Source: Couchioplanes azureus (lineage in GTDB: Bacteria; Actinomycetota; Actinomycetes; Mycobacteriales; Micromonosporaceae). Taken from it: 64,000 bases of DNA. The stretch covers positions 173,924 through 237,923 of the forward strand of contig NZ_BMQY01000004.1 of the NCBI RefSeq assembly GCF_014648355.1. The letters run 5' to 3'. Positions within the stretch are counted from its first letter, which is position 1. Each line of letters starts with the position of its first letter. The notes beneath the pieces were generated by a model, which did no database searches, was not told where the DNA came from, and was given only the letters and a program-made list of their open reading frames with translations. Both the position numbers and the translations under genes were made by a program. Shown piece after piece: positions 1 to 64,000 of this stretch.

Positions 1-987
1 CGCCAGCGTGGCGGCGGCCTGGCGCAGGGCCCGCTCGCGGTGGTTGGCCCGGCGCTGGTCGGTCAGCAGGCCGCCGACCCGGGCCATGACCAGCAGCACC
101 AGCGCCGCGGAGCCGGCCGCGATGACCGGCGCGTCGACGACCCCGCCGGTGAGGTGCTCGGTGAGCAGGACGCCCGGCGCGATGAGCACCGCCGCGGTGA
201 GCAGGGCGAGGCGCCGCCAGCGCGCGGTGACCGGGGCGGTGTCGGCCGGGGTGGCGTCCGTGCTGAGCCAGGTCATGGACGGGTGCATCGCGGCGAGGCC
301 CATGGCGGCGTAGAAGACGACCCAGCCGAGGTCGATCGGGCCGCCGACGTTCCAGGCGTGGTCCAGGCGGGCGAGGCCGTAGACCACGTCCGAGACGAGC
401 ACGCCGACCACGCCGGCGCACAGCATGCCGACGGCGGCGGGCTTGCGGCCCGGAACGCTGAGCAGGCGCAGCATCATCGCGAGGGCGAGGACGTCGCCCA
501 GCGGGTATGCGACGGAGATCGCCTTCTCCACCAGTGTCAGATCGGTGGCGCGGGTGTACGGCGCGATCAGCCAGATCCAGCACAGCAGGCCGAGGCTGAC
601 CGTGGGCACGAGCCCGTCGAGCAGCGCGGCCCGGTTGCGGTCGCCGGAGCGGGCCCGTACGAACAGCACCAGCCCGGCGGCGAGCAGCGGGTAGACCAGG
701 ATGTACAGCAGGTCGGACACGACCGAGGCCCACGCCGTACGGCCGGTCGTGAGCCCGACGAAGCCGAAGGTGTCCCCGGCGCTGAAGAACAGCAGCGCGG
801 TGGCGAGCAGGTACCACGGCGAGCGGCGCTCGGGCCGGTGGATGCGGACACCCAGCAGGATGCAGGCCACGCCGGACAGGCCGATCGCGGCCCAGGAGTA
901 CGTGTGTGACTCCGGCCACGCGTAGAAGATCGCGACGAGGAGGGTGAACCACGCGACGATGCATCCGCGAGCGAATCGCGTCGTCAT
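1..987 (-). CDS. Multi-pass membrane sensor protein, N-terminal part (cut by window edge)
   Basis: Open reading frame running off the window after 329 codons. It starts at an ATG (MTTRFARGCIVAWF) and encodes about eight to nine hydrophobic segments, ending in a basic stretch (LTDQRRANHRERALRQAAA) that looks like the linker to a cytoplasmic domain. This architecture is common at the N-terminus of actinomycete GGDEF/EAL or histidine kinase proteins, but no catalytic domain is visible here, so the output domain is inference. It is divergent from the exonuclease gene to its right. Confidence 0.7.
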   Translation of the reverse strand, partial: MTTRFARGCIVAWFTLLVAIFYAWPESHTYSWAAIGLSGVACILLGVRIHRPERRSPWYLLATALLFFSAGDTFGFVGLTTGRTAWASVVSDLLYILVYPLLAAGLVLFVRARSGDRNRAALLDGLVPTVSLGLLCWIWLIAPYTRATDLTLVEKAISVAYPLGDVLALAMMLRLLSVPGRKPAAVGMLCAGVVGVLVSDVVYGLARLDHAWNVGGPIDLGWVVFYAAMGLAAMHPSMTWLSTDATPADTAPVTARWRRLALLTAAVLIAPGVLLTEHLTGGVVDAPVIAAGSAALVLLVMARVGGLLTDQRRANHRERALRQAAATLA

Positions 988-1307
988 GCGGGCTCCGTTC
1001 CGGCCGGTCGGGGGGTCGACCCCTTCTCCATCGGCGCGGGGGCGGAGTTTCTGACCCGGTTCGGCGTTCGCAACCGGAATACGCCCCGCCCGGGCCGCGC
1101 GACGCCCGGACGGACGTCCCGGGTCCGGCGACGTCTCGCCGGACCCGGGACGCGGCGGGGTCGGCGCAGGCCGTTGCGCCGCGCGACCGGCACCGCCCGA
1201 TCGGGGCCGGTGGGGATCACCCCTGCAAGCACCGTGCCGCACCGATGTGACATCCGGGTGAACGTCGTGTCTCCCGGCGGGTGGAGGGCGGCACTAGGGT
1301 CGGTGCC
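988..1307. other. Divergent intergenic region with a strong hairpin
   Basis: No convincing gene lies between the two divergent start codons. The only structure seen is an inverted repeat at 1115-1130 / 1137-1152: 16 perfect base pairs around a 6-nt loop. No T-run follows it on either strand. Confidence 0.6.
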
Positions 1308-2240
1308 GTGACCGAACGACCTCTGCTGGCCGTGGACGCCCCGAGTCTGTACTTCCGGGCCTTCCACGGCATCCCCGAGTCGGCCGCCCGGACCGGCGCG
1401 GGGGAGCCGGTGAACGCCATCCGCGGCTTCCTGGACATGCTCGCGCAGCTGATCCGCACCCGCCGCCCGGGTCGCGTGGTGTGCGCGCTCGACGCCGACT
1501 GGCGCCCGGCGTGGCGGGTGGCGCTGGTGCCCTCGTACAAGCGGCACCGCGTCGCGCACGGCGACGTGGAGGAGGTCCCGGCCGCGCTGGAGAAGCAGAT
1601 CCCGGTGCTGTTGCAGGTGCTCGAGGCGGTCGGCATCCCGGCCTTCGGGGTCGCCGGCTACGAGGCCGACGACGTGCTCGGCACGCTGGCCGCCACCCAG
1701 CCGGCCCCGGTCGAGGTGGTCTCGGGCGACCGCGACCTGTTCCAGCTCGTCGACGACGCCCGCGGCACCCGCCTGCTCTACTGCGGCCGCGGCGTGGCCA
1801 AGCTCGAGGACAGCGACGACGCGGCGGTCCAGGCCAAGTACGGCGTCCCGCCCCGCTGGTACGCGGACTTCGCGGCGATGCGCGGCGACCCGAGCGACGG
1901 CCTGCCGGGCGTGCCGGGGGTGGGGGAGAAGACGGCGGCCCGGCTCATCGCCCGCTACGGCGGCGTCGAGCAGATCGTCGCGGCGCTGGACGACCCGGCG
2001 TCGGGCTTCGCCCCGGGGGTGCGGACCAAGCTGCTGGCCGCGCAGGACTACCTGGCGGCGGCGCTGCCGGTGTGCCGGGTCGCGCGCGACGTGCCGCTGC
2101 CGCCCTTCGACGCCACGCTGCCCCGGGCGCCGAAGGACGCGGACGCTCTGTTGGCGCTCGCCGAACGGTGGAACCTCGCCGGCTCGGCCCGTCGCCTGGT
2201 GGACGCCCTCGGCGTGACGGCGGAACCTAACGGCCGTTAA
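1308..2240 (+). CDS. 5'-3' exonuclease, PolI N-terminal-like (FEN family)
   Basis: A 310-aa stand-alone relative of the 5'-nuclease domain of DNA polymerase I, a structure-specific metal-dependent nuclease used in repair and Okazaki fragment processing. Visible motifs are the N-terminal LLAVDAPSLYFRAFHG with its metal-binding Asp, VPSYKRHR, GYEADDVLGTLA, VVSGDRDLFQLVDD, and the helix-3-turn-helix DNA-binding motif PGVPGVGEKTAARLIARYGG. The GTG at 1308 is chosen because the conserved domain begins three residues later; an upstream GTG at 1281 would add nine atypical residues. Actinomycetes often carry this paralog besides PolA. Confidence 0.92.
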   Translation: MTERPLLAVDAPSLYFRAFHGIPESAARTGAGEPVNAIRGFLDMLAQLIRTRRPGRVVCALDADWRPAWRVALVPSYKRHRVAHGDVEEVPAALEKQIPVLLQVLEAVGIPAFGVAGYEADDVLGTLAATQPAPVEVVSGDRDLFQLVDDARGTRLLYCGRGVAKLEDSDDAAVQAKYGVPPRWYADFAAMRGDPSDGLPGVPGVGEKTAARLIARYGGVEQIVAALDDPASGFAPGVRTKLLAAQDYLAAALPVCRVARDVPLPPFDATLPRAPKDADALLALAERWNLAGSARRLVDALGVTAEPNGR

Positions 2241-2250
2241 GCTTGCGGGC

Positions 2251-3393
2251 GTGACGGTCGAGCGGATCCTTCCCACCGAAGAGGCGTACGAGTTGCTGGG
2301 GCTCACCCGGGAGATCGCGGAGGGCGAGCTCGCCCCGCAGGTCGCCCGCTACGAGCAGCAGGGTGAGTTTCCCCGCGACATCCTGCGGACCATCGGCCGG
2401 TCCGGCCTGCTCGGCCTGCCCTACCCCGAGGCCGACGGCGGCGGTGGCCAGCCCTACGAGGTGTACCTGCAGGTCCTGGAGATCCTGGCGTCGTCCTGGG
2501 TGGCCATCGCCGAGGCGGTCAGCGTGCACACCCTGTCGTGCTTCCCGGTGGCCGCGTTCGGCACCGAACGGCAGCGCAAGTCGCTGCCCGAGATGCTCGG
2601 CGGCGAGCTGCTGGGGGCGTACTGCCTGTCCGAGCCGCAGGGTGGCAGCGACGCGGCGGCCCTGGCCACCCGGGCCGTGCGCGAGGGCGACGAGTACGTG
2701 GTGACCGGCACCAAGGCGTGGATCACCCACGGTGGCCGCGCCGACTTCTACAACATCTTCTGCCGCACCGGCGGGCCCGGCCCCGGCGGCATCTCCTGCC
2801 TGCTCGCGGACGCGGCCACCGAGGGGCTGCTGCCGCAGGCCCCGGAGCGGCTGATGGGCCTGCGCTCGTCGGCCCCGGCGCAGATCGTGCTCGACGGTGC
2901 CCGGGTGCCGGCCGACCGCCTGGTGGGCGAGGAGGGTGGCGGCTTCCGGATCGCCATGCAGGCGCTGGACGCGGGCCGCCTCGGCATCGCCGCGTGCGCG
3001 GTGGGCCTCGCCCAGGCCGCCGTCGACTACGCGGCCGCGTACGCGAAGGAACGCACCCAGTTCGGCAAGCCGATCGCCTCCTTCCAGGGTCTGGGTTTCC
3101 TGCTGGCCGACATGGCCACCCAGGTCTCGGCGGCGCGGGCGCTGATGCTGGCGGCGGCGCGGCTCAAGGACGCCGGCCGGCCGTTCTCCGCGGAGGCCGC
3201 CAAGGCGAAGCTCTTCGCGACCGACGTCGCGATGAAGGTGACCACGGACGCGGTCCAGGTGCTGGGCGGGTCGGGCTACGTGAGCGACCACCCGGCCGAG
3301 CGGTGGTTCCGCGAGGCGAAGGTGCTGCAGATCGTGGAGGGCACCAACCAGATCCAGCGGCTGGTGATCTCGCGCTCGCTGACCCGCGGCTGA
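2251..3393 (+). CDS. Acyl-CoA dehydrogenase
   Basis: A 380-aa FAD-dependent acyl-CoA dehydrogenase of normal family length, catalysing alpha,beta-desaturation of an acyl-CoA thioester. Features include the substrate/FAD loop AYCLSEPQGGSDAAA, the middle-domain VTGTKAWITHGG, the C-terminal helical domain with ERTQFGKPIASFQ, and the likely catalytic base Glu363 in IVEGTNQIQRL. It starts at a GTG 11 bp after the exonuclease stop. An Lrp/AsnC regulator follows and may control it. The exact substrate cannot be read; short or branched chain is likely. Confidence 0.93.
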   Translation: MTVERILPTEEAYELLGLTREIAEGELAPQVARYEQQGEFPRDILRTIGRSGLLGLPYPEADGGGGQPYEVYLQVLEILASSWVAIAEAVSVHTLSCFPVAAFGTERQRKSLPEMLGGELLGAYCLSEPQGGSDAAALATRAVREGDEYVVTGTKAWITHGGRADFYNIFCRTGGPGPGGISCLLADAATEGLLPQAPERLMGLRSSAPAQIVLDGARVPADRLVGEEGGGFRIAMQALDAGRLGIAACAVGLAQAAVDYAAAYAKERTQFGKPIASFQGLGFLLADMATQVSAARALMLAAARLKDAGRPFSAEAAKAKLFATDVAMKVTTDAVQVLGGSGYVSDHPAERWFREAKVLQIVEGTNQIQRLVISRSLTRG

Positions 3394-3484
3394 GCCGCCC
3401 GTCTCGTGTGGACTTTGCGCAGGCCGGGTGCGGTGTGCGGGAATGGGTGCGGGGCGGCCCGGCTTCGACCGGTATCGTGACGCG

Positions 3485-3931
3485 GTGGAAGAGATCGACC
3501 GGGCGATCGTGGCCGCCCTCACCGCCGACGGCCGGCTGTCCTACACGGTGCTCGCCGAGCGGGTCGGGTTGAGCGTGTCGGCCGTGCACCAGCGGGTCCG
3601 CCGCCTCGAGCAGCGCGGTGTCATCAACGGCTACACCGCCGTGGTCTCGTACGAGGCCCTGGACCTGCCGCTGACCGCCTTCGTGGCGATCCGCCCGTTC
3701 GACCCGTCGCAGCCGGACGACGCGCCGGAGCGGCTGCGCCACCTCGCGGAGATCGACTCCTGCTACTCGGTGGCGGGGGAGGACTTCTACCTCCTGCTCG
3801 TGCGGGTGGCCAGCCCGGCGGACCTGGAACGGCTCCTGCAGGAGATCCGTACGGCCGCGAACGTCACGACGCGCACGACGGTGGTGCTGAGCACCCCGTA
3901 CGAGAACCGCCCGCCGCGCATCGCCGACTGA
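3485..3931 (+). CDS. Lrp/AsnC family transcriptional regulator
   Basis: A 148-aa protein with an N-terminal winged helix (IDRAIVAALTADGRLSY, then LAERVGLSVSAVHQRVRRLE) and a C-terminal RAM ligand-binding domain ending near TTRTTVVLSTPYENR. The GTG at 3485 (VEEIDRAI) gives the usual family length; an in-frame ATG lies 42 bp upstream but adds atypical sequence. Lrp-type regulators respond to amino acids or related metabolites. The adjacent acyl-CoA dehydrogenase is the obvious candidate target, but this is inference. Confidence 0.9.
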   Translation: MEEIDRAIVAALTADGRLSYTVLAERVGLSVSAVHQRVRRLEQRGVINGYTAVVSYEALDLPLTAFVAIRPFDPSQPDDAPERLRHLAEIDSCYSVAGEDFYLLLVRVASPADLERLLQEIRTAANVTTRTTVVLSTPYENRPPRIAD

Positions 3932-3986
3932 CTAGCCTCCTGGGACGCGCCAGGCGCGACATCGGACGGACGCTCGCACGGCTGCT

Positions 3987-4022
3987 TCCTAGGATGCCGT
4001 AGAGGTGGTGCGCCCGGTCACG
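3987..4022 (+). promoter_or_regulatory. Shared upstream element, copy 1 (before the ABC operon)
   Basis: TCCTAGGATGCCGTAG and the 20 bases after it match a sequence at 7845-7880 at about 28 of 36 positions. TAGGAT (3990-3995) fits an actinobacterial -10 (TANNNT). The element sits about 95 bp before the exporter start. Confidence 0.4.
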
Positions 4023-4081
4023 GAAAGCGATTTGCCCCCGGAAGCGCCAGCGGACAGGATTGACGCCGATCGACTTCGGGG

Positions 4082-5848
4082 GTGTCGGTGTTCGCTGCTC
4101 GGATGCGGCTGCTACGTCTGTTGACCCGGGGCGGCGCCGGCCTCGCCGTCCTGCTCGTCCTTCTCCAGCTGGTCCGCGCCGCCCTGCCGGTGGCGCTCGC
4201 GCTGGCCGCCGGCCGCCTCGTGGCCGTCCTGGTCGCCGCGAGCACCGGGGAAGAGGCGGCCGGCGCCGCCATCCTGGTCGCCGCGGCGTTCCTCGCCGAC
4301 CAGGTCGTCTGGCTCCTGATCGACCCGGTCCGCGCGTTGCTCGCCCGGCGCGTCGACGGCGACCTGCGGGCCCGCGTGCGCCTGCTGGCGGCCTCCGTGT
4401 CCCGCCTGGACGTGCTCGAGAGCGCGGCGTTCCAGGACCGGGTCAGCCGTGCCGTGGACTCCGGCACCGGCGTGGCCCGCGACCGGTCGGTGGGCAACGC
4501 CGCGGTGGGACAGCTGGAGCTGACCGTACGGATGCTCAGCGCGGCCGCGGCGGCGGCGTTGCTGGCGACCTTCTCGGTGCCGCTCGCGGCGGGGCTGCTC
4601 GCCGTGGCCCTGACGGTCCGGGCGTTCGTCCGCCGGCAGTGGATGCGGATCATCGACAAGCTGGACGCCGACACGGCCGGGCAGCGCTACGAGTTCTACC
4701 TGGCCTCCCAGGCGGTGGTCGGCGCGGCCAAGGACGTGCGGCTCTACGGGCTCACCGACTGGTTCGCGGGCCGGTTCCGGGCGGCGGCCGCCCGGACGTA
4801 CGGGCCGGTCTGGCGCGAGCTGCTGGGCGTGCTCAGCCGGCAGTGGTGGGCGACGGGCCTGCTGCTGGTGGCGGGCGCGGCGGCGCTGGGCGTGCCGGCC
4901 GTCGCGGTGCTGTCCGGCGACGCGCGGCCCGGTCAGCTCGTCACCGCGGTCCTCGCCGGTCTCGCCGTCCTGGGCATCAGCACGATGGGCCAGGAGGCGT
5001 ACGACATCGAGTACGGGCTGCGCGGGCTGGCCGCCGCCGACGAGCTGACCGCCCGGTACGCCGCGGAGCCGGCACCCCGACGGGTCGCGGCCGCCTCGCG
5101 GGCTCCGGCCGTACGGTTCGACGACGTCGTGTTCTCGTACCCGGGATCCGACCGACGCGTCCTCGACGGCCTCAGCCTGACCCTGCGCCCGGGGGAGATC
5201 GTCGCCGTGGTCGGGGAGAACGGCGCCGGCGAGACCACCTTCGTGAAGCTGCTGGCGGGCCTCTACCGGCCGGATTCCGGTCGGATCACCGTGGACGGCG
5301 CCGACCCGCACGCCCGGCGGGCGCCGGTCACCGTGCTCTTCCAGGACTTCCTGCGCTATCCCTCGACCCTGCGCGACAACGTCACCTCGGCCGCGCCGGA
5401 GCGCGGTGCGGACGACGACGCGGTCCGCGACGCGCTGCGGCGCGCCGGCGCGACCGGCCTGCCCGAGGATCTCGGCACTCTGCTCTGGCGGGAGGGCACC
5501 GGCGGCACCGAGCTGTCCGGCGGCCAGTGGCAGCGGGTGGCGCTGGCCCGTGCGCTGTACGCCGTCGACGCCGGGCGCCGCCTGCTGGTGCTCGACGAGC
5601 CCACCGCCAGCCTGGACGTGCGGGCCGAGGCGCAGTTCCACGAGCAGGTGATCTCGCGGGTACGGGACACGACGACCGTCCTGATCTCGCATCGGCTGTC
5701 CACGGTGCGCTACGCCGACCGGATCCTGCTGTTCCGGGACGGCCGGGTGGCCGAGGACGGCACCCACGACGAGCTGCTGGCGGCCGGCGGCGGCTACGCC
5801 ACGTTCTTCACCACCCAGGCGGCCGCCTTCGGCGAGGAGGCGGCATGA
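4082..5848 (+). CDS. ABC exporter half-transporter with degenerate Walker A
   Basis: A 588-aa protein with an N-terminal six-helix permease domain and a C-terminal ATPase. The Walker A motif reads GENGAGET: codon 384 (5231-5233) is GAG, so the catalytic lysine is replaced by glutamate. The signature TELSGGQWQR, Walker B LLVLDEPTAS and H-loop LISHRLST are intact. It overlaps the partner gene by ATGA, so the two very likely form a heterodimer. GTG at 4082 is chosen; later in-frame starts are possible. The substrate is unknown, probably a peptide or lipid. Confidence 0.9.
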   Translation: MSVFAARMRLLRLLTRGGAGLAVLLVLLQLVRAALPVALALAAGRLVAVLVAASTGEEAAGAAILVAAAFLADQVVWLLIDPVRALLARRVDGDLRARVRLLAASVSRLDVLESAAFQDRVSRAVDSGTGVARDRSVGNAAVGQLELTVRMLSAAAAAALLATFSVPLAAGLLAVALTVRAFVRRQWMRIIDKLDADTAGQRYEFYLASQAVVGAAKDVRLYGLTDWFAGRFRAAAARTYGPVWRELLGVLSRQWWATGLLLVAGAAALGVPAVAVLSGDARPGQLVTAVLAGLAVLGISTMGQEAYDIEYGLRGLAAADELTARYAAEPAPRRVAAASRAPAVRFDDVVFSYPGSDRRVLDGLSLTLRPGEIVAVVGENGAGETTFVKLLAGLYRPDSGRITVDGADPHARRAPVTVLFQDFLRYPSTLRDNVTSAAPERGADDDAVRDALRRAGATGLPEDLGTLLWREGTGGTELSGGQWQRVALARALYAVDAGRRLLVLDEPTASLDVRAEAQFHEQVISRVRDTTTVLISHRLSTVRYADRILLFRDGRVAEDGTHDELLAAGGGYATFFTTQAAAFGEEAA

Positions 5849-7617
5849 GCGACTGGTTCCGGTTGCTCGCGGACATGGTCCGGCTCACCCTGCGGGCCGG
5901 GCGGCGGCCCGCGCTGCTGCTCGCCCTGGTCACCGTCGCGCAGGCCGGCGTCATCGCCGGGATCGGCCTGAGCCAGCGCAAGCTCGTCGACGACAGCACG
6001 GCCGGCCGTGGTGCCGGTGTCGCGGTGGCGGTCCTGCTCGGTGCGGCGGCGTACGCGGTCTCGGCGACCGCCGGCCGGGTGCGCGGCAACCTGCAGGTCT
6101 TCCTGGTCGGCCGGGTACGGGGCATGCAGAACGAGCGGACCCAGCGCCTGGTCTCCTCGGTACCCACGCTCACCCACCTCGAGCACGCACCCTTCGTCGA
6201 CCGCTGGGACCGCCTGTTCCAGAGCTCCCAGGCGCTGGCGGCGATGCCGTGGTCGGCGCTGAACGCGGTGGTGGCCGCGGCCGGACTGGCGGTCACGGTG
6301 GGGCTGCTGGTCTCGGTGAGCCCGTACCTCTGCCTGCTCGCTCTCCTCGGGGTGCCGCTCTATGCGGCGGCTCGCCGCGCGGACCGGCTGCTGCGGGACG
6401 CCCGGGACGCCGGGACCGAGGAGCTGCGCCTGCACCACCGGCTGCACGACATGTGTGTGGAGCCGGAGTCGGCCAAGGAGCTGCTGCTGACCTGTGACGG
6501 CGCGCGGTGGAGCCGGCGGGCCGGCGAGCTGTGGGAGGCCGCCGCGGGGCGCGAGGCGGCGGCCCGGCTGCGCGGTGCGGCCGGGCAGGCCGGCGCGTGG
6601 GTGCTGTACGCCGCCGGGTTCGCGGCCGCGCTGGTGCTGGTCGCCGGTGAGATCCGGGCCGGCCGGACGAGCGTGGGCGCCGCCGTCCTGGTCGTGTCCC
6701 TGGCCACCCAGCTGCAGGGCCAGTTGCGCATGGTCCTGGAGAGTCTGACGGAGGCGGCCGAGGCCGGGCAGGTCGTGTCGCACTACTGGTGGCTGAGGCG
6801 CTACGCGGCCGCGGCCGCGCGGCCGGGCGCGCCGGTGCCGGTCGTGCTGCGCGACGGCATCACGCTGTCCGGCGTGAGCTTCCGGTACCCCGGGGCCGCG
6901 GCGGACGTCCTGCACGACGTCGACGTGCACCTGCCGGCGGGTGGCACGGTGGCGGTCGTCGGGGCCAACGGCGCCGGCAAGTCCACGCTGATCAAGCTGC
7001 TGACCGGCATGTACGAGCCGAGCGCCGGACGGATCACGGTGGACGGGGTGCCGCTGCCCGAGTTGAGCGCCGCCGGCTGGCGGGCCCGGCTCGCCGGGGT
7101 CTTCCAGGACTTCGCCCGGCTGCGGCTGCGGGTGGGGGAGACGGTCGGGGTGGGCAACGTCCGCTTCGTGCGCGACCGCGTCGCGGTGCGTGCGGCGATC
7201 GACCGGGCGGGCGCGCCGGTGCTGCAGGGCCTCGGCACCCGGCTCGGCGCCGCGTTCGGCGGGGTGGAGCCGTCGCTCGGGCAGTGGCAGCGGCTGGCCC
7301 TTGCCCGCTCGTTGATGCGGGAGGTGAGCGGTGACCGGGCGCCGGTCTGCGTCGTGCTCGACGAGCCCACGGCGGCGCTGGATCCGCTGGCCGAGCACGA
7401 GCTGTTCCGGCACTTCGTCGACCAGCTGGGCCGGGCCCGGCGCGCCGGCGCGGTCACCGTCGTGGTCTCGCACCGCTTCACCACCGTACGGATGGCCGAC
7501 CGGATCGTGGTCCTCGACGGCGGCCGCGTGGTGGAGCAGGGCAGCCATGCGGAGCTGATGGCGGCCGGAGGCGGTTACGCCGAGCTGTACCGGCTGCAGG
7601 AGCGTGCCTACCGTTGA
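5845..7617 (+). CDS. ABC exporter half-transporter with degenerate signature motif
   Basis: A 590-aa permease-ATPase fusion. Walker A is canonical (GANGAGKST, Lys379), as are Walker B (VVLDEPTAA) and the H-loop (VVSHRFTT). The signature, normally LSGGQ, is PSLGQ at residues 476-480. Together with the Glu384 Walker A of the upstream partner this places both defects in the same composite nucleotide site. The start ATG overlaps the upstream stop; the reading frame is open further upstream but that is a shadow of the first gene. Confidence 0.9.
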   Translation: MSDWFRLLADMVRLTLRAGRRPALLLALVTVAQAGVIAGIGLSQRKLVDDSTAGRGAGVAVAVLLGAAAYAVSATAGRVRGNLQVFLVGRVRGMQNERTQRLVSSVPTLTHLEHAPFVDRWDRLFQSSQALAAMPWSALNAVVAAAGLAVTVGLLVSVSPYLCLLALLGVPLYAAARRADRLLRDARDAGTEELRLHHRLHDMCVEPESAKELLLTCDGARWSRRAGELWEAAAGREAAARLRGAAGQAGAWVLYAAGFAAALVLVAGEIRAGRTSVGAAVLVVSLATQLQGQLRMVLESLTEAAEAGQVVSHYWWLRRYAAAAARPGAPVPVVLRDGITLSGVSFRYPGAAADVLHDVDVHLPAGGTVAVVGANGAGKSTLIKLLTGMYEPSAGRITVDGVPLPELSAAGWRARLAGVFQDFARLRLRVGETVGVGNVRFVRDRVAVRAAIDRAGAPVLQGLGTRLGAAFGGVEPSLGQWQRLALARSLMREVSGDRAPVCVVLDEPTAALDPLAEHELFRHFVDQLGRARRAGAVTVVVSHRFTTVRMADRIVVLDGGRVVEQGSHAELMAAGGGYAELYRLQERAYR

Positions 7618-7639
7618 GGACGGGGCCTAGCCTGGACCC

Positions 7640-7819
7640 ATGGACAAGCGCGAGCAGGAGACGAAGCCGGGTCCGGAGCAGGAGCAGGACTTCCGGCACT
7701 TGCCGCCGCGGATCACTCCGGAGGAGATGGTCCCGGTGCAGCCGGTCGTGCAGGCGGTGCACGACCCGATGAACGGCGACATCGACGACTGGCACGTCCG
7801 GCAGGGCTGGGCGATCTGA
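7640..7819 (+). CDS. Small hypothetical protein (59 aa)
   Basis: An ATG-initiated 59-codon frame 22 bp after the exporter stop. It is rich in Glu/Gln at the start (MDKREQETKPGPEQEQD) and ends in a proline/aspartate-rich tail (DDWHVRQGWAI). No signal peptide or membrane segment is present. The position directly behind the ABC genes and the non-random composition favour a real gene. No function is recognised. Confidence 0.55.
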   Translation: MDKREQETKPGPEQEQDFRHLPPRITPEEMVPVQPVVQAVHDPMNGDIDDWHVRQGWAI

Positions 7820-7844
7820 CGCCGCCTTCTCTTATATCTCAGGA

Positions 7845-7880
7845 TCCTAGGATGCCTTAGGCGGTGTGCACCGGCTCACG
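7845..7880 (+). promoter_or_regulatory. Shared upstream element, copy 2 (before csbD-like gene)
   Basis: Second copy of the element at 3987-4022. Its first part contains the 10-bp palindrome ATCCTAGGAT. It lies about 125 bp before the CsbD start. TAGGAT (7848-7853) is a possible -10 box. Confidence 0.4.
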
Positions 7881-7971
7881 CCCCGTCGCCTCGGGTTTCA
7901 CACACGAGCCCTTCGGGCACTGAACTCACCAGCAAGAACAAAAACAAGTTCGAGCTGGTGAGAGGTTGACG

Positions 7972-8163
7972 ATGAGCTTCACTGACAAGGTCAAGAACAA
8001 GGCCGAAGAGCTGACCGGTAAGGCGAAGCAGGGCATCGGCGACGCGACGGACAACGAGCGGCTCATCGCCGAGGGGCAGGCGCAGGAGACGGCCGCACAC
8101 GCCAAGCAGGCGGGCGAGCACGTGAAGGACGCCGGCCGGGACGTGCGGGACGCGTTCAGCTGA
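7972..8163 (+). CDS. CsbD family stress protein
   Basis: A 63-aa hydrophilic protein of the CsbD family (MSFTDKVKNKAEELTGKAKQ), small predicted helical proteins typically induced by general stress. The ATG at 7972 follows an AGAGG ribosome-binding site by six bases; an in-frame TTG two codons upstream is less likely. It is monocistronic and ends at a very strong terminator. The biochemical role of the family is not established. Confidence 0.88.
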   Translation: MSFTDKVKNKAEELTGKAKQGIGDATDNERLIAEGQAQETAAHAKQAGEHVKDAGRDVRDAFS

Positions 8164-8181
8164 GCCGCCTGGACAGACAGC

Positions 8182-8220
8182 GAGAAAGGGCCCCGGGAGC
8201 TGCTCCCGGGGCCCTTTCTC
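8182..8220. terminator. Bidirectional terminator between csbD-like gene and kamA
   Basis: A perfect 19-bp palindrome (arms 8182-8200 and 8202-8220, one central base). The outer arms carry AAA and TTT, so it can terminate both convergent genes. Confidence 0.9.
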
Positions 8221-8232
8221 ACGCGGCTCGTG

Positions 8233-9606
8233 TCACTCGGCGCTCTGCTTGCGCCACCATTCCTGGCCCGCCTCGGGCAGCGTGTCGATCGGGTCGTAGT
8301 ACGCGTAGAGCTTGTTCAGCGCCTCGGTGTCGTCGTGCTCGATCGAGGTGCGGTAGTTCTTGGTCCAGTACGAGATGCCGTTCTCGCGGTCGTACTCGGA
8401 GACCATGTGCACCCAGCGCTTGCCGACGAACGGCACGTCGCAGACGATGCGCGGGGTGGCGTAGCCCGGCAGGTAGCCCATGATGTCGTGCTGGAGCTGC
8501 TGGGCGTGCCAGACCGGCACGCGCCAGTGCTCGGCGTTGGGGATCATGTCGCACATGTAGAAGTAGTACGGCAGGATGCCCGCCTCGCCCTGGAGGCCGA
8601 AGCAGAGGTCGAGCAGGTCGGTGCTGGTGGCGTTGACGCCGCGCATGAGCACGCCCTGGTTGCGGACGTCGCGGACGCCGACCTCGATGAGCGTACGGGC
8701 GGCGCGCGCGACCAGCGGCGTCAGCGAGTTGACGTGGTTGACGTGGGTGTGGACGGCGAGGTTGACGCCGCGCCGCTCGGCGGTGATGGCGACGCGGTGC
8801 AGGCCCTCGACGACGTCGGGCTGGATCCAGTGCTGGGGCAGGCCCATGAGGGCCTTGGTGGCGAGGCGGATGTCGCGCACGGTGGGCACCGACAGCAGGC
8901 CCATGAGGTAGGTCTCGAGCTGCTTCCAGGGGACGTTGGCGACGTCGCCGCCGGAGACGACCACGTCGCGGACGCCGGGGTGGGCCTTGAGGTAGGCCAG
9001 GTGGGCGTCGTAGCGGTCGACGGGCTTGAGGGTGAGCTTGAGCTTGTCGACCGTGGGGGTGCTGTTGCCGACGAGGTCCATGCGGGTGCAGTGGCCGCAG
9101 TACTGCGGGCAGGTGCTGAGCAGCTCGGCGAGGACCTTGGTCGGGTAGCGGTGGGTGAGGCCCTCGGCGACCCACATGTCGTGCTCGTGGAGGCTGTCGC
9201 GGGTGGCGTGCGGGTGCGACGGCCAGTCGAGGCGGCGGTCGGTGGCGACCGGGAGCATGTAGCGCCGGATCGGGTCTGCGTAGAACGACTCCGTGTCCGG
9301 GGTGCGGTCGGGCACCATGGTGTTGAGCATCTGCGGCGGGATGAGCATCGACATGGTGGCGAGGCGCGCCATGTCGGTCTCGAGGTCGGCGTAGAAGCGC
9401 TCCTCGAGCAGGTCGCCCATGACGTTGCGGAGCTGCTTGACGTTCTTGACGCAGTTGACGCGCTGCCACTGGGCGGATTCCCACTGGGCGGCGGTGACGT
9501 CGCGCCAGCCGGGGAAGCGGGTCCAGTCGGGCTCCACGAGGGGCCGGCGCCGGTACTCGTACGGCTGGCCGGCGGGAGTTGCCGGGGCGGTGGCCGGCTC
9601 AGTCAC
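8233..9606 (-). CDS. kamA: Lysine 2,3-aminomutase (radical SAM, PLP)
   Basis: A 457-aa KamA-family enzyme converting L-lysine to beta-lysine with S-adenosylmethionine, a 4Fe-4S cluster and PLP. The cluster cysteines are C166, C170 and C173 in STCPQYCGHCTR. The lysine in CDVPFVGKRWV (K396) occupies the place of the PLP lysine, although the usual glycine-rich PGGGGK is reduced to PFVGK. A GTG start follows AGGAGG by five bases. The gene is divergent from the kdd-kam operon, whose enzymes act on beta-lysine, so it supplies the first step of the pathway. Confidence 0.92.
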   Translation of the reverse strand: MTEPATAPATPAGQPYEYRRRPLVEPDWTRFPGWRDVTAAQWESAQWQRVNCVKNVKQLRNVMGDLLEERFYADLETDMARLATMSMLIPPQMLNTMVPDRTPDTESFYADPIRRYMLPVATDRRLDWPSHPHATRDSLHEHDMWVAEGLTHRYPTKVLAELLSTCPQYCGHCTRMDLVGNSTPTVDKLKLTLKPVDRYDAHLAYLKAHPGVRDVVVSGGDVANVPWKQLETYLMGLLSVPTVRDIRLATKALMGLPQHWIQPDVVEGLHRVAITAERRGVNLAVHTHVNHVNSLTPLVARAARTLIEVGVRDVRNQGVLMRGVNATSTDLLDLCFGLQGEAGILPYYFYMCDMIPNAEHWRVPVWHAQQLQHDIMGYLPGYATPRIVCDVPFVGKRWVHMVSEYDRENGISYWTKNYRTSIEHDDTEALNKLYAYYDPIDTLPEAGQEWWRKQSAE

Positions 9607-9737
9607 CGGGGCCTCCTGGGGGTCGGGGGTGGTCTGGGATCACGATACTGGAGAATCTTCGGTCTAGAAACCGTCGGTCCGGAGGATTTACGGTGTAGCA
9701 GCGGTGCAGCACCTTGTTTCTCGTGAGGATGGTGGGT
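9607..9737. promoter_or_regulatory. Divergent promoter region of the lysine cluster
   Basis: 131 bp between the kamA and kdd starts. It must hold both promoters and includes an A/T-richer stretch around 9645-9690 (GATACTGGAGAATCTTCGG). No clear operator dyad was identified. Confidence 0.4.
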
Positions 9738-10796
9738 ATGTCGTTCGCTGTGGGCCTGTCTCGTGTGCTGGAGCCGGCGGGTGTGCTGCCGCAGGCGGCG
9801 TGGCGGTTGGACGCCCGGCCGGAGATCGGGCCGGACGAGGTGCGGATCCGGGTGGAGCGGCTGAACCTCGACGCCGCCAGTTATCGGCAACTGGCCGGCA
9901 AACATGACGGCGACGGCGCCGCGGTGCGCGCCGAGGTCCTGGAAATCGTGCGGACCCGCGGCAAGATGCACAACCCGGTGACGGGTTCGGGCGGCATGCT
10001 GATCGGGGTCGTGGACGAGGTGGGCCCGGAGTCGCCGCTGCCGGTGAAGGTGGGCGACCGGGTGGCGACGCTGGTGTCGCTCACGCTGACGCCGCTGGTG
10101 ATCGACGACGAGCTGGCCGGCTGGGACGGCCTCGGCGAGCAGGTGCCGGCGTCGGGGCACGCGATCCTGTTCGGGCGCTCGGTGGTGGCGGTGCTGCCGG
10201 AGGATCTGGCGCCGGAGCTGGCGCTCGCCGTCTTCGACGTGTGCGGTGCGCCGGCGCTGACGGACCGGGTGGTGAAGGCGTACGTGGGTGCGGCCGGGAT
10301 CGCCGGGGACCGGGAGCCGGTGACGGTGGCGGTGCTGGGCGGGGCCGGCAAGAGCGGGTCGCTGGCGTTGACGGCGGCGCGGCTGGCGGGCGCGCGTACG
10401 GTCGGGGTGGTGGTGTCGGAGGCCGAGCGCGACGCGCTGACGTCGGCGGGCCTGGCGGACCACGTCGCGATCGCCGACGCCCGGGATCCGGTGGCGGTGT
10501 CGTCGGCGGTGGCCGGGGCGCTGGGCGCGCCGGCGACGGTGACGGTGGTGTGTGTGGACGTGCCGGGGTGCGAGCACGGCGCGATCCTGTCGACGGGGCA
10601 CGGCGGCACGGTCATCTTCTTCTCGATGGCGACGAGTTTCCCGGCGGCGGCGCTGGGCGCGGAGGGCCTGGCGGCGGACGTGACGATGCTGGTGGGCAAC
10701 GGGTACGTGCCGGGGCATGCGGAGTTCGCGCTGGATGTCCTGCGGCGTACTCCCGCGGTGCGCGCGCTGTTCGAGGCGCGGATCGCGGCACACTGA
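9738..10796 (+). CDS. kdd: L-erythro-3,5-diaminohexanoate dehydrogenase
   Basis: A 352-aa medium-chain dehydrogenase-like NAD(P) enzyme that oxidatively deaminates 3,5-diaminohexanoate to 5-amino-3-oxohexanoate. The hallmark GKMHNPVTGSGGMLIG is present near residue 80 and the Rossmann motif VAVLGGAGKSGSLAL near residue 195. The ATG at 9738 has GAGG nine bases upstream; earlier in-frame TTG and ATG codons exist. First gene of the operon with kamD and kamE, which make its substrate. Confidence 0.9.
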   Translation: MSFAVGLSRVLEPAGVLPQAAWRLDARPEIGPDEVRIRVERLNLDAASYRQLAGKHDGDGAAVRAEVLEIVRTRGKMHNPVTGSGGMLIGVVDEVGPESPLPVKVGDRVATLVSLTLTPLVIDDELAGWDGLGEQVPASGHAILFGRSVVAVLPEDLAPELALAVFDVCGAPALTDRVVKAYVGAAGIAGDREPVTVAVLGGAGKSGSLALTAARLAGARTVGVVVSEAERDALTSAGLADHVAIADARDPVAVSSAVAGALGAPATVTVVCVDVPGCEHGAILSTGHGGTVIFFSMATSFPAAALGAEGLAADVTMLVGNGYVPGHAEFALDVLRRTPAVRALFEARIAAH

Positions 10797-10801
10797 CGCT
10801 C

Positions 10802-12343
10802 ATGACTCTCCCCTCGGTGCTCTTCCGCAACGGCCGTTTCTACTCGGCGGCACAGCCGCAGGCCTCGGCGATGCTGGTCCACGACGGGCGCATCGCGTGG
10901 CTGGGCGCGTCCGCTGACGCGCCGTCGGCGGGTTCCGTGGTGGATCTGGGCGGTGCGCTGGTGACGCCGGCGTTCGTGGACGCGCACGTGCACGCCACGG
11001 ACACCGGGCTGGCGGCCGACGGCCTGGAGCTGTCGGGGGTGCGCTCGGCGGCGGAGCTGCTGGCGGCGGTGGCGGCGTTCGCGCGGACGCGGGCGGGCGA
11101 CGCGGTGGTGCACGGGCACGGGTGGGACGAGTCGACGTGGGCGCAGCAGACGCCGCCGGACGCCGACGAGCTGGACCGGGTGGCCGGCGGTCGGCGGGTG
11201 TACCTGTCGCAGGCGTCGGTGCATTCGGCGCTGGCGTCGCGCGCGCTGCTGGCGGCGTGCCCGGGCATCGAGGGCGTCGGCGGGTACGCCGCGTCCGGCT
11301 GGCTGCGCGAGCACGCGCATCATGCGGTGCGCGCGGTGGCGCTGGGGTCGTTGACGCCGGCGCAGCGGGAGGCGGCGCAGCGGTCGGCGTTGCGGCTGGC
11401 GGCCTCGCGCGGGGTGGCGTCGGTGCACGAGTGCGCGGGGCCGGGGACGTCGAGCGAGCAGGATCTCGCGTCGGTGCTGGCGTTGTCGGGCCGGGGCCTG
11501 CCGCGGGTGTTCGGCTACTGGGGTGAGCTGGGCGGGGCGCGGCGCGCGAAGGATCTGGGCGCGGTGGGTGCGGCCGGCGACCTGTATGCCGACGGGGCGC
11601 TGGGTTCGCGGACGGCGTCGGTGCGCGAGCCGTACGCCGACGGCGGCGGGTGCGGCGAGGCGTTCGTGACGGCGCAGCAGGCCGGGGCGCATCTGCTGGA
11701 GTGCATCGAGCTGGGGGTGCAGGGCGGCTTCCACGCGATCGGGGACGCGGCGATCGCGAGCGTGCTGGACGGTTTCGCCATCGCGGCGGAGGCGGTCGGC
11801 GTGGAGCGGGTGCGCGCGGGCCGGCATCGCATCGAGCACGTGGAGCTGGCGGACCGGGCGATGATCGCCCGGATGGTCGAGTTCGGCGTGGTGGCGAGCG
11901 TGCAGCCGGTGTTCGACGCGCTGTGGGGCGGCCCGGACCGGATGTACGCGCAGCGGCTGGGTGTGCCGCGGGCGCTGGCGTCGAACCCGATCGGGGCGAT
12001 GCACGCGACGGGGGTGGCGCTGGCGTTCGGGTCCGACTCGCCGGTGACGCCGCTGGATCCGTGGGCGGCGGTGGCGGCCGCGGCGGCGCCGCGCAATCCG
12101 GTGTTCCGGATGGGTGTGCGGGCGGCGTTCGCGGCGTCGACGCGGGGTGGCTGGCGGGCTGTGGGGGTCGACGACGCGGGGGAGCTGGCGCCGGGTGCGC
12201 AGGCCACCTTCGCGGTGTGGGACACGCCCGGGGGGCTTGAGGAGGGTCTGCCGGCGCTGCTGGCGGGGCCCGACGGTGACGTGCCGGCGCGGCCGGTGTG
12301 CCGCCGGACGGTGTTGTCCGGCGAGACGATCTACGAGGAGTGA
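10802..12343 (+). CDS. Amidohydrolase (YtcJ-like, amidohydrolase_3)
   Basis: A 513-aa metal-dependent hydrolase. Metal-site motifs are HVH in PAFVDAHVHATD, the histidines of GFHAIGDAAI and HRIEHVELAD, and the aspartate of FGSDSPVTPLDP. It sits five bases after kdd and two bases before kamD, so it is co-transcribed with the lysine 5,6-aminomutase genes. The textbook lysine fermentation route has no such enzyme. It may hydrolyse an N-acyl or lactam form of a pathway intermediate; that is speculation. Confidence 0.88.
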   Translation: MTLPSVLFRNGRFYSAAQPQASAMLVHDGRIAWLGASADAPSAGSVVDLGGALVTPAFVDAHVHATDTGLAADGLELSGVRSAAELLAAVAAFARTRAGDAVVHGHGWDESTWAQQTPPDADELDRVAGGRRVYLSQASVHSALASRALLAACPGIEGVGGYAASGWLREHAHHAVRAVALGSLTPAQREAAQRSALRLAASRGVASVHECAGPGTSSEQDLASVLALSGRGLPRVFGYWGELGGARRAKDLGAVGAAGDLYADGALGSRTASVREPYADGGGCGEAFVTAQQAGAHLLECIELGVQGGFHAIGDAAIASVLDGFAIAAEAVGVERVRAGRHRIEHVELADRAMIARMVEFGVVASVQPVFDALWGGPDRMYAQRLGVPRALASNPIGAMHATGVALAFGSDSPVTPLDPWAAVAAAAAPRNPVFRMGVRAAFAASTRGGWRAVGVDDAGELAPGAQATFAVWDTPGGLEEGLPALLAGPDGDVPARPVCRRTVLSGETIYEE

Positions 12344-12345
12344 CG

Positions 12346-13899
12346 GTGCGGAAGCTGGGTCTGGACCCGGAGGTGGTGCGGCGGGCGCGTGAGCTCGCCG
12401 CGCGGGCGGGGCAGCCGGTCGTGGATCTGGCACGGTCGCACACGACCGTGTCGGTGGAGCGGGCCGTGTTGCGGCTGGCGGGTGTGCGGGGCGCGGACTC
12501 CGACGGCATCCCGTGGGTGAACCGGCTCGTGGACGCGGTCCGTGCGGACGTGGGCCTGGGGCACGGGGTGGCGGTGCCGGTGTTCCACGCGCTGGCGGCC
12601 GAGGGCCTCGACGACGTGACGGTGCTGGCGCAGAAGGCGGCCGCGGGTGCGGTGCGCTTCGCCGTACCGGAGAAGAAGGCCGAGGTGAGCGCGGCCAAGC
12701 GGGCCGCGCGGCGGGCGACCAACGCGGGCCTGAAGGTGGTGGACCGGCGGCGCGCGGAGCGGGACCGGCTGATCAAGCGGTACGGGGATCCGCCGCGGCG
12801 GCCGTGGATCTATCTGATCGTGGCGACCGGCGACATCTACGAGGACATTCCGCAGGCGCAGGCGGCGGCGCGGGCCGGCGCGGACGTGATCGCGGTGATC
12901 CGGTCGACGGGGCAGTCGCTGCTGGACTACGTGCCGGAGGGTGCGACCCGGGAGGGTTTCGCGGGTACGTACGCGACGCAGGAGAACTTCCGGCTGATGC
13001 GGGCGGCGCTGGACGAGTCGTCGAAGGAGCTGGGCCGCTATGTGCGGCTGACGAACTACGCGTCGGGCCTGTGCATGCCGGAGATCGCGGCGCTGGCGGG
13101 CATGGAACGCCTCGACATGATGCTCAACGACTCGATGTACGGGATCCTGTTCCGTGACATCAACCCGATCCGCACGTTCGTGGACCAGCGGTTCTCGCGG
13201 CAGGTGCACGCCCGGGCCGGGATCATCATCAACACCGGTGAGGACAACTACCTGACCACGGCCGACGCGGTCGAGGCGGCGCACACGGTGACGGTGTCGC
13301 AGCTGCTGAACGAGTTCTTCGCGCACGAGGCGGGCCTGCAGGACTGGCAGCTGGGTCTCGGGCACGCGTTCGAGATCAACCCGGACCTGCCGGAGTCGTT
13401 CCGGCTGGAGCTGGCGCACGCGCTGCTGGCGCGGGAGCTGTTCCCGGACGCGCCGCTGAAGTGGATGCCGCCGACCAAGCACATGACCGGCGACGTGTTC
13501 CGCGGCAACCTGCTGGACGGCTTCTTCAACCTGGTGGGTGCGCTGACCGGTCAGGGGATCCTGCTGGTGGGGATGATGACCGAGGCGGTGGTGACGCCGT
13601 GGCTGTCCGACCGTGACATCGCGCTGCAGAACGTGCGGTACGTGCTGAACGGCGCCGGCAACCTGCACGAGGACTTCGTGCCGGCGCCGGGCGGGTTCAT
13701 CCAGCAGCGGGCGCACACGGTGCTGGGCGAGGCGGTGGAGCTGCTGGAGCGGGTGGTCGACGACGGCATGCTCAACGCCATCGCGGACGGCACGTTCGGG
13801 ATCATGAAGCGGCCCGCCGACCGGGGCAAGGGCCTCGACGGGGTCGCGAAGCACGACGCCGACTACTACAACCCGGTGACGGAGGCCCTGGAGGCATGA
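12346..13899 (+). CDS. kamD: Lysine 5,6-aminomutase alpha subunit
   Basis: A 517-aa catalytic subunit of the coenzyme B12/PLP-dependent aminomutase acting on beta-lysine or D-lysine, close to the usual family length. Conserved stretches include DIYEDIPQAQAAARAGADVI, YVPEGATREGFAGTYATQEN, RLTNYASGLCMPEIA and LMNDSMYG-type LNDSMYGILFRDIN. The GTG at 12346 is used because the conserved KLGLDPEVVRRAR begins immediately after it; a frame extension upstream lies inside the amidohydrolase gene. The stop overlaps the kamE start. Confidence 0.95.
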   Translation: MRKLGLDPEVVRRARELAARAGQPVVDLARSHTTVSVERAVLRLAGVRGADSDGIPWVNRLVDAVRADVGLGHGVAVPVFHALAAEGLDDVTVLAQKAAAGAVRFAVPEKKAEVSAAKRAARRATNAGLKVVDRRRAERDRLIKRYGDPPRRPWIYLIVATGDIYEDIPQAQAAARAGADVIAVIRSTGQSLLDYVPEGATREGFAGTYATQENFRLMRAALDESSKELGRYVRLTNYASGLCMPEIAALAGMERLDMMLNDSMYGILFRDINPIRTFVDQRFSRQVHARAGIIINTGEDNYLTTADAVEAAHTVTVSQLLNEFFAHEAGLQDWQLGLGHAFEINPDLPESFRLELAHALLARELFPDAPLKWMPPTKHMTGDVFRGNLLDGFFNLVGALTGQGILLVGMMTEAVVTPWLSDRDIALQNVRYVLNGAGNLHEDFVPAPGGFIQQRAHTVLGEAVELLERVVDDGMLNAIADGTFGIMKRPADRGKGLDGVAKHDADYYNPVTEALEA

Positions 13900-14630
13900 G
13901 CATCGTCCGCCCCTACGGGGACACGACCGGCGACGGCATGGTGCAGCTGTCGTTCACCCTGCCGCTGGTGCACGACAAGCGGGCCGAGGGCGCCGCGATC
14001 CAGCTGGCGAACAAGATGGGCATGGACCCGGCGATGCTGGTGCACGCCAAGGCGATGGGCGACGGCTTCACCTTCTTCGTGGTGTACGGGAAGGTGAACC
14101 ACCTCGTCGACACGGACAAGGTCCAGGTCGTCGAGCGGGACTTCCCGCTGCTGGGCGCGAAGGAGATCAACGCGGTCATCAAGCGCCGGCTGCGGCGGCG
14201 GCTCAACGTCGTGGGCGCCTGCATCGGCACGGACGCGCACACGGTGGGCATCGACGCGATCCTCAACCTCAAGGGCATCGCGGGGGAGAAGGGCCTGGAG
14301 TCGTACCGGGAGATGTCGGTGACGAACATGGGCGCCCAGGTGTCGGTGCCGGACCTGGTGGAGACGGCGAAGGCGTGCAAGGCCGACGCCGTGCTGGTGT
14401 CGCAGGTGGTGACGCAGCGCGACGCGCACCTGCTGAACACGCGGCAGATGTCGGCGGCGTTCCGGGAGGCGCTGCCGGAGGGCAAACGGCCGCTGCTGAT
14501 CGTCGGTGGTCCGCGCTTCGACGAGTTGATGACCGAGGAGCTCGGCGTCGACCGGATCTTCTCCCGGGGTACGACGCCCCGGGAGGTCGCCTCGTATCTC
14601 GTCCATGCCCTGACAGGGAGTGCCGCATGA
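13896..14630 (+). CDS. kamE: Lysine 5,6-aminomutase beta subunit
   Basis: A 244-aa cobalamin-binding subunit. The base-off B12 motif DxHxxG is D113-A-H115-T-V-G118 in IGTDAHTVGID; H115 should be the lower cobalt ligand. The lysine eleven residues on (K126, ILNLKG) matches the position of the PLP lysine known from the clostridial enzyme. A Rossmann-like cobalamin domain follows (ADAVLVSQVVTQRD, LLIVGGPRFD). It overlaps kamD and the next gene by ATGA, indicating translational coupling. Confidence 0.95.
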   Translation: MSIVRPYGDTTGDGMVQLSFTLPLVHDKRAEGAAIQLANKMGMDPAMLVHAKAMGDGFTFFVVYGKVNHLVDTDKVQVVERDFPLLGAKEINAVIKRRLRRRLNVVGACIGTDAHTVGIDAILNLKGIAGEKGLESYREMSVTNMGAQVSVPDLVETAKACKADAVLVSQVVTQRDAHLLNTRQMSAAFREALPEGKRPLLIVGGPRFDELMTEELGVDRIFSRGTTPREVASYLVHALTGSAA

Positions 14631-14992
14631 TCACTGTGAAGCATCGTCGTTACGTGCCGTACGCGCACGCGCACTACGCGGGGAACCTGGTGGACGGGGC
14701 GTACTCGCTGGGCCTGTTCGGCGACGTGGCGACCGAGGTGTGCATCCAGCTCGACGGCGACGAGGGCCTGTTCGCCTCGTACGACGACGTGCAGTTCAAG
14801 GCGCCGGTGCAGGCCGGTGACGTGCTCGAGGTGACGGCGACGGTGGTGAGGATGGGCACCCGGTCGCGCAGGATCGAGTTCTCGTCGACGGTGGTGTGCC
14901 GGGGTACGGGCGGTTCGGCGGCGGTCGTGCTGGACGAGCCGATCGTGGCGGTGACCGCGACGGGCACGGTGGTCGTGCCGCCGAAGGCATGA
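14627..14992 (+). CDS. kal: 3-aminobutyryl-CoA ammonia-lyase (hotdog fold)
   Basis: A 121-aa single hotdog-domain protein with HYAGNLVDGAYSLGLFGDVA and GDEGLFASYDDVQFKAPVQA, as in the Kal family that removes ammonia from 3-aminobutyryl-CoA to give crotonyl-CoA in lysine fermentation. Its position directly after kamDE supports the call. It overlaps both neighbours. Other hotdog functions such as thioesterase are possible but less likely in this context. Confidence 0.85.
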   Translation: MITVKHRRYVPYAHAHYAGNLVDGAYSLGLFGDVATEVCIQLDGDEGLFASYDDVQFKAPVQAGDVLEVTATVVRMGTRSRRIEFSSTVVCRGTGGSAAVVLDEPIVAVTATGTVVVPPKA

Positions 14993-16266
14993 CGCAGGCC
15001 GTCTGCGTCGACGTCGGGTCCACGTACACCAAGGCGCTGCGGGTCGACCTCGCAAGCGGCCGGGTGCTGGCCCGCTCGGAGGTGCCGACCACGTCGTCGT
15101 CGGACGTGCTGACCGGTCTCGACGCGGCGGTGGAGGCCGCCGGCGGCCGTCTCGCGGCCCGTGACGAGCTCTACGTGTGCTCGTCGGCCGGTGGCGGCCT
15201 GCGCCTGGCGGTGGTCGGCTACGAGTCGCTGGTGACGGCGGAGGCCGGGCACCGGGTGGGCCTGTCGGCGGGCGCCCAGGTGGTGCACGTGGCCGCCGGC
15301 CCGCTCGACGGGCGGGCGGTCGCGGCGCTGCGGGCGGCGCGACCGGACGTGGTTCTGCTCGTCGGCGGCACCGACGGCGGCGACGAGCAGACGCTGCGGC
15401 ACAACGCCGGCCGGCTGGCGACGTCGCGGATGCGGGTGCCGGTGGTGGTGGCCGGCAACGCCGACGCGCGCCCGGACGCGGCGCGGGTGCTGACCGAGCG
15501 CGGTGTGCCGGTGACGGTGACCGGCAACGTGCTGCCGCGCATCGGGGTGCTCGACGCCCTGCCGGCGCGCGCGGCGATCCGGGAGATGTTCCTGCGGCAC
15601 GTCATCGGCGGCAAGAAGTTGTCGAAGGGCCGGCGGTTCGCGTCGCTGGTGCGGTGCGCGACGCCGGACGCGGTGCTGGCCGGGGTGTCGCTGCTGGCCG
15701 ACGAGACCGCCGCCGGGGTGCTGGTGGTGGACGTGGGCGGGGCGACGACCGACGTGTACTCGGCGTTGCTGCCGGACGGGGAGCTGGAGCACGGGCCGCA
15801 GCGGGACGTGGCCGGCACGTTGTGGCGGTCGCGGACCGTCGAGGGTGATCTCGGCGTCGGCGTGGGCGCGGCCGGTGTGGTCGCCGCGGCGGCCGCGGAG
15901 AAGCTGCCGGAGCCGGACATCTCGGGCGGGCGGCCGTACGACGCGGCCACCGACCGGGCGCTGGCGTCGACGGCGGCGATGATCGCGTTGCGCCGGCACG
16001 CCCGCGGCCATTCCCCCGGGCCGGGGCTGCCCCGCACCGGCGGGCGCGACCTGCGCGACGTGCGGCTGGTCGTCGGCTCCGGCGGGGTGCTGCGCCACGG
16101 CGGCGGGCAGGCCGTGCTGGACGCGGTCCTGGGCGACACCGCGGGCGGCTGGGCGGCGCCGCGCCAGGTCCGGCGGGTGGTCGACACCCGGTACGTGCTG
16201 GCCGCCGCCGGGATGCTCGCCGAAGATCATCCGGCGGCCGCGGCCGCGTTGGTCAACAGCCTGTGA
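14989..16266 (+). CDS. MutL/GlmL-like ATPase, putative aminomutase reactivase
   Basis: A 425-aa ASKHA-fold ATPase of the GlmL/MutL type associated with B12-dependent aminomutases. It has phosphate-1 motif VCVDVGSTYTKALRVD, GGTDGGDEQTLRHNA, phosphate-2 motif VVDVGGATTDVYSAL and adenosine motif LVVGSGGVLRHG. Such proteins reactivate mutases by exchanging damaged cobalamin. Here the target would be KamDE. It overlaps the kal stop by ATGA and is the last gene of the operon. It is unrelated to the DNA mismatch-repair MutL. Confidence 0.88.
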   Translation: MTQAVCVDVGSTYTKALRVDLASGRVLARSEVPTTSSSDVLTGLDAAVEAAGGRLAARDELYVCSSAGGGLRLAVVGYESLVTAEAGHRVGLSAGAQVVHVAAGPLDGRAVAALRAARPDVVLLVGGTDGGDEQTLRHNAGRLATSRMRVPVVVAGNADARPDAARVLTERGVPVTVTGNVLPRIGVLDALPARAAIREMFLRHVIGGKKLSKGRRFASLVRCATPDAVLAGVSLLADETAAGVLVVDVGGATTDVYSALLPDGELEHGPQRDVAGTLWRSRTVEGDLGVGVGAAGVVAAAAAEKLPEPDISGGRPYDAATDRALASTAAMIALRRHARGHSPGPGLPRTGGRDLRDVRLVVGSGGVLRHGGGQAVLDAVLGDTAGGWAAPRQVRRVVDTRYVLAAAGMLAEDHPAAAAALVNSL

Positions 16267-16329
16267 CGACTGCTTTTCCGGCGCGGTGACACGCCGGGGT
16301 TGCGACACGCCCGGGTGCGGGTGACCTGG

Positions 16330-16656
16330 TTGACAAGGCGCCGGGGGTGCGGCGTACCGTCGATGGGTCCTTTTCCGGGGAGCGGTTGTTGTTCGCTTCG
16401 TTCCTTCGCCCAATGGCCACGCGGCAAGACCGACGCGTACGCCAGGTCCAGGGGGTGGGGGTCGACGGGGCGGCGCGGACCGGCCGCGACTTTCCGGTGC
16501 GGGCGCGGTGGAACGAGGCCAGTAGACAACGGCACGACGCCGGCAGCCAGCCTGCGGCGGGTCGGTCCGAAGGTCCCGCGACACCACACCCACGCAGCGG
16601 CTCGGAACGGGATCTCTGGGAGCAATCGGGGCACGGCCCGCGGCCGTGTCCCGATT
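16330..16656 (+). ncRNA. Candidate structured RNA or long leader upstream of lnt
   Basis: The 536-bp gap 16267-16802 has no credible gene. It holds a consensus -35 TTGACA (16330-16335) with TACCGT (16355-16360, 19-bp spacer) as a possible -10, then about 290 bases with no coding signal. A 15-bp hairpin follows at 16624-16638 / 16642-16656 with one G-T pair. No known RNA family was recognised. The hairpin lacks a T-run, and the transcript could instead continue into lnt. Confidence 0.35.
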
Positions 16657-16802
16657 CCCTCGGCCTCCCGGCGCGTTCCTTCACCCCGATGACGGGGTCC
16701 TCCGGCCTGGAGGGCGGCCCTGCCCGGCCCGGCGGGCGGCGTTCGCCCGGCCCGGCGGGTGGCGCGACGGTTTCGTGACCGCCGCCGGGTAGCCTTCCGC
16801 GC

Positions 16803-18464
16803 GTGGATCTGTCGACGCTTCAGCCCGCACCCGCGGCGGCCGGTGCCGCGCCGGCCGTGCCGGGCACACCGCGGCCGGTGCCGCGCTGGGCGTCGGTGGT
16901 GCTCGCCGTCGTGGCGGGCGCCGGGCTGCTGCTGTCGTTCCCGCCGTACGACCTGTGGTGGCTGGCGCCGGTCTCGGTGGCGCTGCTGGCCGCGGCGGCG
17001 CACCGCCGGCGGCTGCGGGCCGGCTTCGGCGCCGGCATGCTCGCCGGGCTGGTGCTGTTCGTGCCGCTGCTGGACTGGACGCACATCGCCGCCGGCTGGC
17101 TGCCGTGGATGCTGCTGGCCGGCGCGCAGGCCGGATACCTGGGCCTGCTCGGCCTGGCGTCGGCGTGGCTGTCGCCGCTGATCGACCGGTTCCGGGCCGC
17201 CTGGCCGCTGGTCGCCGGGCTGCTGTGGGTGACGCAGGAGGCGCTGCGGGACCGGGCGCCGTTCGGCGGGTTCCCCTGGGGGCGGCTGGCGTTCGCCGCG
17301 CAGGACGCGCCGGCGCTGCGGCTGGCCGTGCTCGGCGGCGCACCCCTGGTGACGTTCGCGCTCGCCGCCGCCGGCGGTGCCCTGGTGGCGCTGGCCTGGC
17401 AGGTGGTGCGGACATGGCGCGGCCGGTCCCCGGCGCCGACCGGCGGGGCCCGGGCGTGGTGGGGCGCCGCCGGGTTCGCGCTGGCCGCCGCGGTGCTGCT
17501 GGCCGGTCCGGCGTTCGTGCCGACCGCCGCGCGCGCGGCGCAGACCCGTACGGTCGCGATCGTGCAGGGCAACGTGCCGCGCCTCGGGCTGGACTTCAAC
17601 GCCCAGCGCGCCGCCGTGCTGCTCAACCACGTGCGCGCCACCGAGAGACTCGCCGCCGAGGTGCGCGCGGGCAGCAAGCCGCGGCCGGCGCTGGTGATCT
17701 GGCCGGAGAACTCCAGCGACATCGACCCGCTGCGCGACCAGGACGCGGCGCAGCAGATCGCCCGGGCGGCCGACGCGATCGGCGTGCCGATCCTCGTCGG
17801 CACGGTGCTGCGCGGCGACAAGCCCCGGGAGATCCGCAACGCGGGCCTGCTGTGGATGCCGGTCACCGGACCCGACCTCGATCAGGTGTACGTCAAGCGG
17901 CACCCGGTGCCGTTCGCCGAGTACATGCCGCTTCGTCCCGTCGCCCGGCTGGTCTCCACCAAGGTCGACCTGGTGCAGAACATGCTGGCCGGCAGCACCC
18001 CGGGCGTCATCCGCACCGGGGCGGCGACGATCGGCGACGTGATCTGCTTCGAGGTCGCCTACGACGGCATCGTGCGCGACACGGTGACCGGCGGTGCGCA
18101 GATCCTCGCGGTGCAGACCAACAACGCCACGTTCAACGAGGCGGAGGCCCGCCAGCAGCTCGCGATGGTGCGGCTGCGCGCGGTCGAGCACGGCCGGGAG
18201 GCGCTGATGGTATCGACGGTCGGGGTGTCCGCGTTCGCCGGCGCGGACGGCCGGGTGCACGCCGCCACCGGATTCAATGTGGAGGCCGTGGTCCTGCGCG
18301 AGATGCGAGTGGGCGGACCGCGTACGCTGGCCACTCGTCTGGGACAGTGGCCGGAGCTCGCCATGGTCGCCCTGACCCTGCTCGTCCTGGCCGGGGCGTT
18401 ACCGCTGCGGCGGCGCCGGAGCAGCGACATGACCGACGCACAGGCAAAGACGGAGGAACGGTGA
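16803..18464 (+). CDS. lnt: Apolipoprotein N-acyltransferase
   Basis: A 553-aa integral membrane enzyme that N-acylates the lipoprotein cysteine. Hydrophobic helices occupy about residues 25-250. The carbon-nitrogen hydrolase domain follows, with catalytic triad E302 (VIWPENSSDID), K365 (YVKRHPVPFAEYMP) and C415 (DVICFEVAYDG). It overlaps the ppm1-like gene by GTGA; in mycobacteria the two domains are fused in one protein. GTG start. Confidence 0.94.
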   Translation: MDLSTLQPAPAAAGAAPAVPGTPRPVPRWASVVLAVVAGAGLLLSFPPYDLWWLAPVSVALLAAAAHRRRLRAGFGAGMLAGLVLFVPLLDWTHIAAGWLPWMLLAGAQAGYLGLLGLASAWLSPLIDRFRAAWPLVAGLLWVTQEALRDRAPFGGFPWGRLAFAAQDAPALRLAVLGGAPLVTFALAAAGGALVALAWQVVRTWRGRSPAPTGGARAWWGAAGFALAAAVLLAGPAFVPTAARAAQTRTVAIVQGNVPRLGLDFNAQRAAVLLNHVRATERLAAEVRAGSKPRPALVIWPENSSDIDPLRDQDAAQQIARAADAIGVPILVGTVLRGDKPREIRNAGLLWMPVTGPDLDQVYVKRHPVPFAEYMPLRPVARLVSTKVDLVQNMLAGSTPGVIRTGAATIGDVICFEVAYDGIVRDTVTGGAQILAVQTNNATFNEAEARQQLAMVRLRAVEHGREALMVSTVGVSAFAGADGRVHAATGFNVEAVVLREMRVGGPRTLATRLGQWPELAMVALTLLVLAGALPLRRRRSSDMTDAQAKTEER

Positions 18465-19270
18465 GCGACGCGAACCCGATGGCAGCGGGCTCGGACGGGT
18501 ACCCGGGGGTGGGCCGCGTCCTCGTGGTCATCCCCACCTACAACGAGGCCGACAACCTGCGGTCGATCACCGAGCGGGTGCGCACCGCGGTGCCGTCGGT
18601 CGACATCCTCGTCGCCGACGACAACTCACCCGACGGCACCGGCGCCATCGCCGACGAGATCTCCGCCGCCGACGACCACGTGTTCGTGCTGCACCGCGCC
18701 GGCAAGGAGGGCCTCGGCGCCGCGTACGTCGCGGGATTCGCGTGGGCCAAGGACAAGGGCTACGACGCGGTCGTCGAGATGGACGCCGACGGCTCGCACG
18801 CCCCCGAGGAGCTGCCGAAGCTGCTCGACGCGCTGCGCGACACCGACGCCGTGCTCGGCACCCGCTACATCCCGGGCGGCAGCGTGCACAACTGGCCGCT
18901 GCACCGGCTGCTGCTCTCCCGCGGCGGCAACATCTACATCCGCATGGCGCTGGGCATGCCGTTCAAGGACGCCACCGGCGGCTACCGGGCCTACCGGATG
19001 CCGGTCCTCGACGCGATCGACGTGTCGACGGTCGCCTCGCAGGGCTACTCGTTCCAGGTGGAGCTGGCGTGGCGCACCTACCGGCACGGTTTCCGGATGG
19101 CCGAGGTGCCGATCACGTTCACCGAGCGCGAACACGGCGTCAGCAAGATGAGCGGCAACATCTTCAAGGAACAGCTGCTCAGGGTCACCCTGTGGGGTGC
19201 GGCGGCCCGCAAGGAGACGCTGCTGAACAAGTTCGGGCGTACGCCGAAGCAGCCGTCGACCTGGCCGTGA
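18461..19270 (+). CDS. ppm1: Polyprenol monophosphomannose synthase (GT2)
   Basis: A 269-aa GT-A fold glycosyltransferase of the dolichol-phosphate mannosyltransferase group, making polyprenyl-phosphate-mannose for protein O-mannosylation and lipoglycan synthesis. Motifs are VVIPTYNEADNLRSI, DILVADDNSPDGT, the metal site in EMDADGSHAPEELP and GTRYIPGGSVHNWP. No C-terminal membrane domain is present, so it probably relies on the adjacent Lnt-like protein for membrane association, as in the two-gene arrangement of Streptomyces. Confidence 0.93.
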   Translation: MSDANPMAAGSDGYPGVGRVLVVIPTYNEADNLRSITERVRTAVPSVDILVADDNSPDGTGAIADEISAADDHVFVLHRAGKEGLGAAYVAGFAWAKDKGYDAVVEMDADGSHAPEELPKLLDALRDTDAVLGTRYIPGGSVHNWPLHRLLLSRGGNIYIRMALGMPFKDATGGYRAYRMPVLDAIDVSTVASQGYSFQVELAWRTYRHGFRMAEVPITFTEREHGVSKMSGNIFKEQLLRVTLWGAAARKETLLNKFGRTPKQPSTWP

Positions 19271-19370
19271 CCGTGCGGCCGCGTGTCATGCTGGACAAGC
19301 CGGTGTGACACCGCGGATCTGTCGTCCCGGACTCTGCAGGGGCGCGGGTCGCCGGCGTCGGTGAGGGAGG

Positions 19371-19958
19371 GTGACGGAGTTGCGTCGGATCCTGGCTCTG
19401 CTACCGCTGGGGCTGTTGCTGCTCGCCGCGGCCGAGATCGCCGTGTTCGCCGCGGTGGCGCACGCCCTCGGCGCGGGCTGGGCGGTACTGCTCGTCGCGG
19501 CGTCCAGCATCGCCGGGATGGCGCTGCTGCGCCGTGAGGGCATCCGCGGATGGCGGGCCTTTCGCAGCGCCGCCGAGCAGAGGCGCCCACCGGGCCCGCA
19601 GGTCAGCAACTCGCTCGTCGGCCTGCTCGGCGCGCTGCTGCTGGCCATGCCCGGTTTCGTCTCGGCGGTCGCCGGGCTGCTGCTGATCCTGCCGCCGGGG
19701 CGGATCCTGGCCCGGCGCGGGGTGGAACGCTTCACCGAGCGCCGGGTGCCGTCGGCGGTCGCCGGTGACCTGTTCGGGCCCCGGCGCGTGCGCGTCCACC
19801 AGTCCGACCCGGTCGACGAGCCGGCGCCGGCTTCCTCCACCGGCGCGGCGCCTCTGACCGCCTCGGAATCCGCGACCGGTGCGGCGAAGGCATCCGGCGG
19901 AGGCCGTCCGGGCCCGGTCGTCACCGGCGAGGTCGTCGAGGGCGAGATCATCCGCTGA
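19371..19958 (+). CDS. fxsA: FxsA family membrane protein
   Basis: A 195-aa protein with three to four hydrophobic segments within residues 5-115 and the FxsA core: aromatic-poor TM1-TM2, GMALLRREGIRGWRAF, then NSLVGLLGALLLAMPGFVSAVAG with PPGRILARR. The C-terminal 70 residues are a hydrophilic, low-complexity extension. FxsA is a cytoplasmic membrane protein named from exclusion of phage T7 in E. coli; its role here is unknown. GTG start. Confidence 0.88.
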   Translation: MTELRRILALLPLGLLLLAAAEIAVFAAVAHALGAGWAVLLVAASSIAGMALLRREGIRGWRAFRSAAEQRRPPGPQVSNSLVGLLGALLLAMPGFVSAVAGLLLILPPGRILARRGVERFTERRVPSAVAGDLFGPRRVRVHQSDPVDEPAPASSTGAAPLTASESATGAAKASGGGRPGPVVTGEVVEGEIIR

Positions 19959-19991
19959 TCGGGCGGCCGCGTCCGCGGTCGTCTCCCGCGT

Positions 19992-20052
19992 CGTCCACCC
20001 GGTGTCCCGCTTCGTCCACCCGGTGTGTCGCGCTTTGTCCAGCCCGTTCGGG
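19992..20052. repeat. Imperfect tandem repeat (about 21 bp x 3)
   Basis: CGTCCACCCGGTGTCCCGCTT at 19992 is repeated with small changes at 20013 and in decayed form at 20036. It lies between the convergent fxsA and rbpA genes. Confidence 0.6.
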
Positions 20053-20112
20053 CGGGCACAGCAAATCGCCGTCCCGCCCTCGTCCGGCGGAACGGCGACC
20101 AGATGCCGTGGA

Positions 20113-20451
20113 TCAACGACCGCGGCGGGTGCGAACCTCCTGCAGCCGCTCGTTGAGGATGTCCTCCAGCTCCGAGATCGACCGCCGCTCCAGCAGCATG
20201 TCCCAGTGGGTGCGCGGCGGCTTCGCCTTCTTCTGCTCCGGCTCGTTGCCGTCGACCAGTCGCGCGACGCTGCCGTCGAACTTGCACTCCCAGGTGATCG
20301 GCACCTCGGCATCGACGGCGAACGGCACCTCGAACTGGTGACCCTTCACGCACAGGTACTCGCGGGTCTGCCGGGGGGCCAGCTCCGTGTTGCGGTCGGA
20401 CTCGTAGCTGACTGCGCCAAGTCGGCTGCCGCGCAGCATGCGTTCGCCCAT
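20113..20451 (-). CDS. rbpA: RNA polymerase-binding protein RbpA
   Basis: A 112-aa actinobacterial transcription factor that binds the primary sigma factor and stabilises open complexes. It has the conserved N-terminus MGERMLRGSRLGAVSYESD, the RbpA core domain with a zinc-site-like C-V-K-G-H...W-E-C arrangement, and the sigma-interacting C-terminus ERRSISELEDILNERL. The ATG at 20451 has AGGGGAAAG eight bases upstream. A sigma-R-type promoter lies about 40 bp upstream, so oxidative (thiol) stress induction is expected. Confidence 0.96.
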   Translation of the reverse strand: MGERMLRGSRLGAVSYESDRNTELAPRQTREYLCVKGHQFEVPFAVDAEVPITWECKFDGSVARLVDGNEPEQKKAKPPRTHWDMLLERRSISELEDILNERLQEVRTRRGR

Positions 20452-20493
20452 GATCGGCTTTCCCCTCGCTCGTGGTGCTGCTTCCGTTGGTGT

Positions 20494-20519
20494 AACGAAA
20501 GGGGCGGTCGCGAGATTCC
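20494..20519 (-). promoter_or_regulatory. Sigma-R-type promoter of rbpA
   Basis: On the minus strand GGAAT (20519-20515) is followed after exactly 18 bases by GTT (20496-20494). This matches the GGAAT-N18-GTT class recognised by SigR in Streptomyces, where rbpA is a known SigR target. Confidence 0.8.
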
Positions 20520-20602
20520 TGGCGACCGCCGTGTGTGTCGGCGGTGTTAACGCTTCGAGCGTAACCGGCACCGTCCCCTATCGGCCGCCTCGGCCCGTCC
20601 TG

Positions 20603-20622
20603 AAGTGGACCTTGGTCCACTT
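20603..20622. promoter_or_regulatory. 20-bp palindrome, candidate operator
   Basis: AAGTGGACC-TT-GGTCCACTT, nine perfect pairs around two bases, in the 520-bp gap between the coiled-coil gene and rbpA. It lies about 100 bp upstream of the sigma-R promoter. There is no T-run, so an operator is more likely than a terminator. The rest of the gap (20623-20971) shows only proline-codon-rich sequence without a supported gene. Confidence 0.5.
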
Positions 20623-20971
20623 TACGGGACAATGCGAGATCTACGGATAGTGCGATGTCGGTCACGCCGGACCAGGGCCCCGCTCGCCGACCGGCACCGG
20701 ACGACAGACCCGCCGTCAACCTGCCGCCCCAGCCTATCCCGCCCCGACCAGCCCGCCGGCCGCGCCCCGCCGCTCGGCCCGCCGTGCCCGCTCTGCCACG
20801 TCCCGCGCCCGGCCGCCCGGCGCCTGCCCTCCACGCCCCCCCCGCCGCGCCCACGTCCACCGCCAGCGCCCGGCGGCGGTCTCGTCGGCCCCGGGCTGCG
20901 GCGAGTGCTCTAACGGTCCCGGCCGAGTGCTGCGAGCGCTCTGTCAGTCTCAGCTGAGGGCCGCGAGTGCT

Positions 20972-22417
20972 TCATCGGTGCGACCCGAGTGCCGCCAGGG
21001 CCGAGGCCAGGTCGCTGACCTGGGCCGACAGCTGCGCCACCCGGTCCTGCGCGGCGTCCACGTCCGCACGCGCCGTTTCCAGCCGCCGCCGCAGCTCCGC
21101 GGCGTCGCGTTCGGCGGCCTCCCGGACCGCGGCCAGCTCGGCCGTCGCCCGTTCCCGCGCCTGCCGCTCACGGTCCTCCCCGGCCCGCGCCTCGGCGAGC
21201 GCACGCTGAGCGGATGCGGACTCCTCCGCCGCCCGTGCCGCCTGGGCGCGCGCCTCGGTGGCCTGTGCCGCGGCCCGCTCGGCGTCGGCGCGGGCGGCGG
21301 CCAGGGCCGCCGTGGCCTCGTCCCGGGCCGCGAGCGCCTCGTCCCGTGTTGCCCGCGCCTCGTCCCGCTCGCGCAGGGCCGCCTCGCGTGCCGCGTTCGC
21401 GTCGTCGCGGTCGCTCCGGGCCGTGCGCAGGTCGGCCAGCGCCTGGTCCAGCTCCCGGGCACGGGTGGCGGACTCGTGGCGGGTGTCGGTCAGCTCCCGG
21501 CGTACGGAATCGGTCTGGTGACGGGCCTCGTCGCGCTCCTGGCGCATCCCGTCGGTCTCGCGGCGGGCCGCGTCGCGGTCCGCCTCCGCGCGCATCCGCA
21601 GCGCGGCGGCGGCGTGGGCCTCGGCCTGCGCCTCGTCGCGGGCCGCGACCGCCTGCCGGGCGTCCGCCGCGGCGGCCTCGGCCAGCCGGTGGGCCGCCTG
21701 CGCCGCCTGCAGCGCCTCGTCGCGTTCCGCGCGGGCGGCCAGGGCCTCCTGCACGGCGGTGGCGGCAGCGTCGGCGGCCCGGTCGGCGTCGCGGCGGGCG
21801 TCGTCGCGCTCGGTGTGTGCGGCCGCGACCTGCCGCGACGTCTCGGCGCGCACCTCGGCGACCTGCCGCTCGACCCCGGCCGGCGACATCTCGGCGTGCA
21901 GGGCCTCGCTGAGCGTGCCGACGAACTGATCGAGGCGGTCGACGAGCTCCCAGGTGCGAGCCACCTGCCCGGCCAGCCCCGGCGAGGAACGGTGCCGCAT
22001 CCGGACGTTGCGCGAGGCGCGCTGGCACTCACCGTCGTTGTCCCGGCAGTAGCGGAACGGCCGTCCGGCCGACGCCCGCTGCGGCACGGGCCGGCCGCAG
22101 TGCGCACACGGCCGCGTCTCCGGCGCCGGCTCCGCCGTGCCCCGCGCGGCGAAGGTCACCGTGCCCATCTGACCAGGCTCGGCCGTGCCGCCCGGAACGG
22201 GCTCGACCGTGCCCATCTGACCAGGCTCGGCCGTGCCGCGCTTCGCCCCTTCACCGCGCGGCACATCTCCGGTCGCCGTGTCGGCGGGAGCCGCATCTTG
22301 CGGCACCAGGACTCGAGGCGCGGCGGTGCGCTCCGGCGGCTCGCCGGGGATCGCCACGGTCAGCACGGCCTGTTTCGGCACCGGCCGCGTCGTCGGGGAA
22401 ACATCGTCTTCTGCCAT
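20972..22417 (-). CDS. Zinc-ribbon plus long coiled-coil protein
   Basis: A 481-aa protein with three parts. Residues 1-100 are low-complexity and contain a repeated GTAEPGQMGTV unit. Then comes a Cys cluster, PCAHCGRPVPQ ... YCRDNDGECQRASRN, that looks like a zinc ribbon. Residues about 150-481 are almost uninterrupted Ala/Arg/Glu heptad sequence, a predicted coiled coil of roughly 330 residues. Similar architectures occur in actinomycete cytoskeletal or KfrA-like DNA-binding proteins. No specific function is recognised. ATG start. Confidence 0.75.
   Translation of the reverse strand: MAEDDVSPTTRPVPKQAVLTVAIPGEPPERTAAPRVLVPQDAAPADTATGDVPRGEGAKRGTAEPGQMGTVEPVPGGTAEPGQMGTVTFAARGTAEPAPETRPCAHCGRPVPQRASAGRPFRYCRDNDGECQRASRNVRMRHRSSPGLAGQVARTWELVDRLDQFVGTLSEALHAEMSPAGVERQVAEVRAETSRQVAAAHTERDDARRDADRAADAAATAVQEALAARAERDEALQAAQAAHRLAEAAAADARQAVAARDEAQAEAHAAAALRMRAEADRDAARRETDGMRQERDEARHQTDSVRRELTDTRHESATRARELDQALADLRTARSDRDDANAAREAALRERDEARATRDEALAARDEATAALAAARADAERAAAQATEARAQAARAAEESASAQRALAEARAGEDRERQARERATAELAAVREAAERDAAELRRRLETARADVDAAQDRVAQLSAQVSDLASALAALGSHR
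22158..22238. repeat. Direct repeat inside the coiled-coil gene
   Basis: Two identical 33-bp copies (22158-22190 and 22206-22238), 48 bp apart. They encode the repeated TAEPGQMGTV segment in the N-terminal linker. Confidence 0.85.
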
Positions 22418-22755
22418 CGCGACCCGACCCTAGCGCCACCCGCCGACAACATCCGGCCACCGCGCCGAGCGCCCGGCACGGTGGCGGGTCCGCGCAGGTG
22501 GCGGGCCCGGCGAAGACGGTTCTTCCGCAGGTGCGGGGTCTTTCACGGTGGCGGGTCGCCGGAAGACGAGTCTTCTCGGGCGAAAGGTCTCTCCGGGGCA
22601 GAGGATCTTCCCGGATGACGGGTCTTCGCCAGGGAGCCAGGGGACATCGCGGACTTCGACCTGCGCACGGTGAGGCACACCGAACCGTCACACGGTTGGC
22701 CGCCCGGGGGCTGGTCGCCCGGGGCTGGTCGGCACGGGCGGTCATGCCACGGCGG
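22418..22755. other. Intergenic region with GAAGAC/GTCTTC motifs
   Basis: 338 bp without a credible gene. Between 22510 and 22630 it carries several GAAGAC, GTCTTC and GGTCTY words, including the palindrome GAAGAC-GA-GTCTTC at 22562-22575. It lies upstream of the coiled-coil gene and downstream of the phosphatase gene. Confidence 0.5.
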
Positions 22756-23307
22756 TCACCCCGCGGCGGGGAAGTGCAGATGCCAGCGATTCGTCCGGTA
22801 CGTGAGCCGGGTCAGCGACAGCGGCGCCACGTCCAGGCGCCAGATGCCGTCGTCCGGGAGTGCGAGGGCGTGGGCGATCGCCGCTCGTACGACGAGGGGG
22901 TGTGCGACGGCCACGACCCGCTGGCCGGCCATCGCGTCCAGCCAGGTGCCGGTCCTGTCGCGGACCGTGGCCAGCGACTCGCCGCCGTGCGGCGCCGATC
23001 GGACATCGGTCAGCCACCGCTGCACGCCGGCGGGGTCGGCCGTGGACACCTCGTCGAGGCTGCGGCCGTTCCACTCACCGAAGTCGGGGTCGGCCAGCGC
23101 GCGTTCGACGGCCGCCGAATGGCCGAGCGCCTGCGCGGTCTCGCGGGCCGCCCGGGACGGCGCGCACACCCACAGGTCGCCGCGGCTGAGCGGGGACATG
23201 GCGAGGGCGGCCCGCCGGCCACCCTCGTCGATGTCGTCGTCGCCACCGAAGTGCGCGCCCCGCAGGGCCGCTGTCGGGGCGTGTGCGAGCAGCCGCAGGC
23301 CACTCAC
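22756..23307 (-). CDS. Histidine phosphatase family protein (cobalt operon)
   Basis: A 183-aa phosphoglycerate-mutase-like phosphatase. The catalytic RHG motif is altered to LLAHAPTAALR, keeping His but not the preceding Arg. FGEWNGRS, HGGESLATV and the second histidine in VAVAHPLVVR are present. A GTG start overlaps the cbtA stop (GTGA), so it belongs to the riboswitch-controlled cobalt operon. A role in cobalamin assembly, like alpha-ribazole phosphatase, is plausible but not shown. Confidence 0.82.
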   Translation of the reverse strand: MSGLRLLAHAPTAALRGAHFGGDDDIDEGGRRAALAMSPLSRGDLWVCAPSRAARETAQALGHSAAVERALADPDFGEWNGRSLDEVSTADPAGVQRWLTDVRSAPHGGESLATVRDRTGTWLDAMAGQRVVAVAHPLVVRAAIAHALALPDDGIWRLDVAPLSLTRLTYRTNRWHLHFPAAG

Positions 23308-24119
23308 ACCGGCACGGACTCCGTCCTCTTGCCCGCCGCCACGGCCTCGCTCGGCGCGGGACGCGGCAGCAGGGCGGTGAAGGCCAGGCCGAGCATCGTC
23401 CAGAGCGTCACCTGGGTGCCCAGCGAGGTCACCCGGAAGTTCCACAACAGGCTCGGCGGGAACGTCTCCGGCACCTCGTCGATGTTGGGCAGCAGTACGT
23501 AACCCACCACGACGACCGCCAGGAAAGCGCCCAGGCCCGCGGCCGCACGGACCCAGTCCGCGGCGCCGGCGCGGGGGGCGCGGGCCGCGACCACCGCCGC
23601 CCAGACGGCCACCAGCCCGATCACCACGATCGACACGTAACTGATCGTGCGCTGGTCGATGGTCGCCGGGTCACCGACGGCGGGTGGATTCGGCGGATAT
23701 TTCACGAACGGCACCAGAACCATGCCCAGCAACGCCGCGCCGGCCAGGCCCAGCGCGGCATGGGAGTCACGCTCGGTGCGCAGCCGCCGGCGCAGCAGCG
23801 TGTACGCCGTGGCGAGCAGGCCGCCCATCGCCGCGCCGAACAGGGCGGTGGCCAGGAACAGGCCGCCCTTCTGGCCGGTGCGCGACACCAGGGCGTCCTC
23901 GCCGTGATGGTCGGCGGCGGCCGGTGCCCCGGACGCCGCCGCGGAGGCCGCCTCGGCGTGTGCCGCGGCCTCCTCGATCGCGATCGCCGCCTCCACCTTC
24001 GGCTCGCCCAGCGCGTACGCGAAGGCACCGGCGAGCAGCCCGGCGAGGAGACCCGCCAGCAGGCCCCGCACCAGGAGGGCCCCGTAGGTCGGCGCCGTGC
24101 GACCCGGCGTCAGTGACAC
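23304..24119 (-). CDS. cbtA: Cobalt transporter subunit CbtA
   Basis: A 271-aa membrane protein with about five to six hydrophobic segments, starting with GALLVRGLLAGLLAGLLAGA and including YVSIVVIGLVAVWAAVVAA. It matches the CbtA family of predicted cobalt uptake permeases. An acidic/His-containing loop (ADHHGEDALVS) lies between helices 1 and 2. The GTG start at 24119 overlaps the cbtB stop by ten bases. Control by the upstream cobalamin riboswitch supports a cobalt role. Confidence 0.9.
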   Translation of the reverse strand: MSLTPGRTAPTYGALLVRGLLAGLLAGLLAGAFAYALGEPKVEAAIAIEEAAAHAEAASAAASGAPAAADHHGEDALVSRTGQKGGLFLATALFGAAMGGLLATAYTLLRRRLRTERDSHAALGLAGAALLGMVLVPFVKYPPNPPAVGDPATIDQRTISYVSIVVIGLVAVWAAVVAARAPRAGAADWVRAAAGLGAFLAVVVVGYVLLPNIDEVPETFPPSLLWNFRVTSLGTQVTLWTMLGLAFTALLPRPAPSEAVAAGKRTESVPV

Positions 24120-24313
24120 GGGACGCCGAGCAGGTGACGGCCGTCGTGCATGAGCTCGTGCAGGAATGCCCCGTTCTGGGAGACCGCGCCCTGGTCGAAC
24201 GCGACCAGGTAGGCGAGCAGCAGCAGGGTTGCCACGACGCCGGACGCAGCCCCCAGCACGCGGGGGGAGATGGCGGTGGGGCGCAGCGGGCGAACCGTCT
24301 GGATCTTGGGCAT
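24110..24313 (-). CDS. cbtB: Cobalt transporter subunit CbtB
   Basis: A 67-aa protein with one transmembrane segment (VLGAASGVVATLLLLAYLVAF) and a C-terminal histidine cluster, HELMHDGRHLLGVPCH, likely to bind cobalt. This is the standard CbtB layout. It is the first gene after the cobalamin riboswitch. AAGGAGG lies eleven bases before the ATG, a rather long spacing that suits riboswitch masking of the ribosome-binding site. Confidence 0.92.
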   Translation of the reverse strand: MPKIQTVRPLRPTAISPRVLGAASGVVATLLLLAYLVAFDQGAVSQNGAFLHELMHDGRHLLGVPCH

Positions 24314-24349
24314 AACGGAGAAGACCTCCTTGCGGGATGACGCGTCCCG

Positions 24350-24475
24350 ATCGACAGGCCTGCGGCGCGTGAGCGTCCTGACTCACGGATCCGGCGGATC
24401 CGTTCACAGTGGCGCGACCGCACCGGAGTTGCACCGGTTTCCCTCGCGACGCCGCAGATGGTCCCCACAACCTAG
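24350..24475 (-). promoter_or_regulatory. Cobalamin riboswitch
   Basis: On the minus strand the closing stem CTGCGGCG (24457-24450) pairs with CGCCGCAG (24367-24360). Between them lie the family signatures GGGAAACCGGTGCAACTCCG, GCGCCACTGTGAA and GAGTCAGGACGCTCA. A GGGA...TCCC hairpin and the AAGGAGG of cbtB follow, so translational control is likely. B12 binding should repress cobalt uptake. Confidence 0.95.
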
Positions 24476-24609
24476 CGGCGCGCCGGTGAAGCGGTCAATC
24501 GAGGTCCCCCGCACACCAATTCCGACGATCTGCCTACCGTCCCGCCGTGGATCTCCACCGCAGGTCCCGGGCCGGTAGCATCCCACCCGGTCGTGACACA
24601 GGAGTGAGC

Positions 24610-25842
24610 ATGCGGATGAGACGGGCGGCAGTGGCCGTCGCCGTGGTGGCCGGAGGGCTGATGCCCGCCGCGCCGGCACAGGCGCGGGCGTTCGCCTGCC
24701 CCGACAAGCAGCAGGTCGTCGCCGCCCCGGTCAGCAAGGCCCAGCCCTATGAAGACAAGATGTTCGCCCCGGACCGGTTGGCGCCCTTCGCCACCGGCGC
24801 CGGCGTGCGGGTCGCGGTGATCGACTCGGGTGTGGACGCCGACCATCCCCAGCTGGACGGCCAGGTGAGCCGCGGGCGGGACTTCCTGCACGGCAACGCC
24901 GACGCCCGGCAGGACTGCGTCGGCCACGGCACCGGTGTGGCCGGCATCATCGCCGCCCGGCACGTCGCGTCGGCCGGCCCGCGCGGGCTCGCGCCCGACG
25001 CGACGATCGTGCCCGTGCGCGTCAGCGAGCAGCCCGACACCGACTCCCCGGCCGGCGGGCCCGCCCCGGTCGCCCCCGGGACGTTCGCCGAGGCCATCGA
25101 CTGGGCGGCCAGCCCGTCCGGCGGTGACGCCGACGTCATCAACATGTCCCTCGTGATGACCGAGCCCAGCGACCAGGTGCGGGCGGCGGTCGAGCGGGCC
25201 ACCGAGCGCGGTGTCGTGGTCGTCGCGGCGGTGGGCAACCGCGGCGGGGCCGACGCCGGCAATCCCACGCCCTATCCGGCGTCCTACCCCGGCGTGATCG
25301 GCGTCGGGGCCATCGACGCGGGCGGCGTCCGCGCCGGCTTCTCCCAGCGCGGCGACTATGTGGACGTGATGGCGCCGGGGGTCGACATCACCGTCGCCGC
25401 CCGCCGCGGCGGCCACACCTCCGGCCAGGGCACCAGCTACGCGGCACCCTTCGTCGCCGCCACGGCCGCCCTGGTCAAGCAGCGTTTCCCGAAGGCGACC
25501 CCGGCCCAGGTGGCGCGCCGCATCCTGGCCACCACCGACCCGGCCCCGGGCGGAGCCCGCAGCGACGAGTACGGCTTCGGCGTGGTCAACCCCTATCGCG
25601 CCCTCACCGAGACCCTGGGCCCGGAGGCCCCGGCCGCTCCGGCGCCGAAGGTGGTCGTCACCAACGACCCGGCGGCCGTGGCCCTCACGGCCCGCCGCGC
25701 CCGAGCCCAGCACCTGTCGCTGATCGTGGCGGCCGCCGGCGCCGGGGCGATGGTCCTGGTGGTCATGGTGGCGGCAGCGGTACGCCAGGGCCGCCGCCGC
25801 GGCTGGCGCCCACCCACCCCACCGGACCCGACCAGCGGCTGA
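24610..25842 (+). CDS. Mycosin-like S8 serine protease
   Basis: A 410-aa secreted, membrane-anchored subtilisin-like protease. It has a signal peptide (residues 1-27), catalytic D72 (VAVIDSGVD), H106 (VGHGTGVAG), oxyanion N210 (AAVGNRGG) and S276 (GQGTSYAAPF), and a C-terminal membrane helix followed by a short basic tail. This layout equals MycP of ESX type VII secretion systems. No ESX gene is nearby. The ATG at 24610 has GGAG five bases upstream; alternative starts at 24604 and 24616 change little. Confidence 0.9.
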   Translation: MRMRRAAVAVAVVAGGLMPAAPAQARAFACPDKQQVVAAPVSKAQPYEDKMFAPDRLAPFATGAGVRVAVIDSGVDADHPQLDGQVSRGRDFLHGNADARQDCVGHGTGVAGIIAARHVASAGPRGLAPDATIVPVRVSEQPDTDSPAGGPAPVAPGTFAEAIDWAASPSGGDADVINMSLVMTEPSDQVRAAVERATERGVVVVAAVGNRGGADAGNPTPYPASYPGVIGVGAIDAGGVRAGFSQRGDYVDVMAPGVDITVAARRGGHTSGQGTSYAAPFVAATAALVKQRFPKATPAQVARRILATTDPAPGGARSDEYGFGVVNPYRALTETLGPEAPAAPAPKVVVTNDPAAVALTARRARAQHLSLIVAAAGAGAMVLVVMVAAAVRQGRRRGWRPPTPPDPTSG

Positions 25843-26078
25843 CCGCCACACGCCCGCCCGCCGGTGGGGTGGCTGCGGGCGCCCGGGATTGTCGGGGCTA
25901 TCCGGTGGGCTCACGTCCCCCGGCCGGGCGGACCAGGGCCGTCCATCGTGGCTCAGGCTGGTCCACAGATCGCCCGTATCGATACTCGACCGTCCCTGGG
26001 CGACAGCACCCGTAGGCCGCACCACACAGTGAGCTCGGTGACATCGCTCAGCGGCGCTCGCTTGGTAAGCATGGAGCC

Positions 26079-26609
26079 GTGACGATCGACGATGTGAAGT
26101 CCTGGCTGCGCGAGCGCGGTACCGAGACGGTCGGCCATCCCGGCGGGACGCTGTACGCCCATCTCGGCCGGGTCCACGACCGGCTGGCCGCGTTCGGGCA
26201 CGGCCCGGACGTCTGCCTCGCCGGCCTCACCCACGCCGTCTACGGCACCGACGGCTTCGACCTGACGCTGCTGGACGCCGGCGACCGGGCCCCGCTGCGG
26301 CGCCTCGTCGGCGAGCGGGCCGAGGCGCTCGTCCACCTGTACGGCGCGTGCGACCGGTCCCGGACGTGGTCGGTGCTGCCGGAGAGCCGCCAGGTGTGGA
26401 ACCGCTGGACCGGCGTCGCCGAGCCGCTGCCCGGCGACCTGCTCACCGCGTTCGCCGACCTGACCATCGTCAACGAGCTCGACGTCGCCGAGCACGACGC
26501 CTCGATGGCGCGCGAGCACGGCCCGTACTTCCGTACCGTCTTCGGCGCCTGGCAGGGTGTGGCCTCGGCGCCCGTTCTCGCCGAGGTGGGCCGGGTGTTC
26601 GGCGCATGA
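26079..26609 (+). CDS. HD-like domain protein (possibly DUF6817)
   Basis: A 176-aa soluble protein with a histidine-rich helical pattern (HPGGTLYAHLGRVHDRL, LAGLTHAVYGTDGF, NELDVAEHD) reminiscent of a small HD-type metal-binding domain. I believe it matches DUF6817 but cannot confirm. GTG start; the stop overlaps the start of the CoA transferase gene, suggesting a two-gene operon. Function unknown. Confidence 0.75.
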   Translation: MTIDDVKSWLRERGTETVGHPGGTLYAHLGRVHDRLAAFGHGPDVCLAGLTHAVYGTDGFDLTLLDAGDRAPLRRLVGERAEALVHLYGACDRSRTWSVLPESRQVWNRWTGVAEPLPGDLLTAFADLTIVNELDVAEHDASMAREHGPYFRTVFGAWQGVASAPVLAEVGRVFGA

Positions 26610-27898
26610 GTGCGCTGCCCGTCGCGGACTGCGCGGTCGCTTCCGTGTCGGCCTGTCTGACAGCCGCGGCCGAGCTGGCGTTCGCGCGGACGGGCCGGCG
26701 TCCCGAGGTCACCCTCGATCCGGCGCACGCCGTTGCGGCGGTGCGCAGCGAGGTGCTGCTGCGGGACCCCGCCGGCCGGGGCATGCCCGGATTCCCGCCG
26801 CTGTCGCGGTTGTGGCCGGCCGCCGACGGCTGGGTGCGTACCCATGCCCACTATCCCTGGCACCGCTCCGCCCTGCTGGCCGCCCTCGGGGTGGCCGACG
26901 GGCCCGACGACGTGGCCGGCCCGGCGGTGGGCGAGGCGATCGCCGCGCTGCCCGCGGCCGCCGTCGAGGAGCGGGTGTACGCGGCGGGCGGGCTCGCCGT
27001 CGCGGCCCGCACGGCGGGACAGTGGCGGGCGGAGAACCCGCCGGACGGCACGCCGCTGGTGCGCACGGTCGACCTCGGTCCCGCGCGGGTTCTTGCCCCG
27101 GCCGGCGAACTGCCCGCGTCCGGGGTGCGGGTCCTCGACCTGACCCGGGCGATCGCCGGGCCCGTCGCCACCCGGATGCTGGCGGCGCTCGGCGCCGACG
27201 TGCTGCGCGTCGACGACCCGGCCCGGCCGGAGCTCGACGCGCTGCGGGTCGAGGGCGTCATCGGCAAGGCGAGCACCATGGTGGACGGGCGTACGGCGGC
27301 GGGCCGGGAGCTTCTCGACCGGCTCGTGGACCGGGCCGACGTGGTGGTCACCGGGTGCCGTCCCGGCGCGCTGGACCGGCTCGGGCTGGCGCCCGGCCGG
27401 ATCGCCGAGCGTTTCCCCGGCACGATCGTGGCCACCCTGAGCGCCTGGGGTACGGCGGGGGCGTGGGGCACCCGCCGCGGCTTCGACAGCCTCGTGCAGG
27501 TCGCCACCGGCATCGGCTGGCTGACCAGCGTGGACGGTGAGCGACCGGGCGCCCTGCCGTGCCAGCTGCTCGACCATGCCACCGGCTACTTCCTGGCGGC
27601 CGGAGTGCTGGACGCCCTGACCCGCCGGTGCCGTGGCCGCGCCGCCACGCACGTGTCCGTCTCGCTGGAGCGGACGGCGCAGTGGCTGCTCGATCACGAG
27701 CCTGGGCACTCCGCCGCCGGCGAAGATCACGAACCTGGGCACCTCGCCGTCGGCGAGGGGGACCCGGATGCGCACCGGGTGGATCTCGGCGGCGGGTGGA
27801 GCGGTGTCGGCCCGCCCGGAATGCTCGACGGCCGGGCGCTGAGCTGGCCGCGCCTGCCCGCGGCATACGGCGCGGCCCCGGCCGCCTGGCCGGCCTGA
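26606..27898 (+). CDS. CoA transferase family III (CaiB/BaiF)
   Basis: A 430-aa protein with the family III CoA transferase signature VRVLDLTRAIAGPVATRMLAA at about residues 170-190 and VVTGCRPGALDRLGL, GTIVATLSAWGTAG, GFDSLVQVATGIGWL further on. These enzymes move CoA between carboxylic acids through an aspartyl anhydride. The substrate is unknown. A 33-bp in-frame tandem duplication (27692-27757) gives DHEPGHSAAGE/DHEPGHLAVGE near the C-terminus. It is translationally coupled to the preceding gene by ATGA. Confidence 0.85.
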   Translation: MSALPVADCAVASVSACLTAAAELAFARTGRRPEVTLDPAHAVAAVRSEVLLRDPAGRGMPGFPPLSRLWPAADGWVRTHAHYPWHRSALLAALGVADGPDDVAGPAVGEAIAALPAAAVEERVYAAGGLAVAARTAGQWRAENPPDGTPLVRTVDLGPARVLAPAGELPASGVRVLDLTRAIAGPVATRMLAALGADVLRVDDPARPELDALRVEGVIGKASTMVDGRTAAGRELLDRLVDRADVVVTGCRPGALDRLGLAPGRIAERFPGTIVATLSAWGTAGAWGTRRGFDSLVQVATGIGWLTSVDGERPGALPCQLLDHATGYFLAAGVLDALTRRCRGRAATHVSVSLERTAQWLLDHEPGHSAAGEDHEPGHLAVGEGDPDAHRVDLGGGWSGVGPPGMLDGRALSWPRLPAAYGAAPAAWPA

Positions 27899-27906
27899 CC
27901 TGCCGT

Positions 27907-28497
27907 TCAGAGCACGAGGGACACCCCGAGAGCCGCCATCACCACGGCGATCGCCGCGTCCACGACCCGCCACGCCGCCGGGCGGGCGAGCAGCGGCGCC
28001 AGCCGGCGGGCGCCGGCGCCCAGGGCGGCGAACCACAGCAGGCTCGCCGTCGCCGCGCCGGCGCCGAACGGCCACGGGTGCGGATCCTGCTGTGCGACCG
28101 TGCCGAGCAGCACCACCGTGTCGAGGTAGACGTGCGGGTTGAGGAAGGTGAAGCCCAGGCAGGCCAGCAGCGTCGCGCCGAGCGTCGCCGGGGGACGCTC
28201 CAGCGGGGCGAGGCCGCCGGGCCGCCATGCCCGGCGCGCCGCCAGCGCCGCGTACCCGATCAGAAAAGCGGCACCACCCCACCGTACGGCGGTCAGCACG
28301 GTGGGCGCGTCCGTCAGGACCGCGCCCAGGCCGGCGATCCCGGCGGTCATGAGTACGGCGTCGGCGCACGCGCAGACCACCACGACGGGCAGCACGTGCT
28401 CGCGGCGCAGCCCCTGGCGCAGCACGAAGGCGTTCTGCGCGCCGATGGCGACGATCAGCGCGAGCGAGAAGCCGAATCCGGCCAGCACGGAACCCAT
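27907..28497 (-). CDS. LysE/ArgO family amino acid exporter
   Basis: A 196-aa, six-helix exporter of basic amino acids. The family signature IVAIGAQNAFVLRQGLRREH lies near residue 15 and FLNPHVYLDTVVLLG near residue 117. It is divergent from a LysG/ArgP-type regulator 70 bp away, the classical arrangement in which lysine or arginine induces export. It may protect from lysine overload, which also links to the lysine catabolic cluster in this window. Confidence 0.94.
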   Translation of the reverse strand: MGSVLAGFGFSLALIVAIGAQNAFVLRQGLRREHVLPVVVVCACADAVLMTAGIAGLGAVLTDAPTVLTAVRWGGAAFLIGYAALAARRAWRPGGLAPLERPPATLGATLLACLGFTFLNPHVYLDTVVLLGTVAQQDPHPWPFGAGAATASLLWFAALGAGARRLAPLLARPAAWRVVDAAIAVVMAALGVSLVL

Positions 28498-28540
28498 GGC
28501 CGCCACGCTAGGGCGGCGGCCCGCGACCACTCCAGCTAAA

Positions 28541-28563
28541 GATTCTTCAGTACGGTTAGAATC
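28541..28563. promoter_or_regulatory. LysG/ArgP-type operator
   Basis: GATTCT-N11-AGAATC, a perfect 6-bp dyad of the LysR T-N11-A type, in the short divergent region between the exporter and its regulator. Confidence 0.8.
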
Positions 28564-28567
28564 GCTT

Positions 28568-29449
28568 ATGACGCTCGACCCCGTGCAGCTGGCCACGTTC
28601 CAGGCGGTCATCGAGCACGGCAGCTTCGACGCCGCGGCGCGGATGTTGCACGTCACGCCGTCCGCGGTCAGTCAGCGGATCAAGGCGTTGGAGCAGGTCG
28701 TCGGGCAGGTGCTCGTGCGCCGGGCCCGGCCGTGCGTGCCGACCGCGGCGGGGCGGCCGCTGGTGCGCCTCGGCGGGCAGCTGGCGCTGCTGGAGGACGA
28801 GGCCCTCGCCGCCGCGCGGGGCGCCCTGGGCGGCAGCGGGCGCACCCGCGTGGCCGTCGTCGTCAACGCGGACTCCCTCGACGGCTGGTTCCTGCCGGCC
28901 CTGACCGCGCTGCCCGACGCCGACTTCGACCTGCACACCGACGACGAGGGTCACACGGCGGAGCTGCTGCGCGCCGGCACCGTGATGGCCGCGGTCACCA
29001 CCGACCGGGTGGCCGTGCAGGGCTGCCGCGTGCACCGCCTCGGCGCGATGCGCTACCTCGCCGTCGCCGCCCCCGGCTGCCACACGACCTGGTTCGCCGG
29101 CCGCGACCCGGCCGCGGCGTTCGCCGCCGCACCGATGATCCGCTTCAACCGCAAGGACACCCTGCAACACCGCTTCGCCCGTACGCTGACCGGGCGCGCC
29201 ATCGACCCGCCGACGCACTTCGTACCGGCGTCGGCGAGCTTCACCCAGGCGATCCGGCTGGGGCTAGGCTGGGGACTGGTCCCGGAGGCCTGCGCCCGTA
29301 CCGGCATCGCCGCCGGACGTCTCGTCGACCTGGCCGGGGGTCACCACCTGGACGTGCCGCTGTACTGGCAGTACTGGCGCCTGGAGTCGGCGGTGCTGTC
29401 GGCCCTGACGGCCGCGGTCCGCGCGGCCGCCGCCGGCGCGCTGCGCTAG
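28568..29449 (+). CDS. LysR-type regulator of LysE/ArgO (LysG/ArgP-like)
   Basis: A 293-aa LysR regulator of the ArgP/LysG/IciA subgroup. The N-terminal winged HTH is FQAVIEHGSFDAAARMLHVT then PSAVSQRIKALEQ; the effector domain includes RVAVVVNADSLDGWFLPAL. The ATG at 28568 lies five bases after the operator, so the mRNA leader is very short or the start lies slightly downstream. It should activate the divergent exporter in response to basic amino acids. Confidence 0.92.
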   Translation: MTLDPVQLATFQAVIEHGSFDAAARMLHVTPSAVSQRIKALEQVVGQVLVRRARPCVPTAAGRPLVRLGGQLALLEDEALAAARGALGGSGRTRVAVVVNADSLDGWFLPALTALPDADFDLHTDDEGHTAELLRAGTVMAAVTTDRVAVQGCRVHRLGAMRYLAVAAPGCHTTWFAGRDPAAAFAAAPMIRFNRKDTLQHRFARTLTGRAIDPPTHFVPASASFTQAIRLGLGWGLVPEACARTGIAAGRLVDLAGGHHLDVPLYWQYWRLESAVLSALTAAVRAAAAGALR

Positions 29450-29460
29450 GGTCCCTGCCC

Positions 29461-30798
29461 ATGCCCGAGCGACTACTGGTCACCGGCGCGTCGGGAAACC
29501 TGGGGCGCAGAACCGTGCAACGGGCGGCGGCCGCGGGCTGGTCGGTGTCCGGCACCTACCTCACCGCACCGTCGGCCTTCGCCGGTGAACGGCTCGACGT
29601 CCGCGACCCCGCCGCCGTCGGTGAGCTGCTGCGCCGCCTGCGCCCCGACGCGGTGATCCACACGGCCGCCGGCCGCGACGACTGGCGCGCCATGGCGGAC
29701 GGCGCGGCCCACGTGGCGGTGGCCGCCGCTTCCCTGGGGATCCGGCTCGTGCACGTCTCCAGCGACGCGATCTTCTCCGGCCGGGAGGTGCACTACGACG
29801 AGACGGCACCCCCGGACCCGGTGTACCGCTACGGCGCGGCGAAGGCGGCGGCCGAAACGGCGGTCCGCGCGGTCGCCCCGGCGGCCGTCGTGGTCCGCAC
29901 CTCCACGATCCTGGGCGACGGCGGCGGAGCGCACGAGGTCCTCACCCACCGGCTGGTCTCCGGCCAGGCCACCGGGGTGCTGTTCACCGACCAGATCCGC
30001 AAGCCGGTCCACGTCGACGACCTCGCCGACGCGCTGCTGGAGCTGGCGGGCAACGGATACCGCGGAATCCTCAACGTGGCCGGCCCGGACGTCATCAGCC
30101 GCTACGACCTGGGCCTGCTCGTCGCCCGCCGCGACGGCCTCGACCCCGATCTGGTGCCGGCCGGCACGATCGCCGGGCAGGGCCTGCGGCTGCCGGCCGA
30201 CGTACGGTTGCGCCTCGACAGGGCACAGTCGGTGCTGCGTACGAGGCTCAGGGGAGTCCACGAGTTCCTGGCCGGGTCCGCCCGCACCGACGTCCGCGTC
30301 GTCCACCTGAGCGGTCCGGCGTTCCGGGCCCTGGCCGACGGTGACGTGGCGGCGGCGAACGCGCTCAGCCCCGTGCCCGTCTCGGACTATCTGGCCGGAC
30401 CCGAGTGCCGGGCGGTGTGGCGGATGCGCAGCCGGCAGGCCGAGGAGGACCCGGCCGCCGCGGCCTGGGTGACCGGCGTCATCTGGGACGAGGGCCGCCG
30501 GACGGCGGTCGGCCGGGCCGGCTTCCACGCGCCGCCGGACGCCGACGGCATGGTGGAGATCGGCTACGCCGTCGACCCGGCGCACCGGCGGCGCGGCTAC
30601 GCCCGCGCCGCCCTGGAGATCCTTCTCGCCCGGGCCGCGCGGGAGCCGCAGGTCCGCCGGGTACGGGTCAGCATCGCACCGGACAACGTCGCCTCCTACC
30701 GGCTCGCGTCCCGGTACGGCTTCCGCAAGGTCGGCGAGCAGTGGGACGACGAGGACGGACTGGAGTTCGTGTACGAGGTGCCGGCCGGCCCGTCCTGA
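29461..30798 (+). CDS. RmlD-like SDR fused to GNAT acetyltransferase
   Basis: A 445-aa two-domain protein. Residues 1-275 form an NAD(P)-dependent reductase of the RmlD/SDR type (LLVTGASGNLGRRTV, YGAAKAAAE with the Y-x3-K pair). Residues about 285-445 form a GNAT domain (VDPAHRRRGYARAALEILLA, IAPDNVASYRLASRYGFRKV). The GNAT half is clearly similar to the stand-alone acetyltransferase at 45904-46392. A role in making a modified deoxysugar is plausible but unproven. ATG start 12 bp after the lysG stop. Confidence 0.88.
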   Translation: MPERLLVTGASGNLGRRTVQRAAAAGWSVSGTYLTAPSAFAGERLDVRDPAAVGELLRRLRPDAVIHTAAGRDDWRAMADGAAHVAVAAASLGIRLVHVSSDAIFSGREVHYDETAPPDPVYRYGAAKAAAETAVRAVAPAAVVVRTSTILGDGGGAHEVLTHRLVSGQATGVLFTDQIRKPVHVDDLADALLELAGNGYRGILNVAGPDVISRYDLGLLVARRDGLDPDLVPAGTIAGQGLRLPADVRLRLDRAQSVLRTRLRGVHEFLAGSARTDVRVVHLSGPAFRALADGDVAAANALSPVPVSDYLAGPECRAVWRMRSRQAEEDPAAAAWVTGVIWDEGRRTAVGRAGFHAPPDADGMVEIGYAVDPAHRRRGYARAALEILLARAAREPQVRRVRVSIAPDNVASYRLASRYGFRKVGEQWDDEDGLEFVYEVPAGPS

Positions 30799-30804
30799 CC
30801 CGGC

Positions 30805-31386
30805 TCAGCAGGGACCGGCGAAGAACGAGACGGTGACCCGGACCGGCGGTGTGCTGCCCTCGGTGATCTCCAGCGGGACGCACCGGCGTCCGGCCACGTG
30901 AAAACCGCCGATGTAAATCGTGTCGAATTCGGGGCAGCCGCGGAAGGTGACCGATCGGGCGGGTTCATAGTTCCAGCCCTGGCCATATTTGAGACCTATT
31001 TTGCCGTCGCTCGGATCAGGGACGGAAACCGTCACCACGGCACCCGCCCTGACCACGGCTCCGACTTTGTAATCGTCGCCCGTGCCGCCATTGAAGTCGG
31101 CGGGATCGGCGGTTTCCCAGCCGCGCAGACCGGGCCAGGAAAGGGAGCCGACGACGAGATCGGCACCGGACGGCGGTGCGGTGGACCGCAGATGCGCCTC
31201 GGCCGGGGTGCAGGCGATCGTCCGGGGCATCACCAGCGTGCCGGCCGCTTGGGCGGTGCTGTCGGCGCCGGTCGCCGCCGGCGCGGCGCGGGAGGGCCGG
31301 ACACCGGCGGAATGGCCGCCGCCGCAGCCGGCCAGGACCAGGACGGCGATCGCGGCCGTCGCCCGTCGAATGGTTGCCACCGGCAC
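30805..31386 (-). CDS. Putative lipoprotein, unknown function
   Basis: A 193-aa protein with a lipoprotein signal peptide (MPVATIRRATAAIAVLVLAGC, lipobox cysteine at 21), a short linker and a beta-rich domain containing three more cysteines. The GTG at 31386 has GAGGGGAG five bases upstream. The base composition is less GC-rich than its neighbours (for example 30900-31000). It is divergent from the Mau-like cluster and may belong to it functionally. No family recognised. Confidence 0.78.
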   Translation of the reverse strand: MPVATIRRATAAIAVLVLAGCGGGHSAGVRPSRAAPAATGADSTAQAAGTLVMPRTIACTPAEAHLRSTAPPSGADLVVGSLSWPGLRGWETADPADFNGGTGDDYKVGAVVRAGAVVTVSVPDPSDGKIGLKYGQGWNYEPARSVTFRGCPEFDTIYIGGFHVAGRRCVPLEITEGSTPPVRVTVSFFAGPC

Positions 31387-31546
31387 GACATCTCCCCTCG
31401 TCCGCTGTCGCCATGCTGTCATATCGCGGCATTGTCGTCTCTCCTCCGGCGGCGGAAAAACCCGATCATGAGCCGGGGGTTGCTTTTCCCAAAGACACTG
31501 ACAATCATCAATGCCTGGAATCGAGTGTCCCGAACGGGGGTCAGTC

Positions 31547-32059
31547 ATGATCCAGGACAGGGCAATTTCCCGGCGTCAGGTTCTGCGGGTCGGTGCGGTG
31601 GCCGGTTCCGCGGTCACTCTGGTCGCGGCGTCGGCGCAGGCGGCGCCGGCGGATCCTGGCGGCGGCGCCACGCAGGCGAGGTCCCGCGGTGATCTGGCCC
31701 GGGTGGCCGCGGTGCGGGGGCGCGGTGCCGTCGTCGGCGCTCCTCGGGCCGCCAACCGGACGGCTCTCGCGAGCCGGGAGGAGGTGCCGTTCGCGGGGTT
31801 CCCGGACGGCGTCACCCCACGGCCCGGTGACCTCGTCACGGTGATCGACACCTGGCCGGGTCTGGAGCTCGCCGCCGTGCCGGTGGTGCACTGGCTGACC
31901 GGAGTGCCGCACCGCGCCGCCGGCGGCGGATACCACCTGGCCGGCGAGCGCATCGCCGCGTCACCGCTGCTGGACGCCCACCGGGGACAGCGGCTGAGAG
32001 TGTGCGTCATGGACACGGAACTGCCCGACGCCCAGGTGTTCGCCGTCCGTCCGGCCTGA
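31547..32059 (+). CDS. Tat-exported protein of unknown function (Mau-like cluster)
   Basis: A 170-aa protein with a twin-arginine signal (ISRRQVLRVGAVAGSAVTLVA, cleavage near AQA-AP) and a mature part of about 135 residues holding a single cysteine. No known domain is recognised. It starts at an ATG preceded by GGGGG and is the first gene of a compact operon with MauE-like, thioredoxin-like and Cys-rich proteins, so it probably acts in the same extracytoplasmic redox process. Confidence 0.75.
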   Translation: MIQDRAISRRQVLRVGAVAGSAVTLVAASAQAAPADPGGGATQARSRGDLARVAAVRGRGAVVGAPRAANRTALASREEVPFAGFPDGVTPRPGDLVTVIDTWPGLELAAVPVVHWLTGVPHRAAGGGYHLAGERIAASPLLDAHRGQRLRVCVMDTELPDAQVFAVRPA

Positions 32060-32060
32060 C

Positions 32061-32612
32061 ATGCCCGACACGATCGACGCCGTGGTCCGTCTGCTCACGG
32101 CAGCCCTGCTGATCCATGCGGCGGCTCAGAAGCTGACGGCACCCGCCGCCATCCGGCTCACCCTGACGACGCTGAGGATGCCGTTCCCGCGCTTCTCCGG
32201 TGCCGCGCTCGGCGTTGCGGAGCTCGCCGCGGCGGTGCTGCTGCTCGTGGTTCCCCGCAGCGGGGTGACCGCGGCCATGGTGATCGCCCTCGGCGCGTCG
32301 TTCGCGGGTGCGGCCATGGTCGCCCTGGCTCGCGGTGAGCCGGTGCGCTGCGCCTGTTTCGGCCGCGAGTCGCAGGCGACGCTCGGCTGGACCCAACTGG
32401 TGCTGTTCCCGGTGTGGCCGGCGGTGGCGTGGGTGACGCACACCGCGTCGTCGGAGCACGTCGTCGGGGTCCGCTGGGTCGCCGTCACCGGGCTCGCGGT
32501 CAGCGTGTCCGTCGCCGTACGCCGGCTGTCGCCGCTGGCCTGGCGCAGCTGGCGGTACCTCAAGGTATTGGAGGGCCAATGGGCTTCCTCTGGGTCGTCG
32601 TCGCCGCATTGA
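32061..32612 (+). CDS. MauE/DoxX-like redox membrane protein
   Basis: A 183-aa protein with four predicted membrane helices and a CACFG cysteine motif between helices 3 and 4, as in MauE proteins that pass electrons or disulfides across the membrane during methylamine dehydrogenase maturation. It starts one base after the Tat gene stop and overlaps the next gene by 34 bases. Function by analogy: disulfide handling for the Cys-rich partner encoded downstream. Confidence 0.82.
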   Translation: MPDTIDAVVRLLTAALLIHAAAQKLTAPAAIRLTLTTLRMPFPRFSGAALGVAELAAAVLLLVVPRSGVTAAMVIALGASFAGAAMVALARGEPVRCACFGRESQATLGWTQLVLFPVWPAVAWVTHTASSEHVVGVRWVAVTGLAVSVSVAVRRLSPLAWRSWRYLKVLEGQWASSGSSSPH

Positions 32613-33142
32613 GCCTGCTCGTGGTGGTCTGCCTGCTGGCGCTGGTCGACCAGTACCGCAGCTTGGAAGTCATCCGCACGGCCCTCGGGCTCGAGGACAA
32701 CCCCACGCCGATCCCGTTCCGCGCGGATGGCTCGATCAAGCCGTCGCGGGTGGGGCTACCGCCCCGGCTCGACGAGCAGCCGCACCTCGCGGTGCTCTTC
32801 CTCTCCGTGTCGTGCACGACCTGCCGTTCCATCGCGCAGGGTCTGGGCCGCAAGGACCTGCCGTACGTCTGGATCGTGCTGCAGCAGGCCCGCTCCGCCG
32901 CGCAGGGCCGCATGTGGCTGGAAGGAATGAACCTGCCCCTGGACCGGGCGACCGTGGACACCGACGAGCGTGTCGCACGGGCGGTCGGCATCGAGGCGGT
33001 GCCGTCGGTGGTGCTCTACCGCTCCGGCGAGGCCGTCCTCGCCCAGACCCTGCCGTCCTTGCGGCAGTTGCAGCCTCTCTTGTCACCTCGCACCACGCCG
33101 TCCATCCCGCCCGTCGCCAAGGAAGGAACCGTCCGGCCATGA
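32579..33142 (+). CDS. Membrane-anchored thioredoxin-like protein (MauD-like)
   Basis: A 187-aa protein with an N-terminal signal anchor (residues 3-23) and an extracytoplasmic thioredoxin fold. The active site is C79-TT-C82 in LSVSCTTCRS and the cis-Pro region is GIEAVPSVVLYRSGE. This equals the MauD layout, a disulfide isomerase for methylamine dehydrogenase light chain. GGAGG precedes the ATG by four to five bases, and the stop overlaps the next gene. Confidence 0.85.
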   Translation: MGFLWVVVAALSLLVVVCLLALVDQYRSLEVIRTALGLEDNPTPIPFRADGSIKPSRVGLPPRLDEQPHLAVLFLSVSCTTCRSIAQGLGRKDLPYVWIVLQQARSAAQGRMWLEGMNLPLDRATVDTDERVARAVGIEAVPSVVLYRSGEAVLAQTLPSLRQLQPLLSPRTTPSIPPVAKEGTVRP

Positions 33143-33492
33143 CCACCGCCATGACCTGCGTGACACCCGCCCGCACGGCCGCCGCCGGTGAGCGCCGCAG
33201 CCGCCGGCGCGCGCTGCTGAGCGCCGCCTCCGCCGTCGTCGCCGGGCTGGCCACCGTGCTGAAGGCCTCCCCGGCCGTCGCCGACTGCCTCGGGTCGCCC
33301 TGCTGCAGCCTCGCCAGCTGTGAGCAATGCCAGTACGCGGTCAGCAGAGACCGGTACACGTGCCCGGACGGCTACCGGCGTACGGTCTGGACCTGCGTGA
33401 GCGGCAGCAGAACGTACGGCTGCGGCGAGTGCAGCACGGGCGAGACCTGCAACGACGGTCCGTTCGCCTGCTCGATCTGGTACGCATGGTAG
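33139..33492 (+). CDS. Cys-rich Tat protein resembling methylamine dehydrogenase light chain
   Basis: A 117-aa precursor with a twin-arginine signal (ERRSRRRALLSAASAVVAG) and a mature part of about 69 residues containing 11 cysteines (C50, 55, 56, 61, 64, 75, 86, 95, 98, 104, 111). CPDGYRRTVWTC resembles the CPPG...SW...C region around the first TTQ tryptophan of MauA; W84 would be that residue and W114 (CSIWYAW) a possible second. It is much shorter than true MauA (about 130 mature residues), and no large subunit is encoded nearby. Cofactor formation is inference. Confidence 0.7.
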   Translation: MTTAMTCVTPARTAAAGERRSRRRALLSAASAVVAGLATVLKASPAVADCLGSPCCSLASCEQCQYAVSRDRYTCPDGYRRTVWTCVSGSRTYGCGECSTGETCNDGPFACSIWYAW

Positions 33493-33551
33493 TCCTCTGG
33501 ACGGTGGCGCTGGCCGCCGTGGCGGGCTTCGCCCAGCTCTTCAGTCCTTGA
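33486..33551 (+). CDS. Possible 21-aa single-helix membrane peptide
   Basis: MVVLWTVALAAVAGFAQLFS plus Pro, an almost pure membrane helix whose ATG overlaps the stop of the Cys-rich gene and which ends 18 bp before the next start. It could be a tiny subunit or simply provide translational coupling. Too short to be certain. Confidence 0.4.
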   Translation: MVVLWTVALAAVAGFAQLFSP

Positions 33552-33569
33552 GGACAGTCCTTCATCGGA

Positions 33570-34157
33570 ATGATCCGCCCCTTCGTGCAAGGGGACCCGT
33601 CTCGCCCGGCCCGCAGAGCCCGGGGCTTCCTCGCCGTCCTGGCGGCGGCGCACATCGCCATGGCCGGCTTCGTCGCGGCGCTGCTCCACCAGGTCGGCAC
33701 CGTGCCGGCCGCGCACATCGACGACGGCGTCGCGGTCGCGGCATGCCTCGTCGCGGCCGTGGCAGGGGCCGCCTTCGACGTCCATGCGCTGACGAGCGGC
33801 GCGTACGCTCCAGGCCTGCGCCGGCAGACGTCCAAGGAGCTCGGGCAGCGCGCCGGGCTCCCGTGGTGGGTCGCCCCGCTGATCTGGGGTCTCGACACCG
33901 GCCTGATGTGGAGCACGTTCCGGGTCTCCTCGACCACCTGGGTACTGCTGGCCGCGGTCGCGCTGCACGTGGCACCGCCATGGAGCGGGCTCGTGGCCGG
34001 CACGGCCTTCGCCGTACCGCTGGCCGTGGCGGTCCTGGCCGGACGCGGCGACCTGAGCGAACTGGGCCGGCCCGGACCGCGACGACTCGCGCAGCTCGCC
34101 GCCGTCGTCACGGCGCTGTCGCCGACCGCACTCATCACCGCGACGATCCTGACCTGA
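33570..34157 (+). CDS. Membrane protein of unknown function (Mau-like cluster)
   Basis: A 195-aa protein with about five hydrophobic segments (for example FLAVLAAAHIAMAGFVAALL, AACLVAAVAGAAFDV, WVLLAAVALHVA). No cysteine pair or known family is recognised. It is the last gene of the operon and is followed by two AT-rich inverted repeats. The ATG lacks a strong ribosome-binding site. Confidence 0.7.
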   Translation: MIRPFVQGDPSRPARRARGFLAVLAAAHIAMAGFVAALLHQVGTVPAAHIDDGVAVAACLVAAVAGAAFDVHALTSGAYAPGLRRQTSKELGQRAGLPWWVAPLIWGLDTGLMWSTFRVSSTTWVLLAAVALHVAPPWSGLVAGTAFAVPLAVAVLAGRGDLSELGRPGPRRLAQLAAVVTALSPTALITATILT

Positions 34158-34167
34158 TCACACGGAT

Positions 34168-34205
34168 GGATTATTGGATTGCCATTATCAGTAATCCAGT
34201 AATCC
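34168..34205. terminator. AT-rich inverted repeat, likely terminator
   Basis: 13-bp arms (34168-34180 / 34193-34205, one T-G pair) around a 12-nt loop. It lies between two convergent genes in a stretch of unusually low GC. Confidence 0.55.
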
Positions 34206-34225
34206 GGAAACGGACATAATGCCCG

Positions 34226-34253
34226 CTACACCATAATGACAGTTATGGTGTAC
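34226..34253. repeat. dif-like palindrome (CATAA-N6-TTATG)
   Basis: Two 11-bp arms matching at 10 of 11 positions around the 6-bp centre TGACAG, with inner ends CCATAA and TTATGG. The geometry (11-6-11) and inner bases equal those of Xer recombination sites. It also could serve as a transcription terminator for the convergent genes on either side. Confidence 0.45.
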
Positions 34254-34274
34254 GCGGCGCGGACGGGATGACGT

Positions 34275-35228
34275 TCAGGCGCGGCGGGCCGCGCAGGCGA
34301 GGGCGACTTGTGTCCTGAGTGTCTGCGGGTCGTCCGGGCCGAGGACCCGGTGCAGGACCGCAAGCAGGTCGGCCAGCTGGTCGCGGGCGGCCGCCGGATC
34401 CCCTGCCCGTCCGGTCCAGCGGGCCAGGTCGAAGCGGGCGCCCAGCGTGTCGCGGTGTTCCGGACCGAGGACCCGGTACAGGACCGGCAGCAGGTCGGTG
34501 AGCTGGTCGCGGGCGGCCGCCGGATTTCCGGCCCATCCGGTCCAGTACGCGAGATGAGCGCGGGCGTTCAGAGTCTTGCGATGTTCCGGGCCGAGGGCTT
34601 GCCGGAAGAGCGCCGGCAGGTCGGCGAACCGGTCGCGTGCCGCCGCCGGGTCGCCCACTCTGCCGGTCCAGTAGGCGAGGTCGGAACGGGCGCTCAGGGT
34701 GTCGTGGTGTTCGGGGCCGAAGGCTCGCTGCAGCACCGGCAGCAGGTCCGTGAGCTGGTCGCGGGCGGTCGCCGGGTCGCCCGCCTTGCCGGTCCAGATG
34801 GCCAGCTGTTGTTCGGCGTGCAAGGTCGAGTTGTACAGCGGGCCCAGTGTTCGCCGCATCGACGGCAACAGTCTCCGATATTGGTCGCGTGCCGTCGTGG
34901 GGTCGCCGGCCTCGCCGGTGAAGCGGGCGAGGCTGTGCCGGATGATCAGGGTGACGTAATGCTCGTCACCCAACGCCTTTACGGCCAGCGGCAACAGCCC
35001 TGCGCCCTGCTCCCGTGCGGCCACCGCGTCGCCGGCCTGGCCGGTGAACCAGGCGAGGTTCGATCGGTACAGCAGGGTGCTCTCATGATCTGGTCCCAGC
35101 ACGCGCGCGAGTGTCGGGACCAGGGCGGCGTACTGGTCGCGGGCGGAGGCCTCGTCACCGGCTCCACCGGTGAACGACGCCACGTTGGCGCTGCTGTGGA
35201 GCACGTTCGGGTGTTCGTCGCCGAGGAC
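34275..35228 (-). repeat. Seven 126-bp repeats encoding TPR units
   Basis: The 3' third of the NB-ARC gene consists of 42-codon units without insertions or deletions. The last three units are the most alike. Such arrays change copy number easily. Confidence 0.8.
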
Positions 35229-36908
35229 CTGTGCCGCGATGGCGCGGATCGTCCTGGCCTCGGCGGCGGCGGCCGTGAACAGGCCGAGGGACGCCCGGTA
35301 TTGGGTCACCAGGTTCGCCGCCTGCGTGAGGTTGCCGATCACCTCCTGGCTGGGGCCGGCAGCGGCGGCGGCCTGGGCCAGCAGGTGGATCGGGTGGGGA
35401 GCGAAGAGCCGGAAGAAGGCCCAGGTCGCGGGGTCGCCGTAGGACTCGTGGCGGTCTGCGGCGCGGAAGAGCAGCTGGGCGGCGAGGTCGAAGACCGTCG
35501 GCGTCTGCCCGGCGTCGTGCAGGTGGAACAGGCTGGTGTCGCGGATCAACGGGTGCAGGCGCAGCGTGGCCGGCGCTCCGGGGTCGGGCCGGCCGAGGTC
35601 GAGCAGGCCGAAGGTCTCGAGGCCGGCGAGCAGCGACGCGAGGCGGGTGGTGTTCAGCCCGGGGAACAGCGGGGACGCCGCCATCGTGGACGCGTCCAGG
35701 ATCGCCTGGTAGGGGATGGGCGCGTCGGCCAGCACGGACAGCAGGCGCAGCAGGTTCCGTGCCTGCGGGAGACCCTTTCTGGTCTCCAGGAGCGTGAGCG
35801 ACAGTTCCCAGGTGTGGGCGATGACCTCACGCGCCTGGACATCGGTCAGTTGGCCGTCGGGGTCGGGGAAGACGGCGGCGATTCCCTCGGCGTCCAGGGT
35901 GGCCCGGTAGTCGGCGAAGGTGGTGATCTGGCCTTCCAGCGCAGGTCTGCGGTGGGCGTCGGCGAGGTAGCGGCCGGCGAGGCGCAGTGCGAGGGGCAGT
36001 CCGCCGAGTCTGTCCGCGAGGGCGGCGGCCTGGTCGCGGGTGCCACTGCCGGGTCCGGCGAGGTCGAGCAGGACCTGCGCACCGTCGACGGTGGAGAGCA
36101 TCCCGACCGGGTGCAGCCGGCACCAGTCGCCCCAGGTCTGCGCATCGCCGTTGCGGCTGGTCACGATGATCGCGCCGCGGCGCGTGCCGACCGGTCGGAT
36201 CCAGCCGCGTTTCTGGGCGAGGGTCTGGCCGTGGGGAGCGAGCAGGGTCAGGTCGTCGGCGTTGTCGATGATCAGCAGCCATCGCCGGGAGTACGCCTCG
36301 AGATGTCGCCACAGCACGTCGGGTGCCTCGGCCCAGCCGTCGGTGAGCTCGTACCTGCTCGCACCGAGGCTGCCGGCGAGCTGCCGCATCCCGGCGTCCA
36401 GGTCGGCCTGCTCGGCGGCGGAGACGAACCAGACCGAGGTCCCGCGCCGGCGCAGGATGTCACCGACGTGCCGGGCGATGGTGGTCTTGCCGGCGCCGCC
36501 CATGCCGTGCAGCACGCGAACCCGGGCCGTGGTCCGCGCGTCGCGTTCGTACCTGCCGGTGAGTTCGGCGATCAGCCGGTCCCTGCCGCGGATCTGCTCG
36601 CCCGCGGTCGCCTCGGGGACGTCCAGGGAGGTCATTCCCGCCGGTGGCGCAGGGACCGGACCCGATGACGACTCCAGGGCGCGGCGGCCTTGCCGGGACT
36701 GCACGGCCAGCCCGATCACCGCCACCAGCAGCGAGACGGCTGCGACCGGAAGGCTGTAGACGCTGCTGTACTGGTCGCGTTCGGGCAGCCCGGCATCACG
36801 GTAGGAATCCACCGCCGGGACCAGCCAGTTCCAGGCCGGCGCGAGCAGCCCCACGCTGCCGAGCACGATCCACGGCCAGCGTCGGCGACGTCGCCGTCGT
36901 TCAGGCAC
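34275..36908 (-). CDS. Membrane-anchored NB-ARC/TPR (STAND) protein
   Basis: An 877-aa protein. A basic N-terminus leads to two membrane helices (about 11-31 and 48-70). An NB-ARC ATPase follows, with P-loop GMGGAGKT (135-142), Walker B WLLIIDNADD and GGLPLAL. The C-terminus is seven consecutive 42-residue TPR-like units (pattern LGPEH..TL.AR..LAYWTG.AGDPAAARDQ) plus a partial one. STAND proteins are ATP-driven switches in signalling and defence; the ligand is unknown. GTG start chosen for GGGAGG five bases upstream; an ATG at 37136 would add 76 residues. Confidence 0.87.
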   Translation of the reverse strand: MPERRRRRRRWPWIVLGSVGLLAPAWNWLVPAVDSYRDAGLPERDQYSSVYSLPVAAVSLLVAVIGLAVQSRQGRRALESSSGPVPAPPAGMTSLDVPEATAGEQIRGRDRLIAELTGRYERDARTTARVRVLHGMGGAGKTTIARHVGDILRRRGTSVWFVSAAEQADLDAGMRQLAGSLGASRYELTDGWAEAPDVLWRHLEAYSRRWLLIIDNADDLTLLAPHGQTLAQKRGWIRPVGTRRGAIIVTSRNGDAQTWGDWCRLHPVGMLSTVDGAQVLLDLAGPGSGTRDQAAALADRLGGLPLALRLAGRYLADAHRRPALEGQITTFADYRATLDAEGIAAVFPDPDGQLTDVQAREVIAHTWELSLTLLETRKGLPQARNLLRLLSVLADAPIPYQAILDASTMAASPLFPGLNTTRLASLLAGLETFGLLDLGRPDPGAPATLRLHPLIRDTSLFHLHDAGQTPTVFDLAAQLLFRAADRHESYGDPATWAFFRLFAPHPIHLLAQAAAAAGPSQEVIGNLTQAANLVTQYRASLGLFTAAAAEARTIRAIAAQVLGDEHPNVLHSSANVASFTGGAGDEASARDQYAALVPTLARVLGPDHESTLLYRSNLAWFTGQAGDAVAAREQGAGLLPLAVKALGDEHYVTLIIRHSLARFTGEAGDPTTARDQYRRLLPSMRRTLGPLYNSTLHAEQQLAIWTGKAGDPATARDQLTDLLPVLQRAFGPEHHDTLSARSDLAYWTGRVGDPAAARDRFADLPALFRQALGPEHRKTLNARAHLAYWTGWAGNPAAARDQLTDLLPVLYRVLGPEHRDTLGARFDLARWTGRAGDPAAARDQLADLLAVLHRVLGPDDPQTLRTQVALACAARRA

Positions 36909-36936
36909 CGGCGCCTCCCGCCGTCGACGTGGCTGG

Positions 36937-37020
36937 GGTGTTCTGCGCAGATGGTAGTGACGCGCCTGAGAGGTGGGAGTCCGCCGAGTGCGCTGTGGAC
37001 CCGGTGCTGATTGTATGGCC
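36937..37020 (-). pseudogene. Remnant of an IS481-type transposase C-terminus
   Basis: One frame reads PYNQHRVHSALGGLPPLRRV, close to the C-terminal NHHRPHSALGG-PPISR motif of IS481-family transposases. Only about 28 codons remain. The rest of the gap 36909-37241 shows no gene; a GC-rich hairpin lies near 37150-37175. Confidence 0.6.
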
Positions 37021-37241
37021 GGGGCCCTTGCAGCGTATCGAGCGATGTGGCGCTTCCTCCCCGCAGCATTGATCCACAGATGGGAGCTGAGATGCGCCTC
37101 GGCCTGGTGACGGTCCCCGTTTCGCTGCGAGAGCACACCGCGCGCTGACCCGGTTCGCCGCCGGCTTCTTCCGGCGGTGCGTGCTCCTCGCCGCGGAACG
37201 GTCCCGGACGACCGTTTCCTTCCTTGGCTCGAGGAGCTCTT

Positions 37242-37567
37242 TTGCGTGCCCTTGTATCCGCGCGTCTCGGCGCGGACTTCACCCGACTGTGGACCGCCTC
37301 GGCGGTGTCGAACCTCGGTGACGGTGTCACCATGGCCGCCGGCCCGCTGCTGGTCGCGTCGGTCACCGACGATCCGGCCGCGATCGCCGGTGCCGTCTTC
37401 GCCCAGCAGCTGCCGTGGCTGCTGTTCGCCCTGTTGGGCGCGTGGTTGTTCGTCGTCTCGGCGGCCGTACCGTTCGGCCTGGACGCGCTGACCTTCGCGG
37501 CGGCGCGGTGGTCATGGCGGCCGTGGCCGCCTGCGCCTGGCGGCCGCTGCGCGAGGCGACCGGGTAG
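37242..37567 (+). pseudogene. Broken MFS transporter gene
   Basis: TTG start after GAGGAGC. The N-terminal MFS segment (SARLGADFTRLWTASAVSNL, GDGVTMAAGPLLVASVTDDP) runs into LLGAWLFVVSAAVPFGLDAL, which belongs near TM5-6, so about 90 residues are deleted. A frameshift follows near 37500; the other frame continues as VVMAAVAACAWRPLREATG and a stop. This is non-functional debris of an MFS exporter. Confidence 0.8.
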
Positions 37568-37584
37568 TCCCACGAGACGGCCTG

Positions 37585-37618
37585 GCTGAGCGGTCCTCCC
37601 GCGGGAGGACCGCTCAGC
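37585..37618. terminator. Strong hairpin terminator
   Basis: 16-bp perfect arms (37585-37600 / 37603-37618) with a two-base centre, between the MFS remnant and the minus-strand small gene. Confidence 0.8.
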
Positions 37619-37670
37619 GTGCCGGGTGCCGCCCCGTGCCGGCCCCGGCCTCGCCGGTGTGCCGTGGGCG

Positions 37671-37808
37671 TTACCGCAGGCGCGCCAGCTCCCGGTCGAT
37701 CAGCTTCCAGGTCTCCGGGTCCTCGGGCGGGTACGACCGGTGCCAGCGCCGGGGTGGCTGGGGCCTTCGCCAGCAGGGGCGGGCTCGTGCGGTTCGGAAG
37801 ATTCGCAT
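37671..37808 (-). CDS. Small hypothetical protein (45 aa)
   Basis: MRIFRTARARPCWRRPQPPR followed by a plausible structured tail, SYPPEDPETWKLIDRELARL. The tail looks like real protein rather than random GC-rich translation. It follows the ArsR-type gene on the same strand by 68 bp and could be its target or partner. No family recognised. Confidence 0.5.
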   Translation of the reverse strand: MRIFRTARARPCWRRPQPPRRWHRSYPPEDPETWKLIDRELARLR

Positions 37809-37847
37809 GCGGACACGCTAGGAGGGCCCGGGCCGGGCGCGCGATCA

Positions 37848-37865
37848 ATTCGGTCCTGACCGAAT
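37848..37865. promoter_or_regulatory. Candidate operator upstream of the 45-aa gene
   Basis: ATTCGGT-CCTG-ACCGAAT, a perfect 7-bp dyad in the 68-bp gap between the ArsR-type gene and the small gene. Confidence 0.45.
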
Positions 37866-37876
37866 CGTTGCCGGCG

Positions 37877-38878
37877 TCAGGCGACGTGCGTGCGGACGGC
37901 GGACCTGTCGAGCAGGCCGAGCAGGCCGCGGCCCGAGTCGGTCAGATGGTAGAAGACGCGGCGGCCGACGCGCTGGCGGCTGACGACCTCGGTCGTCACG
38001 AGCACCGACAGATGTTCCGAGATGGTGCTGGGGGCCGCGGCCAGGCGTGCCGCGAGCTCCTGGGTGGTCGCCGGTTCGCTCAGCTGGCGCAGCACCGCCG
38101 CGCGGCCGCGGCCGAGCAGCAGGTCCAGGCGCTCGTCGCCGCCGGGCGCAGCGGCGCGTGTCTCGGCCAGCGCGGCGGCGCCGCGCACCTGGAAGGGCAG
38201 GGTGAACAGGTCCGGGTCGTACTCGCCGATGAGGATCCAGTCGGCCGCGAAGACCTGCGGGACGAGTTGCAGCCGGCGTTCCCCGGCGGCGAACTCCAGG
38301 TCCAGCCGTTTGGTCAGCTCCAGCACCGGTTTGCGCCAGCGGATCCGCGAGTGCAGGTCCTCGAACAGCGCGTCCGCGCCGGTCTGCGCCATCGCCTTCG
38401 CGCGGCGCAGCACTTCGCCGTCGGTCAGCGCCTGGACGGTCGGCCAGATCGGCTTCATGGCGCCTTGCCAGTACGCGGCGAAGGCGTCGGCCAGGCGGTG
38501 CAGGGCCAGCCGGGGGTCGCGCCGGTACGGCTTCAGGTGGTCGGGGACCTGGTCGCCGTAGTAGTGGTCCAGCTGTTCGTGGACTTCCTGGGCGGGGATC
38601 GCCCGGAGCCGGGCCAGCTCGTCGCTGAGCGTGTTGACGCCGGGTCGTGGTGGCAGGCCGAGGAAGCAGGGGAAGCCGCGATCCAGTTCGGGGAAGACGT
38701 TCAGCGGCAGGGTGCGATCGTCGTGCCGCAGTGTCCGCCGGGCCTCGACGGCCCACCTGTCGTACGGCCACGGCACCTCCGCGCACAGCAGGAACAGGCT
38801 GGACACCAGCTCCCTCAGTGGACTGGTCGTCAGTACGGTGGTGCCCAGCGCGGCGTCGTCGATTCCGATCCTGATCAT
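37877..38878 (-). CDS. ArsR-family regulator with N-terminal DUF5937-like domain
   Basis: A 333-aa protein. The C-terminal 90 residues are an ArsR winged helix (RGRAAVLRQLSEPATTQELA, AAPSTISEHLSVLVTTEVVS, QRVGRRVFYHLTDSG). The N-terminal 230 residues resemble the DUF5937 domain found in such actinomycete regulators, of unknown ligand. The ATG at 38878 (MIRIGIDDAALG) is the natural start; the frame stays open upstream as a shadow. No metal-binding cysteines are seen, so it is probably not a metal sensor. Confidence 0.87.
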   Translation of the reverse strand: MIRIGIDDAALGTTVLTTSPLRELVSSLFLLCAEVPWPYDRWAVEARRTLRHDDRTLPLNVFPELDRGFPCFLGLPPRPGVNTLSDELARLRAIPAQEVHEQLDHYYGDQVPDHLKPYRRDPRLALHRLADAFAAYWQGAMKPIWPTVQALTDGEVLRRAKAMAQTGADALFEDLHSRIRWRKPVLELTKRLDLEFAAGERRLQLVPQVFAADWILIGEYDPDLFTLPFQVRGAAALAETRAAAPGGDERLDLLLGRGRAAVLRQLSEPATTQELAARLAAAPSTISEHLSVLVTTEVVSRQRVGRRVFYHLTDSGRGLLGLLDRSAVRTHVA

Positions 38879-38951
38879 CGTCCACCCCCGCTGCCCGGCT
38901 CGTCGCCAGGCTACCGGCGGTGCCGCCCGCCTCGCCTCGCGCGGGCGCGTC

Positions 38952-39233
38952 ATGGGTGACGGCTCACAGCCGACGGCGACCGCTTCATCGTCGCGGCGCC
39001 GGCCACCGGCGCCGACCGGCACCCCCCTGGTTTCTCGATCTCGTGGCCGAGCCGGATGTCGTCGTGCAGGTCGGCGGCGTGACCCTGCCCGCCCGGGCGC
39101 GACCCGCCACCGCGCGGGGAGCGGCCGCGGCCGCGGCTGTGGCGGCTGACGACCACGTCGATGTCCTACCGGGACTACCAGGAGGCCACCGAACGAGAAA
39201 TCCCGGTCGTGATCATTCACCCTTCCGCCTGAA
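38952..39233 (+). pseudogene. Broken deazaflavin-dependent nitroreductase
   Basis: Three frames together reconstruct the C-terminal two thirds of a DDN-type F420-dependent protein: DGDRFIVAAPATGADRHPP, then PPWFLDLVAEPDVVVQVGGV, then SYRDYQEATEREIPVVIIHP and a stop. At least two frameshifts, one at a C-run near 39022, and the missing N-terminus make it a pseudogene. Confidence 0.75.
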
Positions 39234-39314
39234 GTTCTCATGGGTGGACATCGATTGAACTCGACGTCCATGCCGACTCGTACCCTCCGCAGATCGAGCC
39301 CTATGGAGGACACT

Positions 39315-39998
39315 GTGGTGGTACAGGAGACCGAAGAGCGCCCCGGGGCGGACGCTGCCGCGCCGGGGCGCTCTCGCCGCGCGCGGGCCGTGGCGACGGT
39401 GGTGGCCGCCGCCGGCGTCCTCGGCGGCGTGTTCGCGGTTCTTTCCTTCGTCCGCGATCTCGGCGACATCACCGTCGACGACGTCGAGCACGCGTGGTGC
39501 TCGGTGTGGAGCTGCTCGGCCGACGACCCGGTTCCGCCCGCGCCGACCGTCTCCGGGTCGCCGCAGCCCGTGGTGCCCGCGCCGTCGGCGCTCACGAAGC
39601 CGGCGCCCACCGGCCTGACGGCGTCCTTCTCCGTGCCCAGGGACGGCAACGACGTTCCGCTCTGCACCCCGGTGCGGGGCACCGTGTCCGGGCTCACCCC
39701 GGGCCGGGCCGCCTGGCTGCTGGTGAAGGGGCCGGGCACGGGAGACCTGTACTACCTCACCCGCAAGATCATCCCGACGTCCCGCGGCTCCGGCGACTGG
39801 GATCTCGAATCCCAGCAGATCGGCCGGCCGGCCGACAAGGGAAACACCTTCCACATGCTGATCATCGGTACGGAGGGCGACGCCACGGACGAGTACGTGC
39901 GCGCCTTCGCGGAGCAGCGCAACTACGTCCGGCTGCCGGCGACGTATCGGACGCTGGACGACATCGCCGTCACCATCGCGGACAGCAGGGGTTGCTGA
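39315..39998 (+). CDS. Membrane-anchored extracellular protein, unknown function
   Basis: A 227-aa protein: short cytoplasmic N-terminus, one membrane helix (VATVVAAAGVLGGVFAVLSF), a proline-rich linker and an extracellular domain of about 130 residues containing LTASFSVPRDGNDVPLC and RAAWLLVKGPGTGDLYYL. The domain looks beta-rich; no family is recognised. GTG at 39315 is chosen because GGAGG lies five bases upstream; an in-frame ATG at 39303 is possible. Confidence 0.72.
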   Translation: MVVQETEERPGADAAAPGRSRRARAVATVVAAAGVLGGVFAVLSFVRDLGDITVDDVEHAWCSVWSCSADDPVPPAPTVSGSPQPVVPAPSALTKPAPTGLTASFSVPRDGNDVPLCTPVRGTVSGLTPGRAAWLLVKGPGTGDLYYLTRKIIPTSRGSGDWDLESQQIGRPADKGNTFHMLIIGTEGDATDEYVRAFAEQRNYVRLPATYRTLDDIAVTIADSRGC

Positions 39999-40112
39999 CG
40001 GCGATCCGTCGGCACCGCGCGGCGACCACCCGCCGGCCAGGACGCCCTGCGGGGCGTGCGCATAGGCTTGGCCGCAGGTACGTCGCCCTCGCGTGTTGAA
40101 GGATCGCCTGTC

Positions 40113-41771
40113 TTGTCTCGTCCGCGCCGCATCGCCGCGGGGGCCGTCACCGGCCTCTGCGCGCTGGTCGTCTTCCTCGCCCTGGTGGTTCCCGAGCAGA
40201 TCACCCGGCTGCCCGCCGGTGCCTCGCCCTGGGCCGCTCTGGTGCGGCTGCCCGTGGAGGCGCTGCTCGCCGCCGCCGTGCTGGTCGTGCTGCCGGCGCG
40301 GGCGCGGGTGGTCACCGCGAGCGTGATCGGTGGGTCGCTGGGGGTGCTCACCGTCGTGAAGATCATCGACGTGGGGTTCCTCACCGTGCTGGACCGGCCC
40401 TTCGACCCGGTGCTGGACTGGCCGCTGTTCGCCGACGCGTACCGCTTCGTCCGCGACTCGTTCGGCACCGCGGGGGCCGTCGGCGCGGCCGCCGGGGCCG
40501 TGCTGCTGGCCGCCGGCCTGCCGACCGGCATGGTGTTCGCCGTACGGCGGCTGGCCGCGGTCGCGGCCCGGCACGACGGGGTGGCCCGCGCGGGCGTGGG
40601 CGTCGCCACGGTGGCGTGGCTGGCGCTGGCGCTGCTGGGCACGTCCCTGGTGCCGGGGCTGTACGTCGCCTCCGACAGCGCCGCCGTGCTGGCGCGCGAG
40701 CAGGTGCTGCGGGTGCCCGCCGCGGTCCACGACCGCAAGCAGTTCACCGCGGAGGCGGCCACCGACGCGTTCCGGGACACGCCGCCGGACGCGCTGCTCA
40801 CCGGGCTGCGCGGCAAGGATGTGATCTTCGCGTTCGTGGAGAGCTACGGCCGGTCGGCGATCGAGGATCCCCGGCTGAGCCGCCAGGTCGACCCGGTGCT
40901 GGCGGCCGGCACGGCGCGGCTGGCCGCCGCCGGGTACGCCGCCCGCAGCGGCTTCCTGACCTCGCCGACCACGAGCGGCGGCAGCTGGCTGGCGCACGCG
41001 ACCCTGCACTCCGGGGTGTGGATCGACAACGAGCAGCGCTACCGGGACCTGGTCTCGGGGGACCGGCTCACCCTGACCGGCGCGTTCGGAAAGGCGGGTG
41101 CCTGGCGCACCGTCGGGGTCGAGCCGGGCATCACGTTCGACTGGCCCGAGAGCCGGTTCTACGGCTTCGACCGGCTCTACGACTCGCGCACCCTGGGCTA
41201 TGCGGGGCCGTCGTTCGGCTGGGCGCCGGTGCCGGACCAGTTCACCCTGAAGGCGTTCACCGACAGCGAGTACGCCCGCCCGGGACGCGCACCGCTGATG
41301 GCCGAGATCACGCTGGTGTCCAGCCACACGCCGTGGGCGCCGATCCCGTCCCTGGTCGGCTGGGACGAGATCGGCGACGGCGCGCTCTACCGCGAGCAGC
41401 ACGCGCGGGGCCGGGAGGCCGGCGAGGTGTGGAAGAGCCCCGCGCAGGTACGCACCGAGTACGCCGCGTCGATCGCGTACTCGATCGGCAGCGTGGTGTC
41501 CTGGATCCGCGAGTACGGCGACGACGATCTCGTGCTGGTGCTGCTCGGCGACCACCAGCCGGCCCCGATCGTGGTGGGCAACCGGGCCAGCCACGACGTG
41601 CCGGTGACCGTCGTGGCGCACGACCGTACGGTGCTGGACCGGATCTCCGGGTGGGGCTGGACCGAGGGGCTCGAGCCCGCCCCGCAGGCACCGGTGTGGC
41701 GGATGGACGCGTTCCGGGACAAGTTCCTGACCGCGTTCGGTCCCGGGGCGCGCCGGCCTACTGCTCGGTGA
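40113..41771 (+). CDS. Sulfatase-like membrane hydrolase/transferase
   Basis: A 552-aa protein with about five membrane helices in the first 190 residues and an extracellular alkaline-phosphatase-superfamily domain (VIFAFVESYGRSAIEDPRL, TSPTTSGGSWLAHATLHSG, VLVLLGDHQPAP). The layout resembles LtaS/phosphoglycerol transferase-like enzymes, so a cell-envelope polymer is a likely substrate. The TTG start has AAGGA nine bases upstream. Its 3' end overlaps the convergent fabH gene by 14 bases. Confidence 0.84.
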   Translation: MSRPRRIAAGAVTGLCALVVFLALVVPEQITRLPAGASPWAALVRLPVEALLAAAVLVVLPARARVVTASVIGGSLGVLTVVKIIDVGFLTVLDRPFDPVLDWPLFADAYRFVRDSFGTAGAVGAAAGAVLLAAGLPTGMVFAVRRLAAVAARHDGVARAGVGVATVAWLALALLGTSLVPGLYVASDSAAVLAREQVLRVPAAVHDRKQFTAEAATDAFRDTPPDALLTGLRGKDVIFAFVESYGRSAIEDPRLSRQVDPVLAAGTARLAAAGYAARSGFLTSPTTSGGSWLAHATLHSGVWIDNEQRYRDLVSGDRLTLTGAFGKAGAWRTVGVEPGITFDWPESRFYGFDRLYDSRTLGYAGPSFGWAPVPDQFTLKAFTDSEYARPGRAPLMAEITLVSSHTPWAPIPSLVGWDEIGDGALYREQHARGREAGEVWKSPAQVRTEYAASIAYSIGSVVSWIREYGDDDLVLVLLGDHQPAPIVVGNRASHDVPVTVVAHDRTVLDRISGWGWTEGLEPAPQAPVWRMDAFRDKFLTAFGPGARRPTAR

Positions 41772-42798
41772 GCACCGCCTCCACGCCGGGCCAGGTCAGC
41801 AACGTCGACCCCCAGGTCAGGCCGCCGCCGAAGGAGGTCATCAGCAGGCGGTGGCCGGCGGCCAGCGAACCGTCGCGGACCGCGTCGGCCAGCGCCAGCG
41901 GGATCGACGCGGCGCCGGTGTTGCCCACGCTCGCGACGTTGCCGAGCCGGCGTTGCTCGCCGACCCCGACCTCCTCGGCGACCCGGTCGAGGATGCGCTG
42001 GTTGGCCTGGTGCGCCACGAACCGGTCGACATCGGCGACCGCGACGCCCGCCGCGTCCAGCACGCGCAGCGACGAGCGGGTCATGTGGATCACCGCCCGC
42101 CGGTAGACCTCCTGTCCGGACACCGCCCAGTAGAGGTCGTCGTACGCGTCGTCGCCGCTCGGCGGGCAGCCCGCGGCGCTGCGGGCCCGCTGCCGGCTGC
42201 CGCCCGACTCGATCCGGATCAGGTCGGCGTGGCCGCCGTCGCTGCCCAGGTCGAACGGGCCGACGGCGCCCGGCTCGCCGGGGCTGCCGGCGCGCAGCAC
42301 CACGGCGCCCGCACCGTCGCCGAACAGGATCGCCGGCCCGCGGTCCTGCGGCGTGCGGCGCAGGAAGTACGAGTTGGTCTCCGCGCCCACGAGCAGCACC
42401 CGCTGCGCGATGCCCGCCGTGATCAGCCCGGCGCAGGTCGCCAGCCCGTAGACGAATCCGCTGCACACGGCGGCGAGGTCGAACGCGGCCGCCGGGGCGA
42501 CGCCGGCGCGCCAGGCGACCTCGGGGGCGGTCGCCGGGCTGAGCCGGTCCGGGGTGGTGGTGGCCACCACGACCGCGTCGGCGCTGTCCGTGCCGGCGGA
42601 CTTCAGGGCGTTGCGGGCCGCCGTGCTGGCCAGGTCGGCGGTGGTGGTGCCGGGGTCGACGACGTGGCGCCGGGCGATGCCGGTGCGCCGGCGGATCCAC
42701 TCGTCGGTGACACCCAGTTCCGCTTCCAGCTCCGCGTTGGGTACAGTACGCGTCGGTAACACTGCACCGAGACCCTCCACAACGGCCGCTGCCTGCAT
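41758..42798 (-). CDS. fabH: 3-oxoacyl-ACP synthase III (KASIII)
   Basis: A 346-aa condensing enzyme with the complete triad C112 (AAVCSGFVYG), H263 (VAHQANQRI) and N293 (VGNTGAAS). The N-terminal TDEWIRRRTGIARRH is typical of FabH. It starts fatty acid, or a specialised acyl chain, by condensing acyl-CoA with malonyl-ACP. It is not beside fabD/acpP/fabF, so it may be a second, dedicated copy. ATG start preceded by GGAGAG. Confidence 0.93.
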   Translation of the reverse strand: MQAAAVVEGLGAVLPTRTVPNAELEAELGVTDEWIRRRTGIARRHVVDPGTTTADLASTAARNALKSAGTDSADAVVVATTTPDRLSPATAPEVAWRAGVAPAAAFDLAAVCSGFVYGLATCAGLITAGIAQRVLLVGAETNSYFLRRTPQDRGPAILFGDGAGAVVLRAGSPGEPGAVGPFDLGSDGGHADLIRIESGGSRQRARSAAGCPPSGDDAYDDLYWAVSGQEVYRRAVIHMTRSSLRVLDAAGVAVADVDRFVAHQANQRILDRVAEEVGVGEQRRLGNVASVGNTGAASIPLALADAVRDGSLAAGHRLLMTSFGGGLTWGSTLLTWPGVEAVLTEQ

Positions 42799-42963
42799 GC
42801 TCTCTCCTTCGCACCGTGGGGCGTCGCCACCCCAGAATGGTCTGCGTCCCGGGGAGCCGGCACACCGATACACACCCCCGGGCCCGAAATCCGCCATCCG
42901 TGGCTCGTTCCGGGCGCAGAAAACCGATGGTGGTCGTCCGCCGGCCGCCACTACGGTCGGGCC

Positions 42964-43314
42964 ATGGGATCACGCACCATCCGAGTCACCGTACGCGGCG
43001 CGTTCGCCGACCTGAGCGCCGAGCAGCGTGCCGCCCTGCTGGTCGACGCCGCCGCGCACGACGTCGCGTTCGCCGCGTTCACGGCCGAGGGCTCGCTGAC
43101 CTACGACATCGCGGCCCGCCCCTTCTTCACGTTCCGCTTCGCCGGCACCGTCGACGACGAGCGCGACATCCCGGCGGTGGCGGCCCGCGCCGAGGCCGCG
43201 GCGGTGCGGTGGCTGACCTCGCACGGGTACGCGTACAAGAACCTCACCGCGCAGGCCGTCGACATGTCGCAGACGCCGCTGGGCAAGCGCGGCCGCCGCG
43301 AGGCCGCCCGCTAG
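42964..43314 (+). CDS. DUF6204 family protein
   Basis: A 116-aa soluble protein, RTIRVTVRGAFADLSAEQRA, LTYDIAARPFFTFRFAG and a basic C-terminus. I recognise the pattern of the actinobacterial DUF6204 family, of unknown function. Its stop overlaps the end of the convergent acetyltransferase gene by four bases. Confidence 0.82.
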   Translation: MGSRTIRVTVRGAFADLSAEQRAALLVDAAAHDVAFAAFTAEGSLTYDIAARPFFTFRFAGTVDDERDIPAVAARAEAAAVRWLTSHGYAYKNLTAQAVDMSQTPLGKRGRREAAR

Positions 43315-43793
43315 CGCGGCCGCAGGTGCAGGTGCGCGTCGTACGGGAACGGGTGCTCGGCGGCGTACGTCTGCGCGTACGCGTAGCCGGTCTTGACCGC
43401 GACCCGGCAGGAGCCGGCGTTGCCGACCTGGTGGAGCAGCCGCAGCTCGGCCAGCTCGGGAAACTCGGCGAACGCCCAGCCGGTGAGGGTCGTCAGCGCG
43501 GCTGAGGCGACACCCTGCCCGCGGGCCGCCGCGGCCGTCCAGTAGCCGACCTCCCCGCCGGGCTGTTTCAGCACGGCGTGCCCCAGCAGCCGCCGCCCGT
43601 CGAGCACCGCGAAGGCGTAGCGGGTGCCGGCCGCCCAGCCCTCGTGCTGAGCCTGCAGCCAGGCGCCCGCCGTGGCCTCGTCGGACACCCGCAGCGACGT
43701 CCAGCGGCGCAGCTCCGCATCGGTGGCCACGGCGATCAGGGCCGCCGCGTCGCTGTCGCGCCAGGGGCGCAGGGTGAGCCCGTCGTTCTCCAT
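43311..43793 (-). CDS. GNAT family N-acetyltransferase
   Basis: A 160-aa acetyltransferase of the RimJ/RimL type. LTLRPWRDSDAAALIAV forms the N-terminus and GYWTAAAARGQGVASAALTT contains the acetyl-CoA motif Q/R-x-x-G-x-A. LRLLHQVGNAGSCRVAVKTG matches the conserved asparagine region. The upstream side faces a 66-bp divergent region with two GTCAAC-N5-GTTGAC operators shared with the Clp-N/HTH gene, so it may be under that regulator. Confidence 0.88.
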   Translation of the reverse strand: MENDGLTLRPWRDSDAAALIAVATDAELRRWTSLRVSDEATAGAWLQAQHEGWAAGTRYAFAVLDGRRLLGHAVLKQPGGEVGYWTAAAARGQGVASAALTTLTGWAFAEFPELAELRLLHQVGNAGSCRVAVKTGYAYAQTYAAEHPFPYDAHLHLRPR

Positions 43794-43808
43794 GAGCCCG
43801 GAGCGTAC

Positions 43809-43829
43809 GCGTCAACCGGTCGTTGACGC
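43809..43829. promoter_or_regulatory. Operator 1, GTCAAC-N5-GTTGAC
   Basis: Perfect 8-bp arms GCGTCAAC / GTTGACGC around CGGTC, 16 bp upstream of the acetyltransferase start codon. Confidence 0.75.
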
Positions 43830-43838
43830 TGCCCGCAT

Positions 43839-43857
43839 CGTCAACCTAGAGTTGACG
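43839..43857. promoter_or_regulatory. Operator 2, GTCAAC-N5-GTTGAC
   Basis: Perfect 7-bp arms CGTCAAC / GTTGACG around CTAGA, ending two bases before the Clp-N/HTH start codon. It leaves no room for a normal ribosome-binding site, which suggests a leaderless message. Confidence 0.75.
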
Positions 43858-43859
43858 GT

Positions 43860-44540
43860 ATGACGCAGCTCTCGCCGCCGGTCCGGCTCGACGACCTCAT
43901 CCACACCATCACCGCCAACCGCCCCGACGCCCCGCTCGACCGGCTCTCCGACGCGGTCCTGCTCGCCGACCACCTCGGCGAGCTCGCCGACCACCTCATC
44001 GGCCACTTCGTCGACCAGGCCCGCCGCTCCGGCGCCTCCTGGACCGACATCGGCCGCAGCATGGGCGTCTCCAAGCAGGCCGCCCAGAAACGCTTCGTCC
44101 CCAAGGCCGACCTCGACCCCTCGCAGGGCTTCAGCCGCTTCACCGACGACGCCCGCGCCACCGTCGTCGGCGCGATGACCGCCGCCCGCGCCACCGGCCA
44201 CCCGGAGATCCACCCCGCCCACCTGCTGCTCGGGCTGCTCGACGTGCCCGGCGCCACCGCACACGCCGCGCTCGGCGACTTCGGCACCGTCCGCGAGGCC
44301 GCCCACGCCGAGCTGCCCGAGGCCCCCGGCGGCACCCTGCCCGAGCTGATCCCGTTCGACGCCCGCTCCCGCAAGGTGCTCGAGCTCACCTTCCGCGAGG
44401 CCCTGCGCCTCGGCGACGACAGCGTCGACACCGGCCACCTCCTGCTCGCCATGCTCGAGGAGGCCCACGGCGGCGGCGTGCTCGGCGGCCTCGGCCTCGA
44501 CAAGGCCGCGGTCGAGGCGGCGCTTCAGTCCGCCAGATAG
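43860..44540 (+). CDS. HTH plus Clp N-terminal domain regulator
   Basis: A 226-aa protein. Residues about 55-80 form an HTH (GASWTDIGRSMGVSKQAAQK). Residues about 86-226 are a double Clp N-domain (FTDDARATVVGAMTAARATG, HPAHLLLGLLD, RKVLELTFREALRLGDDSVD) without ATPase modules. Such proteins probably sense misfolded protein or Clp substrates and regulate transcription. Two identical-type dyads immediately upstream point to autoregulation. The 3' end overlaps the convergent UPF0303 gene by 16 bases. Confidence 0.86.
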   Translation: MTQLSPPVRLDDLIHTITANRPDAPLDRLSDAVLLADHLGELADHLIGHFVDQARRSGASWTDIGRSMGVSKQAAQKRFVPKADLDPSQGFSRFTDDARATVVGAMTAARATGHPEIHPAHLLLGLLDVPGATAHAALGDFGTVREAAHAELPEAPGGTLPELIPFDARSRKVLELTFREALRLGDDSVDTGHLLLAMLEEAHGGGVLGGLGLDKAAVEAALQSAR

Positions 44541-44992
44541 GTCTCGATCGCCTCGACCACCAGCGCGTGGTCGTCGGCCTGCGGCAAACCCGACACCGTC
44601 ACCACGCCGACCACCCCCACACCGTCCACGCGAACGGGGAAAGCCCCGCCGTGCGCCGCATAGTCGGCCGGGTCCACCCCGTACTTCGCGTCCAGGGCGT
44701 CGCCCTTGGCCGCCAGCCGCCGGCCCACCAGGTACGACGACGCCGCGAACCGTTCCACCACCCGTACCTTGCGGGCGATCCAATGATCGTTGTCCGCCGT
44801 GCTGCCCGGCAGCGCCGCATGGAACAGCTGCTGGGCACCGCGCCGGATGTCGATCGCCACCGGCAGGTCACGGCCGGTGGCCAGATCGACCAGCAGGCTG
44901 CCCAGATGCCACGCGTCCGCGTTGTCGAAACGGTCGAACGTCAGGCGCCGCTCCTGCTCCTCGAGCCGGTCGATCAGATCCTCGTCGGTCAT
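44525..44992 (-). CDS. UPF0303 / GlcG-HbpS-like protein
   Basis: A 155-aa protein with WHLGSLLVDLATGRDLPVAI, ERFAASSYLVGRRLAAKGD and GGAFPVRVDGVGVVGVVTVS, the UPF0303 fold often annotated as a heme-degrading or heme-binding domain. Biochemical function is uncertain. It is 20 bp downstream of a 27-aa membrane peptide gene and probably co-transcribed with it. ATG start at 44992. Confidence 0.86.
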   Translation of the reverse strand: MTDEDLIDRLEEQERRLTFDRFDNADAWHLGSLLVDLATGRDLPVAIDIRRGAQQLFHAALPGSTADNDHWIARKVRVVERFAASSYLVGRRLAAKGDALDAKYGVDPADYAAHGGAFPVRVDGVGVVGVVTVSGLPQADDHALVVEAIETYLAD

Positions 44993-45012
44993 CCGCCCAT
45001 TCTGGAGCAAGA

Positions 45013-45096
45013 TCAGCCCCGGCGGCGGCGCAACCAGATCGCCACCAGCCCGATCAGCACGAACACCGTCGCCGAGCAGCACACCGCCTTGAACAC
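45013..45096 (-). CDS. 27-aa single-helix membrane protein
   Basis: GTG start seven bases after a perfect Shine-Dalgarno core GGAGG (GGAGGTGA). It encodes MFKAVCCSATVFVLIGLVAI followed by WLRRRRG: one membrane helix with a positively charged end. The excellent ribosome-binding site makes it likely real despite its size. It precedes the UPF0303 gene. Confidence 0.6.
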   Translation of the reverse strand: MFKAVCCSATVFVLIGLVAIWLRRRRG

Positions 45097-45121
45097 GAGC
45101 TCACCTCCGTACTCTTGATCC

Positions 45122-45922
45122 GTGCGCCTGGCCACCTTCAACCTGCTGCACGGCAGGTCCCTCTCCGACGGCAACGTACACGCCGACCGCGTCGCCGCCG
45201 CCGTCGCCGACCTCGACGCCGACGTCCTCGGCCTGCAGGAGGTCGACCGTGCCCAGCCCCGCAGCGGCCACCTCGACCTCACCGCCATCGCCGCCGAGGC
45301 CCTCGGCGCGAGCGCCCACCGCTTCGCCGCCGCCATCGCCGGCACGCCGGGGGAGACCTGGCAACCCTGGCGCTGCGAGGACGACAACGTCCACCCGCTC
45401 TACGGCATCGCCCTGATCAGCCGCTACCCGGTGGCCCGCTGGCAGATCACCCAGCTGCCCGCCGCCCCGGTCCGCTCCCCGGTCTGGGCCCCCGGACCCG
45501 ACGGCGGCCTGCTGCTGCTCAAGGACGAGCCCCGGGTCCTGATCGCGGCCGTCCTCGACGCGCCCACCGGGCCGATGACCGTCGCCACCACCCACCTGTC
45601 GTTCGTACCGGGCTGGAACATCCGCCAGCTGCGCGCCGCCGTGCGCGTCCTGCGGTCGCTGCCCGCGCCCCGCGTCCTGCTCGGCGACCTCAACATGCCC
45701 GCCGGACCGGTCCGCGCCTTCACCGGATGGCGCGCCCTCGCCCGCCGGCCCACCTATCCCAGCCCGGCGCCGCGGGCGCAGCTCGACCACGTCCTGGCCG
45801 ACCCCCGAGGCGCCGCCCGGCTCGGCCGGGTGGTGCAGATCCGCACCCCGGCCGCCGCCGTCTCGGACCACCGCCCGCTGGTCGTGCACCTCGACCCGCC
45901 GCTTCACACCGCCCGCTCGTAG
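45122..45922 (+). CDS. Endonuclease/exonuclease/phosphatase family protein
   Basis: A 266-aa EEP-superfamily hydrolase. Motifs are ATFNLLHGRS, LGLQEVDRAQPRSG (catalytic Glu), VATTHLSFVPGWNIRQ, VLLGDLNMPA (Asp-x-Asn) and VSDHRPLVVHL (Asp-His). The substrate may be a nucleic acid or phosphoester lipid. No signal peptide is present. GTG start; the end overlaps the convergent acetyltransferase by 19 bases. Confidence 0.9.
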   Translation: MRLATFNLLHGRSLSDGNVHADRVAAAVADLDADVLGLQEVDRAQPRSGHLDLTAIAAEALGASAHRFAAAIAGTPGETWQPWRCEDDNVHPLYGIALISRYPVARWQITQLPAAPVRSPVWAPGPDGGLLLLKDEPRVLIAAVLDAPTGPMTVATTHLSFVPGWNIRQLRAAVRVLRSLPAPRVLLGDLNMPAGPVRAFTGWRALARRPTYPSPAPRAQLDHVLADPRGAARLGRVVQIRTPAAAVSDHRPLVVHLDPPLHTARS

Positions 45923-46392
45923 ATCGTCTCCAGGCCGTCCACCTCGTCCCACTGCTCACCGACGCGCGCGAAACCGAACCCCGCGATCGTCGCCAGCGAC
46001 GCCGCATTGTCCGGACGGATGCTCGCCCGGACCACCCGTACCCGGGGGTCACCCTCGGCCCGCCGGATCAGCTCCGCGAGCATCGCCCTGGCGAAACCCC
46101 TTCGCCGGTACGCCGGATCGACCGAGTAGCCGACCTCCACCCGCCCCTCGCCGTCCGGAGGCCCGTGGAAGCCCCCGTGGCCGACCACCCGGCCGTCGGC
46201 CACCGCCACCCGCGCCACCCACTCCGCGGCCGCCGGATCCCGCTCGACGTCGCCCAGCCGCAGTTCCCACAGCCACTTCTCGCCCTGGATCCACGCCGAC
46301 AGCGGCACGCCCGCCGCCGCGCTCGCCGCCTCCAGGTCCTCCGCGACCAGGGCGCGCAACGCCGCCACCGGCAGCCGTACGAACGTGATCAC
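45904..46392 (-). CDS. GNAT family N-acetyltransferase
   Basis: A 162-aa acetyltransferase with EWVARVAVADGRVVGHGGF, YSVDPAYRRRGFARAMLAEL and the end motif FGFARVGEQWDEVDGLETIY. It is clearly related to the GNAT half of the SDR fusion at 29461-30798 (GEQWD-EDGLE-YE shared). GTG at 46392 is preferred (GGGG five bases upstream); GTG at 46398 or an upstream ATG at 46419 are possible. Confidence 0.88.
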   Translation of the reverse strand: MITFVRLPVAALRALVAEDLEAASAAAGVPLSAWIQGEKWLWELRLGDVERDPAAAEWVARVAVADGRVVGHGGFHGPPDGEGRVEVGYSVDPAYRRRGFARAMLAELIRRAEGDPRVRVVRASIRPDNAASLATIAGFGFARVGEQWDEVDGLETIYERAV

Positions 46393-46406
46393 CGCCACCC
46401 CGCTTT

Positions 46407-46427
46407 CGATTGTGCACAACCTAATTG
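46407..46427. promoter_or_regulatory. OhrR-type operator
   Basis: ATTGTGCACAACCTAATT contains the perfect dyad TTGTGCACAA (46410-46419), typical of OhrR boxes, 26 bp before the marR-type gene and just upstream of the divergent acetyltransferase. Confidence 0.7.
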
Positions 46428-46445
46428 CGTACTACCGTTCAGCGC

Positions 46446-46883
46446 ATGGATCAGAGCACCGGCCTCGAACAGATGATCTGCTTCGAGCTGTACGCCGCCT
46501 CCCGCGCGATGACCAGCCTCTACCGGCCGGCGCTCGACACCCACGGCATCACCTACCCCCAGTACGTCGCCCTGCGCGTCATCTGGCACCGCGGCCGCAT
46601 CACCGTCCGCGACCTCGGCACCGCCCTGCGCCTCGACAGCGGCACCCTCTCACCCCTGCTCAAACGCCTCGAAAGCCAGGGACTCATCCGCCGCGAACGC
46701 GGCACCGACGACGAACGCGTCGTCTGGATCAGCGCCACCCCCGCCGGCACCGCACTGGAACAGCAGGTCGCCGACCTGCCCCAGCGCCTCGCCTGCGCCC
46801 TCGACCTCACCATCGAGGACTTCACCACCCTGCAACACCTGCTCAGCCGCATCCGCGGCGCCGCAGCCACCACCCCCAGCTGA
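46446..46883 (+). CDS. ohrR: Organic hydroperoxide regulator OhrR (MarR family)
   Basis: A 145-aa MarR-type repressor. The peroxide-sensing cysteine lies in MICFELYAASRAMTSLYRP near the N-terminus; the winged helix includes GTALRLDSGTLSPLLKRLE and the wing RRERGTDDERVVWI. Oxidation of the cysteine releases the repressor from its operator. It precedes its target ohr by 14 bp on the same strand. ATG start. Confidence 0.95.
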   Translation: MDQSTGLEQMICFELYAASRAMTSLYRPALDTHGITYPQYVALRVIWHRGRITVRDLGTALRLDSGTLSPLLKRLESQGLIRRERGTDDERVVWISATPAGTALEQQVADLPQRLACALDLTIEDFTTLQHLLSRIRGAAATTPS

Positions 46884-46897
46884 ACGGGAGACCCCTC

Positions 46898-47317
46898 ATG
46901 CAGGCCCTCTACACCGCCTCCGCCACCGCCACCGGAGACGGCCGCAGCGGACGCACCCGCTCCAGCGACGGCGTCCTCGACCTGGAGCTCGCCGTCCCCA
47001 AGGAGCTCGGCGGGCCCGGCGGCCAGCAGACCAACCCCGAGCAGCTCTTCGCCGCCGGCTACGCCGCCTGCTTCCACAGCGCCCTCAAGCTCGTCGCGGG
47101 CAAGCAGAAGATCACCCTCACCGACACCGCCATCACCGTCGACGTCGGCATCGGCCCCAACAGCACCGGCGGCTTCGGCCTCACGGTCGCCATCGAAGCC
47201 GAACTGCCCGGCATCGACGAGGCCACCGCCCGGCAGCTCCTCGACGCCGCCCACCACGTCTGCCCGTACAGCAACGCCACCCGCGGCAACGTCGACGTCA
47301 ACCTCACCCTCGCCTGA
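46898..47317 (+). CDS. ohr: Organic hydroperoxide resistance protein Ohr
   Basis: A 139-aa thiol peroxidase of the Ohr/OsmC family. The catalytic cysteines are in GYAACFHSAL and HHVCPYSNATRGN, with QTNPEQLFAAGY preceding the first. It reduces organic hydroperoxides with dihydrolipoyl or other thiols. It forms an operon with ohrR and ends at a strong terminator. Confidence 0.96.
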   Translation: MQALYTASATATGDGRSGRTRSSDGVLDLELAVPKELGGPGGQQTNPEQLFAAGYAACFHSALKLVAGKQKITLTDTAITVDVGIGPNSTGGFGLTVAIEAELPGIDEATARQLLDAAHHVCPYSNATRGNVDVNLTLA

Positions 47318-47324
47318 CACACCC

Positions 47325-47356
47325 GGTCCCGGGCGCGCCCCCTCGCGCCCGGGACC
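47325..47356. terminator. Terminator between ohr and the recombinase gene
   Basis: 13-bp perfect stem (47325-47337 / 47344-47356) with a 6-nt loop between the convergent genes. Confidence 0.8.
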
Positions 47357-47359
47357 GCC

Positions 47360-48313
47360 CTACGGCAAGCGCCCCAGCGCCCGGTTCGTCCGGTTGGCCC
47401 GCACCGCCGCCCGCTGCTGCGCCGCCGTCACCTCGATATACCCCTGCGACGTCGTCAACGAGGCATGCCCCAGCAACCGCATGATCTCCGACGCGTTCGC
47501 CCCGTCCTCCGCCAGCCGCGTCGCGAACGTGTGCCGCAACGCATGCAACTGCGCACCCCGCGGCACCCGGTCCGACACCCCCGCCCGCCGGAAACACGAC
47601 TGCACCAGATACTGCAGGCCACCCCGGCGCAGCGGCGCACCCCGCCGATCCACCAGCAACGGATCCTCCGGGCGTACCCGCCCGAACCGCAGCCGCCGGC
47701 TCTCCACATAGCGCGCCACCACCGCATCCAGCTCCGGCTCGACCGGCACCGTCCGCGGCCGCCCACCCTTGCCCGCCACCTCCACCCGCCGCTCACCCGG
47801 GCGCCCCACCAGCGAACCGGCCCGCAGCGCGAGCAACTCGGACAGCCGCAAACCCGCACACAACGCCAGCGCCAGCACCGCCACGTCCCGCTCCGGCCAC
47901 GGATCCCGCTGCCGCTCGTCGGCGCGGTTCACCGCCTCCAGCAGCCGCTCCGGAGTGTCCTCGCCGCGCAGGGGCTTGGGGGAGGGCACCGACATCCGCG
48001 GCTTGCCGACCGCCGGCATCGGATTGCCGGCGACCACGCCGTCGACGACCAGGAAGCCGAAGAACGAGTTCCAGCTCGACCAGGCGCGGTAGACCGAGGC
48101 AGGGGAGCGGCCGGCGGCGAACGTCGCGAAGGCCGCGCGCAGGGTACGGGGGGAGAGGTCGCGAAGAGTGACGTGCTCGCCGAGCAGGCGCAGGACGGCG
48201 TGCAGGTCACGGCGGTAGGCGAGGAGGGTGTGCTCGGACGGCTTACGCACGGCCCGCGCGGCGAGGAACTCTTCGATCAGGCTTTCGACCGGAATGTCTT
48301 GTTCATCCTGCAT
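47360..48313 (-). CDS. Xer-type tyrosine recombinase
   Basis: A 317-aa recombinase, the length of XerC/XerD. The N-terminal SAM-like core-binding domain (SEHTLLAYRRDLHAVLRLL) is followed by a catalytic domain with Arg in AGLRLSELLALR, Lys in VAGKGGRPRTVPV, HxxR in LHALRHTFATRL, His in LLGHASLTTSQ and nucleophile Tyr in GYIEV. The start ATG lies inside a dif-like palindrome. No phage genes are nearby. With a dif site 450 bp upstream it may act in terminus resolution or use its own site. Confidence 0.93.
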   Translation of the reverse strand: MQDEQDIPVESLIEEFLAARAVRKPSEHTLLAYRRDLHAVLRLLGEHVTLRDLSPRTLRAAFATFAAGRSPASVYRAWSSWNSFFGFLVVDGVVAGNPMPAVGKPRMSVPSPKPLRGEDTPERLLEAVNRADERQRDPWPERDVAVLALALCAGLRLSELLALRAGSLVGRPGERRVEVAGKGGRPRTVPVEPELDAVVARYVESRRLRFGRVRPEDPLLVDRRGAPLRRGGLQYLVQSCFRRAGVSDRVPRGAQLHALRHTFATRLAEDGANASEIMRLLGHASLTTSQGYIEVTAAQQRAAVRANRTNRALGRLP

Positions 48314-48332
48314 AAGGAATATTATGCAGGAA
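48305..48332. repeat. dif-like palindrome over the recombinase start codon
   Basis: 11-bp arms matching at 10 of 11 positions around the centre GGAATA, with inner ends GCATAA / TTATGC. The arrangement 11-6-11 and CATAA/TTATG equals a Xer core site. The recombinase ATG (48313-48311) is inside the left arm, so binding would also block its expression. Confidence 0.7.
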
Positions 48333-48420
48333 ACTCCCGTCTGGCGGGGTGTCGGGTTCTGTCCTTCGCGTCCTTCGAGCTCGTCGTGGCTGCTGGCGTA
48401 GGCGCTTTGCTGGCGTCGCA

Positions 48421-48466
48421 GCCAGCGCCTCCTGGGCCGTGCCTGGAGCCAGCGCCTCCTGGGCCG
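48421..48466. repeat. Direct repeat between the two dif-like sites
   Basis: GCCAGCGCCTCCTGGGCCG occurs at 48421 and 48448, a 27-bp period. The gap 48333-48878 otherwise contains no credible gene; short frames in it are not supported by start signals. Confidence 0.7.
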
Positions 48467-48755
48467 CGCCGTGGGCCGTGCCTGCTCGTCGCGGCCTGCT
48501 GGTGTCGCAGCACGTCGTGGTCGGGCCTGCCGACGTCCGCGCCGCTCGGCAAGGCAGGTGTCGACCGGCCTGCCGATTACTCAAGTGACGGCGCGGGTGC
48601 AGCCTTCTGGTCTCGGGCCGGCACCCGGGCGTGATCTTGCGGACGAGCCGGCATCTTTCGCGCCGTGGAGTGGTGTGCCGGCGGGCCGGGCACCTTTCAG
48701 CTCGCCGGCCGATTTGCCCTCTCTGAGCGCACCCCTTGCGACCGTTTCGCGCTCA

Positions 48756-48783
48756 GGTTTACATAATGTTCATTATCGACCAA
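48756..48783. other. Probable chromosomal dif site
   Basis: Read on the minus strand, the 28 bp contain CGATAATGAACATTATG flanked by TTGGT and TAAACC, that is, an 11-bp XerC-type arm ending CGATAA, a 6-bp centre TGAACA and an 11-bp XerD-type arm beginning TTATGTAAAC. This fits the actinobacterial dif consensus as I recall it, and the XerD arm also matches B. subtilis dif at 10 of 11 positions. It is strikingly AT-rich here. Confidence 0.8.
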
Positions 48784-48878
48784 CACGGTCGGCGGCCGGG
48801 GTCCCCCGCTTTCCTGTCGGACCGTCCTGGTAGAACTGGCGACGTTGGAACACACGTTCGACGGTGAGGGGTGGGTCG

Positions 48879-49973
48879 ATGGCGGCACGGACCGGGGTGC
48901 GAGGGCTCTCAGCGGACGAGCTGCAGGTGATTCGGGACGCGGTGGCGGCCGGGCGCAAGCCGAAGGTGGTGTTCACCGAGTCCGCGGGTCAGATCGCGGG
49001 CCAGCTGGGCCAGGTGGTGGCGCTGACCGATCCGGCGGAGTCGGACGAGTGGGTCGTGGTGCGGTTCGGCCGCGACGAGCTGCCGTTCGCGCCGGCCGAC
49101 CTGCAGGTGGCGCCGAAGGGAGCGACGGCGCGGAAGGCGGCTCCCCCGCCGCCCGCCCCTCCGGCACGGCCGGAGCCGGAGTTCGTGATCGACAAGCCGG
49201 TGGTGCCCGCCCGGCGCGGCCGGTCCGGTGCCTCCGGCGCTCCGGGCGGCACGGAAGCTTCCGGCGATTCGGGGGCATCGGGTGACGGGCGTCGCGTGTC
49301 CAAGCCGGCGCCCGAGGGTGGCGCGGGATCGGCGCGGTCTGCTGGTGGTGCGCCGAACGGACGGGCGAGGTCGCATGTTTCCGGCTCGGCGTCCTCGGCT
49401 CCCCCGTCAGCGGCCTCGGTGTCCCCCTCCGCTCCGCGACCTTCCCCGGGTGCTGGAGCGTCGTCCACGTCGTCGTCTTCCTCGGGAGCCGCTCCGGATG
49501 CCGGGGCGTCGGAAACGGGGCCGGCTACGGCGACGTCCGATGGCCGGCGGGGCGCAGGGGGTAGCCCTGTGGCGCCCCGGGCCTCGGGGATCACGGCTCC
49601 GGCGCCCCGGGCTTCAGGGATCGCGGGTCCGGCGCCCCGGGCTTCGGGCGGTGGGGCTCCGGCGCCTCGCAAGGCGTCCGGCCGGGCGGCGCGGCCGAAA
49701 CCGGTGTCGGAGCTGACCGTCACCCTCGCCTATGCCGAGGGCGAGTGGACGGTGGCGGCCAACCAGGGGTCGAAGGCGCTGGCGAAGCCGTACATCGTTC
49801 GTCCGGCCGAGGCGCTGCGGATGGTGTCTCTGGTCGACGTTCCCGGGGTGCAGGAGGCGGTGGAGCAGATCATGGCTGCCGAGCGTGCCCAGGCGGAGCA
49901 GCAGGCGCAGCGGTTGCGGGCGGAGCTGGCGGAGGTCGAGGCGCGGCTGCGAGAGCTGGGTGAGGCCGGCTGA
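48879..49973 (+). CDS. Conserved-looking protein with two end domains and a low-complexity middle
   Basis: A 364-aa protein. Residues 1-75 form a compact domain (LSADELQVIRDAVAAGRKPK, SDEWVVVRFGRDELPFAPAD) that looks like a small beta-barrel. Residues 75-270 are Ser/Pro/Ala-rich with repeated APRASGI units. The last 85 residues contain SELTVTLAYAEGEWTVAANQ and a coiled coil (AAERAQAEQQAQRLRAELAE). ATG preceded by GAGGGG. It is the first gene beside the dif site. Function unknown. Confidence 0.78.
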   Translation: MAARTGVRGLSADELQVIRDAVAAGRKPKVVFTESAGQIAGQLGQVVALTDPAESDEWVVVRFGRDELPFAPADLQVAPKGATARKAAPPPPAPPARPEPEFVIDKPVVPARRGRSGASGAPGGTEASGDSGASGDGRRVSKPAPEGGAGSARSAGGAPNGRARSHVSGSASSAPPSAASVSPSAPRPSPGAGASSTSSSSSGAAPDAGASETGPATATSDGRRGAGGSPVAPRASGITAPAPRASGIAGPAPRASGGGAPAPRKASGRAARPKPVSELTVTLAYAEGEWTVAANQGSKALAKPYIVRPAEALRMVSLVDVPGVQEAVEQIMAAERAQAEQQAQRLRAELAEVEARLRELGEAG

Positions 49974-50050
49974 CCGTGATCAGGCTCGGCTCGAGTGTGA
50001 GCGGACTCGGCTTGCCGAACGTCTTCCGACGTCGCCGCCCATGCATCGCT

Positions 50051-50187
50051 GCCCTGCCGTCGCCGCCCTGGTGTCGGTGCGCACGCGTCGACGCCCTGGT
50101 GTCGATGCGCACGCGTCGACGCCCAGGTGTCGGTGCCCATGCATCGCTGCCTGTGTCGGCGCCCTGGTGTCGGTGCCGTGGCCATGA
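50051..50187. repeat. 28-bp tandem repeat array
   Basis: Units start at 50065, 50093 and 50121 (GCCCTGGTGTCGGTGCGCAC as model), with partial or decayed units at 50051, 50149 and 50161. The 28-bp period is not a multiple of three and no frame is supported, so it is non-coding. It fills most of the 354-bp gap before the tetR-type gene. Confidence 0.8.
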
Positions 50188-50327
50188 GGACAGGTCCGGG
50201 CCTCACCTACGAGCGAAGTTCGGCTCCACGCGCTGGTCGCTAGTGGCTTGATCCCGAGCGCGTTCTTGGCCCGCCCGGACGCCATCGCCGGGGCCGGGTG
50301 ACTACGGCGTGGTGAACAGCGGCGGTT

Positions 50328-50963
50328 CTACGGCCGAGGTTTGTCCGCGGTGGAGGCGGCGTGGGTCCCGGCACGAAACAGGCGGTCGAGCTGGGCATCG
50401 ATCAGGGCCAGTGCCTCGGCCGGGCTGTACAGGCCGACGAGGATCGGGCCCACCAGGCCCTGGGTGAGGAAGTAGAGGGCGGGTGCCTCCACCTCGGGAT
50501 CGACTCCGTCCCGCAGTTCGCCCAGCCGGGACGCCTCGCGGAAGTTGGCGACCGACACGGTCAATATGCGTCCGTATCCGTTGCGTAGCTGCTCGGCATA
50601 CGCCGGTGTGACGGTCGCGGCGGAGAAGAAGGCGATGTTCACGCAGGCTTCTTCGCGGCCGGCCGGGTCGACCGGGAGCATCACCGCGGTAGCGGCGCGG
50701 ATGAGATCGCGGCGGGTGGGCTCACGCAGCGCGGCGACGGTGGTCTGGAGCCGGGCCAGTACGCGGTCGCGCATGTGCGACAGCGCGAACAACAGCATCT
50801 GCTGCTTGGTGGGGAAATAGTGCTGCACGGTGCCCATCGAGACGCCGGCCTGCTCGGCGACGTCGCGCAGGCTCACCGCCTCGAACCCTTGCGTGCTGAT
50901 GACGGCGAAGACCGCTTCGGCGAGATGGCGGCGGCGCTGTTCGTGATCGACCTGCTTCGGCAC
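50328..50963 (-). CDS. TetR family transcriptional regulator
   Basis: A 211-aa TetR repressor with HTH AVSLRDVAEQAGVSMGTVQH followed by YFPTKQQMLLFAL, and a helical ligand domain. GTG at 50963 (VPKQVDHEQRRRHLAEAVFA) matches the usual start of this group; an ATG at 50981 lies inside an operator. It is divergent from an alpha/beta hydrolase gene with two matching 12-bp operators between them, so it likely represses both. Confidence 0.88.
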   Translation of the reverse strand: MPKQVDHEQRRRHLAEAVFAVISTQGFEAVSLRDVAEQAGVSMGTVQHYFPTKQQMLLFALSHMRDRVLARLQTTVAALREPTRRDLIRAATAVMLPVDPAGREEACVNIAFFSAATVTPAYAEQLRNGYGRILTVSVANFREASRLGELRDGVDPEVEAPALYFLTQGLVGPILVGLYSPAEALALIDAQLDRLFRAGTHAASTADKPRP

Positions 50964-50979
50964 GCCCTCAACGTATCTC

Positions 50980-50991
50980 ATGCGAACGCAT
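50980..50991. promoter_or_regulatory. TetR operator 1
   Basis: ATGCG-AA-CGCAT, near-palindromic copy of operator 2, centred 39 bp away from it. Confidence 0.7.
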
Positions 50992-51018
50992 TGCTATCGA
51001 TGCCTGCGCACGGTTATC

Positions 51019-51030
51019 ATGCGATCGCAT
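51019..51030. promoter_or_regulatory. TetR operator 2
   Basis: Perfect 12-bp palindrome ATGCGATCGCAT, 21 bp upstream of the hydrolase start codon. Confidence 0.75.
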
Positions 51031-51051
51031 TACAAAACCGGGGAGGCAGGC

Positions 51052-51912
51052 ATGGGCATCGAGTACGCCGTCAACGGTGACGTCCGAATCGCCTACGAGA
51101 CCTTCGGCACGGGCGGTGAGCCGTTGCTGCTGGTCCTCGGGCTGGACTATCAGATGGCCTGGTGGCCCGACGCGTTCTGCGAGCGCCTGGTCGAGGCCGG
51201 TTTCCACGTGGCCCGCTACGACAACCGGGACACCGGACTGTCCACGCACTACCCGCAGCCGGCGGACGGCGGCCCGTGGCGGGCGCTGCTCGGTCGCTCC
51301 CGGCCCCTCTACACGATCGCCGACATGGCCGCCGACGGGCTGGCGGTGATGGACGCGCTCGGCTGGTCCGCCGCGCACGTGCTGGGCGGCGCGTCGGCGA
51401 TCGCCCAGGCCCTGGCGCTGCTGCACCCCGGGCGGGTCCGCGGCCTCACCCTCTGCATGAGCAGCCCGGCCACCGCGGGAATGTTGCAGATGCTGCGCTA
51501 CCTCAAGTTCGGCATCTTCCGCCAGTTCCGCAAGCTGCCGAAGGCGACCACACCCGAGCAGGAGATCGACAACCAGATCGCGATCTACCGGGCGCAGGCC
51601 TCGCCCGGCTACCCGTTCCCCGAGGAGTGGGTCCGCGAGGCGGCGACGCTCAGCCACAGCCGAGCACCGCACGATCCGCGCACGACCCAGCGGCACCTCG
51701 CCGCCGGCCGCGCCGTGAAGCTGCCGCCCCTGTCCGGTATCACCGCGCCGACACTGGTCGTCTCGGGCGCCGACGATCCGATGCTCAAGCCCAGCGCGGG
51801 TCGTGACCTGGCCGACCAGATCCCCGGCGCGCAGTTCGTGGAATACCCCGGCGTGGGCCACGACTGGCCCGAAGCCATCTGGGACGACGTGATCGCCCGG
51901 ATGCCCCGCTGA
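51052..51912 (+). CDS. Alpha/beta hydrolase
   Basis: A 286-aa alpha/beta hydrolase with YDNRDTGLST after strand 4, a nucleophile region HVLGGASAIAQALAL, the acid region VVSGADDPML and the histidine in YPGVGHDWPE. The nucleophile elbow reads GASAI rather than G-x-S-x-G, as if a few residues after the serine were lost. GGGGAGG precedes the ATG. Probably a detoxifying or small-ester hydrolase induced through the divergent TetR regulator. Confidence 0.87.
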   Translation: MGIEYAVNGDVRIAYETFGTGGEPLLLVLGLDYQMAWWPDAFCERLVEAGFHVARYDNRDTGLSTHYPQPADGGPWRALLGRSRPLYTIADMAADGLAVMDALGWSAAHVLGGASAIAQALALLHPGRVRGLTLCMSSPATAGMLQMLRYLKFGIFRQFRKLPKATTPEQEIDNQIAIYRAQASPGYPFPEEWVREAATLSHSRAPHDPRTTQRHLAAGRAVKLPPLSGITAPTLVVSGADDPMLKPSAGRDLADQIPGAQFVEYPGVGHDWPEAIWDDVIARMPR

Positions 51913-52070
51913 GGCCCCGCCTGACGGCAGTCCTCCATACCGGGACGCCATGGACGTGCGTCGCTTCCGGCCTTGAGAGACCTGGACGCCCGAATCTGCC
52001 GCGACGAATCGCAGGTGGGCCGTGCTTCGGGCGGGACGACAGTACAGCCGGGACCGGATGGGCCGGTCTC

Positions 52071-52180
52071 CCCCGGTGTGAGGAGCACCGGCACGACCGG
52101 ATAGCACGCCACCCCCGGGCGCGAGGAGCGCAGGCATGATCGGGTAGCACGTCTCCCCTGGCGCGAGGGCCGGTCAGGGC
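52071..52180. repeat. 43-bp tandem repeat (about 2.6 units)
   Basis: Units at about 52071, 52112 and 52155 share CCCCGG..GCGAGGAGC and CGG(A/G)TAGCACG. The 312-bp gap 51913-52224 upstream of plsC contains no gene. Confidence 0.7.
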
Positions 52181-52224
52181 GGGGCGGCAGGGACGGCGGG
52201 CGGGCGTGCGATCATGACGGCCTG

Positions 52225-53094
52225 ATGGATGCGACATGGCGGGTACCGGTCCTGTGGCGGGTGCTGCTGCGGTTCTCGCGGGTGCTCGTGCCGCTGATCT
52301 GCCGGCTGCGGGTGTCCGGGCAGGTGCCGGCCGGGATGCGGCGCGGGCCGTTGATTCTGGCGGCGAACCATGTCAGCCCGGTGGATCCGATCATCATGAC
52401 CGCCGCGTGCAGTATCGCCGGGGTGGCGCCGCGGTTCATGGCGACCGGGGGGCTGTTCGACGCGCCCATCGCCGGGTGGGCGATGCGCGCGTGCGGGCAT
52501 CTGCGGGTCGACCGGCACACGGCGCAGGTCGCCGAGGCGCTGCCGAACGCCGCCGCCGCGTTGCGGGCCGGGTCGGTGGTGCTCGTGTATCCGGAGGGCC
52601 GCATCGGCCTGGACCCGTGGATGTGGCCCGAGCGCGGCAAGACCGGTGTGGCCCGGATGGCGGCACTGTCCGGCGCGGACGTCGTTCCGGTGGCGCAGTG
52701 GGGTTCGCATGCGGTGCTGCCGTACACGGCGCCCAAGGATGTGGTGCGCTCGGTGCTCAGGGCGATGTGGCGCCGGCCGGTGGTGCAGGTGCGGTTCGGC
52801 GAGCCGGTGGATCTTTCCGGGTTGGCCGGTTCCGCGGGGGCCCGGGCGATGCGGGCCACGGATCGCATCATGCAGGCGATCGCGGAGACACTGGCGCCGC
52901 TGCGGGTGGACGAGCCGGAGATGCCGCGCGTCGTGGACCACACCCGTCCGGTCGACATGGCCCGCGTCCGGCGGCGCCCGGCGACGGTCTCCCCCGGCTC
53001 GGAACGGCACAGCGCACCGGCGCCACCGAGCACACCCGAGCGCCACGGCACGCCCGAGGGACCCAGCGCGATCGAGCGGCATGGGGACACCTGA
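52225..53094 (+). CDS. plsC: 1-acylglycerol-3-phosphate acyltransferase (PlsC family)
   Basis: A 289-aa acyltransferase of phospholipid synthesis. The HX4D catalytic motif is AANHVSPVDPIIM, and the second conserved motif is VLVYPEGRIG, with WPERGKTGVARMA following. The last 50 residues form a proline/serine-rich tail with repeated PERHGTPEG-type units and are not part of the family core. ATG start. A substrate other than lysophosphatidate is possible. Confidence 0.88.
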   Translation: MDATWRVPVLWRVLLRFSRVLVPLICRLRVSGQVPAGMRRGPLILAANHVSPVDPIIMTAACSIAGVAPRFMATGGLFDAPIAGWAMRACGHLRVDRHTAQVAEALPNAAAALRAGSVVLVYPEGRIGLDPWMWPERGKTGVARMAALSGADVVPVAQWGSHAVLPYTAPKDVVRSVLRAMWRRPVVQVRFGEPVDLSGLAGSAGARAMRATDRIMQAIAETLAPLRVDEPEMPRVVDHTRPVDMARVRRRPATVSPGSERHSAPAPPSTPERHGTPEGPSAIERHGDT

Positions 53095-53242
53095 CCGCTC
53101 GAGCACACCCGAGCGGCATAGGCTGACCGCGCGCCACAGGACGGCCGATGACACCGCGTGCGCGGAGACCCTCGCCGTCGGCGATGCCATGACCCTCGGC
53201 GCCGGAAAGCGAAGCCCTGGCCGCGCCCCGCTGGCCGCGACG

Positions 53243-53494
53243 TCATCGGTCGTTGGTAGTGGACTCCGGTGGCGGGCGTCGGACGGTGATCAGGTCGCTG
53301 GGTTGGCAGTCGAGCGCGTCGCAGAGTGCGGTCAGGGTGCTGAACCGGATGGCGCGGGCCCGCCCGTTCTTGAGGATGGACAGGTTGGCCAGGGTGAGGC
53401 CGACCTGCCCGGCGAGCTCGGTGAGGGTCATGCCGCGGGCGGCCAGTAGCCGGTCGATGTGGATGTCGACGCGGTGCTGCTCCTCGGGAGGCAT
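53243..53494 (-). CDS. XRE/YozG-like helix-turn-helix regulator
   Basis: An 83-aa single HTH protein (RLLAARGMTLTELAGQVGLT then LANLSILKNGRARAIRF, CDALDCQPSDLITV), the compact Cro/CI type often paired with a DUF2975 membrane protein. The ATG overlaps the stop of that upstream gene. The pair probably forms a small membrane-linked regulatory unit with autoregulation. Confidence 0.9.
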   Translation of the reverse strand: MPPEEQHRVDIHIDRLLAARGMTLTELAGQVGLTLANLSILKNGRARAIRFSTLTALCDALDCQPSDLITVRRPPPESTTNDR

Positions 53495-54105
53495 CAGATG
53501 ACCTCGTCGAGCTCGGCGCGTAGTGCGCAGCCGTGCCGCACCACAGCGGCGAACGCCAGCACGGCGAGGCCCAACGGCAGCCACAGGTAGCTGACCTCCG
53601 CGGTGCCGGGGCCCAGGTAGGAAGAGGACGGGAACACGCTGCGGTACAGCGCGTACGACGCCGCCACGCCGATGAGTGCTGCGAGGCCACCGGCGGCGAG
53701 GATGACGATGCCCAGCCGGCGGATCTGGTCGGCGGTGGAGACGGTGAACGGATCCGCGCGCAGGGCCGAGGTGACGATCCGGCGGGCCAGGACGGCTATC
53801 ACGAGCCAGGCGACCGTGCCTACCAGGCCCCCGGCGATGACTTCCAGCGTCGCCTGTGCGGGGGTGGGGTCGGCGACCGTGACCACCACGGCGTCGTCGA
53901 CCTTCGGTGTGAAGGCTGGTTGCAGCGGGTCGGGCACGGGGTTGATCAGCGCGTCCGACGGTGCGTAGAACTCTATCGGGCTACGCCCGCCACTGATCCA
54001 GTCGATGGCCGTGAAGAACAGGCCCAGGATGTTCATGATGACGGTGAAGGTCAACAGGGCCCGCAGCGGGCGCAGGGCGCCAGAGCGGCGAGGGGATGGC
54101 GCCAC
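53494..54105 (-). CDS. DUF2975 membrane protein
   Basis: A 203-aa protein with four membrane helices (LLTFTVIMNILGLFFTAIDW, AGGLVGTVAWLVIAVLARR, LGIVILAAGGLAALIGVAAS and SYLWLPLGLAVLAFAAVV). It matches the DUF2975 family that accompanies YozG-type regulators. A GTG start follows AAGGAG. A cluster of TATCGA/TCGATGCATCGA dyads lies just upstream. Confidence 0.87.
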   Translation of the reverse strand: MAPSPRRSGALRPLRALLTFTVIMNILGLFFTAIDWISGGRSPIEFYAPSDALINPVPDPLQPAFTPKVDDAVVVTVADPTPAQATLEVIAGGLVGTVAWLVIAVLARRIVTSALRADPFTVSTADQIRRLGIVILAAGGLAALIGVAASYALYRSVFPSSSYLGPGTAEVSYLWLPLGLAVLAFAAVVRHGCALRAELDEVI

Positions 54106-54118
54106 GAGGAGAACTCCT

Positions 54119-54148
54119 TATCGAAGGTCGATGCATCGAGTATCGATA
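54119..54148. promoter_or_regulatory. Palindrome cluster upstream of the DUF2975/XRE pair
   Basis: Contains TATCGA, the perfect dyad TCGATGCATCGA (54128-54139) and TATCGATA (54141-54148). A good candidate for the autoregulatory operator or promoter core. Confidence 0.6.
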
Positions 54149-54252
54149 AGAGATCGTGGCGTGTCAACACGGGCGTCAGGGGCTCGTGCCGCCCGGTGTC
54201 AGGCGCGGGATCCTGGACGCCTACCCGGTCCCGCGCTTGGGGGCTCAGATCA

Positions 54253-54801
54253 TCAGTCGGCCGAGCGGCGCTGGCGCAGGTATGCCAGGACGGCCTCCCG
54301 GGTGGTGCGGACCCCGAACAAGGCGCGGGCTTCGGCGATGCGGCGGTTCGCGGTGCGCAGGGAGAGGAATTCCGCCGCTGCCGCCGCCGCGATGGTGTCG
54401 CCGGCGGCGAGGCGGTCGAGCAGGGCGCGCTGTTCGGGGATGAGCTCGGCGAGGGCGTCGCCGGTGTCCGCGGCGGGCGTGGCCTGGTTGCCGGGGCCCA
54501 GCTGGACCGTGCCGAGGCGGCTCAGGTCGTCGACCAGCGCGCGGCCCGTGGGGCTGTCGGCGTCGCAGACGGCGACGATGCCCGCGCCGCGCGCCGCGGC
54601 GAGGACGGCGAGCTTGAGGGTGTCGCGGTCGCCGATGCGCCCGTAGAGCACGAGGCGTTCCGGGGCGACGTCCCAGGCGGAGCTGGGCAGGGCGTATCCC
54701 TCGCGGACGGTCCAGCCGTCGCGCAGGAGGCGGCGCACGACGGTGTCGGCGTCGGCGCTGGAGGCGACGACGTGGCGGGGGGCGTCAGGCTGTCGGCTCA
54801 C
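54253..54801 (-). CDS. Small LuxR-type HTH protein coupled to the LAL regulator
   Basis: A 182-aa protein with a C-terminal LuxR-like HTH (LIPEQRALLDRLAAGDTIAA, FLSLRTANRRIAEARALFGV) and an N-terminal alpha/beta region (VVRRLLRDGWTVREGYALPS, AGIVAVCDAD) that lacks recognisable receiver phosphorylation residues. A GTG start overlaps the stop of the large LuxR gene. The coupling suggests the two act together. Confidence 0.82.
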   Translation of the reverse strand: MSRQPDAPRHVVASSADADTVVRRLLRDGWTVREGYALPSSAWDVAPERLVLYGRIGDRDTLKLAVLAAARGAGIVAVCDADSPTGRALVDDLSRLGTVQLGPGNQATPAADTGDALAELIPEQRALLDRLAAGDTIAAAAAAEFLSLRTANRRIAEARALFGVRTTREAVLAYLRQRRSAD

Positions 54802-57560
54802 CGGCCATCCTCACGGTCGGATCGGTCGAAGCGGTCACGCGGAGCACCGCCGTCATGCGGCGGGGAACGGTCGGCGAGCCATGGGCCGGCCGGCTCGTTC
54901 GCGGCGGAGCGGTCCCCCGGGGCGAAGGGGTCCGGCTCCGGCACGCGGAACGAGGCCGGCTCGGCGCAGCGGTCCCCCGGCGGAATGCGGTCCGGCTCGC
55001 CGGCAGGCCCGGGCGCGCGGGAAGCGGCTGAGCCGGAGCCGCCGGCGAAAGGGCGGGCGGACTCCAGCTGGGTCAGGGCCAGGGCCGCCGCCTCCGTACG
55101 GGTGCGGGCCCCGAGCTTGCGCATGCCCGCGCGGATGTGGGTGTCGACCGTCTCCGTGGAGATGCCGAGCTGGCCCGCGATGCGCCGGGTCGGTTCGCCG
55201 GCCGCCACGAGATGCAGCACGTCCAGCTCGCGGCGGGTGAGGTTGGTGCCGGAGCGGGGGCTGCGGGCGTCGCGGTGCACGCGGTGGCGGCGCAGACCGC
55301 GGCGGGCCCGGCCGGCGAGGACCACCAGACCTGCCTCGTCGGCGAGCTGTTCGGCCTCGAGCAGGGCGGCGACCGCGCGTTCGGGGTCGGTTTCCTGCAG
55401 GCCGGCGGCGAGCAGGCAGCGGATCTGTTCGCGCCGGGCCGTGCCGGTCCAGGCCTGGGCGGCCGCGGTGAATCCGGTGCCGGTGGCCCAGGCGGTCAGG
55501 GTGCGGCGGGCGGCGTCGGGCACCCCGGCGGGGATGGCCGGTGCGGTGGCGCCGGCGGGTGGCCGGGCCGGGCCGCCGGTGTCGTAGGCGGCCCAGCGGG
55601 CGGTGATGTGCTGCAGGCCGGCGAGCAGGCCCGCGGTGCGCAGGTCGGCGGGGGCGGCCGCGCGTTCCGGCTGCCCGTCGAGCCAGGCGGCCTCGCGGGC
55701 CACCCAGGCGGTGACGGGATGCTCCTGCGGTGCGGCGAGCCGGGCCCGGGCGGCGGCGAGCAGCCCGGTGTCGGCCTCGACCAGGGCGGTCGCCGCGAGG
55801 GCGTAGGCGCGGGCGTCGGGTGGCAGTGCCCGGTCGGCGAGGTCGGCGCCGCGCCGCACGACGTCGTCGGCCACCGACGCCGGGGTGGGCGCGGCGACTC
55901 CGCCGGAAGCCGGCGCCGGGGTGGGTGCGGCGACTCCGCCGGAAGCCGGCCGGGTGTGGCCCTGCAGGACCTCGGCCCATCCCGCGACCGCGAGGAAGCG
56001 GGTCTGCCAGCTGTACGCGAGCGCGGCCCCGCACGCCGCGGCCGCGGACCGGGCCGCCTGGGCCGCGTCGGCCAGGCGCCCGTCGGCGCCGAGGTGGTCG
56101 ACCAGCAGCCAGGCGCTCCACCGGGCGGTGAGCGGGTCGGTCGCGGCCGACGCGGCGGCGGCGAGCTCCCCTTCCCAGCCCGGTGTGCGGTGGGCGGCGC
56201 GGACCGCGGCCAGCGCCGCCGCCACGGCCGGTGGCGGGTCCGGGTGGCGGGCGGCGATCTTCGCCGCGGTGTCGGCGGCGGCGGCCGGGTCGGTGGCCAG
56301 GTCGGCCAGGAGCAGGATCCGGTCGCGGGCCGCGACGACGGAGGCGGCGGCCGCGTCGGGTACGGGGGCGACGGCCGCCCGGGCCGCGGCGGGGTCGCCG
56401 GCCTGCAGGAGGGCCTCGCCGCGCAGGACGTCGGCCTCGACGCCGAGCGGGCCCGGGGTGGTCAGCACGGTGGCCGCGGCGTGCGGGCGTCCGGCGGTGA
56501 GCAGCGCGTCGGCGGCGGCGACGCGGACCCGGGGGGTGACGGTGACGCCGGGGCGGGCGCAGGCGAACAGCAGCAGGTCGGCGCGGTCGCCGCCGGTGGT
56601 GTGGTCGGCGGCGGCGAGGGCCTTGCGGTAGGCCTGCGCGTGGTCGCCGGCGGCGGCGAGGTGCCGGGCCGCCTCCGCGTCGGGCACGGCGGCGGCCAGG
56701 GCGCGGTGCAGGTCGTTGCGGGCGTCGGCGTCGAGCAGCCCGGCGGCGATCTCGGCGACGTACGCCGACACCGGGGCGATGCCGTCGCCGGTGTCCTGCA
56801 CGAGCCCGGCGTGGTGCAGGTCCTGCGCCCCGGTGCCGAGCAGCGGCGCGGGTGCCGGGCGGCCGAGCAGGCCGAGGGCGGCCAGCGCGGTGCGGGCGGG
56901 GCGCGGCAGGTCGGCCAGGGCGGTGGCGATCGCGTACGCCACCTGGTCGATGCCGGTGTCGGGGGTGCCGCGGGCGGCGCCGGCCGCGCGGGCGAGGGCG
57001 GTGACGGCGAGGGGGTTGCCGCCGGCGCGGGCGACGACCGCGGCCACGGTGGCGTCGTCGAGGTGTCCGGCGGTGCGGCGGGCCAGGTCGGCGGCGTCGT
57101 CCGCGGGCAGCGGCGGGATGTCCAGCCAGGCGGTGGCGGCGTCGCGCAGGGCGGCCACGGTGGCGTCGGGGAGGCGGTGCGGGGTGCGCAGTGCGGCGAC
57201 GACACGGATGCGGGTGGCCAGGTGGGGCAGGGCGGCCAGGGTGGCGGGGTCGGCGTACTGCAGGTCGTCGAGGACGAGCAGCCCGGTGCGCACGCGGGAG
57301 CGGACCGCCTCGGCCAGCAGCGGCACGTCGTGGGCGGGCAGGCGGGCCTTGACCGCGCGGGACAGGGCGAGCGCGGGCACGCCGGCGAGCATGGCGAGGC
57401 CGCCGCCGGCGTGGACCGGGCCGGCGGCGGCTTGCACGACGCGGCGCAGCAGGGTGCTGCGGCCGGCGCCGGGCGCGCCGGTGAGCACGACGAGGCCGGG
57501 GCGGCGCAGGTGGGCGGCGGCGAGGCCGGCCAGGTCCTGCTGTGACACCCACACCCCCAT
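54798..57560 (-). CDS. Large ATP-binding LuxR regulator (LAL/MalT type)
   Basis: A 920-aa protein. An N-terminal AAA/P-loop domain (LVVLTGAPGAGRSTLLRRVV, Walker B LLVLDDLQYADP) is followed by a long Ala-rich helical-repeat region and a LuxR HTH near residue 800 (NLTRRELDVLHLVAAGEPTR, QLGISTETVDTHIRAG). Walker A has Arg in place of Lys. The C-terminal 100 residues are a disordered Pro/Asp/Arg-rich extension. The exact start (ATG 57560 or a downstream GTG) is uncertain. Confidence 0.87.
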   Translation of the reverse strand: MGVWVSQQDLAGLAAAHLRRPGLVVLTGAPGAGRSTLLRRVVQAAAGPVHAGGGLAMLAGVPALALSRAVKARLPAHDVPLLAEAVRSRVRTGLLVLDDLQYADPATLAALPHLATRIRVVAALRTPHRLPDATVAALRDAATAWLDIPPLPADDAADLARRTAGHLDDATVAAVVARAGGNPLAVTALARAAGAARGTPDTGIDQVAYAIATALADLPRPARTALAALGLLGRPAPAPLLGTGAQDLHHAGLVQDTGDGIAPVSAYVAEIAAGLLDADARNDLHRALAAAVPDAEAARHLAAAGDHAQAYRKALAAADHTTGGDRADLLLFACARPGVTVTPRVRVAAADALLTAGRPHAAATVLTTPGPLGVEADVLRGEALLQAGDPAAARAAVAPVPDAAAASVVAARDRILLLADLATDPAAAADTAAKIAARHPDPPPAVAAALAAVRAAHRTPGWEGELAAAASAATDPLTARWSAWLLVDHLGADGRLADAAQAARSAAAACGAALAYSWQTRFLAVAGWAEVLQGHTRPASGGVAAPTPAPASGGVAAPTPASVADDVVRRGADLADRALPPDARAYALAATALVEADTGLLAAARARLAAPQEHPVTAWVAREAAWLDGQPERAAAPADLRTAGLLAGLQHITARWAAYDTGGPARPPAGATAPAIPAGVPDAARRTLTAWATGTGFTAAAQAWTGTARREQIRCLLAAGLQETDPERAVAALLEAEQLADEAGLVVLAGRARRGLRRHRVHRDARSPRSGTNLTRRELDVLHLVAAGEPTRRIAGQLGISTETVDTHIRAGMRKLGARTRTEAAALALTQLESARPFAGGSGSAASRAPGPAGEPDRIPPGDRCAEPASFRVPEPDPFAPGDRSAANEPAGPWLADRSPPHDGGAPRDRFDRSDREDGR
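55879..55950. repeat. 36-bp in-frame duplication in the LAL gene
   Basis: Two almost identical 36-bp units give PASGGVAAPTPA twice in the helical-repeat region. Confidence 0.8.
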
Positions 57561-57742
57561 CCCGCTGCGCCCCCCGGCAGCGTCCGTTGGCACGAACTCG
57601 GGATCCCCGCGTGTGCCCGTGTCCGTAGTCTGTGCTGCGGCAGGCGATCCGCCCTGCCCGGGAGGGGAAGGTCACTCGCCTTGTCTGCGTCGACGGCCGC
57701 GGTCTGCACATTCTCCCCGAATGTGTGCTCGGCTGACGAGTC

Positions 57743-59278
57743 ATGACCGTGGGACCGCTGTCGGCCCGCGTGGCTACTTTGTGTGACGACATTGTTGCCA
57801 CGGTCGGCCCGGAGGCCGCTGGCCAGGTGCGACACGTTCGTGACCGGCTCGCCGAGCCGTTACGCGTGGCGATCGCCGGGCGGCTGAAAGCCGGAAAGTC
57901 GACACTCGTCAACGCGTTGATCGGGCGCCGGGTCGCCCCGACGGCCGTCGGCGAGTGTACGCGGGTGGTCACCCGGTTCCGGTACGGCACGGCCGACCGG
58001 GTCGACGTGGTCGGCCGCGACGGCAGCCGGGCGAGCCTGCCGCTGGACGACGACGGCATGATCCCGCAGCGGCTCGGGATGGGCGCCGGGCGGGTCGCGT
58101 ACGTGGACGTGACCTTGACCAGCGAGAAGCTGCGGGACCTGACCGTGGTGGACACCCCCGGTCTGGCCTCGGCGGACACGGTGGTGTCGGCGCGCGCCGC
58201 CGCCGAGCTGGGTGCCACCACCGCGCCGTTCGACGCGGCCATCGACGCGGATTCGGCGTCCGAGGTCGCCGCGGCGGAGGCGGTGGTCTACGTGTTCACG
58301 CAGGCGGTGCGCGCCGACGACGTGCGGGCGCTGGAGGCGTTCCGGGCGGCGTCGGCGCGGCTGGCGAGCAGCCCGATCAACGCGCTGGGCGTGTTCGGCA
58401 AGGTCGACACGCTGGTCGGCGGGGCGGCGGATCCATGGCCGGTGGCCGGTCCCCTGGCCGAGCAGCAGGCCGCCCTGCTGGCGCGTACGGTGTCGCAGGT
58501 TGTGCCGGTGGTGGGGTTGCTCGCCGAGACCGGGGAGGCGGGCCGGCTCACGGCCGGTGACTGCGCCGCCCTCAAGGAGCTCGCCGCGCTGCCGGCGGAC
58601 GAGCTGCGGGTGCTGCTGGCCTCGGTGGACCTGTTCCGCAGCCGGCCGGCGCCGGTCGGCCCGGAGCGCCGGGAGCGGCTGCTGAGCCTGCTCGATCTGT
58701 ACGGGGTCGGCTTCGCGCTGGCGCAGCTCGCCGCGCAGCCGCAGCTGGGCACCGGGGAGCTGGTGCGGCGCCTGGTGCTGGCCTCGGGCTTTCCCCGGCT
58801 GCGGGACACGCTGGACCGCTCGCTGCGCTGGCGCGCCGACGCGATCAAGGCGGGGTGGGCGCTGGCGCGGCTGGAGCGCATCGCCGGGCACACGAGCGAG
58901 CGCCGCGACAGCGAGGCGTTGCGGGACGCGACGGAGCGGTTGCTGCGCGAGCCGGCGTACCACCGGCTGCGGTTGCTGGAGGTGGCGCAGCGGGTGGCGA
59001 CCGGCCGGGTGGAGCTGCCGGTGGCCTGGGAGCAGGAGCTGACCCGGCTGGCCACCTGCGACGATGCGCGTACGGTGCTGCGCCTGCCGTACGCCGGCGC
59101 CGACGAGCTGGCGGCGGCCGCGGTGGAGGCGGCCGGCCGGTGGCGGGTGTACGCGGTGGCCGGTGCCGGCCCGGCGCAGGCCCGGGTGGCCCAGGTCGCC
59201 CACCGCGGCTTCCACCTGCTGGCGCAGTCGATCCGCGACACCGCCCGCGGCCGGGACGCCGAGGCGGCCGGCTCGTGA
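57743..59278 (+). CDS. Dynamin-like GTPase A (IniC-like)
   Basis: A 511-aa GTPase. G1 is GRLKAGKST (46-54), G3 TVVDTPGLAS, and G4 GVFGKVDTL, where the usual N is replaced. A long alpha-helical region follows (RDSEALRDATERLLREPAYH). No membrane helix is seen. It overlaps the second dynamin-like gene by GTGA, matching the paired bacterial dynamins (IniA/IniC, DynA/DynB) that remodel or stabilise membranes. Confidence 0.88.
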   Translation: MTVGPLSARVATLCDDIVATVGPEAAGQVRHVRDRLAEPLRVAIAGRLKAGKSTLVNALIGRRVAPTAVGECTRVVTRFRYGTADRVDVVGRDGSRASLPLDDDGMIPQRLGMGAGRVAYVDVTLTSEKLRDLTVVDTPGLASADTVVSARAAAELGATTAPFDAAIDADSASEVAAAEAVVYVFTQAVRADDVRALEAFRAASARLASSPINALGVFGKVDTLVGGAADPWPVAGPLAEQQAALLARTVSQVVPVVGLLAETGEAGRLTAGDCAALKELAALPADELRVLLASVDLFRSRPAPVGPERRERLLSLLDLYGVGFALAQLAAQPQLGTGELVRRLVLASGFPRLRDTLDRSLRWRADAIKAGWALARLERIAGHTSERRDSEALRDATERLLREPAYHRLRLLEVAQRVATGRVELPVAWEQELTRLATCDDARTVLRLPYAGADELAAAAVEAAGRWRVYAVAGAGPAQARVAQVAHRGFHLLAQSIRDTARGRDAEAAGS

Positions 59279-61119
59279 CGGCGTCGCGGGAGCTGGCCCA
59301 GGCCCTGGACGTCGCGGTGCGTGACGCGCTCGCCGCGGTGCGCGCCGCCGACGCCGACGCGGGCGCCGAGCTGGCCGAGCTGCGCCGCCGCCGGCTGACC
59401 CGCCCGTCCATCGTGCTGGTCGGTGAGACCAAACGCGGCAAGAGCTCGCTGGTCAACGCGCTGCTCGGGGTGCCCGGCCTGTCGCCGGTCGACGCCGCCG
59501 TCGCCACCGCCGCCTACCTGCACTTCTCCCCCGGTGCCACACCCGGCGCGGTCGCGTACGTGCCGGGCCTGGGCGAGCCCGTCGACCTGGAGCTGCGGGA
59601 GCTGGGTGAGTGGGCCACCGGCCGGGGCGGCCCGCGCGCGCCGCGGCGCATCGAGGTGACGCATCCGGCGCCGCTGCTGCAGTACGTGAGCCTGCTCGAC
59701 ACCCCGGGCGTCGGCGGCCTCGATCCCGCGCACACGGCGGTGGCGCTGGACGCGGTGGACCGGGCGACCGCGCTGCTGTTCGTCGCCGACGCGTCGGCGC
59801 CGCTGTCGCAGCCGGAGCTCGACTTCCTCGACGCGGCGAGCGAGCGGGTGGACACGGTGGTGTTCGCGCTGACGAAGGTGGACGCGTTCCCGGGCTGGCG
59901 GCGCATCGCCGACGACAACCGGGTGCTGCTGCGCGCGCGGGCGCCGCGGTTCGCCGACGCGCCCTGGTTCCCGGTGTCGGCGCGCCTGGCCGAGCTGGCC
60001 CTGGGCGTCCCGGCCGGCGAGCAGGCCGCGCTGGTCGACGCCTCGCACATCGCCGCGCTGCAACACGCCCTGGTGGAGCTCGCCGGGCGCGGCCACCAGC
60101 TGCAGCTGGCGAACGTGCTGCGCGCGGCGCGCGCCGAGCTGGTCCGCCTGGAGCAGGCCGCCGAGGCGCGCGTGCGAGCCGCCGAGGCCGACCCCGCCCA
60201 GACGGCGCGGGTACGCGAGGAGCGCAGCGCGCTCGCCGCCCGCAAACGCACCGAGCAGCGGCAGTGGGCGCTGCTGCTGAGCACCGAGACGCAGCGGGCC
60301 CGGGTCGAGGTGGTGGGCCTGTTGCGGACCCGGGTGGCCGCGCTGCAGCAGGAGGTCGCGGCGCGCATCGACACGCTGCGCGGCGACGCGCTGGCCGCGC
60401 TGCCGGACCGGGTGGACGCCGAGTTGCAGGCGGTGGCCGTACGGCTGTCGGAGGATCTGCGCGCCACGTTCCGCCAGGTGGGCGAGCGGGTGCTGGCGCA
60501 GGTCTTCGACGACGAGGAGCTGTCCGGGATGCTGGACCGGCTCAACGCGACGCTGCGGCACACCCTGGCGGCGGGGCCGCCGCGCGAGGGCTCCGGCGAC
60601 AACCTGCTGGTGGCGCTGTCGGCCGGCGGCATCGCGTTCATGGCCGGTCGCGGGGCGATGTTCGGCGCGTCGGTGCTGGGCGTGGGCGGCGCGGTCGCCG
60701 GTGGGCTGCTGGTCCCGGTCGCGGGCCTGGGCCTGGGGCTGGCGGCCGGCGGCTACGTGCTGTACCGCAGGCGGGTGCAGAGCGACCGGCAGCAGGCCCG
60801 CGCGTGGCTGCGCGACGTGCTGGGCGAGGCCCGCGCCGCCCTGCAGGACGAGATCTCGCACCGGTTCACCGACCTGCAGTACGCGCTCGGCGTCGCCGTG
60901 GACGACGCCGTCGAGCGCCGGCTGCGCGAGCTCGACGCCCACATCGCCGAGATCGACGCGGCCGCCGCCGAGGACGCCGCGGGGCGCTCGCGGCGGCGGG
61001 CGCGGGCCACCGCGGAGCTGCAGCAGGTCCGCGGCCGGCTGGCGCAGGTCGACGAGGTCCTCACCCGCGCGCGTGCCCTGGCGCCCGCGTCCGCACCCAT
61101 CGGTCAGGAGAACGCATGA
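59275..61119 (+). CDS. Dynamin-like GTPase B (IniA-like), membrane inserting
   Basis: A 614-aa GTPase. G1 is GETKRGKSS (50-58), G3 SLLDTPGVGG, G4 FALTKVDAF. Two adjacent hydrophobic segments at about residues 442-500 (LLVALSAGGIAFMAGRGAMF, VAGGLLVPVAGLGLGLAAGG) form the membrane paddle, flanked by long coiled-coil helices. It is coupled to GTPase A upstream and to an acidic protein downstream, so the three probably work as one complex. Confidence 0.9.
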   Translation: MTASRELAQALDVAVRDALAAVRAADADAGAELAELRRRRLTRPSIVLVGETKRGKSSLVNALLGVPGLSPVDAAVATAAYLHFSPGATPGAVAYVPGLGEPVDLELRELGEWATGRGGPRAPRRIEVTHPAPLLQYVSLLDTPGVGGLDPAHTAVALDAVDRATALLFVADASAPLSQPELDFLDAASERVDTVVFALTKVDAFPGWRRIADDNRVLLRARAPRFADAPWFPVSARLAELALGVPAGEQAALVDASHIAALQHALVELAGRGHQLQLANVLRAARAELVRLEQAAEARVRAAEADPAQTARVREERSALAARKRTEQRQWALLLSTETQRARVEVVGLLRTRVAALQQEVAARIDTLRGDALAALPDRVDAELQAVAVRLSEDLRATFRQVGERVLAQVFDDEELSGMLDRLNATLRHTLAAGPPREGSGDNLLVALSAGGIAFMAGRGAMFGASVLGVGGAVAGGLLVPVAGLGLGLAAGGYVLYRRRVQSDRQQARAWLRDVLGEARAALQDEISHRFTDLQYALGVAVDDAVERRLRELDAHIAEIDAAAAEDAAGRSRRRARATAELQQVRGRLAQVDEVLTRARALAPASAPIGQENA

Positions 61120-61679
61120 GCGACGAGTACGGCTGGCCGGACTTTGCCGACGGCGGCCACGACGATCCCGGTCACCACGATCCGGGCCCGCCCGACGAAC
61201 CGGTCGCGGGCAGCGACCCGTGGCACGACGACCTGGTCCCCGAGGAGCACCACGGCTACGACGACGTGGTGGCGGCGGACGACGAGGACGACGCCGGGTG
61301 GGCGCACCACGACGAGCCGGGCGCCGGGTACGAGCCGCAGCCCGCACCGGCGGCCGAGACGGCGGAGGCTCCGGGGCTGGGCCCGGTGGGCGCGGACCCC
61401 GACGCGGGCGGGGACGGCGACGCGCCGGTGAGCGTGTTCCCGCCGGTGGTCGACGTGGGCCCGCTGCCGGAGCCGGTCGACGGGTTCCCGTGGATCGACA
61501 CGGGCAGCCTGGGCCTGGTCGACGCGGCCGCGGCCGCCACGCCGCCGGTGACGCCGCAGGAGCTGGCCGCGTACGCGGCCGAGGACCTGCCGCCGGGAGC
61601 GGACCCGTGGGCGGCGCTGGCCGGTTCGGAGGACCCCGCCACCGCGGCACTGGCCCGCTGGTGGTCGGTGAACGGCTGA
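61116..61679 (+). CDS. Acidic Asp/His-rich protein of the dynamin operon
   Basis: A 187-aa strongly acidic protein (MSDEYGWPDFADGGHDDPGH, VVAADDEDDAGWAHHDEPG) with a proline/alanine-rich middle and a more ordered C-terminus (TPQELAAYAAEDLPPGADPW, ATAALARWWSVNG). It is mostly disordered by composition. The ATG overlaps the GTPase B stop. No family recognised; an adaptor or regulator of the dynamin pair is inferred from coupling alone. Confidence 0.75.
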   Translation: MSDEYGWPDFADGGHDDPGHHDPGPPDEPVAGSDPWHDDLVPEEHHGYDDVVAADDEDDAGWAHHDEPGAGYEPQPAPAAETAEAPGLGPVGADPDAGGDGDAPVSVFPPVVDVGPLPEPVDGFPWIDTGSLGLVDAAAAATPPVTPQELAAYAAEDLPPGADPWAALAGSEDPATAALARWWSVNG

Positions 61680-61725
61680 CCCAGCGATACCCGCGCGGGC
61701 CTTCGAGGTGACATCATCTGCGGCC

Positions 61726-63087
61726 ATGACCGACATCACCGCGGCGCCCGTGGCGCGGCGTGAACGCACCGGCTGGTACCTGTACGACTGGGCCAACTCG
61801 GCGTTCTCGACCACCGTCATCACGGTGTTCCTGGGCCCGTTCCTGACCTCGGTCACCGAGCAGGCCGCCGGGTGCGCCCTCGGCGCCGACGAGTGCGACG
61901 GCCGGGTGTACCCGCTGGGCATCAGCGTCGCCGCGGGCTCGTACTTTCCCTACCTGGTGTCGCTGTCGGTGCTGCTGACCGTGTTCGTGCTGCCGGTCAT
62001 GGGCGCGGTCGCCGACCGGGCGGTGCGCAAGAAGCCGCTGCTGGCCGCGGCCGCGTTCACCGGCGCGGGCGCGACGATCGCGATGGCGTTCGTGACCGGC
62101 GAGCGGTATCTGCTGGGCGGGGCGCTGTTCGTCGTGGCCAACGTGGCGTTCGGTGCCTCGGTGGTCGTCTACAACTCGTTCCTGCCGCGGCTCGCCGGCC
62201 CCGACGAGCGTGACCGGGTGTCCAGCCGCGGCTGGGCGCTGGGCTACCTGGGCGGCGGCGTGCTGCTGCTGGCGAACCTGGTGGTGGTGACGCTGCTCGG
62301 CGTCGAGGGCGACGACCGCCGCACGCTGGACCTGGCCCGCTGGTGCATCGTGTCGGCCGGGGTGTGGTGGGCGGCGTTCACCCTGCTGCCGTTGCGGTGG
62401 CTGCGGGAGCACCCGACGGCGGCGAGCGTGGGCGGCAACGTGCTCACCGACGGGTTCCGCCAGCTCGCCCGGACGTTGCGCGATCTGCGGGCGTACCCGC
62501 TGACGTTGTTCTTCCTGGTCGCCTACCTGGTCTACAACGACGGCATCCAGACGGTGATCGCCCTGGCCAGCCAGTTCGGCACCGAGGAACTGCACCTGGA
62601 GCAGTCCACTCTGATCGTGACCATCCTGATCGTGCAGTTCCTGGCGTTCGGCGGGGCGCTGCTGCTGGGCCGGGTCGCCGAGAGCATCGGCGCGCGCCGT
62701 ACCGTGCTGCTGTCGCTGGCCTTGTGGCTGCTGGTCATCCTCGGCGCGTTCTGGCTGCCGGAGCGCGAGCCGGTGCCGTTCATGCTGCTCGGCGTCGGGA
62801 TCGGCCTGGTGATGGGCGGCAGCCAGGCGCTGAGCCGCTCGCTGTTCAGCCAGCTCATCCCCACCGGCCGCGAGGGCGAGTACTACGGCTTCTACGAGAT
62901 CAGCGACAAGGGCACGAGCTGGCTCGGACCGCTCGCGTTCGGCCTGGTGTTCCAGCTGACCAGCAGCTACCGGATCGGGATCGTGTCGCTGGTGGTGTTC
63001 TTCGTCGCCGGTGGCATTCTGCTGGCGATGGTGCCGATGCGCCGGGCCATCGTCGCCGCGGGCAACACCCCGCCGCGACTGCTGTGA
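61726..63087 (+). CDS. UMF1/Atg22-like MFS transporter
   Basis: A 453-aa protein with 12 predicted membrane helices and the Atg22-like N-terminus RTGWYLYDWANSAFSTTVIT. GWALGYLGGGVLLLANL, LVYNDGIQTVIALASQFG and YYGFYEISDKGTSWLGPLAF are family hallmarks. Members are thought to export amino acids or other small molecules. A GntR regulator follows by 18 bp. Confidence 0.92.
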   Translation: MTDITAAPVARRERTGWYLYDWANSAFSTTVITVFLGPFLTSVTEQAAGCALGADECDGRVYPLGISVAAGSYFPYLVSLSVLLTVFVLPVMGAVADRAVRKKPLLAAAAFTGAGATIAMAFVTGERYLLGGALFVVANVAFGASVVVYNSFLPRLAGPDERDRVSSRGWALGYLGGGVLLLANLVVVTLLGVEGDDRRTLDLARWCIVSAGVWWAAFTLLPLRWLREHPTAASVGGNVLTDGFRQLARTLRDLRAYPLTLFFLVAYLVYNDGIQTVIALASQFGTEELHLEQSTLIVTILIVQFLAFGGALLLGRVAESIGARRTVLLSLALWLLVILGAFWLPEREPVPFMLLGVGIGLVMGGSQALSRSLFSQLIPTGREGEYYGFYEISDKGTSWLGPLAFGLVFQLTSSYRIGIVSLVVFFVAGGILLAMVPMRRAIVAAGNTPPRLL

Positions 63088-63105
63088 CGCTACGGGGGAA
63101 CGCGC

Positions 63106-63468
63106 GTGGACATCGTGATCGACCCGGCGTCGCCGGTGCCGCCGTACGAGCAGGTGCGCCTGCGGATCGCGGAGCTGGCCACGCAGGGGGTGCTCCCGGC
63201 GGGCACCCGGCTGCCGCCGGTGCGCCGGCTCGCCGCCGACCTGGGACTGGCGGTCAACACGGTGGCCCGCGCCTACCGCGAGCTCGAGCAGGCCGGGCTG
63301 GTGGAGACCCACGGCCGGGCGGGCACGCTGGTCACCCCGGCGGCGGCCGGGACTCCGGCCGCCGCCCACGCTGCCGCGCTGCGGTACGCGGACGAGACCA
63401 GAGCCCTCGGACTGACACCGGAGGCGGCCCTGGCGCTGGTCCAGGCCGTGCTGCGCCGTCCGGGCTGA
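63106..63468 (+). CDS. GntR family regulator (YtrA type)
   Basis: A 120-aa protein: short GntR winged helix (PYEQVRLRIAELATQGVLPA, LPPVRRLAADLGLAVNTVAR, AYRELEQAGLVETHGRAG) with only a small helical tail, as in the YtrA subgroup that usually controls transporters. The GTG start and 18-bp spacing suggest co-transcription with the MFS gene. Confidence 0.9.
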   Translation: MDIVIDPASPVPPYEQVRLRIAELATQGVLPAGTRLPPVRRLAADLGLAVNTVARAYRELEQAGLVETHGRAGTLVTPAAAGTPAAAHAAALRYADETRALGLTPEAALALVQAVLRRPG

Positions 63469-63494
63469 GCGTCGTGGCCGGGCGCGGCGGCGGG

Positions 63495-63698
63495 TCAGCC
63501 GGGACCGAGGGTGGTGATCGCCCCCGAGGGGCACCAGGCGGCGACCTGGCGGAGCGCCTCGTCCGGCTCGCCGTCGGCGGCCGGGTCGAGCACCACCACG
63601 AGGCCCTCGTCGTCCTGGTCGAAGACGTGCGGCAGGGTCAGGACGCAGGTGCCGGCGCCGACGCAGATGTCGCGGTCGGCGGCGATGCGGGCGGTCAC
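63495..63698 (-). CDS. Ferredoxin (P450 partner)
   Basis: A 67-aa ferredoxin, probably 3Fe-4S, with DICVGAGTCVLTLPHVFDQD and a final cysteine in AAWCPSGAITTLGPG. This is the usual electron donor of actinomycete P450s. A GTG start overlaps the stop of the upstream P450 gene (GTGA), so they are translationally coupled. Confidence 0.92.
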   Translation of the reverse strand: MTARIAADRDICVGAGTCVLTLPHVFDQDDEGLVVVLDPAADGEPDEALRQVAAWCPSGAITTLGPG

Positions 63699-64000
63699 CA
63701 GGTCACCGGAAGCTCGGCGACGCCGTACACGACGGAGGTGTCCCGTCTCGGCAGGCGGGCGGGGTCGGCGGCGACGGTGAGGCCCGGCAAGCGGCGGGCC
63801 AGGCGGGTCAGGGCCACCCGCAGCTCGGCGCGGGCCAGGGGCTGGCCGATGCACTGGTGCACGCCGAAGCCGAACGCCAGGTGCTGGTGGGCCTCGCGGT
63901 ACGGGTCGAAGGCGTCGGCGTCCTCGAAGACCGTGTCGTCGCGGTTGGCCAGCGACAGCAGGGCGGTGGCGGGTTCGCCGGCGCGAATCAGCCGGCCGCC
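63695..64000 (-). CDS. Cytochrome P450, C-terminal part (cut by window edge)
   Basis: The last 101 codons of a P450. The heme-binding motif is HLAFGFGVHQCIGQPLARAE with the thiolate cysteine, preceded by LLSLANRDDTVFEDADAFDP. It ends at a TGA overlapping the ferredoxin start. The substrate cannot be inferred from this part. Confidence 0.93.
   Translation of the reverse strand, partial: GGRLIRAGEPATALLSLANRDDTVFEDADAFDPYREAHQHLAFGFGVHQCIGQPLARAELRVALTRLARRLPGLTVAADPARLPRRDTSVVYGVAELPVTW

What the first reader, a model, noticed from the sequence alone, without database searches (positions are those of the whole stretch)
48756..48783. Probable chromosomal dif site, placing the window at the replication terminus
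The 28 bp have the 11-6-11 Xer layout with inner bases CGATAA, TGAACA and TTATG, strongly AT-rich in a GC-rich background, and match the actinobacterial dif consensus as I remember it. Chromosomal dif is unique per circular chromosome, so this would fix the terminus position.
Basis: partly seen in the sequence, partly recalled or inferred. Interest (0 to 1): 0.85.

Follow-up and report, generated by a model that had tools for sequence, protein, structure and literature searches.

The report
dif site beside third Xer module
The 28 bases are the chromosome's normal separation site (dif) at the replication terminus, and right beside it sits an extra conserved recombinase gene with a symmetric dif-like site of its own, which looks like a second chromosome-separation module and can be tested directly.

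Summary
Window 48756-48783 (minus strand) is a genuine actinobacterial dif site. Its core is the only match within 2 mismatches in the 7.6-Mb genome. In 10 relatives on one or two contigs, dif lies 0.486-0.523 of a genome from dnaA. That part is ordinary.

At 423 bp lies a second 28-bp site (48305-48332): same 11-6-11 layout, but symmetric arms. It spans the start codon of a 317-aa tyrosine recombinase (47360-48313, minus). This protein is neither XerC nor XerD, which are also encoded; it forms its own clade (100/99). It sits beside dif in 69 of 69 Micromonosporaceae loci, and in 19 of 26 recombinase-bearing genomes of a family in another order, there mostly with dif reversed. Of 13 plasmid-type relatives, 9 carry a symmetric site too. 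Arm sequences differ between lineages but stay symmetric (0 of 20,000 shuffles as good).

Best reading: a third, single-recombinase Xer module (compare XerS/difSL, XerH/difH) beside canonical dif, probably a second resolution system. Linkage and symmetry are shown; binding and recombination are inferred. Autoregulation is the main rival.

The parts
48756..48783 (-). Chromosomal dif: left arm TTGGTCGATAA (48783-48773), spacer TGAACA (48772-48767), right arm TTATGTAAACC (48766-48756)
   Evidence: antipodal to dnaA in 10 relatives
48305..48332 (-). Second, symmetric 28-bp Xer-type site: TTCCTGCATAA (48332-48322), spacer TATTCC (48321-48316), TTATGCAGGAT (48315-48305); spans the recombinase start codon (48313-48311)
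   Evidence: one place in the genome within 3 mismatches; core conserved in 69 of 69 family loci; lineage-specific symmetric arms
47360..48313 (-). Dif-linked third Xer-like tyrosine recombinase, 317 aa, R156 K182 H257 R260 H283 Y292
   Evidence: Pfam; below XerC and XerD cut-offs; own clade; invariant residues
48333..48755 (.). Gap of 423 bp between the two sites, with a 27-bp tandem duplication at 48420-48473

Best explanation
The terminus holds two adjacent Xer recombination sites. One is canonical dif, served by host XerC and XerD. The other is a symmetric 28-bp site served by its own adjacent recombinase. I take this protein to bind both arms as a homodimer, pair two copies of the site on a dimeric chromosome and exchange strands across the 6-bp spacer, giving a second, single-recombinase resolution reaction in the zone where sister termini meet at division. 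The module would be shared with, or derived from, multimer-resolution modules of large circular actinobacterial plasmids. Because the site covers the start codon in Micromonosporaceae, binding there would also repress the gene. Shown: dif and its position, the recombinase clade, its linkage to dif, and the lineage-specific symmetric site. Inferred: binding, recombination, dimer resolution and autoregulation.
For: Six residues that I recognise as the catalytic set are invariant in 12 of 12 and 25 of 25 rows. Best solved relative by profile is XerD, E 1.8e-28. The clade is separate from XerC and XerD at 100/99. Linkage to dif: 69 of 69 Micromonosporaceae loci at 293-3146 bp, median 481; 35 of the 36 genomes of the genus within 4 kb, 32 of them with a core of at most 2 mismatches; 23 of 23 further family genomes picked from 150 high-scoring ones; 19 of 26 recombinase-bearing f31 genomes within 7.6 kb. 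Relative orientation of dif is the same in 69 of 69 but opposite in 18 of 19 in f31, so linkage outlived rearrangement. The second site was found with ATAA-N6-TTAT alone: background 0 in 863,427 bases; over 28 distinct arm pairs outside the main Micromonosporaceae set, 138 of 196 outer positions are symmetric against a shuffled mean of 91 and maximum 115, 0 of 20,000. G-U pairs are below the shuffled level in 22 such sites (0.03 against 0.069), favouring a DNA site over an RNA hairpin. In four f31 loci the site lies 329-476 bp before the gene match, so not over the start codon. Relatives sit on 58 plasmid records; of 13 plasmid-type loci 9 have a symmetric site with perfect inner bases upstream.
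Against: XerC- and XerD-type genes coexist, so nothing requires a second system. In the family 83 of 250 genomes lack the recombinase at E 1e-90, and of 20 of these checked 9 have dif within 1 mismatch. Only 33 of 62 loci outside the main set show a second site within 1.5 kb (flanks are short). Within Micromonosporaceae the outer 4 bp of the arms do not covary (2808 of 10,000 shuffles as good). Five of six neighbours on the recombinase side are also kept in 30-38 of 58 loci, so part of the linkage may be inherited gene order. Binding and recombination were not observed.
Confidence: 0.57

Rival explanations
1. Autoregulation only: the symmetric site is an operator over the recombinase promoter and start codon, and the recombinase acts on dif or elsewhere, not on this site.
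For: In Micromonosporaceae the site covers the start codon and holds a -10-like CATAAT 7 bases before the ATG (sequence; reading it as a leaderless promoter is inference).
Against: In f31 and on several plasmids the site lies hundreds of bases upstream. The 11-6-11 geometry with ATAA/TTAT inner bases is that of Xer recombination sites.
Confidence: 0.2
2. Partner of XerCD at dif: the third recombinase joins or replaces one of XerC and XerD at dif, or regulates them.
For: Persistent linkage to dif; half-site similarity (TTATG) between the two sites.
Against: dif and the symmetric site differ in arms and spacer. The recombinase occurs with a symmetric site but without a recognised dif in some f31 genomes and on plasmids. 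XerC-type proteins checked in 7 of 8 genomes are uninterrupted.
Confidence: 0.12
3. Relic of an ancient mobile element integrated at dif (IMEX-like), its integrase and attachment half kept.
For: Recombinase next to dif is the layout of an integrated element; far-side neighbours of dif are not conserved (0, 1 and 0 of 58 for three genes).
Against: A single dif match in the genome; gene and site maintained in 61 of 61 genomes of the genus and 69 of 69 loci, which relics are not.
Confidence: 0.08
4. RNA hairpin at the start codon controlling translation.
For: The stretch folds well as RNA (-12.3 kcal/mol, z -5.0).
Against: G-U pairs are depleted outside the family; the site is far upstream of the gene in other lineages; no Rfam family.
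Confidence: 0.03

Closest known systems
Chromosomal dif / XerCD; Frankia alni dif as printed in PMC3025954 (passages)
   Same: 28 bp, 11-6-11, inner CGATAAT..ACATTATG, single copy, antipodal to dnaA in relatives, XerC- and XerD-type genes present
   Different: Nothing unusual in the site itself; the difference is the linked third recombinase and second site
XerS/difSL (streptococci, lactococci) and XerH/difH (epsilon-proteobacteria); PMC5357621, PMC2731167 (passages)
   Same: Single recombinase gene linked to a dif-like site at the terminus; [quoted passage not shown]
   Different: There the system stands alone; here XerCD and dif coexist. The site here is 28 bp with a 6-bp spacer (difSL: 31 bp, 11-bp centre). 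The protein scores 166 and 154 bits to XerC and XerD models, 71 to XerS
XerL/dif of Legionellales (PMC9765430, abstract and section list)
   Same: Single-recombinase Xer system with a chromosome-plasmid connection
   Different: Only system there; here an additional one
Recombinase-plus-site modules of large plasmids (PMC5357621, passage)
   Same: Own recombinase adjacent to own site on large circular plasmids; relatives of this recombinase sit on such plasmids
   Different: Here chromosomal, at the terminus beside dif

Membership tests
chromosomal dif site | 28 bp, two 11-bp arms and a 6-bp spacer matching the phylum's known site | tested here: met
   Frankia alni dif from PMC3025954
chromosomal dif site | single copy in the genome | tested here: met
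   one place within 2 mismatches in 7.6 Mb
chromosomal dif site | at the replication terminus | tested here: met
   shown in relatives, not in the fragmented own genome: 10 relatives 0.486-0.523 from dnaA, G006 0.402; own GC skew inconclusive
chromosomal dif site | XerC and XerD encoded | tested here: met
   own genome: two proteins of 305 and 288 bits to the XerC model, below its cut-off as in all 60 genomes; tree groups them with other XerC and XerD rows, labels by motif
chromosomal dif site | XerCD/FtsK-dependent recombination | not testable with these tools
   needs experiment
single-recombinase Xer module (XerS/difSL, XerH/difH kind) | recombinase gene linked to its own dif-like site | tested here: inconclusive
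   linkage met; that the site is its own target rests on lineage-specific symmetry and co-occurrence, not on binding
single-recombinase Xer module (XerS/difSL, XerH/difH kind) | located at the terminus | tested here: met
   beside dif
single-recombinase Xer module (XerS/difSL, XerH/difH kind) | stands in place of XerC and XerD | tested here: not met
   two further XerC/XerD-type matches above 190 bits are listed in 31 of 36 genomes of the genus, one in the other five (cut list)
XerS family (orthology) | match to the NCBIfam XerS model above its cut-off | tested here: not met
   71 bits against 267
single-recombinase Xer module (XerS/difSL, XerH/difH kind) | recombination at the site resolves dimers | not testable with these tools
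   needs experiment
IMEX (element integrated by Xer at dif) | dif-like sites on both sides of the element | tested here: not met
   one dif match in window and genome

The most novel reading that the evidence does not exclude
Micromonosporaceae and several other actinobacterial lineages run two complete Xer systems side by side at the terminus: XerCD at dif, and a plasmid-type homomeric recombinase at its own symmetric 28-bp site, usually a few hundred bases away, held there by selection for the terminus zone. This would be a dual dimer-resolution arrangement.
Probability: 0.45. Interest if true: 0.8.

Novelty: new variant of a known kind. Interest (0 to 1): 0.66.

Why it matters
In the reviews I saw (passages), bacteria use either XerCD at dif or one linked recombinase at its own site. 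A group of families that keeps both side by side would show that terminus recombination can be duplicated, would give a natural test of what ties such a site to the dif zone, and would suggest exchange of resolution modules between plasmids and chromosomes. It also gives a terminus marker (dif plus linked gene) for draft genomes of these actinomycetes, and a recombinase-site pair that could serve as a genetic tool.

Tried and rejected
GC skew on the window's contig is too weak to place the terminus. Strand-biased octamers switching at dif on 457 kb: best z 4.5 among 1844 words, not convincing after that many tests. Covariation of the outer 4 bp of the arms within Micromonosporaceae: not significant. 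RNA hairpin: folds well but is not the main reading. IMEX: no second dif. Phage origin: 31 phage-collection records, all under 60% identity, about 28-31% in the 15 rows listed. Rfam: nothing at gathering score in 47000-50500. The AlphaFold2 model is moderate (pLDDT 77.2, pTM 0.57, weak at 109-117, 251-254 and 284-294); its hits are tyrosine recombinases (XerA, Brujita integrase, XerD, XerH) with low global TM-scores of about 0.3-0.48, so it supports the fold class only. A first thought that XerC is broken in part of the genus, because its match covers only the C-terminal half, was rejected: in 7 of 8 fetched genes the frame is open with an insert of variable length between the domains; in G031 the motif was not found in one frame. 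Paper searches found no description of this arrangement; the library lacks preprints and most subscription papers, so absence from print is not shown.

Full report
1. The observation. On the minus strand 48756-48783 reads TTGGTCGATAA-TGAACA-TTATGTAAACC. It is unique in the window within 3 mismatches, and its core is unique in the 7.6-Mb, 54-contig assembly within 2. The Frankia alni dif printed in PMC3025954 (passage) has the same inner bases. Of 60 genomes searched (own, 35 same genus, 24 same order), 57 match within 2 mismatches, 53 within 1. In ten same-genus genomes on one or two contigs dif lies 0.486-0.523 of the genome from dnaA; G006, in 20 contigs, gives 0.402, and G034 could not be measured. 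Skew on the window's own contig is too weak to use. The dif call is sound, and by itself ordinary.

2. The gene at 47360-48313 (minus) encodes a 317-aa tyrosine recombinase (Phage_integrase, 85.9 bits). It scores 166 bits to the XerC model and 154 to XerD, far below their cut-offs of 335 and 330. Its start codon lies inside a second site, 48305-48332: TTCCTGCATAA-TATTCC-TTATGCAGGAT. The layout is that of dif, but 10 of 11 arm positions are symmetric. Within 3 mismatches its pattern occurs at one place in the own genome.

3. Host. Named relatives place the window among Micromonosporaceae, Actinoplanes-like: nearest named recombinase 92% identical, Pseudosporangium ferrugineum (which may leave out the own genome and very near ones); nearest unnamed 97%, G030.

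4. Not XerC or XerD. Of the 36 genomes of the genus (own included), 31 have two further XerC/XerD-type matches above 190 bits in the (cut) list; G010, G014, G016, G019 and G023 have one listed. None of 60 genomes reaches the curated XerC cut-off. Part of the genus has an insert of variable length between the two XerC domains, open in 7 of 8 genes looked at. In a tree of 32 proteins the third group (15 rows) is one side of a branch at 100/99, XerC (8 rows) 98/96, XerD (7 rows) 100/99; two other recombinases stand apart. XerC and XerD labels were set by a motif in the script; G036's XerD was not extracted and is missing; L176 is a long branch. R156, K182, H257, R260, H283 and Y292, which I recognise from memory as the catalytic set, are invariant in 12 of 12 and 25 of 25 rows.

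5. Linkage to dif. Of 73 loci from the genome collection one fragment (L152) was dropped. In 69 of the other 72 (all but L148-L150: Longimycelium and two Actinoalloteichus) dif lies 293-3146 bp upstream (median 481), always in the same orientation, with 0-4 mismatches over 21 fixed bases, the next-best site having 6 or more. Among the 36 genomes of the genus, 32 have a core of at most 2 mismatches within 4 kb of the gene, three (L058-L060) have variants of 3-4, and G034 (L069) shows none within 1.5 kb. Among 250 genomes of the family 167 have the recombinase at E 1e-90, in 20 of 44 genera and in 61 of 61 of the own genus (only the best 8 candidates per genome were scored). I checked 40 of these 167 for dif. 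All 23 high-scoring ones picked (of 150) are linked within 1.5 kb. Of all 17 low-scoring ones 10 are linked within 1 mismatch and G473 at 2 mismatches; G641 is inconclusive (separate contigs), and five of genus g159 have no linked match. In family f31 of another order, 26 genomes have the recombinase; 19 have dif within 7.6 kb (G347 at 2 mismatches), 18 of the 19 in opposite orientation and 17 upstream; the other seven have no match within 1 mismatch. By chance a gene lies within 8 kb of dif in about 0.3% of cases in a 6-Mb genome. Shared ancestry makes these cases far from independent, but the change of relative orientation shows rearrangement with linkage kept. Of window neighbours on the recombinase side, five are kept in 30-38 of 58 full-length loci and the sixth in 5; on the far side 0, 1, 0 and 27 of 58.

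6. The second site goes with the recombinase. In 69 of 69 Micromonosporaceae loci TGCATAA-N6-TTATGCA is present with at most 2 mismatches, perfect in 59; most core columns are invariant or nearly so, while conservation drops outside. In other lineages both arms change together: TGGATAA/TTATCCA, TAGATAA/TTATCTA, TACATAA/TTATGTA, CCACATAA/TTATGTGG, CAGCATAA/TTATGCTG. To avoid choosing by symmetry, I took every ATAA-N6-TTAT within 1.5 kb upstream. Background elsewhere in the named loci: 0 in 863,427 bases. Outside the main set 33 of 62 loci have one that is not dif. Over 28 distinct arm pairs (two of which, from L267 and L268, are dif variants left in) 138 of 196 outer positions are symmetric, against a shuffled mean of 91 and maximum 115; none of 20,000 shuffles reaches it. 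The 60 dif matches of the main set score 0-4 of 7, 52 of them 0-2. Within Micromonosporaceae alone the outer four bases do not covary (2808 of 10,000). A symmetry scan of 974,613 background positions gave 8 hits, two of them real sites.

7. Plasmids. Relatives of the window recombinase lie on 58 plasmid records (Mycobacterium 32, Rhodococcus 18, Mycolicibacterium 6, Prescottella 1, Dietzia 1; 37-41% identity in the 30 rows listed). The ten fetched records are all circular, 144-615 kb. Of 13 plasmid-type loci (these ten, L176, L244, L245), nine have a symmetric site with perfect inner bases upstream; L250 and L247 have a weaker one, L248 and L251 none upstream.

8. Mechanism. A symmetric 28-bp site beside an apparently intact, Xer-sized recombinase at the terminus is what a single-recombinase resolution module looks like. 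[quoted passage not shown] The difference here is that canonical dif and XerCD are also present. I therefore propose an additional module acting on its own site. Shown: linkage, symmetry, conservation. Inferred: binding by this recombinase (from co-occurrence and lineage-specific arms), homomeric recombination (from symmetry), dimer resolution (from location and plasmid relatives), autoregulation (from overlap with the start codon in Micromonosporaceae).

9. Verdict. The neighbouring module is, as far as my searches reach, a new variant of a known kind. Earlier dif surveys of actinobacteria by Hendrickson and Lawrence are recalled, not read.

Noticed in passing
G000:C4:248715-249242 (locus L004), about 26 kb beyond dif, outside the window: Another Xer-sized tyrosine recombinase (open frame 338 aa) on the same contig.
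   Followed up: no
window 50030-50181: Tandem 14/28-bp GTCG-rich repeats between the gene on the far side of dif and a reading frame that looks TetR-like.
   Followed up: no
window 48420-48473: 27-bp tandem duplication, 89% identical, between dif and the recombinase.
   Followed up: no
L274-L280 (G007, G015, G019, G021, G026, G029, G035): XerC of part of the genus carries an insert of variable length and low complexity between its two domains; a second, smaller insert in G035.
   Followed up: partly
loci L239, L240, L241 (family f31), 564-794 bp before the recombinase match: A further palindrome ACCRGACAGAA-N6-TTCTGTYYGGT in three genomes without a close dif match.
   Followed up: no
family f1 genomes G450-G486 without the recombinase, and genus g159 with it: 11 of 20 genomes without the recombinase have no dif match within 1 mismatch, and five g159 genomes with it have no linked one; their dif may be divergent or their chromosomes different. 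One g159 locus (L272) has a perfect 11-6-11 palindrome 1.3 kb upstream.
   Followed up: partly
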